Part shown: positions 1 through 51,536 of the stretch, piece by piece
Position numbering within the stretch: the stretch's first letter is position 1
Layout: every line of letters begins with the position of its first letter
IMG/VR virus record: IMGVR_UViG_3300022932_000004
Span: 1-51,536 of that record
Strand: one strand, 5' to 3'
Length of the DNA: 51,536 bases
From: a virus
Made by a program: the position numbers and the translations under genes
The notes under the pieces: model-generated
What the model saw: the letters and a program-made list of their open reading frames with translations, nothing else
Databases searched by the model: none
Told to the model about the DNA's origin: nothing

Positions 1-127
1 CCTTTCTTTTAAGCTGTTTAAAACAAAACCCCACGGTTTCACAACGGCGGGGCTTCTCAAACAGAAATACATATTTTGATTGATCTGACGGATTTACTTA
101 TTAAACGGGTTGTACTTTCTTCTGATT
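1..127. repeat. Terminal duplication, left copy (circular assembly overlap)
   Basis: Bases 1-127 are identical to bases 51410-51536. An exact overlap of 127 bases is what a k-mer assembler leaves at the ends of a circular or circularly permuted contig, so the real genome is about 51,409 bp and the ends are arbitrary. It is unlikely to be a biological terminal repeat because it cuts into the small membrane protein gene that ends at 94. Confidence 0.9.
21..54 (-). terminator. Intrinsic terminator after the left membrane-protein operon
   Basis: Read on the minus strand, CCCC (52-49) pairs with GGGG (32-29), with an inner GTT/AAC pairing, and is followed by a TTTTGTTT tract. It lies about 40 bases past the stop codon at 94 and would end leftward transcription of the 94-1510 gene cluster. 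The stem is short with internal mismatches. Confidence 0.6.
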
Positions 128-441
128 AATATCAGCATGATTGCCGTGCATAGCATTGCGAATCGATCTGCAAGCCTCCACATGACGATACTGTCTAGTG
201 TAAGATATGGATGAACGATGAATGCTATAATACCGGTATAGGTCGCTATAGCATTGGCGACGAAGAACACCATTGAATTGAACATCTGCATAAAATAGAA
301 GTCTACATCATCAGCGCTTACAGCCTTGTCAATGTCGCTTGCCTTTCGGTATGAAAGATAAATGTTTGAAATCAGCAGGATTAATATTAAAATATTCATC
401 CCCGCGATGATAATTCCTATAGTACTTACGTTATTGTTCAT
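94..441 (-). CDS. Small membrane protein, three predicted helices
   Basis: A 115-residue protein of unknown function. Hydrophobic helices lie near residues 5-30, 53-78 and 85-105, joined by short polar loops (an acidic one, KAVSADDVD, near 38-46), with a basic C-terminus (RRKYNPFNK). Its start overlaps the end of the upstream gene by 11 bases, so the two are probably translationally coupled. It is the last gene of a leftward cluster of four membrane proteins, followed by a terminator-like hairpin. I do not recognise a family; inner-membrane location is inferred from hydrophobicity only. Confidence 0.7.
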   Translation of the reverse strand: MNNNVSTIGIIIAGMNILILILLISNIYLSYRKASDIDKAVSADDVDFYFMQMFNSMVFFVANAIATYTGIIAFIVHPYLTLDSIVMWRLADRFAMLCTAIMLILIRRKYNPFNK

Positions 442-727
442 TGTCTCGCTCCCTTTCTATAATCTGCAAAACCCTTTTTGCATTTATTAACCGGAGCAAA
501 CCAATCCCCCCTGAACAGAATATAGACAAGATGCCTACAATAATAATTGCCACAAAAAAAAGCGCATAAAAAGTCTCTAAGTGCGCCCTTACGAAAGCCT
601 TTTCGATAACCTCCAATGACAGAATCCAATAGGCAGATAAAGACCCGCAAGCAAATTGAACGCTGTACAATTGAAATCTTTTCCACTTGTCGGAAAGCCC
701 CAATTGCTCCCTTTGTATATCTGTCAT
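431..727 (-). CDS. Small membrane protein, two predicted helices
   Basis: A 98-residue protein of unknown function. After a polar N-terminus (MTDIQREQLGLSDKWKRF), hydrophobic segments lie near residues 24-42 and 53-80, then a charged amphipathic tail (RVLQIIERERDNEQ). A second frame over the same bases is also open for 98 codons, but the frame chosen here has the more protein-like composition and overlaps its neighbour in the usual phage way. Member of the 94-1510 leftward cluster; possible roles such as superinfection exclusion are guesses. Confidence 0.6.
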   Translation of the reverse strand: MTDIQREQLGLSDKWKRFQLYSVQFACGSLSAYWILSLEVIEKAFVRAHLETFYALFFVAIIIVGILSIFCSGGIGLLRLINAKRVLQIIERERDNEQ

Positions 728-735
728 TTAACATC

Positions 736-996
736 CTATATAGAATACCCTAAATCTTTCAGTCTCTTACTAATTCGTCCAACCTGCACTAAAGAAAATA
801 CACTAAAGCAAGTTCCTATAAAAAGGACTACGCCGTAAATGATAAAGGGAGTATATAAATACTCCACATTTACAAACCTACCATCGGGTCTTATTACAAC
901 TGGAATAGAGCATGACTGCATTATAAGGCTGAAAGAAGCTAGTAACGTTAATATTCCCGCTGGCATTGTCCATATTAAATATTTCACTCTTCTCAT
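736..996 (-). CDS. Small membrane protein, two predicted helices
   Basis: An 86-residue protein of unknown function with hydrophobic segments near residues 8-27 and 50-70. A polar stretch between them (PDGRFVNVEYLYTP) would face the periplasm if the positive-inside rule holds, since both ends are basic (MRRVKY and RISKRLK). Its start overlaps the stop of the upstream gene by 4 bases (ATGA type), which supports the reading frame and an operon. Confidence 0.65.
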   Translation of the reverse strand: MRRVKYLIWTMPAGILTLLASFSLIMQSCSIPVVIRPDGRFVNVEYLYTPFIIYGVVLFIGTCFSVFSLVQVGRISKRLKDLGYSI

Positions 997-1346
997 GATC
1001 TTGTGGCTTTGATTAACTGGTGCTGTACAATAACACTACCAAAAGACGCTAATATAAGAATTGCCATTGTAACCCGTTGATTGTAGACCCAAAATGAATT
1101 ATGAAAAGAACAGAGTATAAAGAATATCCATGTCCCACATTGCATAATCCTGGCAAAATCAATAAACAGGCGGTCTGATAAAGTTTGCTTATTTAATCCC
1201 CACATCGTAGAGAAAAACGCCATACCTTTCTCCATGCTATAATAGAAGTCAGTCCACGCCACCGTGTTTTTCCCAAAGAAGTTATAACCCACTACGCAAA
1301 AAACGTAGAGGGTTATAGAGCTTTTAATCCAGTAACGCTTAAACAT
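993..1346 (-). CDS. Small membrane protein
   Basis: A 117-residue protein of unknown function, rich in aromatic residues. Predicted helices lie near residues 9-25, 38-52, 70-85 and 92-110. The ends are positively charged (MFKRYWIKSS and HQLIKATRS). The start touches the stop of the upstream short gene (1346), and the end overlaps the next membrane protein by 4 bases. Four membrane proteins in a row with tight coupling suggest a single function at the host envelope, but nothing in the sequence says which. Confidence 0.65.
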   Translation of the reverse strand: MFKRYWIKSSITLYVFCVVGYNFFGKNTVAWTDFYYSMEKGMAFFSTMWGLNKQTLSDRLFIDFARIMQCGTWIFFILCSFHNSFWVYNQRVTMAILILASFGSVIVQHQLIKATRS

Positions 1347-1510
1347 TACTCAGGTTTAGGAGGTGAAAGTGGGACGGTCGGAGGGTGAGGTAACCCATCG
1401 TCGCTAGTTAATCCATCGTATTCAAATTCGTCTCCTACTTTTAATCCGTGTACAGTTTCTAACTCCGGATACTTGTCTAAAAATTCGCGTGTGGCTGTAG
1501 TCTTTTGCAT
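1346..1510 (-). CDS. Short acidic protein of unknown function
   Basis: A 54-residue protein starting MQKTTATREFLDKYPELE, with an acidic middle (KVGDEFEYDGLTSDDG) and a proline-rich C-terminus (HPPTVPLSPPKPE). The frame stays open upstream to 1609, but a Bacteroidota-type -7 box (TATATTTG) sits only 4 bases before this ATG, so translation from an essentially leaderless transcript starting here is preferred. First gene of the leftward membrane-protein operon. Confidence 0.55.
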   Translation of the reverse strand: MQKTTATREFLDKYPELETVHGLKVGDEFEYDGLTSDDGLPHPPTVPLSPPKPE

Positions 1511-1514
1511 AGAC

Positions 1515-1522
1515 CAAATATA
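1515..1522 (-). promoter_or_regulatory. Promoter -7 box for the 94-1510 operon
   Basis: Minus-strand TATATTTG, a perfect TAnnTTTG box, 4 bases (GTCT) upstream of the ATG at 1510. The predicted transcription start falls on or next to the start codon. Confidence 0.55.
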
Positions 1523-1610
1523 TAAATTATTTACCTCATTTGTAACGATGTAGTTGCGTATGATTAAACCTATCGTTTTAGTTTGCATATTAGCATAACA
1601 AATTGACAAT

Positions 1611-1799
1611 ATGGTTAGGGTAGAGTTTTTAGAACAGTATAGAGGGGTAGAGGATGTGGTTTGCCACCACGTAGCTAACGAGGGGCAAAATATAATCCTG
1701 CATTTTACAAAAGATATTTTTTGGACAATTTCGTGCGAAAGGGTGAAACGGGTTAGCCCGGTCTCGATCTCCCTTCCAAACGATGAAGAATTTAAATGA
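1611..1799 (+). CDS. Hypothetical 62-residue protein
   Basis: A short rightward gene (MVRVEFLEQYRGVEDVV...) with alternating hydrophobic and charged residues typical of a small beta-rich domain. No family recognised. It is followed after one base by a second small gene at 1801, and this spacing is the main support for the pair being real. The divergent leftward operon starts about 100 bases upstream. Confidence 0.5.
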   Translation: MVRVEFLEQYRGVEDVVCHHVANEGQNIILHFTKDIFWTISCERVKRVSPVSISLPNDEEFK

Positions 1800-1800
1800 A

Positions 1801-1917
1801 ATGAGAAAGCTAATTTTACTAATACTCGTTATCAGTGGACTGATTTATTGGGTTAAGCTCGTGTCGGACAAGGCAGACGAAAGTTTCGCGAAGAACTACA
1901 AAACACGAAAACCCTAG
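1801..1917 (+). CDS. Very small membrane protein (38 residues)
   Basis: The ATG at 1801 follows the stop of the 62-residue gene after one base. The product has a basic start (MRKL), a single hydrophobic helix near residues 4-20 (LILLILVISGLIYW) and a charged tail (SDKADESFAKNYKTRKP). It resembles a single-pass membrane peptide. No clear terminator follows in the 40 bases before the converging gene. Confidence 0.45.
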   Translation: MRKLILLILVISGLIYWVKLVSDKADESFAKNYKTRKP

Positions 1918-1957
1918 TCTTTCGGCTAAGGCTTCATGCAATTATGAAAAAAGTAGA

Positions 1958-2251
1958 TTAAGCGATTTCAGCTTTTATTTTTTCAATTTCCGCGGCAACC
2001 AAAACGATTATCTCAGTATCCGCTTCGATCTGATTGAAGGATACGTTTACATTACCCGCGTTAACGGTGTAGCTGAAATTCTGTCCTAATATTTGTTTGC
2101 CCTCAGCGTCTAAAGGTGTGCCGTTCACCTGCATACGGGAAAGCGTGCCGGCTGAAACTTCATAATCGAAATTCAGGTTAAATTTAGGGGTAAGTAGGTT
2201 ATCTACGAACCGAGATGTTTTGAGTGTATTTGTTCTTTTCGGATTGGCCAT
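1958..2251 (-). CDS. Hypothetical 97-residue protein
   Basis: An unrecognised protein with a basic N-terminus (MANPKRTNTLKTSR) and a beta-rich body (NFDYEVSAGTLSRMQVNG...). Its start shares one base with the stop of the upstream gene, so the two form a unit read from the promoter at 2561-2568. The Asn/Gly/Val-rich beta pattern would suit a small virion or assembly protein, but that is inference from composition. Confidence 0.6.
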   Translation of the reverse strand: MANPKRTNTLKTSRFVDNLLTPKFNLNFDYEVSAGTLSRMQVNGTPLDAEGKQILGQNFSYTVNAGNVNVSFNQIEADTEIIVLVAAEIEKIKAEIA

Positions 2252-2556
2252 TATTTTAAGTGTTTAGATTTCAGTTGTATGTATTCGATCAGTGCTTTGT
2301 TCATCATTGCACCGAGTAAGGGCGTAGTTTCTACGGCATTTAATAAAACGTCGATTTCTTCTTTGTCCAGCTCTACGATGTTATCTTTCTTAAAGCTGTG
2401 GTATAACTTACTTCCCAGCTCAGCTATGGCAATAGAACTGCCCTGTATGTATAATCTGTCACCAAATACTTTGGTCCAATCTGAGGGCATAATAACAGGT
2501 GTACCGTCCAGTCCTGTAATTTGCACTTCTTTAAAATCTAAAATTGCTTTTTTCAT
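2251..2556 (-). CDS. Hypothetical 101-residue protein
   Basis: An unrecognised protein, MKKAILDFKEVQITGLDGTP at its start, with a beta-strand N-terminal half and a helical C-terminal half (EEIDVLLNAVETTPLLGAMM). The ATG lies 4 bases after a perfect TATATTTG box, so its mRNA is probably leaderless. It is the first gene of a two-gene leftward unit divergent from the lipoprotein genes. Confidence 0.65.
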   Translation of the reverse strand: MKKAILDFKEVQITGLDGTPVIMPSDWTKVFGDRLYIQGSSIAIAELGSKLYHSFKKDNIVELDKEEIDVLLNAVETTPLLGAMMNKALIEYIQLKSKHLK

Positions 2557-2631
2557 ATTTCAAATATAGGGAAAATTGTAATATTCACATTACAAAGAGA
2601 TTGATGTTATAAAAAGGCTTAATATTGTGCT
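2557..2631. promoter_or_regulatory. Divergent promoter region with a palindromic operator candidate
   Basis: Two back-to-back promoters share this interval. On the minus strand TATATTTG (2568-2561) lies 4 bases before the ATG at 2556. On the plus strand TAATATTG (2620-2627, one mismatch to the consensus) lies 4 bases before the ATG at 2632. Between them, 2576-2595 holds a perfect 7-base inverted repeat, TTGTAAT and ATTACAA, around six bases. It is well placed to let one protein control both directions; the protein is unknown. Confidence 0.55.
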
Positions 2632-2949
2632 ATGAAAAAATTAATCGCTTTATTGGCTTTTACAATCGTGCTAGGCACGAGTTGTAAAAAAGAAAACGTA
2701 ACACCAGAAATTTCTCAATCATCGGAATTGAAAGCTAACAATGCAAAAGCCGGTGTACCGGGGCCAGGTTCAACTGTTCCGCCGCCTGCAACCTACCCAG
2801 ATGGGCCAGATACATTTCCGCATAACACCGGTTTATGCTATTGCGGCAAATACTCGGTGTGTCATCCCGTTTTGACTGTACCCACAGGTACACATCCTTC
2901 ACCAGGAACAGGTGGAGATTCCGGTACACCAAGTACACCACCAAGATAA
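2632..2949 (+). CDS. Small secreted lipoprotein, proline/glycine-rich
   Basis: A 105-residue protein with a type II signal peptide: basic start (MKKL), hydrophobic core, lipobox LGTSC with the lipidated cysteine at 18, then KKE as in many Bacteroidota lipoproteins. The mature part is low complexity, rich in Pro, Gly and Thr (GPGSTVPPPATYPDG, GTGGDSGTPSTPPR), with a short Cys cluster (CYCGKYSVC). It probably sits at the outer membrane or surface. It is encoded against the surrounding leftward genes with its own promoter and terminator, typical of a phage moron. A role in receptor masking is inference. Confidence 0.75.
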   Translation: MKKLIALLAFTIVLGTSCKKENVTPEISQSSELKANNAKAGVPGPGSTVPPPATYPDGPDTFPHNTGLCYCGKYSVCHPVLTVPTGTHPSPGTGGDSGTPSTPPR

Positions 2950-2963
2950 CACAAGCACGAATA

Positions 2964-2996
2964 AAAAAGCCCTGCTATGAGAATAGCGGGGTTTTG
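2964..2996 (+). terminator. Intrinsic terminator between the two lipoprotein genes
   Basis: AGCCCTGCTA (2968-2977) pairs with TAGCGGGGTT (2984-2993), 8-10 pairs with G-U wobble, a 6-base loop and a following TTTTG. It separates the two lipoprotein genes, so the second one needs its own promoter or read-through. Confidence 0.75.
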
Positions 2997-3017
2997 AGTT
3001 AACTAAGAATCATAAAA

Positions 3018-3341
3018 ATGAAAAAATTAATCGCACTATCAGCAATTGTATTACTAGGTTTTACAGCTTGCAAAAAAGAAGAAGTTAAACTTAGCACTTA
3101 TGTAACTTACTCAGTGAATTGCAAATCCTGCCAGGTTACCTATAACAACGAATTTGGATTTTCCAAAACACTAAACGTAACCGGCCAATGGGATTTAGTA
3201 CTTGCTAATTACGAAGCGAAAACCGCCAAACTCGATATTATTAAAATACAAGCGTCGCCGGTTCTCGCCTCAATCTCCCTTAGTGGATATGAAGTGGTTA
3301 AGAAATTCGATTTCGGTACCTATGAATATACCGTAAACTAA
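3018..3341 (+). CDS. Small secreted lipoprotein
   Basis: A 107-residue protein with a type II signal peptide (MKKLIALSAIVLLGFTAC, lipobox ending at Cys18, then KKEE). The mature domain is beta-rich with a CKSC pair (near residues 36-39) and reads like a compact one-domain fold. The signal peptide is nearly the same as that of the neighbouring lipoprotein while the mature parts differ, so the pair may share an export signal by duplication. The gene converges on the tail fibre gene, overlapping its end by 4 bases. Surface or periplasmic location is predicted; function unknown. Confidence 0.75.
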   Translation: MKKLIALSAIVLLGFTACKKEEVKLSTYVTYSVNCKSCQVTYNNEFGFSKTLNVTGQWDLVLANYEAKTAKLDIIKIQASPVLASISLSGYEVVKKFDFGTYEYTVN

Positions 3342-6300
3342 GGGGATATAATAATCCCATTTCTCACAGTCAGCACTACACCGCCATAGCCAGTTACAAA
3401 TCCGTTATAACCTAAAGACCCGCCCATTCTTAAATTTCCATTTGGAATGTCTATAGCGATATTTGTCCTGGCATTTTGCGCGTTAGCTAACATGCCTATG
3501 TTTACAGACCCGCTCTCTACGTTTGAAAATCTAGCTAGCACCTTTACCCCAGCGGCCGCGCTGACCACATTAGACCCTATCCCTGAAAAAGAGCCTGTAG
3601 TGTCGTTTATGAAAGCGATATAACCACCCGAAGGGTTAAGTGCAAATCTGCCTCCAATTGTATCCCCGTTAGTTCCCTGCATGTATCCGCTCGATATGCT
3701 AAATCCACCAATAATACCGCTTGTTGCGTTTATATACCCGGAAATGTTAGCGTCAGTGGCTGTTAACACCCCTGTGTTTGTCACGCTGAAAGCCCCGTTA
3801 CTGGAGGCAATCGAATTGTTGTTAATGCTAATCCCGCCTATCGTTCCGCTTTTTGCTGTCAGCACCCCCGCGCTGGTCACGCTGAAATTATTGTTACTGG
3901 AATAAATTGAGTTATTGGAAAGGATGATTCCGCCGATTGTGCCTTGGTAGAAATTAGCCGCTAAACCTTCAATGTAACCTACGTTAATTACGCTCGCCTT
4001 TAAATACACCGTATCGATCAGCGTATTTTTCAAATAGCCTCCCTGAATAACCGTAGTCCCTAATTTAGCCGTTTCAACTGTATCGAGATAGGCCAGCGAT
4101 TTTAACTGGCTTAGGCTGTAGGTCGTAGCAATTCCCTGCGCCTGAGCATACGCATAGGCTTCCGCATCCTGTTGCGCCTGATCGGTGTAGGTTAAGGAGT
4201 CAATTGTACTGGTCATATCGTACACCGTAGCGGATGCGATATATAAATTGTCCAATACTCCGCCGATGTAAAAGAAAGCAGTACTGGAAAAAGATCCCGT
4301 GGAGCCACATTTTATAGTCCCTATAAATTCCTGCCACCCGCCCGTAAAAACGTTAGATGTATTCCATTGAAACGTCCCCTGGTCACCATAAGCGTTACTG
4401 TTGAAATTTATCGTCTGTCCTATGTTTCCTGCGATTACAAAACGCACTTTAAATACCGCGTTTGGTCTTGTTTGTGTTGCAAAATAAAATCCTCCGTAGT
4501 TAGGCAACGCGGATGCGCTTGGTTGCAAATAAAGAACATAACCGGAACTATTCGGAGACCCCGATAACGCAGTTCGGTTCAAAACTACCGAACTGTCTCC
4601 GCTGTTGTTGTATACAGCTATGCCGTTATATCCTAATAAAAATTCAGGGTCTGTATATAGCATTCTACCCGCGGTATATCCTTGCCCTGCCGCGTAATTT
4701 TGAGCGGAAACTAAAACTGAATCTGCATAGCCTGTTACATCCTCAGGTGCAGGTGTCCAGTCGGTCGCTTTGTTCCCTTTTTCAATTTTAAGTTTACGAA
4801 CATTAAAATACACATAAGGCATTCCGGTAAAGTCTACGAAATTATACACATCAGAACTCCAATTAGTAACATTGACTGTGTGTATGAATCTAGTCCACAC
4901 ATCAGGCCCGTCAAGCGGTTTATAAACACCTCCTTGGTCGCAAATGTCAAAATAAGGATACCACCCAGCGCTGTTGGAAATCATTTCGCCGGATATAGTC
5001 CACTCCCCATTTCCTGTAATAACGTCTATTAACCTAACATTACCCGTTCCGCCCGATATTCCAGTCGAGTAAAAACCATCAGGTGAACCGCCTGCCGATG
5101 GGTAGCCGTTAACATCATCGTGGCTTAACGCCCCCATCTGAAAACTGTCTAAAGGGGTGGTTTTCTTATAATAATTCCTGCCTCCTACCTCTAAAGCGTC
5201 TACCTGCGCCTGTGAACCGGCTATGGTCTGCGCATTACCGCCCGTTACGTTTATCGCACCTGTCAGGTACACGTTTTGCCCGTACAGGCCATAACCAGTC
5301 AAAGCGCCGAAAGCAGGGTCAACTATCCCATCTAAACGGCCTAATCGCACTTTAGTTTTACCCGCTAAACTGGCTGAGTTAATCCCGTCCAAAACATCGA
5401 GGTAGGGCGAATTGCTATCGCTGGAGGTTAGGTATAAAAGCCCTTGCCTGTTGGTATTTGAAATATGCCCAAACCTTGCTACCGTATCCCCATATTCGGG
5501 AATACTAGAGCCCCCCTCTGCTGTTTGGGATAGCGTGAAAGCTTCGCTTTCCACTTTTATAACCCTTCTTACGTAATATTTCACACTTCGACCCGACCAC
5601 ATTTGACAACGTAATAAGTCCCCTATCACAAAAGGTACAGGTATAGTGAACCCTGCACTATCTATGTTGCAATAGTAATCCCCGTTCGTGTCTACAACTA
5701 CAGAGGTCATTTTAATCGTATCGGTAACCGCTAAAGCTCCATTAGTCCCGCTGATCTTATTTACAATCAGCTCATACACGTTAAAAGCTTTACGCACGGT
5801 TAAATTATCGAAAGTGGCTGAGCCGTCCGCCTCAATCTTAAAGCCACTACCGGTAAAACCCGAAACATAGGCAGGGGAAGATAACGACCTATGCCTAACA
5901 TCGCTGTTTACCTTTACAGGCTGGTCTAAGTAATCGGCAAACTGGTAACCGTCCCATTTATCCGAGTCCTGCGCATAATCAGCGTTATAGGCCCGTTGCG
6001 CCAAATCTGCGAAATCAGCATTGTAGGCGCGGGTAGCTAAATCCGCAGTTGCCGCGTTACCAGTAATACTGATCGCCCATGTGCCATAAGCGCCCGTACC
6101 GTTATACAGCGGATAGCGCCCGGCATGGTTGCCCCATGAGTAGGCTTCATCCCATAACGTCGGGTGATAACCTGGCGGATTAATATCTGTTCCGATTGGC
6201 ATGTACCGGCTGTCGGATTCCGGTTTGGTGTAATAGTTTGATAAATCCGTAACAATAGATCGGTTGACCCATTTTTCGCCATTAAAAACTAGACCCTGCC

Positions 6301-7003
6301 CATTTACCGGCGTTACAATCGCAACGTCCGTCAATGAAGAAAGCATGGTTGCCGACCCCGAATTTAAGAACGCCGCTAAAGCTGATACGCGTACCTTTTT
6401 TAAGGTGCCGTTCGGTAAGCTGTGCGGAATTAAACTCTCAGAAGTGAGACCTTCGGTATCTAACTCAGGAACGGTAATCGTTTGAATGTCTGCCCCTAAT
6501 ACATTTTGATATATCCTTAATAAATCTCCATTACCGTCTTCGACAATATCATCCCCGGTAGTGTCTGTGGCTAAAACCTGAACAGTCATTCCTGCAATGT
6601 CCGCGGTAAACGGACCGCTTCCAGTGAACGAACAATTCCATGAGGCTTTCGAGTTGACAGAGGCGCTGATTGTTCCGCTGTTCACATAGGCTTTGCCTTC
6701 TAGAATAAAAGCCGGCATCAGCGTGTCTTTTACCGCAAATCGGATGATTACTTCTTCCCCTGTCAGGTAAGCAGATAAAACAGTCCCCGCGCTAGCTCCT
6801 GCGGCTTGAATTAATAGCCCTGCATTAACCGTCACATTCCATGAACGAACCGCAGGGATAACTTCCTTCCACCTTCCGGCATCAACAGGCGAAGCCCCCT
6901 TCATGTCGGCTTCAAAATTAAATTCACAGGAAGTTTCGCAGGAAATGTATTCTCCGTTGATCTGTACCCCTAAAAGGTTGCCGGAAAGTCTATTGTCGCT
7001 CAT
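3338..7003 (-). CDS. Large tail fibre/tip protein with a tail-tube-like N-terminal domain
   Basis: A 1221-residue virion protein. Residues about 1-140 resemble this phage's own tail tube protein (13698-14165): both have G-L-GV-NG-I-C-T near the start and the same strand order, so the N-terminus probably stacks onto or caps the tail tube. Residues near 310-410 carry the AATADLA/AYNADYAQ-type repeats common in fibres, then a fibre-shaft segment. Around 1060-1150 there is a motif of about 30 residues (IGGI-NNSI-SSN-FSVT-GVLTA) in two full copies and a partial one. It is last in the tail operon, just after the tip protein. Host-binding function is inferred. Confidence 0.75.
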   Translation of the reverse strand: MSDNRLSGNLLGVQINGEYISCETSCEFNFEADMKGASPVDAGRWKEVIPAVRSWNVTVNAGLLIQAAGASAGTVLSAYLTGEEVIIRFAVKDTLMPAFILEGKAYVNSGTISASVNSKASWNCSFTGSGPFTADIAGMTVQVLATDTTGDDIVEDGNGDLLRIYQNVLGADIQTITVPELDTEGLTSESLIPHSLPNGTLKKVRVSALAAFLNSGSATMLSSLTDVAIVTPVNGQGLVFNGEKWVNRSIVTDLSNYYTKPESDSRYMPIGTDINPPGYHPTLWDEAYSWGNHAGRYPLYNGTGAYGTWAISITGNAATADLATRAYNADFADLAQRAYNADYAQDSDKWDGYQFADYLDQPVKVNSDVRHRSLSSPAYVSGFTGSGFKIEADGSATFDNLTVRKAFNVYELIVNKISGTNGALAVTDTIKMTSVVVDTNGDYYCNIDSAGFTIPVPFVIGDLLRCQMWSGRSVKYYVRRVIKVESEAFTLSQTAEGGSSIPEYGDTVARFGHISNTNRQGLLYLTSSDSNSPYLDVLDGINSASLAGKTKVRLGRLDGIVDPAFGALTGYGLYGQNVYLTGAINVTGGNAQTIAGSQAQVDALEVGGRNYYKKTTPLDSFQMGALSHDDVNGYPSAGGSPDGFYSTGISGGTGNVRLIDVITGNGEWTISGEMISNSAGWYPYFDICDQGGVYKPLDGPDVWTRFIHTVNVTNWSSDVYNFVDFTGMPYVYFNVRKLKIEKGNKATDWTPAPEDVTGYADSVLVSAQNYAAGQGYTAGRMLYTDPEFLLGYNGIAVYNNSGDSSVVLNRTALSGSPNSSGYVLYLQPSASALPNYGGFYFATQTRPNAVFKVRFVIAGNIGQTINFNSNAYGDQGTFQWNTSNVFTGGWQEFIGTIKCGSTGSFSSTAFFYIGGVLDNLYIASATVYDMTSTIDSLTYTDQAQQDAEAYAYAQAQGIATTYSLSQLKSLAYLDTVETAKLGTTVIQGGYLKNTLIDTVYLKASVINVGYIEGLAANFYQGTIGGIILSNNSIYSSNNNFSVTSAGVLTAKSGTIGGISINNNSIASSNGAFSVTNTGVLTATDANISGYINATSGIIGGFSISSGYMQGTNGDTIGGRFALNPSGGYIAFINDTTGSFSGIGSNVVSAAAGVKVLARFSNVESGSVNIGMLANAQNARTNIAIDIPNGNLRMGGSLGYNGFVTGYGGVVLTVRNGIIISP

Positions 7004-7014
7004 TTTTTAATTAC

Positions 7015-8937
7015 TTAATTCGGTGTTACAAACTTGCCGTAATGCTTCATTGAAATACTGATGTTGTCGTCACGAACCTCGACACAACTCATGTTAACTA
7101 CATTAGTTTCAGTATTCCAGCTTGCGCTTAAAGGTAGGAAATTTTTACCCGTCAGCGTCTGTATTTGGTATATCTCGCCATACGACCAATTAGAAGCATA
7201 GATTGACCCCTCAAAAACCAATGATGATTTATACCTGTTTCTTAAGACCGCATGACTATTTAAAGCGGTCAGTGTCCCTGTGTATTTAGAGTCTGTAAAA
7301 AACTTCTCAAACCCAGATTGGCTATATTCGGTCATGTAATTAGAGACGTAAAAACCATTATGCGAACTGCTGATGTTTAAAGAGTATTCCTCTTTTTTGG
7401 TGTTATTCCCTTGTGCATAAGTCGCCTCATAAACATCGTTGTTATTGTCTGTATTGATATATATGTCATCAAAAATCACTTTCCTGCCGGTAGGTATTTC
7501 AAAACTAACCAATAACGAAGGGTCTCTAGTTCTTCCAATTGGACTTGAATTTGGTAATGGAAGAATAATATTTTGCTTGGCGTTGAAGTCGATCTGAGCA
7601 ACGTCATTAAGTTTCAGTCCAGGAACAGTAATGCTAATTGAAGTGAAAGACGGTGTCCAAAATCCGTTCTCATTGAGGTAATAGTTAACATTATCCCCAC
7701 TGCAATACAACACTTGGAATTTAAAGCTAGTCGAAGCCCATACAATAAAGCCGTTTGCGTCTAATGTTGCGCCGTTAACAATGGCAAACTTAAATCCAAA
7801 ATTGATATAAGTGTAAAGCACGTCGCTGTCTATAGGTAGATTAGGATTGAACAATTGAAATCCGGTCGCGCCGTTTGGTGATGGGTTGGTAATTTGAACC
7901 GCACTTCCGGCTGAATCGCTTAAACTGCCGACAGATTCGATATAAGCCCCTGCGCTTGCATTGTATAGCCCCCAATATATCGGCACAGAGAAAGACACAA
8001 TGTCCATGTTGCCGTTAGGTAATATATTGTCTCGCTGGTCCTGCTCATAGGTGCTTACTACTGTCCTTAGGGCGGGCAACACCGTGATGATTGCATCTTC
8101 TTCAACAAAACGGTAGTTATAAGTGTTATCTCCGCCAATGGTGAACAGGTTCGGAGATAACGGTAATGTCGTCACGGAGAACCCTTCTAACGTTGCTGGT
8201 ATTTCTCTGTACACGCTAGAGCCGGTCACAATATCATTTATCCTTTCAATTTCCCATGCACCATTTGATTGATGCATTCGGCATTGTAGAGACCTTAACA
8301 TATTTTCTAAAATATAGAGACAAGATTTGTAGTTGCCTATATAATCCGTAAAACCTTCCCCTCTTGGCGCCCATTCTACAGAACCACTAAATATATCAAA
8401 CTCTCCTGGAAAAGCAGGATTTGTGACGGCGCAGGACCACCTGATCGGTAATGGCATCCCGAGGTTGTTCGTAGCAAACAGAATCTGTCTGAAATAGTTC
8501 AAAATACACCTTCCTCCTTGCAGATTGTTATGGGTGTAGTCTAATGTGTCAAGTAATTTCAACCCATCTGTTGCGGTGATATTTAACTCAAAAGGCGCGG
8601 ATTGAAAAGTTTGCTGAATCCCATCAGGGATAAGAAATCCTTTCCATTTCAATTCTGAATCTACGGAGAATTCGACCACAAAGTCGCGGTCATTTGCCTG
8701 TTGCAATTCTAAAATATCTATCGGGTTGCCTTCGGTTTGAAAAACATTAATTGAAGCTTTGCTGTTTATAATCGGCTCATAAGGGTCATCTCCGCAATCA
8801 TAGCTAATAACGCAAGCCTGACCCTCTACGCCACGCAAAGGAATAATTGCCCCGCTATAAGGAGCGACAGGCGAAATATCAACTCTGCACCTTTGATTAA
8901 AGTTATCCCGGTAGTCAACCCTGTATTTTACCGCCAT
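7015..8937 (-). CDS. Tail tip / distal tail-like protein
   Basis: A 640-residue beta-rich protein directly after the tape measure gene and before the fibre gene, the place of the distal tail or hub protein in siphoviruses. The N-terminal 120 residues (RVDYRDNFNQRCRVDI..., ELKWKGFLIPDG) resemble the tail-tip family seen in Bacteroidota phages, which I recognise by context rather than by a strong motif. The C-terminal half has further beta domains possibly binding carbohydrate. It starts one base after the tape measure stop, consistent with one operon. Confidence 0.65.
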   Translation of the reverse strand: MAVKYRVDYRDNFNQRCRVDISPVAPYSGAIIPLRGVEGQACVISYDCGDDPYEPIINSKASINVFQTEGNPIDILELQQANDRDFVVEFSVDSELKWKGFLIPDGIQQTFQSAPFELNITATDGLKLLDTLDYTHNNLQGGRCILNYFRQILFATNNLGMPLPIRWSCAVTNPAFPGEFDIFSGSVEWAPRGEGFTDYIGNYKSCLYILENMLRSLQCRMHQSNGAWEIERINDIVTGSSVYREIPATLEGFSVTTLPLSPNLFTIGGDNTYNYRFVEEDAIITVLPALRTVVSTYEQDQRDNILPNGNMDIVSFSVPIYWGLYNASAGAYIESVGSLSDSAGSAVQITNPSPNGATGFQLFNPNLPIDSDVLYTYINFGFKFAIVNGATLDANGFIVWASTSFKFQVLYCSGDNVNYYLNENGFWTPSFTSISITVPGLKLNDVAQIDFNAKQNIILPLPNSSPIGRTRDPSLLVSFEIPTGRKVIFDDIYINTDNNNDVYEATYAQGNNTKKEEYSLNISSSHNGFYVSNYMTEYSQSGFEKFFTDSKYTGTLTALNSHAVLRNRYKSSLVFEGSIYASNWSYGEIYQIQTLTGKNFLPLSASWNTETNVVNMSCVEVRDDNISISMKHYGKFVTPN

Positions 8938-8938
8938 G

Positions 8939-11900
8939 TTAAGTCCCTCTTTGTCTTGATTTAGCCGCCCGGTCTAAAGTGATGAGTAAATCCTGCCCTG
9001 CTATTTTGGTTGTCAGTTGCCCGAACTCGTTGATTTCAACGCCAGTAACGACCCCATTAACCGTATTTCTGCCAATGATAGAAGATGAATAGGCTAATGC
9101 GTTGGCACGTTCCTGTAGTGCTGTTTGCTTTTTCTCTTCTGCTAATTGCTGTTTTTGTAATTCCTCCTGTTTTTTAGCTTTGCTTGCTCCAAAAATCCCA
9201 CCAATTAACCCAGCAACTCCGCCGATAACCGCTCCTGCAACCGTTCCAGCCGGACCACCGACAGCAGTCCCCAGCAAGGCGCCAGTTCCCGCCCCTTTTA
9301 AAGCGCCGGCCGTGCCTTGACCTATCGCGCTTGTCTTTTTGGTTATTCCACCAATGATACTACCTAGAACTATTGCCCCTCCAGCTAATGCCTGTTGATT
9401 TGCGGATAAACTATCAAAAGCTTTATCTAATAATTTAGTTAATTGATCGCCAAATTTCTTAATAAAGACTTGGTTTAGTGAATCTGTTAAATTGGTAGCC
9501 AGTCCTGAGATTACATCTGAAAACGACTTGTCTGCGAATGCGTTTGCTTTAGTCAGCGTCTCAATCAGGTCGTCGCCAAATTTCACTGCGACACCTGACA
9601 GTTGGTTGCCAAAATCTGTTTTTGAAGCCGTTGCGGCATCCTGTTTGAGCTTTCCTTTAGCCCCAGCCTCAGAGGCTCCGATTCCTATTAACGCTAAGGG
9701 ATTATTTTTATTCAGCTCCTTAAGATCGTCGTAAAACTTGGTTACCTTAGTGAGTCTTTCTTTAAGGTCTTTATCTAGCTTAGCCTGAGATTTTTTCGAC
9801 CCGGTAGAAGAATCAAACCCTTTATCTAAAACGTCAGCAATTTTTTCTTGTATATTCTGCTCGGCTTCAAGCCTTTTTTGCCTGTATTTATTTCGTATAT
9901 TTTCCTCTTCCTGTGCTTTTGCATCAACAAGAACCGCTAATATTGCCGCGTTTCCTTCATATTGCCTGGTTAAATCTGCATAATGAGCGGCGTTTTGCTG
10001 TATTTCTTGTTCCTGAGAGACAATACGAGTGATTCCCGCCTCTTGTTCGATACCCGCAATGATGTCAGCTTGTTTTTTAGCAAACGTTGCGGCGTTCTGA
10101 GTCAGTTCATTTTGTTGGTTAGTCGCATTAACCGCGCGCGCAGAAGCCGTTAACGCGTCAAATTGCTCGCGCTCTTTGGAACCAGCTTTATATTTTTGGT
10201 TATACTCTTTTTGAAGCTTATTAAGATTGTCGTTTAAGGCTTTATATTTCTGAGTGGTCTTTTCATTAGTTTTATCGAGCCCCTCTAAACCCACCAAAGC
10301 ATCGTAATTCTCAGCCTTAGACATTTCACTTAAAATAAGTGACTTAAAGTCTTTGGGTATAGCAGGAGCCTTAGGTACAGCTCCATTAGCTAAAGCAAGC
10401 TCTTTCTTGAAGCCAATTATTTGCTTAACATAGTCTTTATATTGTTTTGAAGCAGTGTCTAAAGGTTTTTTTAACTCAGTAACACGCTTAATATCTGCCT
10501 TAATGTCATCAATTGTTCTCGCATCATCCTCTTTTGTTTGGTCGACTAAAGAACCGTCTCCGTACACCTCTCCGCCATTAGGAAGTTTAGACCTGAGCCG
10601 TTTAACGACTGCATTTTGCCTTCTCGCATCCGCACGCAACTTGTTGATGTTTTGAGATACTGGAGCAACTTGAGCCTGTGTATTTTTTGGGTCTGATACA
10701 AATTTTAAAGCGTTCGCTAGTCTGTTTCTTGCGATAACCTCTCGGTTGACTTCGGCGGTCAATTGTTTTCTAATTTCAACCTCGCTTTTTCCGCGGGCTA
10801 ATTGGTCTGCCTTAGCAAATCCCTGGTCTGCGATGTTGTTATTTAAAGCGTCAGTACCTCGCTGTTTTCTCCGTGCGATCGCATCTTTAAACTCCTGAGA
10901 ATTTGTGCCAACGTCCCCACCAAAAAGATACCCACCTACGCGTCCTTTTAAGGAAGTGCTTTTCCGTATTAAGGAATCATCCTCCTGTTGCTGTGTTTTA
11001 TCTAGCGCCGCTTGTAGCTCTGATATAGCTCTAATTGAATAGGTTGCGCCGTCTATAATTCCTTTGAAAAACTTACCTACCGAACCATTGGGGTTTGTGG
11101 TCAGATTAACAAAAGAGTTACTTAATTTATCTACAGAGGCGGCTAACGTATTATTCCTAATTTCAAAGTTATGTGCAACTTTGTCATGTTCTACATAATC
11201 TTTAGTTCCGGACTGTATACGGCTGTTTAACTTATCTTGGTTTTCCGCTAAAATCTTAACCGCATTACTTACCTTTCCAGTCTTAATGCCGACAGATGCA
11301 AGTCTGTCGTTTAATTCATTTACGGTAGGATTTCCGGCTTTTAATCCTTTGAAAAAGGCGGTTAATGCCCCTTGGGTGTCGGTGTTAATTAAGTTATTAA
11401 ATTTGTCAACCGTCAGTGTAGCGTCTGCGATCTGTGCGATTGCATAGTATTTCCCTCGCTTAACACTTAAATCATTCACAAGCCTTGTAACAGCTAGCGC
11501 GGCAGAAGAAGCGATTTGACCGGACTCTCCAAGCACGGCGCCATAAGCACTTACTACTGGAAGCGCTAATTTTGCAGTCGCCGCTGTACCTGCAATACCA
11601 AGAGTGAAGTCTTGAAGGTATTTAACTGTAACGGGTCCGGAATGGGCAAGACCTAAAAAATTCGAGCCGATCTTGGTTAAGGCTGTTCCAAAAGAAACTC
11701 CCTCTTTTTCGGTTATCTTATATATTGTAACGATTTTACCTAAAGATTCAGCAACAGCTTCCGCACCTCCTGGAAACTCCCTTTTTAGAACGACCCCTAA
11801 TTCATCGACTTCTTTAATAAAATCTTTTAAATCTTCCTTGGGTACCTTAAGCCTTCCACCGATGAAACCAATATCCAGCAACCCCTTTAAATCAGTTCTT

Positions 11901-12874
11901 GTATCAAGCCCTTGAAGCTCTTTAGATAACCCATCTACTTCTTTTGCAGACAGTGCGGCAACCCTTTGAACATCTGCTAAATCGTCTGATATTTCAACGT
12001 TATGAGAAAAAGAGGCTTTTGCCGTTGCAAGTGCCGCGGTAAGTAGTGCAAGTGGTCCGATCGCCCCCAGTGCATTGGATTTTATGCTATCAAACAAGGT
12101 GGGCTGAACACCTCCCTTCGTTTGATCTTGAATCCCTTTTATCTGATCTTTAAGTCCAGAAATTATGCCTGAAAGCCTTGTGCCGGATGCAGATTCTCGT
12201 TCTGCTTTTGACAATTGCGCGTAAACCTGCACAAGTCGTATTAACGCCGCTCGCCTTTGCTCTAGTGAGCCTTTGGCGTTAAGCATTTCCCTTGCGTTAT
12301 TTTTTAGTTCTGCTGTGGCGTTTGCTTGTCTCAATCGCTCTTCTGCAAGAGCCTGAGCAAGTTGCTTTTTGCTTAAAACATTTTGGTTTGTAGCTTGAGT
12401 TTGCTGATTGGTCGCTGTGACATTTGCAGAAACTCCAGTATTAAGGGTGTTATTGGCGATAGCTTGCTTTGCCGCCTCGGTATTTAATTGTGCCTTAGCA
12501 ACTCTTTCCGCATTAAGAGCCGTTGTATAGGATATACTCCCCTGCTTGGCTCTTACATACGCGTCTATTTCAGCTTGTGAGTTAGAAACTTGGGTTGGCT
12601 TTCTTTTGTTAGCCTCGTCGTTAGCCGCTCTTTGTGCTTTTTGTTGTTCTTTTATTTCCGCATTTAATGCGGCTTGAGCCTTTCTGTCCGCCTCTTTCTG
12701 TTTGGTCAGCTCTAGAGCTTCCTGCTTTATTTTTAATAAGCCCGCTTGGTAGGCAGATAACGGTTTAGCATCAATACCAAGATTAGAAAAGTCTTTAAGA
12801 GAAGCTTTTGTTTCTTTGAGAACTTGCTTTAAGTTTTCGTTGTTCCCTACAATTTGAATTTCTAATCTTGCCAT
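8939..12874 (-). CDS. Tail tape measure protein
   Basis: A 1311-residue protein dominated by long helical, Ala/Lys/Gln/Glu-rich stretches (residues about 15-250 and 830-1090). A glycine/alanine-rich hydrophobic segment lies near 1190-1260 (GALLGTAVGGPAGTVAGAV), the membrane-active or tube-lumen part usual in tape measures. Length and position between the tail chaperones and the tip protein fix the call. At roughly 1.5 angstroms per residue the tail should be near 190-200 nm. It overlaps the chaperone stop by one base. Confidence 0.92.
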   Translation of the reverse strand: MARLEIQIVGNNENLKQVLKETKASLKDFSNLGIDAKPLSAYQAGLLKIKQEALELTKQKEADRKAQAALNAEIKEQQKAQRAANDEANKRKPTQVSNSQAEIDAYVRAKQGSISYTTALNAERVAKAQLNTEAAKQAIANNTLNTGVSANVTATNQQTQATNQNVLSKKQLAQALAEERLRQANATAELKNNAREMLNAKGSLEQRRAALIRLVQVYAQLSKAERESASGTRLSGIISGLKDQIKGIQDQTKGGVQPTLFDSIKSNALGAIGPLALLTAALATAKASFSHNVEISDDLADVQRVAALSAKEVDGLSKELQGLDTRTDLKGLLDIGFIGGRLKVPKEDLKDFIKEVDELGVVLKREFPGGAEAVAESLGKIVTIYKITEKEGVSFGTALTKIGSNFLGLAHSGPVTVKYLQDFTLGIAGTAATAKLALPVVSAYGAVLGESGQIASSAALAVTRLVNDLSVKRGKYYAIAQIADATLTVDKFNNLINTDTQGALTAFFKGLKAGNPTVNELNDRLASVGIKTGKVSNAVKILAENQDKLNSRIQSGTKDYVEHDKVAHNFEIRNNTLAASVDKLSNSFVNLTTNPNGSVGKFFKGIIDGATYSIRAISELQAALDKTQQQEDDSLIRKSTSLKGRVGGYLFGGDVGTNSQEFKDAIARRKQRGTDALNNNIADQGFAKADQLARGKSEVEIRKQLTAEVNREVIARNRLANALKFVSDPKNTQAQVAPVSQNINKLRADARRQNAVVKRLRSKLPNGGEVYGDGSLVDQTKEDDARTIDDIKADIKRVTELKKPLDTASKQYKDYVKQIIGFKKELALANGAVPKAPAIPKDFKSLILSEMSKAENYDALVGLEGLDKTNEKTTQKYKALNDNLNKLQKEYNQKYKAGSKEREQFDALTASARAVNATNQQNELTQNAATFAKKQADIIAGIEQEAGITRIVSQEQEIQQNAAHYADLTRQYEGNAAILAVLVDAKAQEEENIRNKYRQKRLEAEQNIQEKIADVLDKGFDSSTGSKKSQAKLDKDLKERLTKVTKFYDDLKELNKNNPLALIGIGASEAGAKGKLKQDAATASKTDFGNQLSGVAVKFGDDLIETLTKANAFADKSFSDVISGLATNLTDSLNQVFIKKFGDQLTKLLDKAFDSLSANQQALAGGAIVLGSIIGGITKKTSAIGQGTAGALKGAGTGALLGTAVGGPAGTVAGAVIGGVAGLIGGIFGASKAKKQEELQKQQLAEEKKQTALQERANALAYSSSIIGRNTVNGVVTGVEINEFGQLTTKIAGQDLLITLDRAAKSRQRGT

Positions 12875-13553
12875 TACTTAAAGGATGCTAATAGTTTCAA
12901 TGCCTCGGCAACATTGCGTATAGGCAAAATAATATTATCGTTGTCGATCAACGGCAAGGGCATTAAGTCTTGAGGGGATACGTGTTTTTTAACCCCCATG
13001 CCGCCAAAATTAATAATGTCCGAACGAATGGTTCTCAAAAAGTCCTGCTTTTCACAACGAATTTCAAACTGCCCTGTTTCCATCATTGCATACTCCTTGA
13101 GAGTCAGCGCACGAACTTCTTTAGGTTTTAATCCCCACTTATAGGCATTGCTGATGATTTCTCCGAGCGTGTGGATTTTTTTTTTGTATTAACACGGGTC
13201 TCTTCCGGTTCGCTAGCTAATAATTTAGCGATCATTTCATCGTAGCGCTGTTGCATGGTTACCCCTTGAATTTTAGACCGCATAAAATCAACCATAATTT
13301 CATCACCAGTTCCTTGAGGCTCGTTGTCCAGCCAATTCAAAAAATATTTATAATTAAAATCAAGAGAATCGTCGTTGATTTCTGCCCCATTACGCAGTGC
13401 GGCGTAAGTAAGCTTGCTCACCATTACGGTTTCATTGCTGGCGATCTCTAGCTCCAATTGTTGCAATGTGATTCCTAATTCGTCGCACAGGTCTTCGAAT
13501 GCTCCCAGCCCCCAACATAACTGCCTAGGCTTTTCTTTGATTGTTAATTGCAT
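12874..13553 (-). CDS. Tail assembly chaperone GT, made by a -1 frameshift
   Basis: The 141-residue upstream frame contains ten consecutive A residues on the minus strand (13185-13176) near its end. A -1 slip there joins it to a frame that runs without a stop to 12874, reading IHTLGEIISNAYKWGLKPKE, then a LTLKEYAMMETGQ-like segment typical of the T part, and on to ALKLLASFK. The fusion is about 225 residues. In lambda-like and many other siphoviruses, G and GT coat the tape measure during tail assembly; the location right before the tape measure gene fits exactly. The slip itself is inferred from sequence. Confidence 0.8.
13128..13553 (-). CDS. Tail assembly chaperone G (unshifted product)
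   Basis: A 141-residue helical protein (LCWGLGAFEDLCDELGITLQ near residues 13-32), ending shortly after the slippery A run with a basic, disordered tail (KKKSTRSEKSSAMPISGD). It is the normal-frame product of the G/GT pair and would bind the tape measure together with the rarer fused form. It follows the tail tube and a 57-residue gene and precedes the tape measure, the conserved siphovirus order. Confidence 0.8.
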   Translation of the reverse strand: MQLTIKEKPRQLCWGLGAFEDLCDELGITLQQLELEIASNETVMVSKLTYAALRNGAEINDDSLDFNYKYFLNWLDNEPQGTGDEIMVDFMRSKIQGVTMQQRYDEMIAKLLASEPEETRVNTKKKSTRSEKSSAMPISGD

Positions 13554-13698
13554 CTAATATTTTTTTTTCGCTTGGTTTGCTTTTTTGGTTGATAGTAATG
13601 CTAAATCGCTCATCACGGCACATGCAAGGATGGGGCGCGGTATACGATACATACCACTCCCCTTCCTTTAGCTTGTTTATTTGCCTGATCGTAATCAT
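13525..13698 (-). CDS. Small 57-residue protein between tail tube and chaperone
   Basis: The start overlaps the tail tube stop (TAATG type) and the end overlaps the start of the G chaperone by 29 bases, so it is embedded in the tail operon. The product, MITIRQINKLKEGEWYVSYT followed by APHPCMCRDE, has two cysteines and a basic C-terminal helix (KSKPSEKKILDAINNQRKA). No family recognised. The tight overlaps and a full frame from start to stop argue that it is real. Confidence 0.6.
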   Translation of the reverse strand: MITIRQINKLKEGEWYVSYTAPHPCMCRDERFSITINQKSKPSEKKILDAINNQRKA

Positions 13699-14165
13699 TA
13701 CGGAGTTACTGTAGCCTCCGCATAGGTTAACGCTCCATTACCAGTGATTTCTAAATCATAAGTACTTTCGCCGTCAATCGGTGCGTTGTGAGTAAATGAA
13801 GTCAACGTTCCTGTCCCTTCATAAATGAAGGTTTTAGCGAAATCGTAATCCGTTGTTTTGATGGTCTGGAACGTCATTTCAATAGACGGGTCGCCCGTAA
13901 TCATCAATGCTGCAATATCGCTGTTGTCCAGTACGCCAGTTACCTGGTCGGCAAAAGCTTTAGCGGTTACAGATACCGTCCACCCTTTTGTTGACACGGT
14001 GTGTGTTGTCCAAGAGGCGCCATTGGTAGTATCTGCCTCGGTTGGCTTACATGGGTCGTCATCAGTAGTATTTACTGTGATCGCTAATGTTGCATCCGTC
14101 TGACAACGGATTGAAGTGCCATTGACTTTAACGCCAATTAACTTCCCTGGTAATACTCCTGCCAT
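13698..14165 (-). CDS. Major tail tube protein
   Basis: A 155-residue beta-rich protein (MAGVLPGKLIGVKVNGTSIR...) with a two-sheet pattern and a long insertion loop (NTTDDDPCKPTEADTTNGAS), as in TP901-1/SPP1-type tail tube subunits. It lies just upstream of the chaperones and tape measure. Its N-terminal motif reappears at the start of the tail fibre protein, supporting a shared fold. Expected to be the most abundant tail protein. Confidence 0.8.
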   Translation of the reverse strand: MAGVLPGKLIGVKVNGTSIRCQTDATLAITVNTTDDDPCKPTEADTTNGASWTTHTVSTKGWTVSVTAKAFADQVTGVLDNSDIAALMITGDPSIEMTFQTIKTTDYDFAKTFIYEGTGTLTSFTHNAPIDGESTYDLEITGNGALTYAEATVTP

Positions 14166-14464
14166 TTTTCTATTTCTTTAATTATTGTTTCAAAATCATT
14201 TGAGGTTTCGCCTGTTATTTCAATACGGGTTCTTCCTTGTATTTTTCCAGTAAAAGCAACCTTGCTCCCTGCGTCTAATTTAAATACGCCCATCACCTCT
14301 CCTTCTGGTTTTCCTACGCAATCAAAAAGACCCTTCATACTAACAATGAGCGTTCTTTTTGCGGTTTTGTCTGGTCTTATATCAAACTCCATCCCCATAA
14401 CAGCCTCTTTACAAGCAGACCACCCTTGCGAATGGGATATAAGTAAAGAACCTGTTCCGATCAT
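14138..14464 (-). CDS. Small tail-region protein of unknown function
   Basis: A 108-residue protein. The frame extends further upstream to 14548, but that extension is a hydrophobic AT-rich stretch containing a promoter; the ATG at 14464 lies 5 bases after a TATCTTTA box and is preferred. The product has a hydrophobic first 12 residues (MIGTGSLLISHS), then a beta-rich domain with FDCVGKPEGEVMGVFKLD and a helical, Trp/Tyr-rich end (EKWQEYYQGS). It overlaps the tail tube start by 28 bases, suggesting coupled expression. Confidence 0.6.
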   Translation of the reverse strand: MIGTGSLLISHSQGWSACKEAVMGMEFDIRPDKTAKRTLIVSMKGLFDCVGKPEGEVMGVFKLDAGSKVAFTGKIQGRTRIEITGETSNDFETIIKEIEKWQEYYQGS

Positions 14465-14469
14465 AAAGG

Positions 14470-14477
14470 TAAAGATA
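14470..14477 (-). promoter_or_regulatory. Promoter -7 box for the tail tube / tail operon
   Basis: Minus-strand TATCTTTA, with TTGTTACATT starting 19 bases upstream of it. The capsid-operon promoter (26376-26383) has the same TTGTTACATT at the same distance. The ATG at 14464 follows after 5 bases, so the transcript should be leaderless or nearly so. It would boost tail tube, chaperone and tape measure expression. Confidence 0.6.
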
Positions 14478-14517
14478 GATAAATATAATGTAACAACAAT
14501 AATACTTAAACACGTAA

Positions 14518-14952
14518 TTATTGCACAATATCGCGCTGAGACAGCCAAGACTCGAACTTAATCACCCTGCGTTCAATGGATTGCGTTGAGGTGTCGTCGT
14601 TCAATGACATCGACTCAAGAATGCGCGTATTCTTGTTTGAAAACCCGTTTACAGGAACGCCGTACCGAATGACATTCATCACTTTTTCTTCTACGTCATC
14701 TAGTTCTTTGGTGTGGCTATACCCTTTTTTACCTACATAGTAGATGCTTACATCAATCGTGGTTAACCATTCGAAATAATCTCTTTTAGCATTAACTGTT
14801 TCCTGCTTCGTTTGTCCATCGAGTAAAATGTACATTGCCGGAGCAACCTCATTCAGCGGAACACGAATATCCCAAACCGAAAGACCAGTCGCAGGTTTCA
14901 ATACCGTGATGTACGATTCCCTGATGTGTTTAGAAGGATTTTGTAAAGGCAT
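14518..14952 (-). CDS. Tail completion / tail terminator-like protein
   Basis: A 144-residue protein (MPLQNPSKHIRESYITVLKP...) whose size, alpha/beta pattern and place directly after the HK97 gp10-like gene and before the tail tube match the tail terminator family (DUF3168 or gpU-like). The motif YFEWLTTIDVSIYYVGKKG resembles the central strands of those proteins. It overlaps the upstream gene by 23 bases. The family assignment is mostly from position. Confidence 0.55.
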   Translation of the reverse strand: MPLQNPSKHIRESYITVLKPATGLSVWDIRVPLNEVAPAMYILLDGQTKQETVNAKRDYFEWLTTIDVSIYYVGKKGYSHTKELDDVEEKVMNVIRYGVPVNGFSNKNTRILESMSLNDDTSTQSIERRVIKFESWLSQRDIVQ

Positions 14953-15346
14953 CTAATTTAAGTGTTAGTTCATCAACAATTTTATCTCTTCGCGAAAGGA
15001 AGGCTGGGAACAAGAACGGTTTCGGTCTTGTTGTTCCGCTCCCATCCACATAAAATTCCCTAGCATAAGCTTCGTACCCTGTGGGTATTTCTGTAAATGG
15101 CCCTGCGCCGAACTCTTGATAAGGCGCGTATGTCGCTGAAAAACCAATGACATACCCTCCCTCTGTTTTTTCTATAAAGGCAGACCCTCTAAGTAGCCCT
15201 TTATCTGCCGGCACTCTGCTAATTGCAGAGGTTAATATCTCGTTTGCAATCCTTTTTATTTCAGAATCAACATCTTTTTCGATTTGCTTTCCCGCTTTAT
15301 TAAGCGCCTGTTGCAATTCCTTCATTCCGTTGATCTTGAATTTCAT
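14930..15346 (-). CDS. HK97 gp10-like neck protein
   Basis: A 138-residue protein with the family layout: an N-terminal helix (GMKELQQALNKAGKQIEKDV), the VPADKGLLRGSAF segment, the YVIGFSATYAPYQEFGAGPF core and a RPKPFLFPAF end. HK97 gp10-like proteins act in head-tail joining. The start codon lies 4 bases after a TATCTTTA box. It opens a new transcription unit after the appendage genes. Confidence 0.85.
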   Translation of the reverse strand: MKFKINGMKELQQALNKAGKQIEKDVDSEIKRIANEILTSAISRVPADKGLLRGSAFIEKTEGGYVIGFSATYAPYQEFGAGPFTEIPTGYEAYAREFYVDGSGTTRPKPFLFPAFLSRRDKIVDELTLKLDAFTKSF

Positions 15347-15350
15347 GAGG

Positions 15351-15358
15351 TAAAGATA
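15351..15358 (-). promoter_or_regulatory. Promoter -7 box for the gp10-like gene
   Basis: Minus-strand TATCTTTA, then CCTC and the ATG at 15346. The 4-base spacing predicts a leaderless mRNA. The bases TATCTTTACC are the same as at 14477 and at the first GIY-YIG RNA promoter (23116). Confidence 0.6.
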
Positions 15359-15365
15359 AGTTATT

Positions 15366-16814
15366 CTAAAGTGAAGCGCCTACTCCTGAGATTTTAGATT
15401 TGAAAGTCGTCAAATCCGTTACCGATTCCTGCCAAGTAGGGAAATATTTATTATTAAGGTTTTTGATAAACGTTTGCCCGTAATTGTAATTGATCATTTC
15501 AGCTCCGGCAGATAATGGAACATTTTTATTGTCAGACATTTTGTTCATTTCAAAGCCGAGGTTATTGTAATAACTCAGTGTACCTGTGCCTGGGTAATAT
15601 ACATCCACCATTTGCCCTTCCCAGTCCCCGACTGTATTCAAGTGCCCCGCTGTGTTATTAGACACTCTCGCGTCTGTGTAATTTGCTACAGCTGGGTACT
15701 TAGAAATAAAGTCCTGTATGTCCGGGGTAGCCTGTAATTCGAAAGCAGAATATTTAGACGAAGAGTAGGCAACGTTGTTGTAGATCAAAACAGAATCTTT
15801 CTTAGCCTTATTGCCAAAAGTCATCCCCCAAGCTCGGATTACATTCCCCTGAAAACGAGTCACTTTGTTATCGTGCAGAGAACCGTTACCCTGCATTGCA
15901 AATACCCCATTATGCGGACCATTTGGCGCATTCGGGCTAAGCGTAGTGCTGTAATTGTAGTTCACATGGTCAATATCATTATAGGCGATCTCGTAATTTT
16001 CAGCCGCACCAGTCCACACTACATTTCCCACATTTGGAGATTCCCTGACCGTATTATATGTAAATTTGAAATTCTTAATTAAACCGTTAATTTTACCGGT
16101 TTCAATATTTGGTCCGCTTCTCAATCCTACAATATTTCCGCAGGCAGTAAACTTACATTTGCTAATTGTGATGTTCATATTTGCCGTAGCGTCTGTACCG
16201 TCCCACGGCAAATCGTTTTCTGTTGAAATTACGATATTCTGTATGTTGGTAAAACTCGCATCGTGGATATGTAAGGTTTGTACCAAACCCCTAATATTCA
16301 TGCCTCTATAATACCCGTTGGTCATCGAGAAACCGTACAGTTCTAAATTCTTAGGGTCTTGTATATCGATGGAATGTGGCGCAGTTTGCGTGCTATTATT
16401 CACCGTAACGCCGGTCATATCTATTTTCACATTAACCGGGTAGCCGATACTGATGTAGTCGTAGTTACCTGGCTTTACTTTTAGGTTTACATTTTTCTGA
16501 TTATCTAAAGTTAGATTACCTGAGCCCGTACCTACGTTTACCCATACGGTAGCCGGTGGCGTCACCACTGGAGGCACCACAACTACAGGCGGTTTAACCG
16601 GGATGGTGGCATGTTTATACACCTTCGCATAATCCACGTCGCTCAGCGCAACTGTGGCAATTTTTCCATTTGAGAAAGTCACTTTTCCGCTGGCATCCTG
16701 TGCTACAGTGTAGGTGATTCTTTTTTTAGTCGCGGGGTCAACCACATAAGGTAGTGTTTGCGCGCTGACCGTGAAAACGGTAAATAGTGCGCCGAATAAT
16801 AGTAATTTTTTCAT
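15366..16814 (-). CDS. Secreted parallel beta-helix protein (pectate-lyase-like fold)
   Basis: A 482-residue protein from the ATG at 16814. An in-frame start 10 codons upstream is possible, but here a clear type I signal peptide begins at once (MKKLLLFGALFTVFTVSAQT). A Pro/Val-rich linker follows (PPVVVVPPVVTPPATVW), then a right-handed beta-helix of repeated N/I/V strands (MNITISKCKFTACGNIVGLR...) ending near NNLGFEMNKMSDNKN. The fold is common in polysaccharide lyases and tailspikes. An N-terminal export signal is odd for a virion protein; it suggests a host-derived secreted enzyme or a surface protein made during infection. Catalytic residues cannot be assigned by eye. Confidence 0.65.
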   Translation of the reverse strand: MKKLLLFGALFTVFTVSAQTLPYVVDPATKKRITYTVAQDASGKVTFSNGKIATVALSDVDYAKVYKHATIPVKPPVVVVPPVVTPPATVWVNVGTGSGNLTLDNQKNVNLKVKPGNYDYISIGYPVNVKIDMTGVTVNNSTQTAPHSIDIQDPKNLELYGFSMTNGYYRGMNIRGLVQTLHIHDASFTNIQNIVISTENDLPWDGTDATANMNITISKCKFTACGNIVGLRSGPNIETGKINGLIKNFKFTYNTVRESPNVGNVVWTGAAENYEIAYNDIDHVNYNYSTTLSPNAPNGPHNGVFAMQGNGSLHDNKVTRFQGNVIRAWGMTFGNKAKKDSVLIYNNVAYSSSKYSAFELQATPDIQDFISKYPAVANYTDARVSNNTAGHLNTVGDWEGQMVDVYYPGTGTLSYYNNLGFEMNKMSDNKNVPLSAGAEMINYNYGQTFIKNLNNKYFPTWQESVTDLTTFKSKISGVGASL

Positions 16815-16827
16815 TGTTATGTTTGTT

Positions 16828-17430
16828 TTAAGAATACTCTTCAAAATAAAAAGCGTTCATACATGAATAACCGCCACTAGCATCAGGTGTGAATGTAAGG
16901 TCCGCTATACCACTGGTCGGGTTAACTATATTAACGGTAGCTTTGTAAACGACATTTGCTAAATCAGGGCCATTTAACGGGGAAATTACGCCGTTCACGT
17001 TAGCGCTGGTTTTGTCCCCCGCATCGGTGTAACTTTGCACAGCCGCGAAATGGAATCTGTATTTCTTAGTAGGGCTTAACCCTGTTAGCTGCATAGTTAT
17101 TGCAGAGTTACCACGGTTTAGCATATATTGCAATACGGATGAAGGGAATATTCCCTCAGGATCAGTTTGTACCCCCTCGTCCTCTGCCTCTACCCCTCCA
17201 TCTGCGGGCACAATCAAGTTAAACCCGGTGCCAACACCTACGGAATTCAAAAGGTTGCTTGTGGTGTTCCCTTTTACGCCCATATTCCATGTCGCGGTAA
17301 TATTACGGTAAGCGCTATCTAAATTTATCCTAACCGTTTGCAGCAAAACACTGCCCCCGATAGGCGGAGTACTGACGGACTGGAAAATTAGCCCTCCTGA
17401 TTTCAATATTTTGCTGTTACCGAGTATCAT
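16828..17430 (-). CDS. Appendage protein with a jelly-roll-like domain
   Basis: A 200-residue beta-rich protein. The C-terminal part (YRFHFAAVQSYTDAGDKT... then SCMNAFYFEEYS) resembles carbohydrate-binding or malectin-like sandwich domains found in Bacteroidota extracellular proteins; this is recognition by pattern, not a firm family call. It overlaps the upstream gene by 4 bases and lies in the run of appendage genes between connectors. A receptor-binding function is plausible. Confidence 0.5.
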   Translation of the reverse strand: MILGNSKILKSGGLIFQSVSTPPIGGSVLLQTVRINLDSAYRNITATWNMGVKGNTTSNLLNSVGVGTGFNLIVPADGGVEAEDEGVQTDPEGIFPSSVLQYMLNRGNSAITMQLTGLSPTKKYRFHFAAVQSYTDAGDKTSANVNGVISPLNGPDLANVVYKATVNIVNPTSGIADLTFTPDASGGYSCMNAFYFEEYS

Positions 17431-18029
17431 GTTCCTTCGACTCTAAAAACAACGGTAGTACCTGCATTCGCTTTTTGTAAACCAGTAATTACCGCGCCTA
17501 ATAAGGCCGTTAATGTGCCCCCTAAAGTGGTATTGTTCCCTTTAAAAAACAAATGGGTAAGTTGCTTTAGATTTGCACTTAAAACTTTTCTACAGCTCGA
17601 TACCGCATCATTATGGGTAGTCGTGTTTATGGTGGCTTTGCTATCATCGAAAAGAACGACGTTAAAAATAGCCGCTCCATCGGTAGTGTTGTCCATTGTT
17701 AGATTAACAAGCGCATCGCCTGAGGCAGAGACAACCGCGTTATTCGTGAAAAACTCTTTTTTCCCATTGGCGATAAACAGCGTACCATGTGGTAAATTCA
17801 GTACCCTGGTGAATGCGGTAATATACCTGCCTACGCTCATACCTGTAACCTGCACCACATTCCAGTTAGTAGTATCCTCTGCGGTTGTGTTAAGCGAATC
17901 CCAAAAATATAATTTACCTTTATTATCACCTGGGGTTAAAAGCCCTAAAGTCATTACTACGTTATCATTTCCGCCGGGCGCATTCTTCAAATCCGCAAGC
18001 GTAGGTACGCTCGTCATGTGTACTGCCAT
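17427..18029 (-). CDS. Virion appendage protein
   Basis: A 200-residue protein whose middle (GDNKGKLYFWDSLNTTAED, then VQVTGMSVGRYI) matches the xYxWD...GRW pattern seen in short domains at the ends of phage tailspikes and appendages. The rest is beta-rich with a glycine/alanine-rich C-terminal stretch (LGGTLTALLGAVITGLQ). It is coupled by a 4-base overlap to the downstream jelly-roll-like protein. Likely part of an adsorption structure. Confidence 0.5.
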   Translation of the reverse strand: MAVHMTSVPTLADLKNAPGGNDNVVMTLGLLTPGDNKGKLYFWDSLNTTAEDTTNWNVVQVTGMSVGRYITAFTRVLNLPHGTLFIANGKKEFFTNNAVVSASGDALVNLTMDNTTDGAAIFNVVLFDDSKATINTTTHNDAVSSCRKVLSANLKQLTHLFFKGNNTTLGGTLTALLGAVITGLQKANAGTTVVFRVEGT

Positions 18030-18032
18030 AAT

Positions 18033-18728
18033 CTATACTGCTACTGTGGTTAATACTCCTGTTGTACTTACTGTTTCACGCCATTTTTTACCGGTGGAAT
18101 CTACGATCACATCACCTGATAAAATATAAACCTGGTTATCTGCTATAGCAATATAATATACATTCTGTGTAGGGTTGTAATACATTTGCCCCTGGTAGAT
18201 CACCTTGCTATTTGCGGGGGTAATCGTGACCAGTTTTGTGGTGGCGAAAGTTGCCCCATTTATCGCCGTAATAATGTCACTATCGGTAATAAATAATAAA
18301 GCCAGCTCCTGTAAACCTAAATCACCGGTTGCCCCTGCCGCGGTGACAACACTAGTTGAGGGAGTTCCTTTTAATAAAAAGTTGTTTGTCGAGGTGATTA
18401 AATCCGTCGTAATTGCGTTTTTAACCACCCGGATACGGTTATTTGTCGCCTCATACCACAGCATGCCGCTTGCAAGCGTGCCTGTGAAGGCTACCCCTGG
18501 AGTAATTAACATGGCAACTTTTGCGGCTGTACTTGCCGCTGTTGTGATGTAAGCCAAGGAATTAGCCGCTATGCCCAAACCTATCCCGCCAAATTGAGGG
18601 GTAGCATTTGTGCTGATATTTTGGGGCAACGAAAGCGTGTACGTTACCCCTGACACGTTGACAATGACTTGATTTGCCGTCCCTGATACTACAGGAGCAT
18701 TACGCCTCGCTACTACTGTTACACTCAT
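18033..18728 (-). CDS. Fibre-like virion protein
   Basis: A 231-residue protein whose N-terminal part holds the segment TYTLSLPQNISTNATPQFGG followed by IGLG, a pattern widespread in phage tail fibres and appendages. The remainder is an Ala/Thr/Val-rich beta structure with a C-terminal strand cluster (GDVIVDSTGKKWRETVSTTG). Its start overlaps the upstream gene stop by one base. Confidence 0.55.
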   Translation of the reverse strand: MSVTVVARRNAPVVSGTANQVIVNVSGVTYTLSLPQNISTNATPQFGGIGLGIAANSLAYITTAASTAAKVAMLITPGVAFTGTLASGMLWYEATNNRIRVVKNAITTDLITSTNNFLLKGTPSTSVVTAAGATGDLGLQELALLFITDSDIITAINGATFATTKLVTITPANSKVIYQGQMYYNPTQNVYYIAIADNQVYILSGDVIVDSTGKKWRETVSTTGVLTTVAV

Positions 18729-19555
18729 TATTTGCGATAAGAAACCCGGATTTTTTCTCCAGCTAACATTACGTTTAGCATGGTTATCGTTGTTCCGGAA
18801 ATTGTATAATCGTTACCTGACCCACTTTCTTGCAATACCCCGTTTAGGTATAGATGTTCAGACCCTAGTACTGGATTGAACGCTAGCGTATACGTCGTAT
18901 TCGTGCCGTTTATTGCCCCTGATGGAATCTCTTTATCAACAAAATTTGAGTTTTGAAGACCTGCCGCCGCCCCAACAGCAATAAAAGTAATCGCGGTCGT
19001 GCCGATTGTTCCGCCTTGGTTGGCTGTAGATAAATAAATCGTATCGGCATTAACCGTCCCTTCTGTAATTGGAATAGTTGTGCCGGGGATTTCTGCCCAA
19101 GTATCGAAATCCGTTGCCCTCGTTAAAGGAGAAGCAGACCCATTAAATACGTAAATACCATTTTGCGATTGTGTCGTTTGGTCTTTCAACAACACACGAT
19201 CACCATTTGCAAGCGTCACGCCGTCAATCGCAGTCCCTGGCGTTGCAATAGTCACATTTGCAGTAGATGCCGCTCTTGCCGCTTGCTTAGCGGAAAACAT
19301 CGTGTTTAAATTCTGTAATGCGGTGTTAAACTGCGTAAACTCTACAGCTTGTCCGGATTGAGTAGCTTGAGATAATCCGGTAAGATTATTCCCATTCGCA
19401 TTTTGCGCGCCGGTCCACCCGGTAGAGCCATCGCGTTTTAAGAATTCCGCACCATCAGCAAGCTTCGAGGTTTCAATCGCCGCCCCAGCTTGTATTTTTT
19501 CTTTGGTGATAGCGCCGTCTAAGATTTGTCTTGTCCTAAGTTGTGATTGTGACAT
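18728..19555 (-). CDS. Fibre-like protein with a RVLLKDQTTQSQNGIYV module
   Basis: A 275-residue virion protein. Residues about 1-60 are a shaft-like N-terminus (LRTRQILDGAITKEKIQAGA). Residues about 90-150 carry the well-known phage module with DGVTLANGDRVLLKDQTTQ, NGIYVFNG and TRATDFD. The last 65 residues (PSGAINGTNTTYTLAFNPVL..., EKIRVSYRK) are similar to the C-terminus of the next gene, a shared beta domain. Probable receptor-recognition or decoration role. Confidence 0.65.
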   Translation of the reverse strand: MSQSQLRTRQILDGAITKEKIQAGAAIETSKLADGAEFLKRDGSTGWTGAQNANGNNLTGLSQATQSGQAVEFTQFNTALQNLNTMFSAKQAARAASTANVTIATPGTAIDGVTLANGDRVLLKDQTTQSQNGIYVFNGSASPLTRATDFDTWAEIPGTTIPITEGTVNADTIYLSTANQGGTIGTTAITFIAVGAAAGLQNSNFVDKEIPSGAINGTNTTYTLAFNPVLGSEHLYLNGVLQESGSGNDYTISGTTITMLNVMLAGEKIRVSYRK

Positions 19556-19561
19556 TTTATA

Positions 19562-20014
19562 TTAAGCTTTAGTATAATTAATCAATATTAATTCCCCTAT
19601 CGTGGGGCTAAAAGTTAGTTGTATTTGGTTATTCCCGGACGTCGTAAATTCGTCAATAGGTTTTATTCTTAATCCATTCACTGTTACTACAACAGTTTCA
19701 GGAATAAAGCTAAACTCAGAAACGAACGAGGCGTTTGCCCCGTTTACTAAACCGATTGGGGTCTCATTAAAAACCAATTCAAGACCGGTACCTGAACCGC
19801 CTGAATTTTTGGCAACTAAGTCAACATCTAAGCTCCCGTTTCTCCACCAATATTCAACTATTCCCGCTGAGGTAGACACCGCAACGGTCTTGCCTGAACG
19901 AACAGAAGCAGGCACGGCTAAATTTGCATTGGCCGTGCTGGTATACGGTCCGTACCATTCATCCAAGTTCCCTGGATTCATTAATTTAATACGTTGTGAT
20001 ACCTCGTTCGCCAT
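19562..20014 (-). CDS. Appendage protein sharing a C-terminal beta domain with its neighbour
   Basis: A 150-residue protein. Its C-terminal half (PIGLVNGANASFVSEFSFIP..., GELILINYTKA) aligns by eye with the C-terminus of the 18728-19555 product at the NG, F-P, VNG, SG and GE-I-Y positions. The N-terminus (RIKLMNPGNLDEWYGPYTS) may attach to the connector. It overlaps the stop of the head-closure gene by one base, so it is made together with that virion protein. Confidence 0.55.
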   Translation of the reverse strand: MANEVSQRIKLMNPGNLDEWYGPYTSTANANLAVPASVRSGKTVAVSTSAGIVEYWWRNGSLDVDLVAKNSGGSGTGLELVFNETPIGLVNGANASFVSEFSFIPETVVVTVNGLRIKPIDEFTTSGNNQIQLTFSPTIGELILINYTKA

Positions 20015-20691
20015 TATACTATTGTTACTTTATGAATATGATTGTAAGTAAACGGCAAAGCGTTCTCCATTGTGTACACTGCGTATTGCACTCCGTCTAT
20101 CATTAATAATGCGGGTGTAAAAAGCCACGTAATATCTTCCTCTGAGGTTAAGTCCTCTATTTTCACCACGCGATTTACGGGAACGGCAACGTTGAATATC
20201 CGGTTCAAACCGGAACTATAGGTGAATGATTTACTGTCAGAGGTGAATACGTAAGGCAGTAATTTGACATCAGCCTCGGTAACCGGAATGGTTACAGACC
20301 CTCCTGCATATATTAATCCGTCAAGTGGAATTGGAGTTTCCGAAGCGACACACAACAACCTTAAAAAGGTGCATGGGTCATCCAACTCTTTTACCGTTTG
20401 AACAATGTAGGATTTGCCTAGGTAAAACATAGACATATCTTTCTTCGGTGTGAAAGAAGCCCTTTTTCGGATAACAAAGTACTGATAGGTGTAATATTGC
20501 GTCTGTCCTGCGTTTAGTCCATTAATTGTATATTGGCTAACGTCTTCTTTTCCGGCAAACGTAGATAAAACCAAAGTTCCTGACACCACAGACCCGCCAT
20601 AACCGTCATCGGTTACTACGTCTTGAAGGAATTGCACTTTGTGTCTCAGCCTTCCTGCATCGTAATGGGATTTGTTGTCTTTAGGTTTCAT
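20014..20691 (-). CDS. Head closure / head-tail joining protein with an extra C-terminal domain
   Basis: Residues about 10-117 match the head-tail joining family (RLRHKVQFLQDVVTDDGYGG, then a strand-rich core ending VKELDDPCTFLRLLCVASET). The family is usually about 110 residues; this protein has 225. The added C-terminal 105 residues (TIPVTEADVKLLPYVFTSDS...) form a second beta domain that could anchor the appendages encoded immediately downstream. Follows the adaptor gene in the standard connector order. Confidence 0.7.
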   Translation of the reverse strand: MKPKDNKSHYDAGRLRHKVQFLQDVVTDDGYGGSVVSGTLVLSTFAGKEDVSQYTINGLNAGQTQYYTYQYFVIRKRASFTPKKDMSMFYLGKSYIVQTVKELDDPCTFLRLLCVASETPIPLDGLIYAGGSVTIPVTEADVKLLPYVFTSDSKSFTYSSGLNRIFNVAVPVNRVVKIEDLTSEEDITWLFTPALLMIDGVQYAVYTMENALPFTYNHIHKVTIV

Positions 20692-20694
20692 TTT

Positions 20695-21147
20695 CTAAAA
20701 CGTTGCCGATCTTTTCATTGGATTCAGTAATAATTGCACATCAAACGGTAAATTCGCTTCGTATACGTCTTTATTTTCAAACAAGTACGTCACAATCTTT
20801 AATACCGCTTCAATAAGATTAGATGGAACATCACCGCTAGCATAACCCACGTTAGCGTTAACCGTAGAGCCTGCTTCTGCCAGTATTGCAGAGCTTAATA
20901 CGTTATGGGTAGTGGTTAGCCCGGAACTAGAGGAGATCACAGCGAAAGGGTAATCGTAAATCTCCAAATACCCCGATGAAGGGATACTGTAAGATTTTTC
21001 CCGTTCATAAAGCATGTGATTCGTTACAACTTCAACTAACGCTACCGCCGTTTTGATGTTGCGAGTGATGTCAGCATCCTTGTCAGGGAAATCTACAACC
21101 AAATGCTCTTTGGCTACAGCAAGAGAAACGACGTCCAGTGCATCCAT
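20695..21147 (-). CDS. Head-tail adaptor (HK97 gp6-like)
   Basis: A 150-residue, mostly helical protein (LAVAKEHLVVDFPDKDADITR, then AVALVEVVTNHML). The first helices and the C-terminal LIEAVLKIVTYLFENKDVYE helix match connector proteins of the HK97 gp6/SPP1 gp15 type, which sit under the portal. The start shares one base with the stop of the upstream 54-residue gene. Assigned by fold pattern and position. Confidence 0.7.
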   Translation of the reverse strand: MDALDVVSLAVAKEHLVVDFPDKDADITRNIKTAVALVEVVTNHMLYEREKSYSIPSSGYLEIYDYPFAVISSSSGLTTTHNVLSSAILAEAGSTVNANVGYASGDVPSNLIEAVLKIVTYLFENKDVYEANLPFDVQLLLNPMKRSATF

Positions 21148-21311
21148 TATTTTGCTTTTTTAGGCTTAACCTCTTCTTTGTGCATTTCTTTTTTCACTTT
21201 CACCTCTTCCGCAACACCCAAAGTAATCATGTACTTACCGATTCCCTCGGATACAGTTTCGGTTTCTCCTAGAGATTTACCGTTATGCGCTCTTAAGTAT
21301 TTAACATCCAT
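21147..21311 (-). CDS. Small basic-tailed protein ahead of the connector genes
   Basis: A 54-residue protein beginning MDVKYLRAHNGKSLGETETV, with a lysine-rich C-terminus (VKVKKEMHKEEVKPKKAK). A TATCTTTA box lies 5 bases before the ATG, so it heads the connector transcription unit. Small proteins with a similar start occur next to capsid genes in other phages, but I cannot name the family. Confidence 0.6.
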   Translation of the reverse strand: MDVKYLRAHNGKSLGETETVSEGIGKYMITLGVAEEVKVKKEMHKEEVKPKKAK

Positions 21312-21316
21312 GCCCG

Positions 21317-21324
21317 TAAAGATA
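21317..21324 (-). promoter_or_regulatory. Promoter -7 box for the connector operon
   Basis: Minus-strand TATCTTTA, 5 bases before the ATG at 21311. Upstream lies TTGTAACATTGATGATATAA, which contains the TGTAACA word seen near other promoters. It restarts leftward transcription after the + strand accessory island. Confidence 0.55.
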
Positions 21325-21375
21325 GCGATTAGGGTTTATATCATCAATGTTACAATTCTTATATTTTTTATTGGT

Positions 21376-21383
21376 TAGTTTTG
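21376..21383 (+). promoter_or_regulatory. Promoter -7 box for the accessory island
   Basis: TAGTTTTG fits TAnnTTTG; TGTTACA lies upstream at about 21348. It would drive the rightward island 21399-24066. Leader about 12 bases. Confidence 0.45.
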
Positions 21384-21398
21384 AAAGAAAGACTATAT

Positions 21399-21728
21399 AT
21401 GAATTGGTTTGAAAAGTTATTCAAGAAAAAACAAGAGAAGCCCGAATTACTTCTTGACACGAAGCATCAAGATGTGATGGTTACAACATCTCGTACCCCG
21501 AAAAAGAAAGTTGACGAAGAGGTGAAAACAGAGATTGACAAATACGGAGCTATCCCTGGTAATTCTTACGAAAGCAATTGGATTCCGCCAGTGGTTGACG
21601 ATGGGTTTTCTCCTACGATATATTTCAGCACGTCCGATTCGTCGAGTTCTTCAAGTGAAAGTTCGTCTGACTTCGGGGGCTTTGACGGTGGCGATTTCTC
21701 AGGAGCAGGTTCATCTAGCGATTTTTAA
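21399..21728 (+). CDS. Hypothetical protein with a serine-rich C-terminus
   Basis: 109 residues from the ATG at 21399 (MNWFEKLFKKKQEKPE...). An upstream TTG in frame lies inside the promoter and is not preferred. The N-terminal amphipathic, basic helix might touch membrane or nucleic acid. Residues about 76-109 are low complexity (Ser/Gly/Asp/Phe), with repeated SSSDF and GGFDGGDF units. No known family. First gene of the rightward island. Confidence 0.6.
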   Translation: MNWFEKLFKKKQEKPELLLDTKHQDVMVTTSRTPKKKVDEEVKTEIDKYGAIPGNSYESNWIPPVVDDGFSPTIYFSTSDSSSSSSESSSDFGGFDGGDFSGAGSSSDF

Positions 21729-21731
21729 GGC

Positions 21732-22286
21732 ATGGCTTTCAACGAAACAAACACCAAGCAAGGCGATATATTCGTAGGGCAGTACGATGACCCTAAAGAC
21801 TCGAAGTTTCACGGAGAAATCATTACAGTCGAAGGCTGGGGTGTAACAATGAAATGTCCTTGGTTAACGTCAATGCCTGTTTGTTCGTGGGGTTGGTCGG
21901 ATTTAAACGAATGCTTTAAAAAGCCGAAAAAATTAAACAACAATGGTCACGTGACTAAAGCGAGAATAGGCAAATTAGAAGGGATTTATAACGGAACAGA
22001 CTTGAAAGGCTACGGGAGTCCAATTGGCACCAAGTATTTCGTAGGTGAAATAAACGTAAATAAAACAATAAACATGAAAAAAATCATTAAAATTACAGAG
22101 GACAGAATTGTCAACCTTAACCAAGACGCTGTGGTTCTTCACAGAAGGCTAGAAGAAGTCACTAATCAAATTAGTGCGATAAACCTTGAGATAAACGAAA
22201 TCTCAGCAGAGCTAAAGGAGTTGCGGGCTCTTGATACGGAAGGGTTTATTACTATTCCCAGCTCAGAATCTGACATTTCATCATAA
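21732..22286 (+). CDS. Hypothetical protein, beta N-terminus and coiled-coil C-terminus
   Basis: A 184-residue protein. Residues 1-110 are rich in Trp and Gly (VEGWGVTMKCPWLTSMPVCS). Residues about 114-175 form a predicted coiled coil (LHRRLEEVTNQISAINLEIN). The join at MKKIIKITED suggests that two modules were fused. It starts 3 bases after the upstream stop. Function unknown. Confidence 0.6.
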   Translation: MAFNETNTKQGDIFVGQYDDPKDSKFHGEIITVEGWGVTMKCPWLTSMPVCSWGWSDLNECFKKPKKLNNNGHVTKARIGKLEGIYNGTDLKGYGSPIGTKYFVGEINVNKTINMKKIIKITEDRIVNLNQDAVVLHRRLEEVTNQISAINLEINEISAELKELRALDTEGFITIPSSESDISS

Positions 22287-22417
22287 TGCGACTGTTTAAT
22301 AAATCATTAACATTTCTGCTAATTATAATGGGAATGGCGGGAATTATCATAGGTATAATAGGTGGACTATTTGCTATGCTAGTTCTTGCTATTGTGTTTA
22401 TAGCGAACTTAACTTAA
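22286..22417 (+). CDS. Very small membrane protein (43 residues)
   Basis: The start overlaps the previous stop (TAATG). The product is almost entirely hydrophobic after MRLFNKS, with one or two helices (LTFLLIIMGMAGIIIGIIGG then LFAMLVLAIVFIANLT). Such peptides in phages are often holin-like or inhibit host functions; no evidence here decides. Confidence 0.5.
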   Translation: MRLFNKSLTFLLIIMGMAGIIIGIIGGLFAMLVLAIVFIANLT

Positions 22418-22428
22418 AATCATGAATC

Positions 22429-22590
22429 ATGAAAAGATTAATTAAAATTATTCTAGAAATAGAGACAGATGCCCACATTAACGATATTCATAATGCGGTC
22501 AACATTGGGCTGAACGATGCTTTTCCGGACAACGGAATAACTGATGAAAGGGTTAATGCAGATGTTTTTGAGCTAAAAGTAGAATTATAG
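22429..22590 (+). CDS. Hypothetical 53-residue protein
   Basis: Reads MKRLIKIILEIETDAHINDI... and ends ADVFELKVEL. The ATG at 22429 is chosen because the earlier ATG at 22422 ends after six codons. The beta-alpha-beta pattern suggests a small soluble domain. It sits between the 43-residue membrane protein and the nuclease gene in the same direction. Confidence 0.5.
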   Translation: MKRLIKIILEIETDAHINDIHNAVNIGLNDAFPDNGITDERVNADVFELKVEL

Positions 22591-22609
22591 CTTCTTTATA
22601 AGAAATCCA

Positions 22610-23095
22610 ATGAACGACGACGAGCCTTTGAGCGAAAAGATGTGGAATCCTCGCAAATCAAGTAAAAAGAATAAGCATAAAACCGAATACAGACCGCCAA
22701 AAGTAAAGAAGCGTAAACACGTGCCGTCAGAAATGGAGTTTTTAATCAGCATGCATCTTGAATTGTTGGGCGTAGAATATAAAACGGAACATAAGTTAAT
22801 CGGTCTTGTATCGCCTCATTCCGGTTCTTGGCTAAGCTGTGACTTCTACGTCGGCAAGTATCCACTTATCATTGAGTACGACGGGATGCAACACTTCTTT
22901 AGGATGTCAAATGATAGGCATTACGATGATTTAAACAAGCGTAGGCTGAACGATAAAGCGAAAGACCTGTACTGCATTCAGAATAACATTACGATGCTTA
23001 GGATTAGCGTCTACCAACGGGCGCATTACAGGGAGATTATTAACGAGTGTATAGATAAATTAGAATGCAACAAGAATTATACTAAAAGCACATAA
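22610..23095 (+). CDS. Vsr/PD-(D/E)XK-like endonuclease, probably homing type
   Basis: A 161-residue protein. A basic N-terminal region (residues about 14-37, rich in K/R) precedes the nuclease core: an acidic residue in SEMEFLISMHLELLG, Asp in SWLSCDFYVG, then LIIEYDGMQHF and a DKAKDLYCIQNNITMLRIS segment. This is the layout of very-short-patch-repair-like nucleases, including the EDxHD class of phage homing endonucleases. It would cut DNA at a specific site. It lies immediately upstream of an RNA element and a GIY-YIG gene, so two types of selfish nuclease are adjacent. Confidence 0.65.
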   Translation: MNDDEPLSEKMWNPRKSSKKNKHKTEYRPPKVKKRKHVPSEMEFLISMHLELLGVEYKTEHKLIGLVSPHSGSWLSCDFYVGKYPLIIEYDGMQHFFRMSNDRHYDDLNKRRLNDKAKDLYCIQNNITMLRISVYQRAHYREIINECIDKLECNKNYTKST

Positions 23096-23115
23096 GGATA
23101 TTTGCTTATCTTTCT

Positions 23116-23234
23116 TATCTTTACCACGTAATTGGTAGCATTCGAACTCGAACCGATTTAAAGAAATTTACAGGCGCTAACCTTAGCAAGTACCGAGTTC
23201 GAATGCGGGAAAGTTGAGGTTAACGCCTTTTTTA
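23116..23234 (+). ncRNA. Structured pseudoknot RNA upstream of GIY-YIG gene (copy 1)
   Basis: A promoter-like TATCTTTA (23116-23123) precedes TAATTGGTAG. Helix A is a perfect 13 base pairs: 23138-23150 with 23194-23206. Helix B pairs GGCGCTAACCT (23173-23183) with AGGTTAACGCC (23217-23227), 10 of 11, and is followed by six Ts. B's 5' arm is inside the loop of A and its 3' arm is outside, so the two form an H-type pseudoknot or compete. B plus the T-run looks like a terminator 5 bases before the ATG at 23239. Copy 2 (48800-48914) keeps both helices with compensating changes. Confidence 0.75.
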
Positions 23235-23238
23235 TTAT

Positions 23239-24066
23239 ATGGCAACAGAAAAAATTTGTGGGATATATATTATTCACTCCCCAACAGATAGAATATATAT
23301 TGGACAGTCGAGAGATATTATGAGAAGATTTAAGTCTTATTTATGCGGAAGCTCAAAAACCAAAGGACAACCCAAGTTGCATAATTCATTTGTAAAGCAT
23401 GGGGTTGAAAATCACTTTTTTACCGTATTAGAGGAATGTGAATTGCTTCAATTGAATATCAGGGAACGTTTTTGGCAAGACGAGCATAACGCTATTGGCG
23501 ACATGGGGTTAAATTGCAGGCTAACAGAAACAGATTTAGTTCCGGCTATAACAAGTGAAGAAACGAGAAAAAAGCTTTCAGAAGCAGCAGCGAAAAGAAT
23601 GTCCATATTGCTTAACGATCCTGAATACAAAAAGACAATGCGAATTGCTTATGACAAAAGAATAGGGGTTAAATTAAGACCAAAAACAGACGAAGAAAAA
23701 GAGTCGATTAGAAAAACAGTTACCGCGTATGGCGGTTGGAAAGGCGAAAAGAACCCCTTCTATGGCAAAGACAGGAGTGGAGAAAAGAACACCATGTACG
23801 GTAAAATTCAAAGCGAAGAAGCTCGAGAAAAAATAAGGCAAAAAGCTTTAGGAAGAAAACATACTGATAGCGCAAAATCCTTAATGTCTGCTAAAAGATC
23901 GCTAGGTAATAATATACATGCGAAGCTGGTCTTTAACGAGGAAACTGGGATTTTTTATACCTCAGGAAAGGAGGCCTGGATGGCTATAGGTTATGGAGCA
24001 TACCCTACAATGAAGTCCAAATTAAACGGAGATAATCCGAATAAAACATCATATAGGTATGTATAA
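23239..24066 (+). CDS. GIY-YIG homing endonuclease with NUMOD repeats
   Basis: 275 residues. The GIY-YIG nuclease domain occupies residues about 6-95: GIY at 8-10, YIG at 20-22, Arg29-30, and the NIRERFWQDEH segment. NUMOD3-like DNA-binding repeats follow (GEKNPFYGKD, GEKNTMYGK, near residues 170-195), then SEEAREKIRQKALGRKHTD and a C-terminal DNA-binding tail (FYTSGKEAWMAIGYGA). It should nick or cut DNA to spread its own gene. Free-standing: no split host gene is visible. A structured RNA precedes it and a strong terminator follows. Confidence 0.9.
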   Translation: MATEKICGIYIIHSPTDRIYIGQSRDIMRRFKSYLCGSSKTKGQPKLHNSFVKHGVENHFFTVLEECELLQLNIRERFWQDEHNAIGDMGLNCRLTETDLVPAITSEETRKKLSEAAAKRMSILLNDPEYKKTMRIAYDKRIGVKLRPKTDEEKESIRKTVTAYGGWKGEKNPFYGKDRSGEKNTMYGKIQSEEAREKIRQKALGRKHTDSAKSLMSAKRSLGNNIHAKLVFNEETGIFYTSGKEAWMAIGYGAYPTMKSKLNGDNPNKTSYRYV

Positions 24067-24068
24067 AA

Positions 24069-24101
24069 AAAGCCCTGACATAATACATCAGGGCTTTTTT
24101 T
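24069..24101. terminator. Bidirectional intrinsic terminator
   Basis: AGCCCTGA (24071-24078) pairs perfectly with TCAGGGCT (24088-24095), flanked by A-runs on the left and T-runs on the right, so it works for both directions. It ends the rightward GIY-YIG transcript and the leftward capsid transcript, whose last codon is at 24123. Confidence 0.9.
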
Positions 24102-24122
24102 GTTTTGTTTATTTATTTCGTA

Positions 24123-25406
24123 CTAAGCAACAACCGGAGGTGTAAGCAACAATTTCTTGAATGCTTCTGGGTAATAGATAGGAAGCGCAATTCTACCTTC
24201 AATACGGATTGAAACAGTATTCGTTGCAAAGTTGTCTTTATGTTCAGAACTATAAGCAATATTCATCGCTTTTCGTTGAAATATAGCCGTGCCCCTTGCA
24301 AAATCACCTACTAAACCTTCATTTTGAAGAAATGAATTACTCCAATAAATAGGAACTCCGCCAATCCTTAATACATTTTGACTATCTAGTAAGATAGGGT
24401 AGGTGTATTCTCCAGAACCAGAGCCTTTATTAATGAACATCTCCATGTAAGCCACAGGAGAAACAAACACAGCAGATGTAGCACGTTTTAATACCCTTAC
24501 CTCTGTGATTCCAGCTGCAACCTTATCTATAACACTAGATGCTGTCGTAACAGTTCCCAATGGAAGAACTTGATTTGCTGCCTGTTGCCATAATCCGAGC
24601 AGATTTTGACCAGTTCCGTTACCTTTGAAAATTTGAGAATCCTCAAAATCCATGTAAACCTTTGGCAATTCGTATGCTAACCATGCACGAAGACCAACTA
24701 CATCATCTAAGTTTTCGTCGCTCACGTCTAAAATCGCCGCAATTTTACGAACCGTAGCGTCTTTAACAGCCGCAATCCAAGCTAGCTGAGGCTTAACCGC
24801 CCCCTCTGCTACAGTTCCAATTCCCGCCTGAGTGGTATCTACAGTATATTGGATGTATTTAATTACATCACTAATAGTTGGGAATACAGGGATCACATCT
24901 CGAGCGTGCGTTTCATCATGACCGGGGCCAACAATTCCTACAAACTGAGGAGCAACGCCGCCAACAGGCTTAAGCATTGCTTTTGCTTCCAAATCTACGC
25001 TTAGGTCTTTTGCTCCTTGTAAGAATCCTTTAAGCATTTTTTCACCTTCTTCGGTAGATAGTTTTTCAACAATCTCCTCAGACATGGTTTTCATGCGCTC
25101 TTTAACTTCGCCAATTTTAGCACGCTGTAATTGCGCCTTAAAAGACTCAATATCACCATCGTACTTTTCTGCAAGTTCTTTTAAAGCTTTTTCGTTTTCG
25201 TCTGAAATTTCTTTCAGTTCAGCAACGCGTTCTTTTTTCAGGTCTTCTTTCATTGCTTCAATAGCGGCTTTAACGCTTTCGTCTGCAATCCTTTTCTGCT
25301 CTTGTTCCTTGTAGGCTTCGAGCTGAATTTCGTACTTAACCTGTTCCCTTTCTGACAGAGCGTCGTACTGGTCTTTGGATAGTACTTTGAAGTTTTTCAA
25401 ATCCAT
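24123..25406 (-). CDS. HK97-fold major capsid protein
   Basis: 427 residues. Residues about 1-150 are a charged coiled coil (EALKELAEKYDGD-like, Lys/Glu-rich), the delta domain that acts as a built-in scaffold and is removed by the protease encoded next door. The rest is the HK97 fold: VIPVFPTISDVIKYI, AVKDATVRKIAAILDVSDEN, IFKGNGTGQNLLGL, then the C-terminal strand cluster IEGRIALPIYYPEAFKKL. It forms the icosahedral shell. It follows the protease by 3 bases and is ended by a strong terminator. Confidence 0.92.
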   Translation of the reverse strand: MDLKNFKVLSKDQYDALSEREQVKYEIQLEAYKEQEQKRIADESVKAAIEAMKEDLKKERVAELKEISDENEKALKELAEKYDGDIESFKAQLQRAKIGEVKERMKTMSEEIVEKLSTEEGEKMLKGFLQGAKDLSVDLEAKAMLKPVGGVAPQFVGIVGPGHDETHARDVIPVFPTISDVIKYIQYTVDTTQAGIGTVAEGAVKPQLAWIAAVKDATVRKIAAILDVSDENLDDVVGLRAWLAYELPKVYMDFEDSQIFKGNGTGQNLLGLWQQAANQVLPLGTVTTASSVIDKVAAGITEVRVLKRATSAVFVSPVAYMEMFINKGSGSGEYTYPILLDSQNVLRIGGVPIYWSNSFLQNEGLVGDFARGTAIFQRKAMNIAYSSEHKDNFATNTVSIRIEGRIALPIYYPEAFKKLLLTPPVVA

Positions 25407-25409
25407 TTT

Positions 25410-26237
25410 CTAGTGAATAAGTGTGTAAAAATTTGATTTTTTGGTTTGTTGACTGCTCTGTAGCGGGTCAATATTTTTCTGTTCGTCTTCGCTGATGCTG
25501 ATTACCCCCGTAGCCGGATTGCTACCTGCGATAACCAACGAGCTTTCACGAACGTTAGTAGCTTTTTTAACGATAAAAAAGTACGGGATATAGTCAAAGT
25601 CTGCACTATTGGCAATCTTTGGAAAATAAGCATCGTACAGTGTTTTTAAATCTTTGTAATCAGGGTCGTTGCTATCCAAAGCAAACTCAATGTCGTCGTA
25701 CATCATCCTCACAGAGGCTTCGATGTCGTCTTTTGATTCTAACCAGTCTTTAGCAGTTTGATTGATGATCGCGTCTTTTCTGAACTTGTAGATCAATGCT
25801 TGGGTATCGCCTCCATAATTCTTTCCGATTGATGCAAAAGGAATTACTGCTACAAATTGCTCGATATAAGCTTTCTTTACAATCACGTTTGCCATTGCTA
25901 AGCTATGGTCTGAAACCAAATAGTTTTTGCCTTGCTCAGTAACTACGCTATCATTCCAGCAATTGTCGTCGTGCAAATCTCCATGAGAATCCAGGACAAG
26001 GCATGTGTTAACTGCAATGTAGTAATGTTCGTCATCAGTTTCAAAACTCACCTTACCTGTTGAAGTGGCTAATTTTGAAACATCCAGCACACGCAAAGAA
26101 ACGCCAACACCCTTTTCGCAAGAACGATAAATCTGCGCTTTCTTCAAACGGATGATCTCAGGCAGATTCTTTTTAATCTCCTTAAACATCAGTTCTTTGG
26201 TCGTGAAAGACTTGTTAAGCTCTTTGCAGAATATCAT
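25410..26237 (-). CDS. Prohead maturation protease
   Basis: 275 residues, directly upstream of the capsid gene as in HK97-type phages. The motifs fit the serine protease family U35/S78: the NYLVSDHSLAMANV region offers the catalytic His, and VRESSLVIAGSNPATG has the E-S-SLV...NP arrangement around the catalytic Ser. It would trim the capsid delta domain and then itself. The protein is longer than usual in its middle (EASVRMMYDDIEFALDSND), perhaps a built-in scaffold segment. Catalytic residues are inferred by pattern. Confidence 0.75.
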   Translation of the reverse strand: MIFCKELNKSFTTKELMFKEIKKNLPEIIRLKKAQIYRSCEKGVGVSLRVLDVSKLATSTGKVSFETDDEHYYIAVNTCLVLDSHGDLHDDNCWNDSVVTEQGKNYLVSDHSLAMANVIVKKAYIEQFVAVIPFASIGKNYGGDTQALIYKFRKDAIINQTAKDWLESKDDIEASVRMMYDDIEFALDSNDPDYKDLKTLYDAYFPKIANSADFDYIPYFFIVKKATNVRESSLVIAGSNPATGVISISEDEQKNIDPLQSSQQTKKSNFYTLIH

Positions 26238-26369
26238 CTATTTACAGATTGGCTTGTTTACGTATTCTTGTTTTTGCTTGATAGCTTCTTGAGCTTCTTT
26301 AGGCATCGGGCGTTCTTTTAACCTTTCGATTGTTTTTTCTGCCTCTGTTTTTTCCTTTGTCTGCTTCAT
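26238..26369 (-). CDS. Small charged helical protein (43 residues)
   Basis: Lies just upstream of the protease, its stop abutting the protease ATG. The product, MKQTKEKTEAEKTIERLKER then PMPKEAQEAIKQ, is almost all Lys/Glu/Gln helix. A TACTTTTA box is 6 bases before the ATG, so it is the first gene of the capsid operon. It could be an accessory scaffold; no family recognised. Confidence 0.55.
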   Translation of the reverse strand: MKQTKEKTEAEKTIERLKERPMPKEAQEAIKQKQEYVNKPICK

Positions 26370-26375
26370 GATGTG

Positions 26376-26383
26376 TAAAAGTA
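26376..26383 (-). promoter_or_regulatory. Promoter -7 box for the capsid operon
   Basis: Minus-strand TACTTTTA with TTGTTACATT starting 19 bases upstream, the same arrangement as the tail promoter at 14470-14477. The ATG at 26369 follows after 6 bases. Confidence 0.55.
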
Positions 26384-26425
26384 GTTAATATCAATGTAAC
26401 AATGTGAATACACAAAACGTAAAGT

Positions 26426-26466
26426 TTACCTATATTTGGGTAATGCAATACCATTAGCTATCTTTG
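26426..26466 (+). promoter_or_regulatory. Tandem rightward promoters, one inside a palindrome
   Basis: TATATTTG at 26431-26438 is exactly flanked by TTACC and GGTAA (26426-26430 and 26439-26443), a perfect 5-base inverted repeat around the -7 box, suggesting a repressor site on the promoter. A second box, TATCTTTG, lies at 26459-26466, 9 bases before the ATG at 26476. The leftward capsid promoter is about 50 bases away, so this is a divergent control region. Confidence 0.55.
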
Positions 26467-26475
26467 AATTCAATT

Positions 26476-26667
26476 ATGACCACAAAAGAAGTCGCAGAAG
26501 AGATTAAAAAAGGCGGTAAACACTATCACGGGGTGATGCCTCAAAGTACTTACTACAACACACTATCTAGGATTAAGAAGGGAACGGCTACAGAAAAAAG
26601 AATTAGGTCTTTTTTTGAGGCTTTTAACTACACCGTTAAACAAGAAACGCAATGGTCAAAACAATAA
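26476..26667 (+). CDS. Small putative DNA-binding protein
   Basis: 63 residues from the ATG at 26476; an in-frame TTG at 26464 lies inside the promoter. Reads MTTKEVAEEIKKGGKHYHGV, then STYYNTLSRIKKGTATEKRI and RSFFEAFNYTV. The STYYNTLSRIKKG stretch looks like the recognition helix of a short Cro- or phage-type helix-turn-helix, but the match is weak. First gene of a four-gene rightward operon next to the capsid promoter, so it could bind the nearby palindromes. Confidence 0.5.
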   Translation: MTTKEVAEEIKKGGKHYHGVMPQSTYYNTLSRIKKGTATEKRIRSFFEAFNYTVKQETQWSKQ

Positions 26668-26936
26668 CGATTATATTTCTGTCTGTAGCACTTGTTATTG
26701 AGGTGTACTTGTTCCTTCAAAGGAGGCGAATATCAAAGGCGAAAAATAAAATACACGAACTCTTGTTGCGAGCCGAGAGAAACAAGCAGGTATACGCTTT
26801 TAGAATGCGTATTATACATGAGTATCCTATCCATGTCGCAGAGAAAATGCCTAGTTATGAAGCAATGATGTTTTCGGACAAGCCATTGACGGTAAAAGAA
26901 TGGATTGATGTGGATGAATTCGTAAACTTGAATTAA
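26652..26936 (+). CDS. Membrane-anchored small protein
   Basis: 94 residues. A single N-terminal helix (residues about 4-22, ITIIFLSVALVIEVYLFL) is followed by a basic patch (QRRRISKAKNK) and a soluble domain facing the cytoplasm. It overlaps the upstream gene by 16 bases. No family recognised. Confidence 0.55.
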   Translation: MVKTITIIFLSVALVIEVYLFLQRRRISKAKNKIHELLLRAERNKQVYAFRMRIIHEYPIHVAEKMPSYEAMMFSDKPLTVKEWIDVDEFVNLN

Positions 26937-26939
26937 TAA

Positions 26940-27155
26940 ATGGACCATCAAAAATACAGAGTTCTTTCTCTTTTGCCACTAGAACACTTCGGAAACGAAG
27001 ACTTAATGTCTTTCCTTAGAAAGGAAGCTGATTTAATGGCAAATAAAGAAGCGAATGGATTTAGTTTTTACTCAAAAAAAATATTTATCGATGATGATGC
27101 TTTTATTTACGACAGAATAACCGTCATATTCGAATATAGAATGTATTTTAAATAA
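26940..27155 (+). CDS. Hypothetical 71-residue protein
   Basis: Starts MDHQKYRVLSLLPLEHFGNE, with a helical middle (DLMSFLRKEADLMANKE) and a beta C-terminus (FIYDRITVIFEYRMYFK). Three bases separate it from the upstream gene. Function unknown. Confidence 0.5.
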   Translation: MDHQKYRVLSLLPLEHFGNEDLMSFLRKEADLMANKEANGFSFYSKKIFIDDDAFIYDRITVIFEYRMYFK

Positions 27156-27160
27156 CCAAA

Positions 27161-27448
27161 ATGAAGACTATACAGGAATTGCAACAAGAACTAGCCAAGC
27201 ATAGAAAGCTATTGCATCGTGCGGTAGGCAATCAGATTCTACCTCACATAAACTATCACCATTACGAATGTGTCAGAATAATAAATGAGATTCAAGACTC
27301 AGACATGAAAAGAGACAGGTTTTCCGTAATTGGGGTCTATGAAAAGAACGTCAAATCTTTGGGCGATGATTTCGGGAAAATGTTTAGGGAACATTTCTTA
27401 AAATTAGAAGACGAAGCTATATTAAAAGGCAACACTCCTACGCAATAG
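27161..27448 (+). CDS. Hypothetical helical protein (95 residues)
   Basis: Starts MKTIQELQQELAKHRKLLHR; mainly amphipathic helices with several His residues (PHINYHHYECVRII). Last gene of the rightward unit. Its 3' end overlaps the end of the convergent portal gene by 11 bases, so antisense transcription over the portal gene is expected unless transcription stops within it. Confidence 0.55.
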   Translation: MKTIQELQQELAKHRKLLHRAVGNQILPHINYHHYECVRIINEIQDSDMKRDRFSVIGVYEKNVKSLGDDFGKMFREHFLKLEDEAILKGNTPTQ

Positions 27449-28805
27449 GAGTTGTTCCGGTTTCACCATCAAAAGACCTTTTCAACGTCGTTAGTCCGGA
27501 CTCTACAAAATGTTCATTCATGTAGGCTTCGGACTTTTCACCGTAACGGATAGCTGAACGCATTTCGTTGTAAGTCAACACACCTTTTGGTAAAGTGTTG
27601 AGGTATGTCGCTACTTCTGTCATGTTCACTGCCATTTCCGGCAGTTGGGTGTAGTCTAACTCGATGACATCAATGTCGTAGCCCCTAGCTAAGAATATAG
27701 TCAATGCCTCGCCTACTACATCGCATATAGGCGCTACCGCGTCGTAAATCATTTGCTTAACGGCAGTAGACTGGTTGTTGCTGGTAGATGCTACTTGGTT
27801 ATGGTACTGCAATGGCATGTGGTAGGCACGGTAAACATCTTCTTCACTGGCAGACACGAGTTCCAAAAGCTTCAAATCACCAATAGGCAATCCAATATTC
27901 TGCCACGCCAAAGCAATTGATGAAGGAAATACCCTCGATAATTCATCATTGGAACGCCTGGCTTCAATCATCTTATCCTTGAGCTGTTTCTTTTGGTCGG
28001 TAGTAAGATTGTCTTCTTTATCACGAGGGGAAAGCACGCCAAATACACCTCCATTACGAGCTTGCTTACTAGATTGCGTCTTTCCTTCTTTGATTGCCCT
28101 GAGCGACTCCAAATAGGCACGCAAAGGGGCAACACCATACAGGTATTCCATTCGCCTGTCAATCGGCGCAGGCGTACCGGTTTTGACATGCTGAATCTCG
28201 TCAATTTCAAACTTTGTAGATGAAGTATTTTGCATCGTATACCCTCTGATTGGGTCAAGCAAGTCATCCGGATCAGAATTGATCGTCATATTCGGAAAAC
28301 ACCATAGTTCTTTAGCTTTTCTTTTGCCTACAAAGTTGGCATGTATGTAGGTATTGCCGTTCAAAAGATAAGATAATACGACTGTCCACATGAACTGCGA
28401 ACCTGTTTGGTAAGGATTAGCTGCGCCACGAGTCAACATATCGCTTAGTCCTGACACATCCACCTCTTCGACCGCCTGCATTTTTAACAGGTAAGATTGA
28501 ACAGGGTCGGTCTTGAACAAATGTTTGGACTGTTGCAACTTTTTACGATCCTTAATCTTGTAAAATACGAAAGGGCAATTCAATACTTTCTTACAAATTG
28601 CATCAGTCACTTCATAAACAGCGCCAATGGTTTTGAATGTTTGGTAGTAATCTCCAGCATCCGGATTAATCGTTGGCAACGAATCGTTAAGGCTCACGTT
28701 CAAGGAAGTGATTGCACTGGCAAAGGTAGTAGACTGCTTCTCTGCAATGACTTGGTTTACACGCTTGCTGATTGCGCCGTTAAAGATTGACCCGATTATA
28801 TCCAT
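27438..28805 (-). CDS. Portal protein (HK97 type)
   Basis: 455 residues, with the family layout: MDIIGSIFNGAISKRVNQVI at the start, LLNGNTYIHANFVGKRKAKELW, RGYTMQNTSSTKFEIDEIQHVK, GVAPLRAYLESLRAIKEGKT and MPLQYHNQVASTSNNQSTAV. The portal forms the dodecameric DNA gate of the head and the docking site of the terminase. It lies upstream of protease and capsid in the leftward order but is separated from them by four rightward genes. A TACCTTTG box is 4 bases before the ATG. Confidence 0.92.
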   Translation of the reverse strand: MDIIGSIFNGAISKRVNQVIAEKQSTTFASAITSLNVSLNDSLPTINPDAGDYYQTFKTIGAVYEVTDAICKKVLNCPFVFYKIKDRKKLQQSKHLFKTDPVQSYLLKMQAVEEVDVSGLSDMLTRGAANPYQTGSQFMWTVVLSYLLNGNTYIHANFVGKRKAKELWCFPNMTINSDPDDLLDPIRGYTMQNTSSTKFEIDEIQHVKTGTPAPIDRRMEYLYGVAPLRAYLESLRAIKEGKTQSSKQARNGGVFGVLSPRDKEDNLTTDQKKQLKDKMIEARRSNDELSRVFPSSIALAWQNIGLPIGDLKLLELVSASEEDVYRAYHMPLQYHNQVASTSNNQSTAVKQMIYDAVAPICDVVGEALTIFLARGYDIDVIELDYTQLPEMAVNMTEVATYLNTLPKGVLTYNEMRSAIRYGEKSEAYMNEHFVESGLTTLKRSFDGETGTTPIA

Positions 28806-28809
28806 ATTT

Positions 28810-28817
28810 CAAAGGTA
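28810..28817 (-). promoter_or_regulatory. Promoter -7 box for the portal gene
   Basis: Minus-strand TACCTTTG, then AAAT and the ATG at 28805. The same AAATATG follows the box at 2561-2568. Upstream lies TGTAACA (28828-28822). Leaderless transcript expected. Confidence 0.55.
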
Positions 28818-28877
28818 AAGATTTTGTTACATAAAGTATAAAACAAAATATTGGCTCAAAAACCAATAGATATTATC

Positions 28878-28948
28878 TATATTTGTAGCGCTACGTTATC
28901 AAAAATATCAATACTACACCTCTGCAATCCCGTTGTAGAGGTGTTTTT
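28878..28948 (+). ncRNA. Candidate short RNA with its own promoter and terminator
   Basis: TATATTTG (28878-28885) is a perfect -7 box. About 30 bases later ACACCTCT (28916-28923) pairs with AGAGGTGT (28937-28944), followed by TTTTTA: a strong rightward terminator. The predicted RNA is about 55-60 nt with no open reading frame. Its first bases, GCTACGTTATC (28890-28900), can pair with GATGACGTAGC at 28997-29007 (11 pairs, one wobble) in the next transcript. This is antisense-oriented upstream of the portal gene. Confidence 0.5.
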
Positions 28949-28955
28949 ATATACT

Positions 28956-29260
28956 TATATTTGTATTATCTGATGTATGGCAGCTTGTTCAGATAGGATG
29001 ACGTAGCAGAAATCTACACAAAAACAACAGTCGACAAAAACTTTCCGCTTAAAAGAGGTAGCAATGACTTCACGGTGTCAACTATCGACCTGCAAGTTTA
29101 TAACTAGCGGACTTGCCTATGCACTATGATTACGGGTTTAATCAAAAAGGGATATAGGGTTATTTTGGGGCATGGATACTGAATGCTATTTATATTAAAG
29201 TATCAAATCTTTACAGGAGGCTTTACTACTCTTGCAGGGATATAGACCGTGTTGTGTCCA
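28956..29260 (+). ncRNA. Candidate structured RNA from a second tandem promoter
   Basis: A second TATATTTG (28956-28963) follows the terminator of the first short RNA. Downstream, about 300 bases have no credible gene but many small perfect hairpins: TATCTGA/TCAGATA, GTAG/CTAC, TGAC/GTCA, GCAAGT/ACTTGC and GATTA/TAATC in order. A + strand end point is unclear; the hairpin at 29269-29292 has only a weak T-run in this direction. This whole 530-base gap (28806-29337) is the longest unexplained stretch between the structural genes. Confidence 0.4.
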
Positions 29261-29261
29261 A

Positions 29262-29293
29262 TAAAAAAAGCCCTAACATTTCTGATAGGACTC
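29262..29293 (-). terminator. Terminator of the 29.3-30.6 kb leftward unit
   Basis: On the minus strand AGTCCTA (29292-29286) pairs with TAGGGCT (29275-29269), one mismatch, followed by TTTTTTTATT. It lies 45 bases after the stop of the DUF3850 gene and separates that unit from the portal operon. Confidence 0.75.
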
Positions 29294-29337
29294 TTTAGAT
29301 TTAACGCATCACCGCGGTCGTCCTTCATACATACCAT

Positions 29338-29601
29338 TTAAACCTCGTCATCGGACAAAGCAAGAATTACATATCCATTTTCGAGCCCATAATTTCCACC
29401 CTCAAGTATATAAGATATGTATTTATGAACATGGTTCTTATTCTCTCTTTTATTTATATCGTCAACCTGCTCGTCTCCTTCAAACAAGTCTAACCTATCA
29501 CCAACCTTGAAATTTCTATCATTCTCACGCAATTCAAAGGTTTTTATGCCTTTTACAACTTCATCAAAATAAGGTTGTATTGTTTTTAATTTGTGTATCA
29601 T
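29338..29601 (-). CDS. DUF3850 (ASCH/PUA-like) protein
   Basis: 87 residues. The start MIHKLKTIQPYFDEVVKGIK and TFELRENDRNFKVGDRLDLF are hallmark sequences of DUF3850, a small PUA/ASCH-like fold predicted to bind RNA or modified nucleotides. The C-terminus (ISYILEGGNYGLENGYVIL) completes the barrel. These genes are frequent in phages, usually among early or accessory genes. It is the last gene of the unit and precedes a terminator. Confidence 0.85.
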   Translation of the reverse strand: MIHKLKTIQPYFDEVVKGIKTFELRENDRNFKVGDRLDLFEGDEQVDDINKRENKNHVHKYISYILEGGNYGLENGYVILALSDDEV

Positions 29602-29910
29602 TTATTTTTCCTCCAATTTTTTATTAATCAATTCTAACCTATTTGCTAGCGTTACGTCTGCGCTATTGCCCTGATCTAACGCTTTCACAGCGAAATACAA
29701 CCCCTGCTTCAAGTCTTCACTTTCTTGCTCGCTGAAAGGCAAAGGGCAATCAGCCTCAATCCACAGGTTAAACCTATGATTTATTTCTTTCGGGAACCGC
29801 TCTTGCAATGACGCCCATTTGCTAACTCTGCACCTCAGCGAGGGTTTGAAAGTTGTTTCTTTTTTAGGTCTACCCCTTTTTAAGTTCACTGATTTCGTGT
29901 TTAAGTTCAA
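29602..29910 (-). CDS. Hypothetical protein with an AT-hook-like motif
   Basis: 102 residues. Near the start is KRGRPKK (residues about 11-17), an AT-hook-like, DNA minor-groove binding motif; the rest is helical (FPKEINHRFNLWIEADCPLP, then SEDLKQGLYFAVKALDQG). Overlaps the upstream 53-residue gene by 41 bases and adjoins the DUF3850 gene. Possible DNA-binding role, unproven. Confidence 0.6.
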   Translation of the reverse strand: MNLNTKSVNLKRGRPKKETTFKPSLRCRVSKWASLQERFPKEINHRFNLWIEADCPLPFSEQESEDLKQGLYFAVKALDQGNSADVTLANRLELINKKLEEK

Positions 29911-30031
29911 TTAATTTGGCTTGCTTCATTAATTCCCAAAGGATAAGACGAAGTTCTCCGTGATGATTGCCTTTTAAATCTCTGATCTCGTCATTGATTA
30001 GGTCGGATGGTTGTTTGAAATAGTTAGTCAT
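29870..30031 (-). CDS. Small helical protein (53 residues)
   Basis: Reads MTNYFKQPSDLINDEIRDLK, then a leucine/lysine helix (LRLILWELMKQAKLIELKHE). The C-terminal half is a predicted coiled coil. Overlaps the AT-hook-like gene by 41 bases in another frame and follows the 29-residue gene by 2 bases. Function unknown. Confidence 0.5.
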   Translation of the reverse strand: MTNYFKQPSDLINDEIRDLKGNHHGELRLILWELMKQAKLIELKHEISELKKG

Positions 30032-30033
30032 AT

Positions 30034-30123
30034 TTAATGTTTAAAACGTGGAGGGTTAGCGATTGGACCGAAAGGAGTTCCTGTGCGGAACAATGATAGA
30101 ATAGATTTGAGTAATTTTTTCAT
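30034..30123 (-). CDS. Possible 29-residue peptide
   Basis: Reads MKKLLKSILSLFRTGTPFGP then IANPPRFKH. Its ATG overlaps the preceding stop (ATGA), which is the only support. Amphipathic basic helix followed by a Pro-rich tail. Could be a real micro-protein or chance. Confidence 0.35.
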   Translation of the reverse strand: MKKLLKSILSLFRTGTPFGPIANPPRFKH

Positions 30124-30263
30124 GCTACTAAACTGATTAATATTTGAAATGGAAGCCAAATGAACCAAGCCAGGAAAAGCGTTCTCCTGTAAAGCTTGTT
30201 GACGTTCACGTGTCTTTGTTGGTTAGAATAAAAGGTTTTCGATTTTTGCTGAGCGGTAGCCAT
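30120..30263 (-). CDS. Small single-pass membrane protein (47 residues)
   Basis: From the ATG at 30263 (MATAQQKSKTFYSNQQRHVN), ending in a hydrophobic helix (LFLAWFIWLPFQILISLVA). The frame is open further upstream to 30335, over the SH3-like gene, but the ATG chosen gives the usual 41-base overlap. Ends in an ATGA overlap with the next peptide. Confidence 0.45.
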   Translation of the reverse strand: MATAQQKSKTFYSNQQRHVNVNKLYRRTLFLAWFIWLPFQILISLVA

Positions 30264-30513
30264 TAGCTTCAACGTCAAAGTAAATGAACACTGAGTAATT
30301 AGGATACTTAACCCCTGTTGATGCAGGGACGTCATTCAATGTGCCGATTGCTTTGCGGATTGAACCGTCAACCTTTTTGAAGGCAAAGGATACAACACCA
30401 GCTTTTAGCTTAGCACGAAGACGAATCGTTTTCCATGCCATTTTTAAAGCCTCAGAGAATGAGGCGTAGTTTGCTTTGATTGCGTGTGCGATTTTAAACA
30501 GTCTGCTTTTCAT
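30223..30513 (-). CDS. SH3-like barrel protein (DUF2693 type)
   Basis: 96 residues from the ATG at 30513 (MKSRLFKIAHAIKANYASFS). The helical N-terminus (FSEALKMAWKTIRLRAKLK) and strand-rich end (GVVSFAFKKVDGSIRKAIGT, then VFIYFDVEANGYRSAKIENL) are typical of small SH3-barrel proteins that are very common in Bacteroidota phages and mobile elements. Probably nucleic-acid associated; role unknown. It follows a 43-residue gene by one base. Confidence 0.75.
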   Translation of the reverse strand: MKSRLFKIAHAIKANYASFSEALKMAWKTIRLRAKLKAGVVSFAFKKVDGSIRKAIGTLNDVPASTGVKYPNYSVFIYFDVEANGYRSAKIENLLF

Positions 30514-30514
30514 A

Positions 30515-30646
30515 TTAATTAGATTTAGCATTACGTAAAACCATCGCGTTAAATTTGATTGTCACCACGTTTAATGATGGAGAGATCTTCAACATAGAAG
30601 CTTTCATGTTGATGTTTTTGTGCAGTTGCAATTGTTGAGTTGTCAT
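30515..30646 (-). CDS. Mini-protein, paralogue of the 41289-41414 product
   Basis: 43 residues: MTTQQLQLHKNINMKASMLK then ISPSLNVVTIKF and NAMVLRNAKSN. It shares LHKNIN/IHKNIN, the I-KFNAMVLR core and the S-N end with the product of 41289-41414, so the two are paralogues. The frame is open upstream to 30706, but that part is the promoter leader. A function in regulation is possible because both lead their operons. Confidence 0.65.
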   Translation of the reverse strand: MTTQQLQLHKNINMKASMLKISPSLNVVTIKFNAMVLRNAKSN

Positions 30647-30678
30647 AATCCAAAACCGGTTTGTTTGTTCCGATGATG

Positions 30679-30686
30679 TAAAGGTA
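30679..30686 (-). promoter_or_regulatory. Promoter for the 29.3-30.6 kb leftward unit
   Basis: Minus-strand TACCTTTA followed by CATCATC and an A/C-rich leader of about 30 bases. The same TACCTTTACATCATC with a similar leader precedes the paralogous gene at 41414, showing that promoter and gene were duplicated together. Confidence 0.55.
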
Positions 30687-30754
30687 ATCATATTTATTGC
30701 ACCCACAAGTATTATTGTGATTTATTTTTGAATGTATACTATTTTGTTACAAAA

Positions 30755-32005
30755 CTACCATCCGAAGTCTAAATCTTTAACTATCGCAAACCCCAATTCA
30801 AACCCGCCCCAAACCAAAGCGTCAATTCTATTTGGCGATTTATCCCCTGTTTTAGCTTCCCAATTTGTCATCTCGTATTCCAGCATTGTTAATGTTCCGA
30901 CGTGGTGAACTTTGTTTTGTTCGTACATTGCTGCTATAGGCTCGGCACGAGTGTACTTATCTCTAGTGGCGTGAACACCTCTGTAGGGTATATTTGCATC
31001 TACAGTACGTAATAACGCCTCTATTAAATCCCCGCCATTGTTTACTTCTCCAATAACTCGATCAGCCTTCCACTTGTGATATAGGAAAACAGCTTTTTCG
31101 CACCATTTTTGAGGCGTATATATGCCAGTTGCATCTTCAAGAACGTACATATGTCCTTCTGCATCTGCTCCGGACACGATCAGACCTGTTTCATCAGAAG
31201 TGTCTTTGCTAGTAACCGCCGGGTCAATTGAGACAATGATTCGAACTAATTCAGGGCACTCATACACCCTATTTGAATCGATTACATGTGAAGTCCATAG
31301 GGCTTGGTCGCTATCTCCGTCTGACCACTCTCCCTCGACGATATGTAAATACTTTTTAAGGTTTTTTATTTTCAGAGAACGCACCTGATCGATAAAGGAT
31401 TCGTCAAGGTTTTTTATATTATCCTCATACGTGGTATGTATGTAGGTTACGTTGCCAGATACCCCGGCAAACTTTCCGCTTAACTTTTCTGATTCAAAAA
31501 ATCTTTTATAAATCCAGTGAGAGGTTTTAGATGGGTTCATTACTAGTATGACTCGGTTTTGAGTGCCCTTTTGACGAACAGACAAATCAATCCGGTCAAA
31601 TGCGTCTTCGTCCATAACCTCTTCCGCTTCATCGATCACAAGCGTATTTATGCCCTGCAATGACTTTAGATTTGCAGTATTGCTTTTGCTCCCCGACTGA
31701 ATGCCGCGAAATAGTATTGCGCTATTTGTAGACAAGCAAAGGATTTCAGTTTTTGTTACATGAAATAACGAAGAAAGTCCAAGCATTTCAATTTTTTCTT
31801 GAAACTCTGGAATGATCGATATATATGCAGAAGTAAGCGTTTGACGCAAAAAAAGAATCCTTTGGTTAGGTTCCAGCATCAACAAACATAGAATAGTGTT
31901 GACTGTAAAAGACTTTCCGGAGCCCCTACCGCCTGTTACCAAGAAATAACGGGTATTGTTTTTAAGTAATGGTTTATACTTGTGGTTTATGATTAACTTC
32001 CGCAT
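30755..32005 (-). CDS. terL: Terminase large subunit
   Basis: 416 residues. ATPase: Walker A GGRGSGKS (25-32), Walker B TLVIDEAEEV (about 121-130), coupling motif near VILVMNPS. Nuclease: SIDPAVTSKDTSDETG with the first metal-binding Asp, GEVNNGGD in the middle and SPNRIDALVWGG at the end. It pumps DNA into the head through the portal and cuts it. It overlaps the small subunit end by 13 bases. The type (PBSX-like/Terminase_6-like) suggests headful packaging, which fits a circularly permuted assembly. Confidence 0.93.
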   Translation of the reverse strand: MRKLIINHKYKPLLKNNTRYFLVTGGRGSGKSFTVNTILCLLMLEPNQRILFLRQTLTSAYISIIPEFQEKIEMLGLSSLFHVTKTEILCLSTNSAILFRGIQSGSKSNTANLKSLQGINTLVIDEAEEVMDEDAFDRIDLSVRQKGTQNRVILVMNPSKTSHWIYKRFFESEKLSGKFAGVSGNVTYIHTTYEDNIKNLDESFIDQVRSLKIKNLKKYLHIVEGEWSDGDSDQALWTSHVIDSNRVYECPELVRIIVSIDPAVTSKDTSDETGLIVSGADAEGHMYVLEDATGIYTPQKWCEKAVFLYHKWKADRVIGEVNNGGDLIEALLRTVDANIPYRGVHATRDKYTRAEPIAAMYEQNKVHHVGTLTMLEYEMTNWEAKTGDKSPNRIDALVWGGFELGFAIVKDLDFGW

Positions 32006-32448
32006 TCTTCATCGTCGTCAAATTGGACAAGGTCTTTAATGCGAAGATTGCTTACGCTTACTCTGCTGTCTATTTCTTGTTTATCAGCCCAGCCGAGATT
32101 TTTTAAAGCGAATATTTGTGCTGTTGGAACTTTCGACCAATTCAACGCTTTTTCATATTCGTGCTCTATTCTTAATCTAGCTTTTTTAATAGCGTAAGAA
32201 AACCCTTCTCTCTTTCCGTAGTCATGGAAGCTTTGACGAGACTCAAAACCAAGATAAAGACATAATCCGGTTATAGTAGGGAACTCTGCATCACGACTAT
32301 ATTTCTTAAAGTCTATTTCTTGACCTTCTACGGTTTTACATTGCCAATCAAATTCGCCCTTAATCCACTCAAAGTATGCGTCAACCCTTTCTTCGAGCTC
32401 TTCGACTGAATTGAAGTAAGGAGGTCTTCCGCCTATATTGTCATCCAT
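31993..32448 (-). CDS. terS: Terminase small subunit
   Basis: 151 residues from the ATG at 32448; a TTG two codons earlier lies in the promoter. The start GGRPPYFNSVEELEERVDAY, then FPTITGLCLYLGFESRQSFH (a helix-turn-helix that binds the packaging site) and IFALKNLGWADKQEID identify the small terminase family. It recognises phage DNA and hands it to the large subunit. A TATATTTG box is 3 bases before the ATG. Confidence 0.88.
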   Translation of the reverse strand: MDDNIGGRPPYFNSVEELEERVDAYFEWIKGEFDWQCKTVEGQEIDFKKYSRDAEFPTITGLCLYLGFESRQSFHDYGKREGFSYAIKKARLRIEHEYEKALNWSKVPTAQIFALKNLGWADKQEIDSRVSVSNLRIKDLVQFDDDEECGS

Positions 32449-32451
32449 ACT

Positions 32452-32459
32452 CAAATATA
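32452..32459 (-). promoter_or_regulatory. Promoter -7 box for the terminase genes
   Basis: Minus-strand TATATTTG, then AGT and the ATG at 32448: the tightest box-to-start spacing in the window (3 bases). Confidence 0.55.
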
Positions 32460-32465
32460 AGCATT

Positions 32466-32627
32466 TTACTTTTTAAAACGTTCGCTAAAGAAAGTGCCTT
32501 TTATTGAGTCATGGCAATCTGTGTCCCAACTAAACCAAGCTGAAACCCAGCATCCTTCTATGCGTTCGATTTGATTTGCATACTGCCTAACCAAGTGCGG
32601 TTTTGTTTTTTCGTGTCTAGGATTCAT
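32466..32627 (-). CDS. Small hypothetical protein (53 residues)
   Basis: Reads MNPRHEKTKPHLVRQYANQI, with Trp-rich CWVSAWFSWDTDC in the middle. It ends 7 bases before the terminase promoter box and starts 3 bases after the stop of the upstream gene. Similar Trp/Cys patterns occur in small phage proteins, but no family name is certain. Confidence 0.55.
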   Translation of the reverse strand: MNPRHEKTKPHLVRQYANQIERIEGCWVSAWFSWDTDCHDSIKGTFFSERFKK

Positions 32628-32630
32628 AGC

Positions 32631-32885
32631 TCAACCAACTATTTTAAATTGAACCGACATCGTCCCGTCTTTTTCATACGTAGCAATCGCATCATATAAT
32701 GGGACGCTATCACCTTCATGAAGCTCCTTAAACATAGGAGACAGGCAATAGTAACTTACAAAAGAATTCATCGGGTTATCCTCAATGTATCTTGGGATTA
32801 GAAGCGAGAATAAGCTAAGCACTTCCTTCATTTCTCCGTTTAACATTCTTCTATCTATGTTTATTTTACCTTTTCTATTTTTCAT
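32631..32885 (-). CDS. Hypothetical 84-residue protein
   Basis: Starts MKNRKGKINIDRRMLNGEMK; mixed helix and strand with a C-terminal beta pair (YEKDGTMSVQFKIVG). Close spacing to the 53-residue gene implies one transcript. Function unknown. Confidence 0.55.
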   Translation of the reverse strand: MKNRKGKINIDRRMLNGEMKEVLSLFSLLIPRYIEDNPMNSFVSYYCLSPMFKELHEGDSVPLYDAIATYEKDGTMSVQFKIVG

Positions 32886-33003
32886 GTTGAAGTTTTTTGT
32901 TTAAGAAAAGACAGAGAACTTGCTATCCCTAGCGTTGATATAAAGAACGATGTTAAATTTATACCTTATCAAATACCAAATCAATCAACTGTCCTCTGTT
33001 TTT

Positions 33004-33153
33004 TTAGTTTGCGGAAATGGTTCTGTGTAAGAAGTAAATAGACCAAACTGTTTCTAATCCTTCGTATCCCGACACTAACGTCATCATTTCGAAGTCAACT
33101 ATACCGTCTACTGCTTTCTTAAAGTTCAAATTAAAAAGCTCAATTCTTACCAT
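33004..33153 (-). CDS. Small hypothetical protein (49 residues)
   Basis: Reads MVRIELFNLNFKKAVDGIVD, then FEMMTLVSGYEGLETVWSIY and FLHRTISAN. A complete frame with protein-like composition in an otherwise empty stretch. About 120 bases separate it from the downstream gene. No family recognised. Confidence 0.4.
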   Translation of the reverse strand: MVRIELFNLNFKKAVDGIVDFEMMTLVSGYEGLETVWSIYFLHRTISAN

Positions 33154-33847
33154 TTTCTAATTTTAAATTGGGGGTGTTTTGCTGCTAAATTTTAATTTCA
33201 AAATACACACCGCTGTCCGTTTTTTTTTTATTAAGACACTCAAACAGCATTGTGTCAGCTACGAATTTAGCACGCTAGACTTTTAGAATCTTACTCGTCA
33301 TCGCTCATGATTAAGGCTCATGTATATTTCTACTTTAAAAAATTCAAACACCCCTCTCCGGGTTTGCATGTGGGTATCTACGGAGTCGAACCGTAGTGAG
33401 TTATTACAATGTTAGTCAGCACCTTCAAAAGGGATATGCCTTAATATTTTCATTGTTATTACTGGACTGCCTCAACTTACCTGTTATTTACCTGACTTGT
33501 CTTACAGTTGAACTCCTTCGCAATCCACTCTATCGGCCCGTTAGGGCTTCCATGCCCAAAAATACCCATATTTCTTATTTAAATGAACAATAGAAAGGGG
33601 GCTTATAAAAATGTTCGTCTCCTACTTATCAACAAAGCCCCCGTATCTATATTAACGCTCTCGTACCACAAAGCCCGAATCGGTAGCGAACCAATGTCGG
33701 GGCGTTGTAGTTCTAAATTATGTTTCTGTTTTTTCAATACAATGATACGAAATATGCCGATAGTAAAATGCAACAATGTAGTTACAATTAATATATAAAT
33801 CCCGTTCCAAATCTTTTAATTGATTTCCTATTCACCTGCTTATAATA
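33154..33847. other. Mostly non-coding stretch with hairpins and a T-arm-like element
   Basis: No convincing gene of normal size. A leftward hairpin, GGGGGCTT (33642-33635) with AAGCCCCC (33604-33597) followed by TTTCT, resembles a terminator with a long loop. At 33378-33396 the minus strand has CTACGG-TTCGACT-CCGTAG followed by ATACCC, which looks like the T-arm and 3' acceptor strand of a tRNA, but no full cloverleaf fits upstream. A 30-codon frame (33477-33569, MGIFGHGSPNGPIEWIAKEF) may be a peptide. Another hairpin involves CCCGA/TCGGG near 33671-33700. Confidence 0.5.
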
Positions 33848-34060
33848 CTATTTTCTTCCCTCCTTAACATAATCATAGAAAATCATATTATCTATACTCT
33901 CAGCATACAAACCACCATTTTCATCTATTTTAAGGATGCCTTTAGCTAATTTTTTATAAGTGTACTTGTCCATTTCCCTGCTTTTATATCTTGTGGAAAC
34001 TTTTTCGTAGTCAAATTCAATTTCTATCTCGTCGCCTATTTTTAGATTATTAATTCTCAA
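33848..34060 (-). CDS. Hypothetical 70-residue protein
   Basis: Starts MRINNLKIGDEIEIEFDYEK; beta-rich, charged, with ILKIDENGGLYAESIDNMIF near the end. Looks like a small barrel. Lies at the end of a leftward series of small genes downstream of the primase-helicase. Function unknown. Confidence 0.55.
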   Translation of the reverse strand: MRINNLKIGDEIEIEFDYEKVSTRYKSREMDKYTYKKLAKGILKIDENGGLYAESIDNMIFYDYVKEGRK

Positions 34061-34127
34061 AATTTCATTTCCATAATTTACTAGGAATTCAGTTTGGAGT
34101 TTTTTAGTGTCCGGAGTGTTATTTGGC

Positions 34128-34322
34128 TCATGGCTTCACTCCGTTAATCTTGTCTAAATATTCAACTGTTTTATCAATGGCTTCAAAAGGGGTAAGCCCA
34201 CCAAAATCTATCAAATCAACATCATCTTTTTCGATGTAAACGTTCGTATTTTCGTCGCCCCAAAATTGAATTGATATTTGGTACTTGTTTGCGTATTGCA
34301 ATAGCTTATCTAGGTTTCTCAT
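34128..34322 (-). CDS. Hypothetical 64-residue protein
   Basis: Reads MRNLDKLLQYANKYQISIQF, with WGDENTNVYIEKDDVDLIDF and a helical end (FEAIDKTVEYLDKINGVKP). Overlaps the previous gene by 17 bases. The pattern is that of a small alpha/beta protein common in phage early regions; unnamed. Confidence 0.55.
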   Translation of the reverse strand: MRNLDKLLQYANKYQISIQFWGDENTNVYIEKDDVDLIDFGGLTPFEAIDKTVEYLDKINGVKP

Positions 34323-34542
34323 CGCTTTGATACGGGTTTAATAATTTCCTAATTTTCTCGTCACCTACTATTTGAACCCACTTACCTGATTCATTCAACT
34401 CGTAAAGCTCTGCCGTAGCATACCTGTTGTATCGCCTCCAAACATCATTACCGTATAACCTTAGCTTTTCTAAGCCGACATATTCACGTTGATTATAAAC
34501 ACTATTACCCCCACTTCTTGCTTTTATCCTAAATGCTCTCAT
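34306..34542 (-). CDS. Hypothetical basic protein (78 residues)
   Basis: Starts MRAFRIKARSGGNSVYNQRE; rich in Arg and Tyr (LYGNDVWRRYNRYATAELYE), with strongly basic and aromatic residues that could contact nucleic acid. Overlaps both neighbours by a few bases. Function unknown. Confidence 0.55.
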   Translation of the reverse strand: MRAFRIKARSGGNSVYNQREYVGLEKLRLYGNDVWRRYNRYATAELYELNESGKWVQIVGDEKIRKLLNPYQSDEKPR

Positions 34543-34790
34543 GGCAATTCAATTTCAACATCCAATATAGAATCTTTGTCAACTACGGCAACGGTTGATA
34601 TATGTCTAACTGTCGCTCGCCTTGCACACTTCTTTCGTGTTTCTGTGGCGACCAACAAAGCATACTTTTTCATCGCACGAACAACAGTAGGAGTTACGTC
34701 GGTGTTTAAACTACCCATAAGTTCCGACCATTCCTCTCCGTAAAACTCTGATCTCAAGATTGATTCGGCTGAATTTTTTAATCCTTCCAT
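34539..34790 (-). CDS. Hypothetical 83-residue protein
   Basis: Starts MEGLKNSAESILRSEFYGEE; a helical N-terminus, a basic middle (TETRKKCARRATVRHI) and an acidic strand at the end (VVDKDSILDVEIELP). Overlaps its neighbours by 4 and 13 bases. No family recognised. Confidence 0.5.
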   Translation of the reverse strand: MEGLKNSAESILRSEFYGEEWSELMGSLNTDVTPTVVRAMKKYALLVATETRKKCARRATVRHISTVAVVDKDSILDVEIELP

Positions 34791-34951
34791 CCGAACTGAA
34801 TTTTAAAGTGTTCAACAATTTGTTTAGCCTGAGATTCGTTTATGAAAATATCTTTACTTTCAATAATGTCGGCGTCAAATACTTCGATTTGTATTTCAAA
34901 ATCATCATCAATATTTGAAAGCCGTAATTGTTCGCTTCTAAGTGTTAGCAT
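34778..34951 (-). CDS. Small hypothetical protein (57 residues)
   Basis: Reads MLTLRSEQLRLSNIDDDFEI..., then FDADIIESKDIFINESQAKQ and IVEHFKIQFGWKD. It overlaps both neighbours by 7-13 bases, the usual coupling in this operon. The INESQAKQIVEHFKIQF ending is a typical helix of small phage proteins. Unnamed. Confidence 0.55.
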   Translation of the reverse strand: MLTLRSEQLRLSNIDDDFEIQIEVFDADIIESKDIFINESQAKQIVEHFKIQFGWKD

Positions 34952-35178
34952 TTCGGTGAGGTTATTTTGGTTAGCACTAGTTTAAGATCGAGGGCAGAGC
35001 GTTTAAGTGCGCCTGACTGATTGCAGTTTAAACATTCATAAGATTGATGAACAGATCGTCCTTTTATGACATCGTAAGTGCTATAAGTTGCTGATTCAGC
35101 GAAAACAATCGCGTCTTCAAGCCTTTTAACGAACCTTTCGTTCTCGGCTTTAATTTCTAAGAGTGTTTCTAGTTTCAT
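34945..35178 (-). CDS. Hypothetical protein with a CxxC pair (77 residues)
   Basis: Starts MKLETLLEIKAENERFVKRL (coiled-coil-like) and contains YECLNCNQSGALKR, a CxxC pair that may be half of a zinc site. The last residue is also Cys (ITSPKC). Function unknown. Confidence 0.55.
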   Translation of the reverse strand: MKLETLLEIKAENERFVKRLEDAIVFAESATYSTYDVIKGRSVHQSYECLNCNQSGALKRSALDLKLVLTKITSPKC

Positions 35179-35182
35179 AAGT

Positions 35183-35452
35183 TTATTTTTTTAGTATTTC
35201 AAGTTTACCAACTTTCATGTTTTTAGAATCGTATGGCTGGTAATAACCAAATAAAATTCCTTTGTCTGTTCCGAACTGTATAAATTCTTCTATTCTTGCT
35301 TGAACTTGCAATCTTGACCAAATTAAGTAGTTCCCCCCATACCCGCCATATCCAGTACAAGGCTTTGTCCCAAAAAAATTATAATCTCCAAATTCTTCTA
35401 TCAACTCAAATATTGATTTCTTAGTAGGTAATCCTTTTATGTATTTTATCAT
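35183..35452 (-). CDS. Hypothetical 89-residue protein
   Basis: Starts MIKYIKGLPTKKSIFELIEE; Gly/Tyr-rich middle (KPCTGYGGYGGNYLIWSR) and a strand-rich end (ILFGYYQPYDSKNMKVG). First of the small genes after the primase-helicase; about 60 bases separate them. No family recognised. Confidence 0.55.
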   Translation of the reverse strand: MIKYIKGLPTKKSIFELIEEFGDYNFFGTKPCTGYGGYGGNYLIWSRLQVQARIEEFIQFGTDKGILFGYYQPYDSKNMKVGKLEILKK

Positions 35453-35510
35453 TATGATTTAAATCTACGTTTTACTTTTCGTTGTTAATGCTTTGCAACC
35501 AATTTGTTAC

Positions 35511-37295
35511 CTAGAAAGGCGTGTCGTCATCAGTTTCATTGCTTAAGTAATCTTCGTCAAACAACCTACTTGGTCTTAATAATGCGTTTGGCTTTTGTTC
35601 TACAACCTGCCTAGTGAGCCAATTAATATTAGGGTCTGTTCCCGGAATAAAAAACCTTGCGTTTGGCTCATTGTAAATATATTCAACCATTCCGGTTTTG
35701 CCTAAATGTTCCCATTTTACCTTTTGAAAGTGAACCTCTGTCATATTGGTGACATTATTACGGTAGATGGTAAACCCGTTTTGAGTCATATTAAAAAAGT
35801 GAGCTGAACCTGAAATAGAATAAAGATTAGGTACTAAGAAGTTTGAACCATCTGAATTTTTAGGCATTTTAGTAGGGTGAGCCACAAGAAATACATGCAC
35901 CCCCGTCGCCTGTGCGAAGGTGATAATCTTAACTAAACACGAGACAATCCATTCTCCATCCTGCATGCCGTTTGGCTTGGTATTTTCAATCCTATTCCAA
36001 GGGTCAAGTATCAATCCTTTAATTCCTTTTCGAGCTACTAAAATCTTTGCAGATGACAATATTTCGTCTAATGAATATCCTTTATCCGGCTTAATCAAAT
36101 GGTATCGGTCACGCACCCAATCCCGTGACTCGTTCAGTTCATCCAATGAAACATTTGCTTTTGAAAACTTTTTCCCTAATAATCTTTTGATAAGCCTAGT
36201 GAAATAAAACGACATAGGATGACTTTCGGGCGAACAAACGCCAAAACGCCACGAAGAGTTGATACATAGCCCAATACTGATTTGGTCTAAATAGATTGAT
36301 TTACCATGCCCCGGAATACCAGTGACCATTGTCAATTCTCCCGGCATACAGCCTAAATGTTCATCAAAATGAGCGTCACCAGTCTTATCTCCGGTAGGCA
36401 TTCCGTTGTTATAAATATCTAAAATCGATTCCCATTCGTCATCGATACTAAACACGCCTTGTATTGGGTATTCTTTTGCCTCTTTTAGCAGCTCCAACAA
36501 ACTATCTCCGTTGTGACGGGTAATGTACTCGTTTGAATCTTTGCACTCCTTAAAATCAATCTTATAGCATTTCTCGTAACCAAGCCTTCTTGCGAGTTCA
36601 TCACGCAGTTCTATTCCGGGCTGGTCGTTATCTGTGGCAATATATATTTTATCTTTAGAGGAAAGGTATTCAAAACAATTATCCAGCCATTCCATTTTTG
36701 CGTTCTTGCTTGCTCCGTTAGGTACAGATGTTGCAAATTTATATCCTGCCTCGTGCCAAGACATTGCGTCTATCTCTCCTTCTGTAATTAAACACTCCTT
36801 GCTTTCCTTGATGGAATTTAAGTTGTACAAAATCAACTCCGCGTCCTTTACTAGCTTAAAATGTTTGTTGGCAGTCCGGTATTTCACATTGACTAATTTT
36901 TCGTCTCTGAAATAATTAAACTGAACAGTATTCATTTTTTTGCTTTCTTGAGGCATGTATTCCTCTCCTTCTGTGATCTTAAAATCAATTAGGGTTTTTT
37001 GAGAAATTCCCCGTATGAAAAACCAATCAACCAATTGCTGACTTAATTTCGTGCGGTTATTGTAAATTGGGGTGAAATATTCTTTTTTAGGATTCACGTA
37101 TTCAGTTTTAATAACAAAAGAACTTTCACAATGCGCACAGTGACCAACGTTTTTATCGTTGTTCCATGAGAAACAGCGCACTGTTTTCTTTTTTCGGGTA
37201 TGGCTGCATTTCGGACAGACCATTTGTTCCTCCCCAGACGTTCGTTTGTTGTCAATTTCAAAGTCCTGACCTGTGGCTAATTCATGTATAATCAT
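35511..37295 (-). CDS. Bifunctional primase-helicase (T7 gp4 / Twinkle type)
   Basis: 594 residues in the classic order. Zinc-binding domain: CPKC (27-30) and CAHC (53-56). TOPRIM primase: CLITEGEIDAMSWHEAGY (about 170-187) and IYIATDNDQPGIE (about 218-230). DnaB-like helicase: Walker A GIPGHGKS (about 325-332), Walker B GLILDPWNRIE (about 428-438), then VFLVAHPTK. It primes and unwinds at the phage replication fork. It follows the DUF6291-type gene and a 103-residue gene with one-base overlap, forming the replication core. Confidence 0.92.
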   Translation of the reverse strand: MIIHELATGQDFEIDNKRTSGEEQMVCPKCSHTRKKKTVRCFSWNNDKNVGHCAHCESSFVIKTEYVNPKKEYFTPIYNNRTKLSQQLVDWFFIRGISQKTLIDFKITEGEEYMPQESKKMNTVQFNYFRDEKLVNVKYRTANKHFKLVKDAELILYNLNSIKESKECLITEGEIDAMSWHEAGYKFATSVPNGASKNAKMEWLDNCFEYLSSKDKIYIATDNDQPGIELRDELARRLGYEKCYKIDFKECKDSNEYITRHNGDSLLELLKEAKEYPIQGVFSIDDEWESILDIYNNGMPTGDKTGDAHFDEHLGCMPGELTMVTGIPGHGKSIYLDQISIGLCINSSWRFGVCSPESHPMSFYFTRLIKRLLGKKFSKANVSLDELNESRDWVRDRYHLIKPDKGYSLDEILSSAKILVARKGIKGLILDPWNRIENTKPNGMQDGEWIVSCLVKIITFAQATGVHVFLVAHPTKMPKNSDGSNFLVPNLYSISGSAHFFNMTQNGFTIYRNNVTNMTEVHFQKVKWEHLGKTGMVEYIYNEPNARFFIPGTDPNINWLTRQVVEQKPNALLRPSRLFDEDYLSNETDDDTPF

Positions 37296-37606
37296 TAGAA
37301 GTTGAATTGAGAGGGGAAATATTTACTTCCGAATTTAGTTTTTAGCCCTATGAATATATTTTGAACGCCTAACCTATGGTCGTATGCTATTGAGCCTGTT
37401 TTCATTTCACGGATTAATAGTTTCAAATCATCCAATTCAATGTGCGGCAAAATCTCTATAATACTCTGCGACCACTCTATTATCTTCCGGTCGCTAAGGT
37501 CAAATGAAGTCAATTGATTGACATGGTAAATAGCTTTTGCAATTTTAATTGCTTCGGCAGAACTAGTCTGCAAAAATTGACTTTGGTTTGTTGTTTCGAG
37601 TTCCAT
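37295..37606 (-). CDS. Small replication-operon protein
   Basis: 103 residues from the ATG at 37606 (MELETTNQSQFLQTSSAEAI); the frame is open further up inside the initiator-like gene, but this start leaves a normal 44-base overlap. Helical, with IIEWSQSIIEILPHIELDDL and KLLIREMKTGSIAYDHRLGV. Its place between an initiator-like protein and the helicase would suit a helicase loader, which is inference only. Confidence 0.6.
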   Translation of the reverse strand: MELETTNQSQFLQTSSAEAIKIAKAIYHVNQLTSFDLSDRKIIEWSQSIIEILPHIELDDLKLLIREMKTGSIAYDHRLGVQNIFIGLKTKFGSKYFPSQFNF

Positions 37607-38330
37607 CGGTTTTATTTTTGATTTCTTTAAGTTCATGTTCCCAGTTTTTAGACTTCCAAGCTCCGTCTTCAAATTGAAGTGAGGCATCACCCATCAATTT
37701 ATCGTAAGAATGTACTATTTGCTTTGATAGCTTTTTAAACTCGCAGTAAGCTAAATACTGCTTTATAAAGTCGTCTTGCTGATTTTTAAAAAACAGATTA
37801 GTTACGAATGACATTATATAACTTTTCTGCTGTTTATACTTCATTTCAGAAAATCCAAATTGCTCAACAAGAGTATTAATCATGTTTGATTTTTTTTCTT
37901 CATCAATTTCAGGGGCAGGATTTTCTTTATATATATCTTCTTTCTTTATTTCATTTACATTAACACTTACACTATCATTTACATTAACACTTACAGTTGA
38001 TTTTGTTGACGTTTGTTGAACAAAATCAACATGTGTTGGATTTGTTGACTTTTGTTGAGATTCTTTGGCTACTTTCTTAGCTTCCGCACTTGCTTTTCCT
38101 GCCTCTGACCTCTTCTCTTTTATGCCTTCCCATCGCTTTAAGTCCCTTTTTAACTGTTGTTTTATAGGTTCAAAAACCAAGTCAACCATTAAATCTTCAA
38201 CTGTAGGGTTTAAGTCATTTACATATTCCAAAATAGCTAAAAGCAATTCCCCAGCCTTTTCCTTTGGCATTTTTTTAATAGTTGGTAGCAAATCTGCATA
38301 CAAAACAAATGATCTTTTTGAATCTGCCAT
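37563..38330 (-). CDS. Replication initiator-like protein (DUF6291 N-terminus)
   Basis: 255 residues. The N-terminal 75 residues (SFVLYADLLPTIKKMPKEKA, GELLLAILEYVNDLNPTVED) match DUF6291, which heads replication proteins in many Bacteroidota phages. A linker with repeated SVNVND and QQKSTNPTH-like units (residues about 88-130) is encoded by direct DNA repeats, so it may double as the replication origin, as in the lambda O gene. The C-terminal part (FGFSEMKYKQQKSYIMSFVT) is helical. Upstream of the primase-helicase. Confidence 0.7.
   Translation of the reverse strand: MADSKRSFVLYADLLPTIKKMPKEKAGELLLAILEYVNDLNPTVEDLMVDLVFEPIKQQLKRDLKRWEGIKEKRSEAGKASAEAKKVAKESQQKSTNPTHVDFVQQTSTKSTVSVNVNDSVSVNVNEIKKEDIYKENPAPEIDEEKKSNMINTLVEQFGFSEMKYKQQKSYIMSFVTNLFFKNQQDDFIKQYLAYCEFKKLSKQIVHSYDKLMGDASLQFEDGAWKSKNWEHELKEIKNKTDGTRNNKPKSIFAD
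37951..38058. repeat. Iteron-like direct and inverted repeats; candidate origin
   Basis: Two exact 21-base direct repeats (37951-37971 and 37975-37995; core TTTACATTAACACTTACA) are spaced 24 bases apart. Next comes a 12-base perfect inverted repeat, GTTGATTTTGTT and AACAAAATCAAC, around 37996-38030. Two copies of TTGTTGACnTTTGTTGA follow (about 38003-38019 and 38042-38058). All lie in the linker region of the initiator-like gene. This is the arrangement expected of iterons bound by an initiator. Confidence 0.55.
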
Positions 38331-38815
38331 TATTTCAATCCCTCCCCATGTTCAAATCTATATTGCTTTGCAATTTTTATTGCAATTTTAGTTTTATCAA
38401 GCATAGTCCACTCGGATATAAATTCATCGGAAGAAAAAAATGGGGTAATCTTTTCCTGTGAACTTGTAAATATCACATTAGTGCCAATGTCACCAGAAAT
38501 TATAGTCCTGTATGAAATAGGCTTTGGTATTCCTTCTAAAAGCAAAACATCTATACTACCGTCAGTTTCCATTCCTAAAGAAAGCTCTTTAACAAGTTTT
38601 ATTTCATCGTAACTTAACTGGACGGGCTTTACCTCTGCATAGCAGTTCCATTGCCTAAAATAAAAGTCGGGCAAGTACCACTTGCTTGGCAATTGATACC
38701 CGTTTTCTTCATATTCATAAACCCATCCCATGCAATCAAAAAAAACAGCCCATCTAGCCTCTAATCTTGACCTAAATCTATTGCCGTTGTATATAGTTGT
38801 TATTGCTTTTAGCAT
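38330..38815 (-). CDS. PD-(D/E)XK-type nuclease
   Basis: 161 residues. The motif series YNGNRFRSRLEARWAVFFDC, YLPDFYF and NCYAEVKP gives the acidic residue in the first helix, the catalytic Asp, and the E-x-K of the restriction-like fold. It resembles small phage nucleases encoded beside replication genes, thought to act in DNA processing. It overlaps the initiator-like gene start by one base. Confidence 0.75.
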   Translation of the reverse strand: MLKAITTIYNGNRFRSRLEARWAVFFDCMGWVYEYEENGYQLPSKWYLPDFYFRQWNCYAEVKPVQLSYDEIKLVKELSLGMETDGSIDVLLLEGIPKPISYRTIISGDIGTNVIFTSSQEKITPFFSSDEFISEWTMLDKTKIAIKIAKQYRFEHGEGLK

Positions 38816-38847
38816 ATTACTATCTGTAAAAATTTAAAGCCTAAAAA

Positions 38848-39006
38848 TTATTTCACCACTATTAAAGTAGTTCCTTTTACGTTTATAGTTTTCAACTCTT
38901 TATCTTTTATAAGCTGATCTATTTTAACGCGGTTGATACCAAAAGTTTTGTGATATTCTGTTTTGGTGTATGTTTTTTGTGGATTAATTATAATTTCTTT
39001 TTCCAT
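38848..39006 (-). CDS. Small helix-turn-helix protein (52 residues)
   Basis: Reads MEKEIIINPQKTYTKTEYHK, then TFGINRVKIDQLIKDKELKT and INVKGTTLIVVK. The TKTEYHKTFGINRVKIDQLI segment is a short helix-turn-helix followed by a beta hairpin, like excisionase/MerR-type winged domains. It would be a small DNA-binding regulator. Encoded ahead of the nuclease and initiator-like genes. Confidence 0.6.
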   Translation of the reverse strand: MEKEIIINPQKTYTKTEYHKTFGINRVKIDQLIKDKELKTINVKGTTLIVVK

Positions 39007-39071
39007 GTTGCTAATTTACATATTGTAATCTATATAACCAAATAAAAAGAGGAATTTCACCTCTTAATTTT

Positions 39072-39638
39072 CTACACTATCCCGTACTTCCTCCTTAAAG
39101 CCTCTATGTCGTAGCCCGGGCTTGCCATAACTTCCGTCCTTTGGTTGAGCCTGACTTTGATTTTACCTTCGTCGTTGGATTTAACGACAACTACTTTTTC
39201 TTGTTTGAACATATCCGGTTTAGGCTTTTTGATTTCCTTTTGTTCTTGCGGGGTACGTTTGATGCTTTGTTGCATTTTGACTGGCTTAGTTGGTTTAACT
39301 GTTACTTTCTTTTCTGCGCCAAACCGGAAGTTCTCCGGCTTGGTTTTGTTTTTCTTGCGACTGTAGTTCCTTGATTTTTGTCGGTGGTATTCCCGACGTT
39401 CTTCATCGGTCTTTTCTACTTTGATTCTAGGTGGATTTAAAGCCCTGCGTTCTGCTCTAATCTTTTGCGAATACAAACGCATGCGTAATTTCGTTTCTTC
39501 GCTTAGATCGACTTTAACTGGTTTAATTCCTGATATTCGATCAGCGTCACGTTTGGATTTTTTCAACACAGCAAAGTGTTTTGATCTTGCTTTGTTCCTG
39601 CGTTCAGCTTCTCCGGGTGGTAATTTTTGTCGTGACAT
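39072..39638 (-). CDS. Very basic hypothetical protein (188 residues)
   Basis: Extremely rich in Lys and Arg along its length (RRNKARSKHFAVLKKSKRDA, EERREYHRQKSRNYSRKKN), probably disordered, ending in a folded-looking GYDIEALRRKYGIV. It would bind DNA or RNA by charge. Similar basic proteins occur in Bacteroidota phages; no function known. Two reverse-strand frames over it are shadows. Confidence 0.65.
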   Translation of the reverse strand: MSRQKLPPGEAERRNKARSKHFAVLKKSKRDADRISGIKPVKVDLSEETKLRMRLYSQKIRAERRALNPPRIKVEKTDEERREYHRQKSRNYSRKKNKTKPENFRFGAEKKVTVKPTKPVKMQQSIKRTPQEQKEIKKPKPDMFKQEKVVVVKSNDEGKIKVRLNQRTEVMASPGYDIEALRRKYGIV

Positions 39639-39643
39639 AGTTT

Positions 39644-39739
39644 TTAATTAAAATCCATTAACAATTGTCCGTTAACATCCTGCTGAACGATTGGCGTTTC
39701 AGATAAGATGTCGCGAATCCATAGTTCGTATTCAGTCAT
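39644..39739 (-). CDS. Possible 31-residue peptide
   Basis: MTEYELWIRDILSETPIVQQ then DVNGQLLMDFN. It overlaps the end of the methyltransferase gene by 8 bases and is followed by the basic protein. Acidic; possibly a co-translated partner. Supported only by the complete frame and position. Confidence 0.4.
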   Translation of the reverse strand: MTEYELWIRDILSETPIVQQDVNGQLLMDFN

Positions 39740-40523
39740 TTAGGTTTTCGTATTCTTGAATTGCTTTGAATATTCTATATGGTATCTCGGGTACTATTGA
39801 ATTTCCATACGCTTTTATTTGCTCTCTTCGCCATGCTCCGGAAGAATAGTCGCCCACTCCAAAGGAAAGCCCATCATCCACGCATACAGCCGGTGGTTCA
39901 CATGCCCAGGCACCGGACCGAAAAGTCTGTACAGATGTTCCGGCAAACTCCCAGGCGATCGGTGATGCCTTCTCGTTAACATAGGAAAAGAAAGTCTGTC
40001 CCTGTTGCAATCTGATGCTGTTGGCGTAAGCAACGATATACAGCCTCGCTCTGTGATGCGGGGCACCAACATCTGACGCTCTGCATACTCTCCATTCTGC
40101 ATTGTACCCCATTCTGGCCAATTCACTGAGGATGATTTTAAAATCAATTCCTGCATTGGTCCTGAGAATATTTTCAACGTTTTCGGCCACCACATATCTT
40201 GGTTCTGTTTCGGAAATAGCTCTGCACATTTGATAAAAGAGTCCTGTCCTGCTACCTTGTAACCCTTGTTTACCACCACCGTTTTGTTTGGCGATACTTG
40301 CGTCTTGACAGGGAAATCCCCCTGTGAGTACGTCGATTGATCCTCTGTGAATACTGAAATCTGTTGATTTAATATCTCCATAACTTATTGAATTAGGAAA
40401 ATTTTTATTTAAAATAATTCGTCCAAATTGGTTGATTTCGCAATGAAATTTATTTTCCCATCCCATCCACTCAGCTGCGAGTTCCGGACCTCCTATACCG
40501 GAGAATAATGATGCATGCGTCAT
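39732..40523 (-). CDS. dcm: DNA cytosine-5 methyltransferase
   Basis: 263 residues with all core motifs: I, FSGIGGPELA (7-16); IV, GGFPCQDAS with catalytic Cys72; VI, ENV (114-116); VIII, GAPHHRARLYIVAY; X, KAYGNSIVPEIPYRIF. The target-recognition part is short, as usual for phage enzymes. It methylates cytosine in phage DNA, most likely to evade host restriction; no partner endonuclease is present. A second frame of the same strand is open for 188 codons over it (39815-40381). The start overlaps the stop of the helix-turn-helix gene by one base. Confidence 0.92.
   Translation of the reverse strand: MTHASLFSGIGGPELAAEWMGWENKFHCEINQFGRIILNKNFPNSISYGDIKSTDFSIHRGSIDVLTGGFPCQDASIAKQNGGGKQGLQGSRTGLFYQMCRAISETEPRYVVAENVENILRTNAGIDFKIILSELARMGYNAEWRVCRASDVGAPHHRARLYIVAYANSIRLQQGQTFFSYVNEKASPIAWEFAGTSVQTFRSGAWACEPPAVCVDDGLSFGVGDYSSGAWRREQIKAYGNSIVPEIPYRIFKAIQEYENLND
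39815..40381 (-). other. Alternative reading frame within the methyltransferase gene
   Basis: A 188-codon frame, shifted relative to the methyltransferase. Its translation contains NWPEWGTMQNGEYAERQMLV, LLTPTASDC, LPEHLYRLFG and YAWMMGFPLEW. From memory, the order WP-x-G-x-M-NG ... PTPxASD ... LPE ... WMMGFPxxW is typical of C-terminal parts of another group of phage cytosine methyltransferases. So this frame looks family-like although the main frame is clearly the enzyme. It may be double-coding or an evolutionary echo of a frame change. Confidence 0.35.
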
Positions 40524-40867
40524 TATATTTTAGATTTTAAAGTAATAGTAATAGTTGATTCTGATTTTTTTTTAAAGAAAAGCATTGAGGTGTATTTGCT
40601 AATAGTTGGTTGTGCAATATTATATTTCTTGGAAAGAACTATTTCCGATTCATTGTTACACCAAAAATCTTCCATGATAATTGGCATTCTTACTAAATCA
40701 AACCAAGTTTTCCTGCCATGACCTTTATAAAAGCCTAGTAGCCTCCTATGAAGCCCTATTGTTTGATGGGAAAAATTTAATTCTTTAGCTATCTGCAAAT
40801 CGCTCATTTTCGAATGATTTTCTATAACAAAAGAAATGTCTTCACTAGATAGTGTCCGTTGCATCAT
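40523..40867 (-). CDS. DNA-binding protein with two helix-turn-helix motifs
   Basis: 114 residues. First motif: SDLQIAKELNFSHQTIGLHR (residues about 22-41). Second: SEIVLSKKYNIAQPTISKYT (about 74-93). Between them lies KGHGRKTWFDLVRMPIIMED. The paired motifs suggest a small regulator or homing-related DNA binder. A second Met follows the first, so the start could be one codon later. Overlaps the upstream gene by 23 bases and the methyltransferase by one. Confidence 0.6.
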   Translation of the reverse strand: MMQRTLSSEDISFVIENHSKMSDLQIAKELNFSHQTIGLHRRLLGFYKGHGRKTWFDLVRMPIIMEDFWCNNESEIVLSKKYNIAQPTISKYTSMLFFKKKSESTITITLKSKI

Positions 40868-41072
40868 CCAAACGTTTAACCGTTAAAATTCCCTTGCCTA
40901 ACTTAAGCGACCAACGCATGTGTTCGTACTTTGGATTCTTACCCATGTTGGTGCGCGCCCTTCTGGTTACATCGTAATCACCTGATGCTGTTTCGAAGTA
41001 TTGACCCGGTGTGATCGTGGTCATTTTGGCTTGATGCTTCCGGTCTAATTCCGACTTGAATTTGATTTTCAT
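40845..41072 (-). CDS. Hypothetical 75-residue protein
   Basis: Starts MKIKFKSELDRKHQAKMTTI and contains YDVTRRARTNMGKNPKYEHM; basic with a C-terminal strand (LGKGILTVKRLDDATDTI). Function unknown. Overlaps neighbours by 4 and 23 bases. Confidence 0.55.
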   Translation of the reverse strand: MKIKFKSELDRKHQAKMTTITPGQYFETASGDYDVTRRARTNMGKNPKYEHMRWSLKLGKGILTVKRLDDATDTI

Positions 41073-41287
41073 TTTACTTTGTTTTTGAATAAATAATTAC
41101 ACCTCACTACAGCAAGTGACAGGTCATTATAAGCGCTATCACATGTAGCGTGAGTAATACCTGGTACCCACACATGGTAATTAGGATTTGATTTTGTACC
41201 TTCATTTGACACGTAATAACCGTCCACACTATGAAGTATATTCATTTTAATTTCACAATCCGTTCCGTTGGAGATATAATTTAACAT
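41069..41287 (-). CDS. Hypothetical 72-residue protein
   Basis: Starts MLNYISNGTDCEIKMNILHS; an internal Met at residue 15 is an alternative start. The body, GYYVSNEGTKSNPNYHVWVP and ITHATCDSAYNDLSLAVVRC, looks like a small alpha/beta domain. One base separates it from the upstream mini-protein gene. Confidence 0.55.
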   Translation of the reverse strand: MLNYISNGTDCEIKMNILHSVDGYYVSNEGTKSNPNYHVWVPGITHATCDSAYNDLSLAVVRCNYLFKNKVK

Positions 41288-41288
41288 C

Positions 41289-41414
41289 TTATTTATTTTT
41301 TGAACTACGTAAAACCATCGCGTTAAACTTGATCGACTCAGGAGTTACTTTTCCGATCAATTTAACCATTGCTTGTTTGCTGTTAATGTTTTTGTGGATT
41401 TGTAAGTTTTTCAT
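41289..41414 (-). CDS. Mini-protein, paralogue of the 30515-30646 product
   Basis: 41 residues: MKNLQIHKNINSKQAMVKLI, then GKVTPESIKFNAMVLRSSKNK. It shares the HKNIN start and the I-KFNAMVLR end with the 30515-30646 product. The frame is open further upstream, but that part is leader. Both paralogues lead their operons and share the promoter context. Confidence 0.65.
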   Translation of the reverse strand: MKNLQIHKNINSKQAMVKLIGKVTPESIKFNAMVLRSSKNK

Positions 41415-41438
41415 AATATTTGTTTTTGTTTGATGATG

Positions 41439-41446
41439 TAAAGGTA
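41439..41446 (-). promoter_or_regulatory. Promoter for the 41.4 kb leftward operon
   Basis: Minus-strand TACCTTTA followed by CATCATC, the same as at 30679-30686. It may drive the long operon from the mini-protein gene through the methyltransferase and replication genes. Confidence 0.55.
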
Positions 41447-41519
41447 GCCATTTATCCGGATAAAACAATAGGCGAGTGAAAATAATTGCATTTAATTTTG
41501 CAACATTGGTGTTACATAA

Positions 41520-41545
41520 AGAGCCCGTCGTTAAACGGGCTTTAA
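41520..41545 (-). terminator. Terminator of the recombination operon
   Basis: AGCCCGT (41522-41528) and ACGGGCT (41535-41541) form a perfect 7-pair stem with a 6-base loop. In the leftward direction it is followed by CTTTATG, a moderate T-run. It lies just past the YqaJ-type gene and separates it from the next promoter. Confidence 0.6.
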
Positions 41546-41550
41546 GGCGG

Positions 41551-42171
41551 TTAGTATTGGCGGTTCTGCTTGATTTTATGAACCATTTCGTCACGTATTT
41601 CAATTCCCTCGGCAGTCCTTTTCTTGAGTAGATCAATAACTATATCGTTTCTTTGAATTACAATCTCATGCCATTTGGGTTCGCCTCGATGGATAATGTA
41701 GTTGAAGTAATAAGCTTTCTCTCTTGCTGTAACCCATAGCTGGTGTTGCATTTGATTGTAATACTTTTTATCAATAAAACCATTGTAGACGAGTTTGAAA
41801 AATGTATCGTCTTTAGGGCATTTGATTTCTAAAACAGCGTTGTCACTTACAAGACCGTCGGGGCTACCCCCTATGTTATTATTCAACTGGAAGAATCCGC
41901 AGTTTGAAACTTCGAGAAACTCTAATGATTTTAATTGTTTAAACTGTTCAAACGCATAAGGCTCATTTTCTATACCTTTTTGCATATCGTAAGACATAAA
42001 TTGGTTATCCTCGTCTATTCCCTCGGCAATTTCAGTAGCAAGCTTTAGGCAGTAGGATAATCCAGTTTCTCCCAGTCCCCTGATGCCAAGTAAATCATCT
42101 GCTTTTGAAGAAGTGAATTTGCCAAGCCTTTGCGCGTACCACTCAGGGCTACGCTGTTGTATTGTCTCTAA
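41551..42171 (-). CDS. YqaJ-type exonuclease (lambda exonuclease family)
   Basis: 206 residues from the ATG at 42171, chosen over an upstream one that lies inside the previous gene. Motifs: QRSPEWYAQRLGKFTSSKAD near the start, GGSPDGLV with the catalytic Asp and LEIKCPKD with the E-x-K pair, then YYNQMQHQLWVTAREKAYYF. It degrades one strand from double-strand ends to feed annealing-type recombination. It forms an operon with the 178-residue and coiled-coil proteins upstream. Confidence 0.88.
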   Translation of the reverse strand, partial: LETIQQRSPEWYAQRLGKFTSSKADDLLGIRGLGETGLSYCLKLATEIAEGIDEDNQFMSYDMQKGIENEPYAFEQFKQLKSLEFLEVSNCGFFQLNNNIGGSPDGLVSDNAVLEIKCPKDDTFFKLVYNGFIDKKYYNQMQHQLWVTAREKAYYFNYIIHRGEPKWHEIVIQRNDIVIDLLKKRTAEGIEIRDEMVHKIKQNRQY

Positions 42172-42685
42172 CATAGTCGCTATATAAAATTTCCATATCT
42201 GCACTGATTGAATAAACCTCTTTTACCTTTTCGATGGTAGCTCCGGCTTTGTGAGCTTTTTCAAAGTTAGCCTCAGTAAAAGTCGGTTTAACTTTTTCAG
42301 CCGGAGGAATCGGAGAAATGCGGATTCCGTCTTGAACTTTCCCAAAAGCTTTTATATCTCTCAAAACAAAAAACTCAATACGTATTCCACCCCAATTTCC
42401 AATGTTCCAACATTCAACTTCGCTAAACCCTTTCTTCCTGGCAAACCCAGCAATTGTCTTTCGGTTTGTAGAGTTCAAAACCATATCCTTTATGTCCTCT
42501 ACAAATGAACAGAAATAACCGTCCGTTTTCTCGCCTGAGACGTCAACTTTGGTATCATACCAAGCTTCCTTTATGGTGAAGATCAGCGACGTTCTGCCAT
42601 CTGTAACCATCGCGTCTAGGTCAGCCGACGCGAGGTGCGTCGACTTCCTATATTTCCTGCAATCAATATTAACCTCTTTTGCCAT
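42149..42685 (-). CDS. Recombination-operon protein, possible single-strand DNA binder
   Basis: 178 residues (MAKEVNIDCRKYRKSTHLAS...). Contains IFTIKEAWYDTKVDVSGEKT and DGYFCSFVEDIKDMVLNSTN, a beta-rich, OB-like pattern. In similar phage operons the gene beside YqaJ encodes an annealing or single-strand DNA-binding protein; no RecT or Erf motif is obvious, so the call is by position. Overlaps the exonuclease start by 23 bases. Confidence 0.5.
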   Translation of the reverse strand: MAKEVNIDCRKYRKSTHLASADLDAMVTDGRTSLIFTIKEAWYDTKVDVSGEKTDGYFCSFVEDIKDMVLNSTNRKTIAGFARKKGFSEVECWNIGNWGGIRIEFFVLRDIKAFGKVQDGIRISPIPPAEKVKPTFTEANFEKAHKAGATIEKVKEVYSISADMEILYSDYVRDNTTA

Positions 42686-43791
42686 TACAGTAATGTTTTA
42701 GAGTCAGAAATAATTAACTTTTTAACCATTAATAAGCTTTCGATAACACGAGCTTGCATAGCTTTACCTTCTGTAGTTGACAGATTAGGAAATTCATTTA
42801 CTAATGAATCAAACTTGCCAAAGAAAATTTTTACTTTTTCCTTGTCTCCTGCGTTAAGCAATGCTTTTTCTTGGGCTAGTTTTTCCGAGGCAACTCGTTC
42901 CTCTTCATTCTTTTTCGCCTTTAGTTCGGCGTTGACCCGGTCATTTTCTGCTTTTAAATTGGCTTGAATTTTAGCGTTTTTGTCGGATTCAATTTTCGAT
43001 AACCTGTCTTTTTCGTCCTGCTCAATTTTAGCAACTCTATTTTGATCAGCGATCTCAGCCTCTCTTTTCTCTTGCTGAGCCTTTAGTTCGGCGTTTTCTT
43101 TTTCTATACGCTCTTTTTCAGCTTTATCTTCTGCTTCTTTTTTAAGCCTATCGTGTTCCGCCTTTTTCTCCGCCGCAATACGATCTTCTTCGGCTTTCTT
43201 CTCTTCTTCGAGTCTCTTAGCCTCAGCAAGACGTTCATTTTCTTTACGCGTGTTGAATGCCAGGGCTTCGTTTTGCAAATAACTATCGAAGGTTGCGTCA
43301 TCCATATTCTTGAGATCAACAAATTTATTTATCTCACCATATGGTGAAAGCAATTCTATTCTTGATTGCTCCAAATCAGAAAGCCGTTGCTCTTCGATCT
43401 TCTTTTGGTGATTTTCAATTGCCTCAGCTTTTTGCTCGGACAGTAAAGAACTGTTTTCAACTACCTTGAAATAGCTATCAATAAGACGAGTTTTAATAAG
43501 CAATCCAGCTTTCAACTCTTCCTTAGTTGCGCTTAGTCCCTTAGACCCTCGGTTAGATACCAAAGCTAATCGACAAGTCCTGGCTAATTTGGCATCCTCT
43601 GCCGTCGGGTTTTCTGAGTTAATTTCAGCGATTTTAACAGCAAAATCGTTAACGACGTTCATGAATGGGGCAAATCGGATTCCGATCTCTTGAGCCTCTG
43701 TTAAAACTAGCCCCGACGTTTCAGCTATAACCAATAGCTCAGGGGTAAGTTCTGTTGTTTTCTCTACTACTTGTAATTCTTGATTTTCCAT
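42685..43791 (-). CDS. Long coiled-coil protein of the recombination operon
   Basis: 368 residues. Residues about 1-130 form a helical domain (LTPELLVIAETSGLVLTEAQ, SNRGSKGLSATKEELKAGLL) resembling DUF1351-like proteins found beside phage recombinases. Residues about 130-320 are a continuous Lys/Glu/Ala coiled coil. The end (IFFGKFDSLVNEFPNLSTTE) is a small helical cap. First gene of the operon, behind a structured leader. Probably a scaffold for DNA ends; this is inference. Confidence 0.7.
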   Translation of the reverse strand: MENQELQVVEKTTELTPELLVIAETSGLVLTEAQEIGIRFAPFMNVVNDFAVKIAEINSENPTAEDAKLARTCRLALVSNRGSKGLSATKEELKAGLLIKTRLIDSYFKVVENSSLLSEQKAEAIENHQKKIEEQRLSDLEQSRIELLSPYGEINKFVDLKNMDDATFDSYLQNEALAFNTRKENERLAEAKRLEEEKKAEEDRIAAEKKAEHDRLKKEAEDKAEKERIEKENAELKAQQEKREAEIADQNRVAKIEQDEKDRLSKIESDKNAKIQANLKAENDRVNAELKAKKNEEERVASEKLAQEKALLNAGDKEKVKIFFGKFDSLVNEFPNLSTTEGKAMQARVIESLLMVKKLIISDSKTLL

Positions 43792-43808
43792 TTTGATTTT
43801 AAATAAGC

Positions 43809-43900
43809 GAACCCAATCGGAGTGAAAATCCGCAAGAACTTTTCACCCCTCATGGGTTCTAATGTTTTCAACAGACTTGCGGCTCTGAGTTATAAATTTA
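43809..43900 (-). promoter_or_regulatory. Leader with a long nested hairpin before the recombination operon
   Basis: On the minus strand a TAAATTTA -7-like box (43900-43893) precedes a leader of about 95 bases. Within it GAACCCA (43859-43853) pairs with TGGGTTC (43815-43809), and inside that GGGGTGAAAA (43849-43840) pairs with TTTTCACTCC (43828-43819), ten pairs with one wobble. The hairpin ends 17 bases before the ATG at 43791. It may control translation or RNA stability. Confidence 0.5.
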
Positions 43901-43928
43901 CTGATAATACGGGAATGCTTTTGTAACG

Positions 43929-44549
43929 TTATTGTTGTTTAGACGTGTAAACATGTGCAATATCTTCTATGTCCGATGGATATAATGAAAATACAGTTTT
44001 GTCTGCGTCTTTTATTAAAATAATCTCGCCACCATATACATGCGCTTCCATTCCACAAAAAAGTTCTACAGTAGTGAACAGAGGCATGTTCATTTTGTTC
44101 ACCCAAGCTTCTGCGCTTTCACGGGTGCTGAATGCCTTGTACGTGTCAGGAGTAGTTATCGCAGGAAAGTCTACGTCAGGTTCTATTACGCCCGATGTGT
44201 CTGGTAAGACAAAGCACTCCTTTTTTAGGAATAAATCCAACTCCCATTTATTTGAGGTTTTATTTAATTGAACTGCCCACATCTCATCACCTGAATACAA
44301 ATCAACACCATCTTCTGATTTTAAGATGAATGTTTTTTTCTCTTCTACTTCGGCAGGGACAATTTTAGCCCAAACAGACCCGTTTGATTCTGAATCATAA
44401 ACACAAAATCCCTGTCCGTCATGAATTTTGTGTTTACCCACCCACTTGTAAGTGCCGTCAACAGTAAGAGGAAAACCGTCTATCCACTTAATTACTGTCC
44501 CTTTAGGGTAATTGTCATAAGATATTTTTATTGCTTCGTGTTTTTTCAT
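43929..44549 (-). CDS. Hypothetical 206-residue protein
   Basis: Starts MKKHEAIKISYDNYPKGTVI; beta-rich N-terminus with several Trp/Lys strands (KWIDGFPLTVDGTYKWVGKH), then AFSTRESAEAWVNKMNMPLF, a helix-strand unit repeated in small phage proteins. No family recognised. Last gene of the leftward early unit that begins near 46.1 kb. Confidence 0.6.
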   Translation of the reverse strand: MKKHEAIKISYDNYPKGTVIKWIDGFPLTVDGTYKWVGKHKIHDGQGFCVYDSESNGSVWAKIVPAEVEEKKTFILKSEDGVDLYSGDEMWAVQLNKTSNKWELDLFLKKECFVLPDTSGVIEPDVDFPAITTPDTYKAFSTRESAEAWVNKMNMPLFTTVELFCGMEAHVYGGEIILIKDADKTVFSLYPSDIEDIAHVYTSKQQ

Positions 44550-44553
44550 TTTG

Positions 44554-44658
44554 TTATTTGCTAAAGGTGAAATAAATCATTGTTGCTATTACTGTTGCCG
44601 TTCCGATTGAGATCGCAAACCTCAGGAACGCGGCATATTTTTCACTGGGCTGTCTCAT
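44554..44658 (-). CDS. Very small membrane protein (34 residues)
   Basis: Reads MRQPSEKYAAFLRFAISIGT then ATVIATMIYFTFSK: one hydrophobic helix after a polar start. It overlaps the upstream gene end by 17 bases. One of several single-helix peptides in the early region. Confidence 0.45.
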   Translation of the reverse strand: MRQPSEKYAAFLRFAISIGTATVIATMIYFTFSK

Positions 44659-44959
44659 TTGATATTTTTATTAAACGCTCGTTGTTCTTAAGCATTGATT
44701 TCAATTTTCTGTGATAGCTTTCCCGTTTGATTATAAAAGCCTCTAAAGCCCTCTCTTTAGTCTCGTAAGCATAACGCTTGCCGGATTGATCTTTTAAAAT
44801 ATTCCTTTTATTTTTCCCGTGATTCACCACGTAGCATTTTGTAGTTTCCTTAACTACGGTTAATTCTTCGTAAATAATTACTATTGTTTGCTCTGAATAG
44901 AACTCCGCGTAAGGATTCGTGTTTTTCCAACCACAACGATACAGAATTTTAGCTACCAT
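44642..44959 (-). CDS. Hypothetical basic protein (105 residues)
   Basis: Starts MVAKILYRCGWKNTNPYAEF; beta-rich first half (VIIYEELTVVKETTKCYVVN), then RYAYETKERALEAFIIKRES with a helical basic tail (YHRKLKSMLKNNERLIKISN). The RYAY-KERAL-F pattern is common in small Bacteroidota phage proteins but has no name known to me. Confidence 0.6.
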   Translation of the reverse strand: MVAKILYRCGWKNTNPYAEFYSEQTIVIIYEELTVVKETTKCYVVNHGKNKRNILKDQSGKRYAYETKERALEAFIIKRESYHRKLKSMLKNNERLIKISNETAQ

Positions 44960-45467
44960 TTTTCGCCTCCATTTCTTTTTTCATCAAAGGCAACAACACC
45001 AAGTAAAAGTACTCAGAGGTAATGCTTTGAAAGTTCTTCGTTAAGCACTCGTTTGCAGGGTATCTTTTAAAGTCATCCTCGCTTACTTGAACGGTATTGA
45101 AGCCCATTTCGATGATGTAATTATGAATATCCTCAATCGGGACAGTTATTTCAAATTCACCGTTAAGTCCAAAGCAAAACATAATACTGTCGTCTTTAAA
45201 TTTAGCATTGATAAAATAATACGTGCTTGAAATGTGCTTAGTTAAAAGCGTAATTACTTGGTCAAGCTTGTAAGTTCCATCAGCAAAAAAAGCCTCAAAA
45301 TGATAAAGGTAGTCTCGTTTAGGAGTTCCGTCTTCCCGTGGAAAATCATAAACTGATATGTTTTTAACTTCTAAATTCATTGAGATTTTAGCGTTCTGGA
45401 TAAGCAATCCCAACTTAACGATTTGTAGAACTTTTGCCATTTCTTCGGCTGTCAAGTTGTTTTCCAT
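44949..45467 (-). CDS. Hypothetical 172-residue protein
   Basis: From the ATG at 45467 (MENNLTAEEMAKVLQIVKLG); another six codons upstream is less likely because it overlaps the previous gene more. Alpha/beta, with YDFPREDGTPKRDYLYHFEA and ITVPIEDIHNYIIEMGFNTV. No known family. Overlaps the next gene by 11 bases. Confidence 0.6.
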   Translation of the reverse strand: MENNLTAEEMAKVLQIVKLGLLIQNAKISMNLEVKNISVYDFPREDGTPKRDYLYHFEAFFADGTYKLDQVITLLTKHISSTYYFINAKFKDDSIMFCFGLNGEFEITVPIEDIHNYIIEMGFNTVQVSEDDFKRYPANECLTKNFQSITSEYFYLVLLPLMKKEMEAKNGS

Positions 45468-45469
45468 AA

Positions 45470-45601
45470 CTAAAACCCCCACCATGAAAGATTAGAAACT
45501 TGACCCTTTACGAGCATTGCAACAACGACCGAAGCGAACAATGCGCTTAATGTTAAGATTGCCCATGTAGGCAAAATCTGATTTCTTTTTTGAGTTTGCA
45601 T
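45470..45601 (-). CDS. Very small membrane protein (43 residues)
   Basis: Reads MQTQKRNQILPTWAILTLSA then LFASVVVAMLVKGQVSNL and SWWGF. A single helix spans about residues 12-31. It is separated from the neighbouring genes by 2 and 10 bases, as expected for an operon member. Confidence 0.5.
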   Translation of the reverse strand: MQTQKRNQILPTWAILTLSALFASVVVAMLVKGQVSNLSWWGF

Positions 45602-45611
45602 AATATTTATT

Positions 45612-45845
45612 TTAAACGTTTGTGAAAGCTTCTAGGTAACCGCCTAGCTCGTTTTTAACATAGTTGCTGTCTACCGATGTGCCCAACACTTGAAAGTAAT
45701 GATCTCTTATCAAGTAGTCCGCATCAACAGGAATACCGTCCCCGTCCAAGATCGGGTCTTCGCTTCCTGGCGTTGGATATAAGGTCTCTTGGAAATACTC
45801 AGCGTTTGGATATTCCGATTTTATTTTCTGTAGTTCTGTTGCCAT
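45612..45845 (-). CDS. Hypothetical acidic protein (77 residues)
   Basis: Starts MATELQKIKSEYPNAEYFQE; acidic middle (GSEDPILDGDGIPVDADYLI). No family recognised. Two bases separate it from the upstream gene. Confidence 0.55.
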   Translation of the reverse strand: MATELQKIKSEYPNAEYFQETLYPTPGSEDPILDGDGIPVDADYLIRDHYFQVLGTSVDSNYVKNELGGYLEAFTNV

Positions 45846-45847
45846 GA

Positions 45848-46114
45848 TTAATACGTTTTAAATTGAAGTTTGCCTGCAATAAAATGACCGTCAATATCCT
45901 TTTTGAAAAAGTGATGCCATTCGCCGTCTTCGTTGACTTCTGCTGTCAACCCTTTAACAAACCCATTGCTAACATACACGTTTTCTTTTTCGTCAGCGAT
46001 CATGTCGAATACAGAGTTAATGTTAAATCCTTTTTCTTCTAAATAGCTTTCAATTTCAGAAAATTGAATCTTGTTTATTTCTGTTCCACGGATGTTATAT
46101 TTTTGAAGGTGCAT
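45848..46114 (-). CDS. Hypothetical 88-residue protein
   Basis: Starts MHLQKYNIRGTEINKIQFSE; a helical N-terminus and a beta C-terminus (AEVNEDGEWHHFFKKDIDGH). First gene of the leftward early operon next to the divergent control region. Function unknown. Confidence 0.55.
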   Translation of the reverse strand: MHLQKYNIRGTEINKIQFSEIESYLEEKGFNINSVFDMIADEKENVYVSNGFVKGLTAEVNEDGEWHHFFKKDIDGHFIAGKLQFKTY

Positions 46115-46250
46115 AGTATTTAGTCGTGTTGTTTGCTTGACGACAGGACAATGATACGGACTATATAATTAAGATGCAAATTATTAATACAAATTAATTA
46201 AAATAAATTTTATCCTTGTATTATTGATATTAATAATATAGATTTGCTGA
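46115..46250. promoter_or_regulatory. AT-rich divergent early promoter region
   Basis: About 135 bases, very AT-rich, between leftward and rightward early operons. Rightward: TTG at 46216-46218, then 20 bases, then TAGATTTG (46239-46246), with the ATG at 46251 only 4 bases on. Leftward: CGTATCATTGT (minus strand, near 46160-46150) resembles the same words near 33745 and may be a -7-like region. Inverted AT repeats (TATTATTGATATTAATAATA) overlap the rightward promoter and could bind the ribbon-helix-helix protein encoded next. Confidence 0.5.
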
Positions 46251-46436
46251 ATGAAGAAATCAAAGGCAGGACGCCCGGCGTCAACAGAACAGACAAAGCA
46301 GATAAACGTAAGGGTAAGGCTTTCTAAGTTGGAAGACCCAAGGTTGCAGAATAAGATTAAATATACTTCTTTCAGTAACTACGTAAATAGTCTAATAGAT
46401 AATGACCTTATAGGGGTTCCTGAAAAACAACTTTAA
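46251..46436 (+). CDS. Ribbon-helix-helix DNA-binding protein (Arc/CopG-like)
   Basis: 61 residues. A basic N-terminal arm (MKKSKAGRPASTEQTKQ), then the ribbon strand INVRVRLSK, helices around DPRLQNKIKYT and FSNYVNSLIDNDLIG: the length and order of Arc-type dimeric repressors. It may repress its own promoter, which contains inverted AT repeats. First gene of the rightward early operon; translation appears leaderless. Confidence 0.7.
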   Translation: MKKSKAGRPASTEQTKQINVRVRLSKLEDPRLQNKIKYTSFSNYVNSLIDNDLIGVPEKQL

Positions 46437-46437
46437 C

Positions 46438-46536
46438 ATGAGCAACTCGGACGTATGCACCTCGTTATTCATATTCGGAATGATGTGTCTAGCAATTTAC
46501 GCGCTAATCTGCGCAAGAAATAAACAAAGTAATTAA
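46438..46536 (+). CDS. Very small membrane protein (32 residues)
   Basis: Reads MSNSDVCTSLFIFGMMCLAI then YALICARNKQSN. A single helix with three cysteines. It starts one base after the preceding stop. A similar peptide follows at 46736, each containing an LFxFG-like motif (SLFIFGM and LLVFGIW). Confidence 0.45.
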   Translation: MSNSDVCTSLFIFGMMCLAIYALICARNKQSN

Positions 46537-46554
46537 CCTTTAAAATTTAAAACC

Positions 46555-46749
46555 ATGTCAAACGACAGAAAAACAGTAAGCAACGACGATTACGAAATCT
46601 CAAATATTGCAATTGAGTTATCTATGCCTCGTTTTGTAATTCACTTAGCGAAAGATAAAGCTAAGACAACAAATAGATTAGCTATCCAGCACTGGATTGA
46701 AGATCATAAATTTTTAATCGATTACTTAATGTCCGATGAAATTAAGTAA
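46555..46749 (+). CDS. Hypothetical 64-residue protein
   Basis: Starts MSNDRKTVSNDDYEISNIAI; helical (ELSMPRFVIHLAKDKAKTTN, HWIEDHKFLIDYLMSDEIK). No family recognised. Its end overlaps the next small gene by 14 bases. Confidence 0.5.
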   Translation: MSNDRKTVSNDDYEISNIAIELSMPRFVIHLAKDKAKTTNRLAIQHWIEDHKFLIDYLMSDEIK

Positions 46750-46837
46750 AGACAAAACTACGCTACTCGTATTCGGAATATGGGTAGCGATGCTGGTCGG
46801 GGTAGGCGTATTGGTTGACCATTTAACAAATTACTAA
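46736..46837 (+). CDS. Very small membrane protein (33 residues)
   Basis: Reads MKLSKDKTTLLVFGIWVAML then VGVGVLVDHLTNY. One hydrophobic helix. Overlaps the next start (TAATG type), supporting it as a real gene. Confidence 0.5.
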   Translation: MKLSKDKTTLLVFGIWVAMLVGVGVLVDHLTNY

Positions 46838-47049
46838 TGACAACAGAAGAGAAAAACAGCCTTATCGCAAAGGCGCAAAGGGAATATCCGGAATTTGAGG
46901 TTTTTTATTCAGCGATAAGCACTATAAAAAGCGTTTCAACAGGTGAGTTTTATATCAGCGAAAATGGCGACGTATTGACGACCGCTGGACGCGCTGTTTA
47001 TAACGGCAGAAGTCGGGAATGGGCAGACAAAATTAAAAAAGGAAATTAA
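46837..47049 (+). CDS. Hypothetical 70-residue protein
   Basis: Starts MTTEEKNSLIAKAQREYPEF; contains FYISENGDVLTTAGRAVYNG and ends REWADKIKKGN. A small alpha/beta domain. Translationally coupled to the membrane peptide before it. Confidence 0.55.
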   Translation: MTTEEKNSLIAKAQREYPEFEVFYSAISTIKSVSTGEFYISENGDVLTTAGRAVYNGRSREWADKIKKGN

Positions 47050-47050
47050 A

Positions 47051-47317
47051 ATGAAAAAACTGATAACAAATGCCATCGAAGAAAGAGGCTGGGAAGAATT
47101 TAGAGAAACAGGGCTGTTTATGTTTATAAATACTGTTTTGCACGCTTTCGGATGGGCTATAGTTTGCAAAATAAATGCAAACGGAAACATACTCAACGTT
47201 TATCCTGCTAGAGTCAAATTTAGAGGATTCGATAACGAAGATCAATCAGAAATGCACACTCGTATAGCTAACTATTTAAAGGATAATGCCCCTAATTTCC
47301 CCGAAGAAATAAAGTAA
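47051..47317 (+). CDS. Hypothetical 88-residue protein
   Basis: Starts MKKLITNAIEERGWEEFRET, then FMFINTVLHAFGWAIVCKIN and VKFRGFDNEDQSEMHTRIAN; it ends DNAPNFPEEIK. The NTVLHAFGWAIV and RGFDNEDQ pattern is familiar from small phage proteins of Bacteroidota, but I know no name for it. Last gene of the rightward early unit; it converges on the lysis cassette with 2 bases between stops. Confidence 0.6.
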   Translation: MKKLITNAIEERGWEEFRETGLFMFINTVLHAFGWAIVCKINANGNILNVYPARVKFRGFDNEDQSEMHTRIANYLKDNAPNFPEEIK

Positions 47318-47319
47318 AT

Positions 47320-47829
47320 CTACTTACGAACCCATTTTAACCACGCAAGAACCCCAAGGATAAGTAATCCGAATCCGCCAAGCACAAATAAGCCATTTCG
47401 ATTAGTCGAAGTGGCTTTTTCCTTGTTAGCGGATTTCACCGAGTTTCGGGTAACAGTCACTATTCTAAGCTTTTCAACATCGTGTAAATAAGCCTCTTTA
47501 ACAGTTTTATTTTTTTCGGTGCTGTTATCCCTGCTTTTACCGGTTTCGCTTGTTTTCGTGTAGCCTGTAGGCTTGCCTGTGTCTTTATCGTAATTGGTAT
47601 GTTCCGTGGTTTTGGTGTAAGTGTTTTCTGTGTCAGTTTTGCGCTCCGTTTCACTGCTCGAACTTTGGCCGCTTTTACTTTCTTTACTGCTTTCGGTATT
47701 CCCGCTTTGTTCATTTTTAATCTCCGTTTTCTCTGTTTTTAAATTAACTTTCCTTGTCCCACATCCTGGAACTAACGCAATCAGGACCAAAAGCGCCAAA
47801 AGGATTAATATGTTAAATAGCTTTTTCAT
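47320..47829 (-). CDS. Probable unimolecular spanin (u-spanin)
   Basis: 169 residues. A lipoprotein signal peptide with lipobox LVPGC (Cys23) would anchor the N-terminus in the outer membrane. A long Ser/Thr/Lys/Glu periplasmic stretch follows (residues about 30-140). A C-terminal helix (GLFVLGGFGLLILGVLAW, about 145-163) ends in WVRK, placing it in the inner membrane. Lipid at one end and helix at the other is the T1 gp11-type u-spanin layout, which fuses the membranes in the last step of lysis. Position after endolysin and holin supports it. Confidence 0.75.
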   Translation of the reverse strand: MKKLFNILILLALLVLIALVPGCGTRKVNLKTEKTEIKNEQSGNTESSKESKSGQSSSSETERKTDTENTYTKTTEHTNYDKDTGKPTGYTKTSETGKSRDNSTEKNKTVKEAYLHDVEKLRIVTVTRNSVKSANKEKATSTNRNGLFVLGGFGLLILGVLAWLKWVRK

Positions 47830-47846
47830 CTTTAGAAGGGTTAATG

Positions 47847-48095
47847 TTAATGTCGCCTGTGTTTGTTGTAGCAGGGGGGGTTAGATGTGAGCCGGCTAAT
47901 CGTATCATCTTTAGCTGAGCTACTTTTACTGCCCCCGAAATAAAACGTTGCCGTTAATAAAGCAATATCTAATATCCGGTTGTTTATGCCCTCGGTCAAG
48001 TGACCAAACTCAAGTAACGTGCCCACCCCTATCACTACCACGAAGGCTAAAATTGCTTGCGTCTTGGTCGAGTGGATGAAGTCAAGGAATTTCAT
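47847..48095 (-). CDS. Holin-like membrane protein
   Basis: 82 residues with two helices: about 14-30 (AILAFVVVIGVGTLLEFG) and 40-56 (RILDIALLTATFYFGGS), then a polar, charged tail (SSSAKDDTISRL). The size, topology and TATFYFGGSKSS segment are common in holins of Bacteroidota phages. It would open the inner membrane for the endolysin. Its ATG shares a base with the stop of the 40-residue gene. Confidence 0.7.
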   Translation of the reverse strand: MKFLDFIHSTKTQAILAFVVVIGVGTLLEFGHLTEGINNRILDIALLTATFYFGGSKSSSAKDDTISRLTSNPPCYNKHRRH

Positions 48096-48217
48096 TATCC
48101 GTGAAATTTAGATTTTTGCAAAATAGGCTCTTCGTGCTTGAAATAAATTGGCAGAAACATGTTCATCCCGATACCTAAGCACATTGTATAAAATTTGTTT
48201 TTGAAATACTTCGACAT
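48095..48217 (-). CDS. Small 40-residue protein in the lysis cassette
   Basis: Reads MSKYFKNKFYTMCLGIGMNM then FLPIYFKHEEPILQKSKFHG. A weak hydrophobic stretch (MCLGIGMNMFLPIYF) may be a membrane segment. It overlaps the endolysin stop and the holin start by one base each, so all three are coupled. It could tune holin timing; no family recognised. Confidence 0.55.
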   Translation of the reverse strand: MSKYFKNKFYTMCLGIGMNMFLPIYFKHEEPILQKSKFHG

Positions 48218-48759
48218 TACGCTTCGTTTTTAGAAAGTTCACCTGTTTCTGAAATATAAACTTTACGCACATTTGAGGGTTCTCCAATTTTATAGGCGGG
48301 TCTACGTACAGATACACAGCGGTCTTTGGCGATAAATGCAAATCCCACAGCATTTGATTGATTGCCCCCGTATACTAAATAAGCATGACTATTTTCGGCT
48401 ACATAAAACCCAACATGACCGCCTCCGGTTCTTGAAAACACCAAAACGTCCCAAAGTTTTGCATTTTCTTTAGAAACACCAACACCCCAATTAGCCCATT
48501 CTTTAGCCGCTAATAATTTAGCAGAAGAAAACGGATACCCTGCCCTTTTAGCAATCACCCCAACAAATAGCCCACACCAGGGAATATCATCATCAGTATA
48601 CCAGCCGGATACACCAACCTCTTTAGCCCATTTGGTAATATCTACATTCGAGCCTTTGCCGACATGTTCCATAACTCCGTAATGTTTTAATGCTTCTACA
48701 AGCATTTTTGGCGCTCCTTCTTTGGATAGCCAGTTGTATTTAGTTGGTAATGTTGCCAT
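48217..48759 (-). CDS. Endolysin, TIGR02594/NlpC-P60-like
   Basis: 180 residues. Cys62 in DIPWCGLFVG and His115 in GGGHVGFYVAENSHAYLV give the cysteine peptidase/amidase pair of CHAP/TIGR02594-type cell wall hydrolases. No signal peptide, so it needs the holin for release. It cleaves host peptidoglycan at the end of infection. First gene of the lysis operon, with a TATATTTG box about 20 bases upstream. Confidence 0.85.
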   Translation of the reverse strand: MATLPTKYNWLSKEGAPKMLVEALKHYGVMEHVGKGSNVDITKWAKEVGVSGWYTDDDIPWCGLFVGVIAKRAGYPFSSAKLLAAKEWANWGVGVSKENAKLWDVLVFSRTGGGHVGFYVAENSHAYLVYGGNQSNAVGFAFIAKDRCVSVRRPAYKIGEPSNVRKVYISETGELSKNEA

Positions 48760-48779
48760 TGCGATGCCTTTTTTAAACT

Positions 48780-48787
48780 CAAATATA
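48780..48787 (-). promoter_or_regulatory. Promoter -7 box for the lysis operon
   Basis: Minus-strand TATATTTG, followed by AGTTTAAAAAAGGCATCGCA and the ATG at 48759. The leader, about 15 bases, includes AAAAAAGG. It is divergent from the promoter of the second GIY-YIG RNA at 48800. Confidence 0.6.
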
Positions 48788-48799
48788 CTAAGATTTATG

Positions 48800-48914
48800 T
48801 ATATTTATATTGTAATTGGTAGTCTTCGAATTTAAACCGATTTAAAAACATTATTACCCTTATCTCATTGAGTAACGAGTTCGAAGACGTGAAAGGTGGG
48901 ATAAGGGTTTTTAT
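48800..48914 (+). ncRNA. Structured pseudoknot RNA upstream of GIY-YIG gene (copy 2)
   Basis: TATATTTA (48800-48807) lies 5 bases before TAATTGG, the same spacing as in copy 1. Helix A: GTCTTCGAATTT (48822-48833) with GAGTTCGAAGAC (48877-48888), 12 pairs including two wobbles. Helix B: ACCCTTATCTC (48856-48866) with GGGATAAGGGT (48898-48908), 11 pairs, then TTTTT. The ATG at 48917 follows at once. Constant blocks shared with copy 1 are TAATTGGTAG, ACCGATTTAAA, CGAGTTCGAA and GAAAG. Helix B has different bases but stays paired. Confidence 0.75.
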
Positions 48915-48916
48915 TT

Positions 48917-49453
48917 ATGATAGGAATTTATAGAATAACGTCTCCGTCAAACAAGGTTTACATAGGGCAAAGCAGCAATATAGAGACAAGATTTAAAACA
49001 TATAAATACAACGCATGCAAAGGTCAGCCTAGGCTATTCAATTCTTTTAAGAAATACGGATTTGAAACCCACAAACTGGAAGTCATAGAGCGGTGTGCGA
49101 TTGACAAATTAAATATTAGAGAAAGATATTGGCAAGATTTCCATGACTCTACTAATAAAGGATTAAACTGCATGTCTGTAAAAACAGAATTGATAAATGG
49201 GAGTCATTGCAATACGACTAAATTAAAAATAAGCCAAACCAAGATGGGCGTTCCTAGCAAATTAAAAGGCAGAAAAATGCTGAAAAAAGCATATAACCCA
49301 AGGATAAACGGACGCCTTGTTCTTAATACTGAAAATGGGATATATTATTCTAGTGTAGTGCAAGCGGCGCATGCGTTTTGCTTAAACAGGACTACTTTAG
49401 ACGCTATGCTTAGAGGCAGAAGAAGGAACAAAACACAAATGAAACTAGCATAG
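48917..49453 (+). CDS. GIY-YIG homing endonuclease, shorter copy
   Basis: 178 residues. GIY at 3-5, YIG at 15-17, Arg25, and LNIRERYWQDFHD are shared with the 275-residue enzyme at 23239. It lacks the NUMOD3 repeats and goes on to a NUMOD1-like C-terminus (VLNTENGIYYSSVVQAAHAF) with basic tail RRRNKTQMK. A free-standing DNA-cutting selfish gene. It probably moved together with its RNA element, which is related to the one before 23239. Confidence 0.88.
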   Translation: MIGIYRITSPSNKVYIGQSSNIETRFKTYKYNACKGQPRLFNSFKKYGFETHKLEVIERCAIDKLNIRERYWQDFHDSTNKGLNCMSVKTELINGSHCNTTKLKISQTKMGVPSKLKGRKMLKKAYNPRINGRLVLNTENGIYYSSVVQAAHAFCLNRTTLDAMLRGRRRNKTQMKLA

Positions 49454-49527
49454 TCTATTTTGCAACATATTCGATACATCTTAGCAACTTTAAAATATTG
49501 CGCTTACATTCGGTCAAAAACAAATTC

Positions 49528-50232
49528 ATGATAAAACATTATTCTTTTGACTTATGGCTGACACTCATAAAGTCAAACAGCGTCTTCAAGGAAGAGCGCG
49601 CCAAATATTTTCAAAAAAAGTTCAACCCATTTAGCAGGACGTTAGCCGAAGTAAAAGACATTATTCGAAATGTTGACTTGTCTTGCAATTACACAAACGA
49701 AATCGTAGGCAAGAACATCGATGCACTGGAAATGTATTGCATGGTGCTTTATAATTTAGGGGTTGATCTATCGGATATTTCGACAACTAAGATCAACGAA
49801 ATTTACGCTGAGATTGAGCAAATATTTTTTAATTACACCCCTCAAATGTACGACGAGGATACGGTTTCGACCCTATGGTGTTTACAGGAACATGGTAAAA
49901 CCCTTTCTATTTTGTCCAATACCGGATTTATCAAAGGGCATACCCTTAAAACTTTCATTCAGAAAAGCGACTTGTCCCAAATTGACTTTAGGTTTATGCT
50001 GTTTTCAGATGAACACAGGATGTCTAAGCCTAACCCTTTTTTCTTTAGCAAAATCAATAAATTAACAAATGGCAGGTTAGACAAACACGAAATCTTGCAC
50101 GTAGGGGACAATCCGAATGCAGACGGCGTAGGCGCTCAATTTGCCGGGATAGGTCATGTAATCATCAACAATATAAATCACTCACCATTTACTATTAAAG
50201 ACGTGTTAAATGAAGAACTATTCATTACATAA
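49528..50232 (+). CDS. HAD-superfamily hydrolase
   Basis: 234 residues from the ATG at 49528 (MIKHYSFDLWLTLIKS). Motif I FDLWLTL with nucleophile Asp8; motif II ILSNTG; motif III Lys in MSKPNPFFFSK; motif IV HVGDNPNADGVGA. The haloacid dehalogenase-type, phosphatase-like fold acts on a small phosphorylated compound. Its gene overlaps the next by 23 bases, so the two work together. It could remove a phosphate from a product or substrate of the phosphoribosyltransferase-like partner. Confidence 0.85.
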   Translation: MIKHYSFDLWLTLIKSNSVFKEERAKYFQKKFNPFSRTLAEVKDIIRNVDLSCNYTNEIVGKNIDALEMYCMVLYNLGVDLSDISTTKINEIYAEIEQIFFNYTPQMYDEDTVSTLWCLQEHGKTLSILSNTGFIKGHTLKTFIQKSDLSQIDFRFMLFSDEHRMSKPNPFFFSKINKLTNGRLDKHEILHVGDNPNADGVGAQFAGIGHVIINNINHSPFTIKDVLNEELFIT

Positions 50233-51025
50233 AATATACGCCGAAGACGAAATCCCGTTTTCGGCAATCGACTATTCGAAGTTTAAATTTGGCGACAAAG
50301 ATATTGCCAGGGATTTTGGTTATGCCTTAGCGGATGGGTTTATTAAAAGAAACGGATTGCGTCACTGTAAATACGAGCAGATAGTAGTGATCTCTTCTCC
50401 GTATTGTTTTATTCCTACCGCAACCTTTGCAATGAAAGATTACTTCGTTCAAAGACTCAATGAATTTCTAGTTGAAAGAAACCATAGGGTAGTTGAAGAG
50501 GCAAAGATTCATCGTACAATCACCTATAAAGAAGACTACGGCGCATTATCAGCAGAGGATAGAATGAAGTTAATCGGGAACGATGGATTTCATATTGATG
50601 CTAATTTTGTGGATAATAAGACATTGTTGTTCTTGGATGACATCATCATCACAGGAAGTCATGAGCGGGTAGTCAAAAGAATGCTGGAAGAGTACAAAAT
50701 ATCTGCTGATTGCAAATTCTTATACTTTGCTGAGCTTGCAAATAAAGACATTCATCCGAAGATCGAAAACGATTTGAATTTTGCTTTTGTGAAAGACCTG
50801 TACACCTTAGACAAGGTCATCAAGAATGAATCTTTCCTTTTCAATACACGCGTTGTTAAGTTCATGCTGAATGCTCCAGCTAGCGAGTTTAGTACATTCA
50901 TTAGATTTCAGAAAGAAGCGTTCTTACAGACGTTTATTCACCTCGCAATCGGGAACTCGTACCACACGATACCGGATTACCATTTCAATTTTACTACGCT
51001 TAAGAATTACCTCAAAACTTTTTAA
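50210..51025 (+). CDS. Phosphoribosyltransferase-like protein
   Basis: 271 residues. LLFLDDIIITGSH (about 139-151; Asp143-Asp144) is the PRPP-binding loop of type I phosphoribosyltransferases; VVISSPYCFIPTATFAM (59-75) fits the preceding strand-loop. The C-terminal 100 residues are a helical extension without a clear family. Such enzymes attach ribose-5-phosphate to a base or similar. The pairing with a HAD phosphatase recalls Ter-type nucleoside-like pathways or NAD/nucleotide salvage; which substrate is used cannot be told. Confidence 0.75.
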   Translation: MKNYSLHKIYAEDEIPFSAIDYSKFKFGDKDIARDFGYALADGFIKRNGLRHCKYEQIVVISSPYCFIPTATFAMKDYFVQRLNEFLVERNHRVVEEAKIHRTITYKEDYGALSAEDRMKLIGNDGFHIDANFVDNKTLLFLDDIIITGSHERVVKRMLEEYKISADCKFLYFAELANKDIHPKIENDLNFAFVKDLYTLDKVIKNESFLFNTRVVKFMLNAPASEFSTFIRFQKEAFLQTFIHLAIGNSYHTIPDYHFNFTTLKNYLKTF

Positions 51026-51057
51026 GTATTAACAATGTTACATAAATAGTAAATACG

Positions 51058-51204
51058 TATATTTGTGTATTGTTTACCTTTGGACGGGCGAACGAAAGAA
51101 TAAAACAGCTCATAATATTTTAAATGGGTTAGTAGATTTAAAGTAATACCAAAGCCCCGTCCAAAGGAATACAGGTATTATTTAAGTTTGCTAACCCATT
51201 TTTA
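51058..51204 (+). ncRNA. Stand-alone structured RNA with pseudoknot topology
   Basis: TATATTTG (51058-51065) starts the element. Helix A: CCTTTGGACGGG (51077-51088) with CCCGTCCAAAGG (51156-51167), 12 perfect pairs. Helix B: AAATGGGTTAG (51122-51132) with CTAACCCATTT (51191-51201), 11 perfect pairs, followed by TTAG in a T-rich run. Inside B, AGTAATACC pairs with GGTATTATT (9 pairs, one wobble). A and B interleave as a pseudoknot. No gene follows in this direction for about 1.9 kb across the circle join, so the RNA may act by itself. Confidence 0.65.
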
Positions 51205-51409
51205 GTTTGGACAATTCTACTTGATATTTATTTCTGACAACGACCTAGACAAAGGCGTTTGTAAAAGTTGCACTTATATCTCTCCGGTATTTGGAACGTG
51301 TACATTTAACTATGGTTAAGAATAAAGATTGTTTTTCTAGGGGGAGTCTTTTTCTTTCCTTTCTTCTTTTCCTTATTTTCTTATGGTTGTTTTATTCCTT
51401 TTCTTCTTT
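51205..51409. other. Non-coding tail of the genome with a pyrimidine-rich tract
   Basis: From 51221 to 51319 a TTG-started frame reads IFISDNDLDKGVCKSC then TYISPVFGTCTFNYG, a Cys-containing fragment that may be a gene remnant. From about 51340 to 51415 the + strand is almost pure T/C. No convincing gene; the hydrophobic frame that crosses the tract is probably an artefact of the T-richness. Confidence 0.4.
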
Positions 51410-51536
51410 CCTTTCTTTTAAGCTGTTTAAAACAAAACCCCACGGTTTCACAACGGCGGGGCTTCTCAAACAGAAATACATATTTTGATTGATCTGACGG
51501 ATTTACTTATTAAACGGGTTGTACTTTCTTCTGATT
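51410..51536. repeat. Terminal duplication, right copy
   Basis: Identical to bases 1-127. It holds the same terminator-like hairpin and the beginning of the reverse-strand end of the membrane protein gene at 94-441. Should be removed before circular numbering. Confidence 0.9.

Follow-up and report, generated by a model that had tools for sequence, protein, structure and literature searches.

Does the long structured RNA that precedes a GIY-YIG homing-endonuclease gene in this phage belong to the nuclease, or is it a control element that the gene shares with others? The window analyzed here is the whole of a 51,536-nt virus record, and a preliminary description of its sequence had placed two long interleaved helices (of 13 and 10–11 pairs in the first copy) upstream of each of two GIY-YIG genes and had taken RNA and gene to travel as one mobile unit. 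The window carries Caudoviricetes-type terminase, portal, and capsid genes, and its first and last 127 nt (1–127 and 51410–51536) are identical; it is therefore probably a complete phage genome, written with an overlap or with terminal redundancy. Judged by the GIY-YIG protein, the nearest named relative is Flavobacterium phage FL-1, whose own GIY-YIG relative is without the RNA.

Detection and Architecture of the RNA

The whole window was scanned for interleaved helices, with six dinucleotide shuffles of the genome as control. The structures upstream of the two GIY-YIG genes ranked second (copy 1, score 64) and third (copy 2, score 54), so that both pseudoknots are confirmed and only one structure in the genome outscores them; that one (76) lies at 51070–51201, near the terminal repeat, and is absent from the preliminary description. 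The shuffled genomes gave maxima of 49–55, against which copy 2 alone would not stand out. With the stem of hairpin 1 (see below) scored too, copy 1 reached 77.5 and copy 2 66.5, and when 813 kb of related sequence was shuffled and scored with this stem counted, one match reached 58 and none 60.

Copies 1 and 2 with their GIY-YIG genes and the third RNA all lie on the plus strand. Copy 1 opens with the −7 box-like sequence TATCTTTA (23116–23123), which differs from the sigma-A consensus TAnnTTTG in having A at the last position. Hairpin 1 (P1, 23130–23158) is formed by pairing of AATTGGT (23130–23136) with ACCGATT (23152–23158) and holds in its loop the 5′ strand of the kissing helix, K5, GCATTCGAACTCG (23138–23150). 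An A-rich linker (23159–23172), which in other members contains AAAAACATTA, leads to the terminator-like hairpin 2 (23173–23227), where helix B (23173–23183/23217–23227) encloses the 3′ kissing strand, K3, CGAGTTCGAATGC (23194–23206). The kissing helix (23138–23150/23194–23206), which is helix A of the preliminary description, has 13 pairs, and helix B has 10 of 11 with one C–A mismatch. As had been noted, a U-run (23228–23233) follows helix B just before the start codon, an ATG at 23239. The next gene (23239–24066) encodes a 275-residue GIY-YIG (PF01541 above cut-off) homing endonuclease with NUMOD3, and the GIY, YIG, R, E, and N positions are present in it and invariant across the aligned family. 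Directly 5′ of copy 1, at 22610–23095, is a second homing-endonuclease-like gene (phrog_9084, phrog_559); the two genes are neighbors and adjoin the capsid gene.

Copy 2 repeats this arrangement, with a −7 box-like TATATTTA (48800–48807), hairpin 1 at 48814–48842 (48814–48820 paired with 48836–48842), and hairpin 2 at 48856–48908. Its kissing helix (48822–48833/48877–48888, each strand in the loop of its hairpin) has 12 pairs, some of them G–U, and its helix B (48856–48866/48898–48908) has 11; the U-run extends to 48912, and an ATG at 48917 begins a 178-residue GIY-YIG homing endonuclease (48917–49453, PF01541 above cut-off). The catalytic positions of the GIY-YIG domain are invariant in alignment A2 of the nuclease family, and by these features the genes of copies 1 and 2 both classify as free-standing GIY-YIG homing endonucleases. 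The third RNA (51070–51203), the strongest pseudoknot in the genome, follows a −7 box TATATTTG (51058–51065) and consists of P1 (51070–51075/51090–51095), a kissing helix of 12 pairs (51077–51088/51156–51167), a helix B that spans 51122–51142/51181–51201 and longer, and a short U-run. No GIY-YIG or other nuclease gene lies 3′ of it, only a 32-residue ORF with a TTG start (51221–51319).

The conserved blocks flanking the kissing strand had been described as single-stranded, and this reading was rejected: AATTGGT and ACCGATT pair with each other in copies 1 and 2 alike. Because the flanking blocks pair, the RNA is predicted to be a pair of hairpins held together by a helix between their loops (a kissing helix), in the order hairpin 1 with K5 in its loop, A-rich linker, hairpin 2 with K3 in its loop, U-run, and ATG. 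Helix B often encloses a short inner stem, P3, and the A-rich linker is the best-conserved unpaired part of the RNA. Minimum-free-energy folds, which are blind to the kissing helix, yield both hairpins unaided in most members.

Covariation in Two Subfamilies

The compensatory changes between copies 1 and 2 are as previously described. To these we added pair counts on alignments, with slid alignments as the control. Subfamily A5 was aligned by sequence without help from the structure (n = 7; L023, L027, L120, L157, L167, L171, and L188); 98.4% of its pair cells are paired, compared with 34–52% in the slid controls, and 10 pairs have changed on both sides, including 4 of the 7 in the kissing helix, where CTGGTAC/GTACCAG, CTGCAAC/GTTGCAG, CTGGTCC/GGACCAG, CTAGTCC/GGACTAG, and CTTGCCC/GGGCAAG are found. 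Subfamily A6, likewise sequence-aligned (n = 7) and drawn from upstream of HNH, T5orf172, and GIY-YIG genes, is 93.6% paired, versus 36–51% in its controls, with 12 doubly changed pairs. The structure to be counted was picked from these same sequences, a bias that the slid controls remove in part, but it does not account for the double changes. A wider alignment, A4 (25 members), was put into register manually from the structure, with the loops trimmed and N used as padding; its helices being hand-chosen, its pair counts are circular and not independent evidence, and it served only to build a covariance model, R1. The related Moomin phages hold identical copies of the RNA and add no covariation. 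The earlier proposal of a functional, covarying RNA directly upstream of the two free-standing GIY-YIG genes is supported.

Genes Downstream of the RNA

Relatives of both nucleases were gathered from viral contigs. A first count gave an interleaved structure scoring at least 36 for 23 of 120 GIY-YIG ORFs, against 1.0 expected. A detector for the kissing architecture gave scores of at least 46 to 18 of 121 GIY-YIG ORFs (0.67 expected from shuffles) and to 13 of 1900 other ORFs (2.3 expected), most of the latter being clear members, which precede HNH/NUMOD4, T5orf172, EndoVII-like HNH, DUF6291, primase, and small phage genes. These counts are approximate in that weak and probably false calls such as L011, L034, and L092 are included and the genuine L037 and L113 are missed. 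Since only these 18 of 121 reach the threshold, most GIY-YIG relatives are without the RNA, and this, together with its presence at other ORFs, leaves the notion of RNA and GIY-YIG gene as a single mobile unit unsupported.

Model R1 describes the nested helices only, with the kissing helix left out, and it is weak: a crAss001 segment scored 25.7 bits, above copy 1 (24.6 bits) and copy 2 (21 bits). For this reason matches were accepted only if the kissing helix was also present. The further copies that R1 found in the records of known members do hold the kissing helix absent from the model. These copies precede an HNH/NUMOD4 gene, a T5orf172/MUG113 gene, DUF6291 genes, a DUF3987/Prim-Pol gene, and an EndoVII-type HNH-like gene assigned by looking at its sequence, which has no Pfam match. 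Among cultured phages, the detector placed the RNA before a small gene adjoining the DUF6291 replication gene in elemoA, tooticki6-1, and phage 11b, directly upstream of the HNH endonuclease gp32 in tooticki6-1, and upstream of an unannotated gene in FL-1. By eye the RNA is probably present in Harreka_1 as well and, in a weaker form, before the DUF6291 gene of Cellulophaga phi19:3 and phi13:2. The DUF6291 gene of the window phage is present, but lacks a kissing-hairpin leader.

Searches for the conserved blocks as DNA patterns were uninformative, as a strict exact pattern found no match in the viral contigs and the 15 matches of a relaxed one were rejected as chance, the structure being absent. 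A genome search around a MAG with a match led to a phylum of small genomes and yielded nothing convincing.

The leaders of homing-endonuclease genes fall within the same sequence subfamilies as those of replication genes. L040, the leader of a GIY-YIG gene, shares its sequence type with the replication-gene leaders of tooticki6-1 and L200, as does the GIY-YIG leader L197/L151 with that of phage 11b; the RNA therefore moves between genes, or genes between RNAs. Because several unrelated nuclease types and replication genes carry it, the leader RNA is, by its distribution, a shared control element, not the private partner of one nuclease. Its ancestral place was probably the replication-gene leader, which homing-endonuclease genes of several families would then have taken over.

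−7 Box, U-run, and Proposed Mechanism

Of 34 curated members, 30 have a box TAnnTTT[GA] whose end is 1–7 nt, mostly 4–5 nt, from the start of hairpin 1. The Flavobacterium sigma-A box TAnnTTTG spans −12 to −5 (PMC9723704), and with the spacing seen here transcription should therefore start at the base of hairpin 1 or right beside it. At the other end, the 8 nt after helix B have a T fraction of 0.78 in the 34 members, compared with 0.32 in the window. The distance from helix B to the ATG varies from 5 to 48 nt across members, whereas the U-run is always directly behind the helix, so that a stem followed at once by a U-run, as in an intrinsic terminator, is present throughout. The constant U-run and varying ATG distance therefore favor attenuation over masking of the ribosome-binding site. 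Kissing sequences differ between copies within one genome, which favors pairing within one molecule.

We thus tentatively favor, at somewhat less than even confidence, a new family of leader RNA that acts in cis in flavobacterial phages, most likely by attenuating transcription, and that homing-endonuclease genes have taken over. A sigma-A promoter would start the RNA so that its 5′ end falls in hairpin 1. Hairpins 1 and 2 would pair through their loops, and hairpin 2 with its U-run would act as an intrinsic terminator in front of the gene. Most transcripts would then stop after about 70–130 nt. Controlled read-through would give expression of the downstream gene, and the kissing helix would determine how readily the terminator hairpin forms. 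The covariation, the position of the −7 box, the U-run, and the range of genes are observed, and from them we infer promoter use, termination, read-through, and a regulator. By covariation and folding all helices are compatible and no mutually exclusive antiterminator pairing was seen; a switch, if there is one, would therefore have to be a protein or folding kinetics. Further observations speak against the attenuator: copies 1 and 2 have TATCTTTA and TATATTTA and not TAnnTTTG, one T4-like subfamily (L023 and others) is without the box, and the window phage's own DUF6291 gene has no leader of this kind. A broader proposal, which we regard as possible but doubtful, is that promoter and kissing-hairpin terminator form a phage-wide module that makes a regulon of the replication genes in flavobacterial phages, and that at least four nuclease types of homing endonuclease have each acquired it for expression in step with replication.

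The arrangement resembles the intrinsic-terminator attenuators of bacterial leaders in its succession of promoter, structured leader, stem with U-run, and ORF. It differs from them in that covariation and folding revealed no alternative antiterminator helix, and in that the loop of the terminator is tied to the 5′-terminal hairpin through the kissing helix.

Control of translation or mRNA stability is an unlikely alternative, though one to be taken seriously. The message would be closed at its 5′ end by hairpin 1, which does start at the predicted +1, and the kissing structure by the AUG would hinder or time ribosome entry or protect the message, with the U-run incidental. In the homing-endonuclease copies helix B mostly ends 6–14 nt before the AUG, but in replication leaders the distance rises to 41–48 nt, and the constant feature is the U-run. 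A precedent exists in the T4-type leaders of I-TevI, segB, and mobE, in which early transcripts have their Shine-Dalgarno site masked by a hairpin that also contains a late promoter (PMC2988022); there too RNA structure immediately 5′ of homing-endonuclease genes in phages likely keeps expression low or timed. Those leaders, however, work through the internal late promoter and the Shine-Dalgarno site, and neither is seen here: the box lies 5′ of hairpin 1, and no Shine-Dalgarno-like site occurs between helix B and the ATG in copies 1 and 2. The kissing helix, the U-run, and the occurrence before non-nuclease genes set the present RNA further apart.

More improbable is that the element is an independent trans-acting small RNA of about 70–130 nt, with the downstream gene served by leak-through from it. 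The unit is complete for such a role, having a −7 box, hairpins at both ends, and a U-run; the third RNA, at 51.07 kb, is not followed by any clear gene, and the best-conserved unpaired part is the A-rich linker. Yet almost every other known member immediately precedes an ORF (in part because ORF starts were searched), there is no conserved seed, and the kissing loops pair with each other, no outside target having been found.

The nascent hairpins might instead bind RNA polymerase to give read-through of later terminators in the operon, which we consider very improbable. Two hairpins directly after the promoters of phage replication genes recall the HK022 put RNA, a nascent two-hairpin element right after early phage promoters (PMC9378689). 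Put suppresses termination and is not known to have a U-run terminator of its own, whereas the element here finishes with a terminator-like helix followed by a U-run; no conserved polymerase-contact sequence was seen.

The HEARO/omega RNA, partner of IscB, lies directly upstream of a nuclease ORF in mobile elements. A corresponding role here as guide or cofactor moving with the GIY-YIG gene, the partnership raised in the preliminary description, fits the position of the RNA before GIY-YIG genes far above chance and its lack of an Rfam match, but is largely refuted and barely credible, given that most GIY-YIG relatives do without the RNA, that the same subfamily precedes unrelated genes (DUF6291, primase, HNH, and T5orf172 genes, replication genes included) and so does not go with a single nuclease family, and that no guide-like variable single-stranded segment is present.

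Relation to Described RNA Families

The Rfam check proposed earlier was run: Rfam 15 gave no match at the gathering cut-off in the window, and permissive searches of copy 1 and the third RNA gave chance-level matches only, those of the third RNA to RT-17 and microRNA families being rejected as driven by its long stem. Among 12 related loci there was one match, away from the elements, to the DUF805b RNA (RF02914, 38 bits; L203:2238–2270, minus strand), which on its phage contig occupies the interval separating a GIY-YIG ORF from the gene that follows. This RNA is likewise a cis-regulatory candidate of Bacteroidota, known but unexplained, with one copy on the same contig as a kissing-hairpin element; it differs in sequence, is a single small hairpin, and does not overlap the elements.

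No earlier description of the kissing-hairpin RNA was found in the open-access literature searched. It would be a new structured RNA family with good support, from phages whose hosts form a poorly studied group without standard Shine-Dalgarno and promoter signals, and its presence in cultured phages makes it testable at once. It would also offer a concrete explanation of why the expression of selfish homing-endonuclease genes stays harmless, namely by borrowing of the phage's own leader RNA.

Two other arrangements were seen upstream of GIY-YIG matches. In L044, L046, L054, L055, and L060 a different long hairpin surrounds a TATTTATTAT motif, which may be a late promoter, and the hairpin reaches into or near the start codon. 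In L007, L011, L016, L020, L022, and L029 a plain terminator hairpin is followed by a promoter box close to the ATG, an arrangement that apparently gives leaderless genes and so another way to insulate the same type of nuclease.
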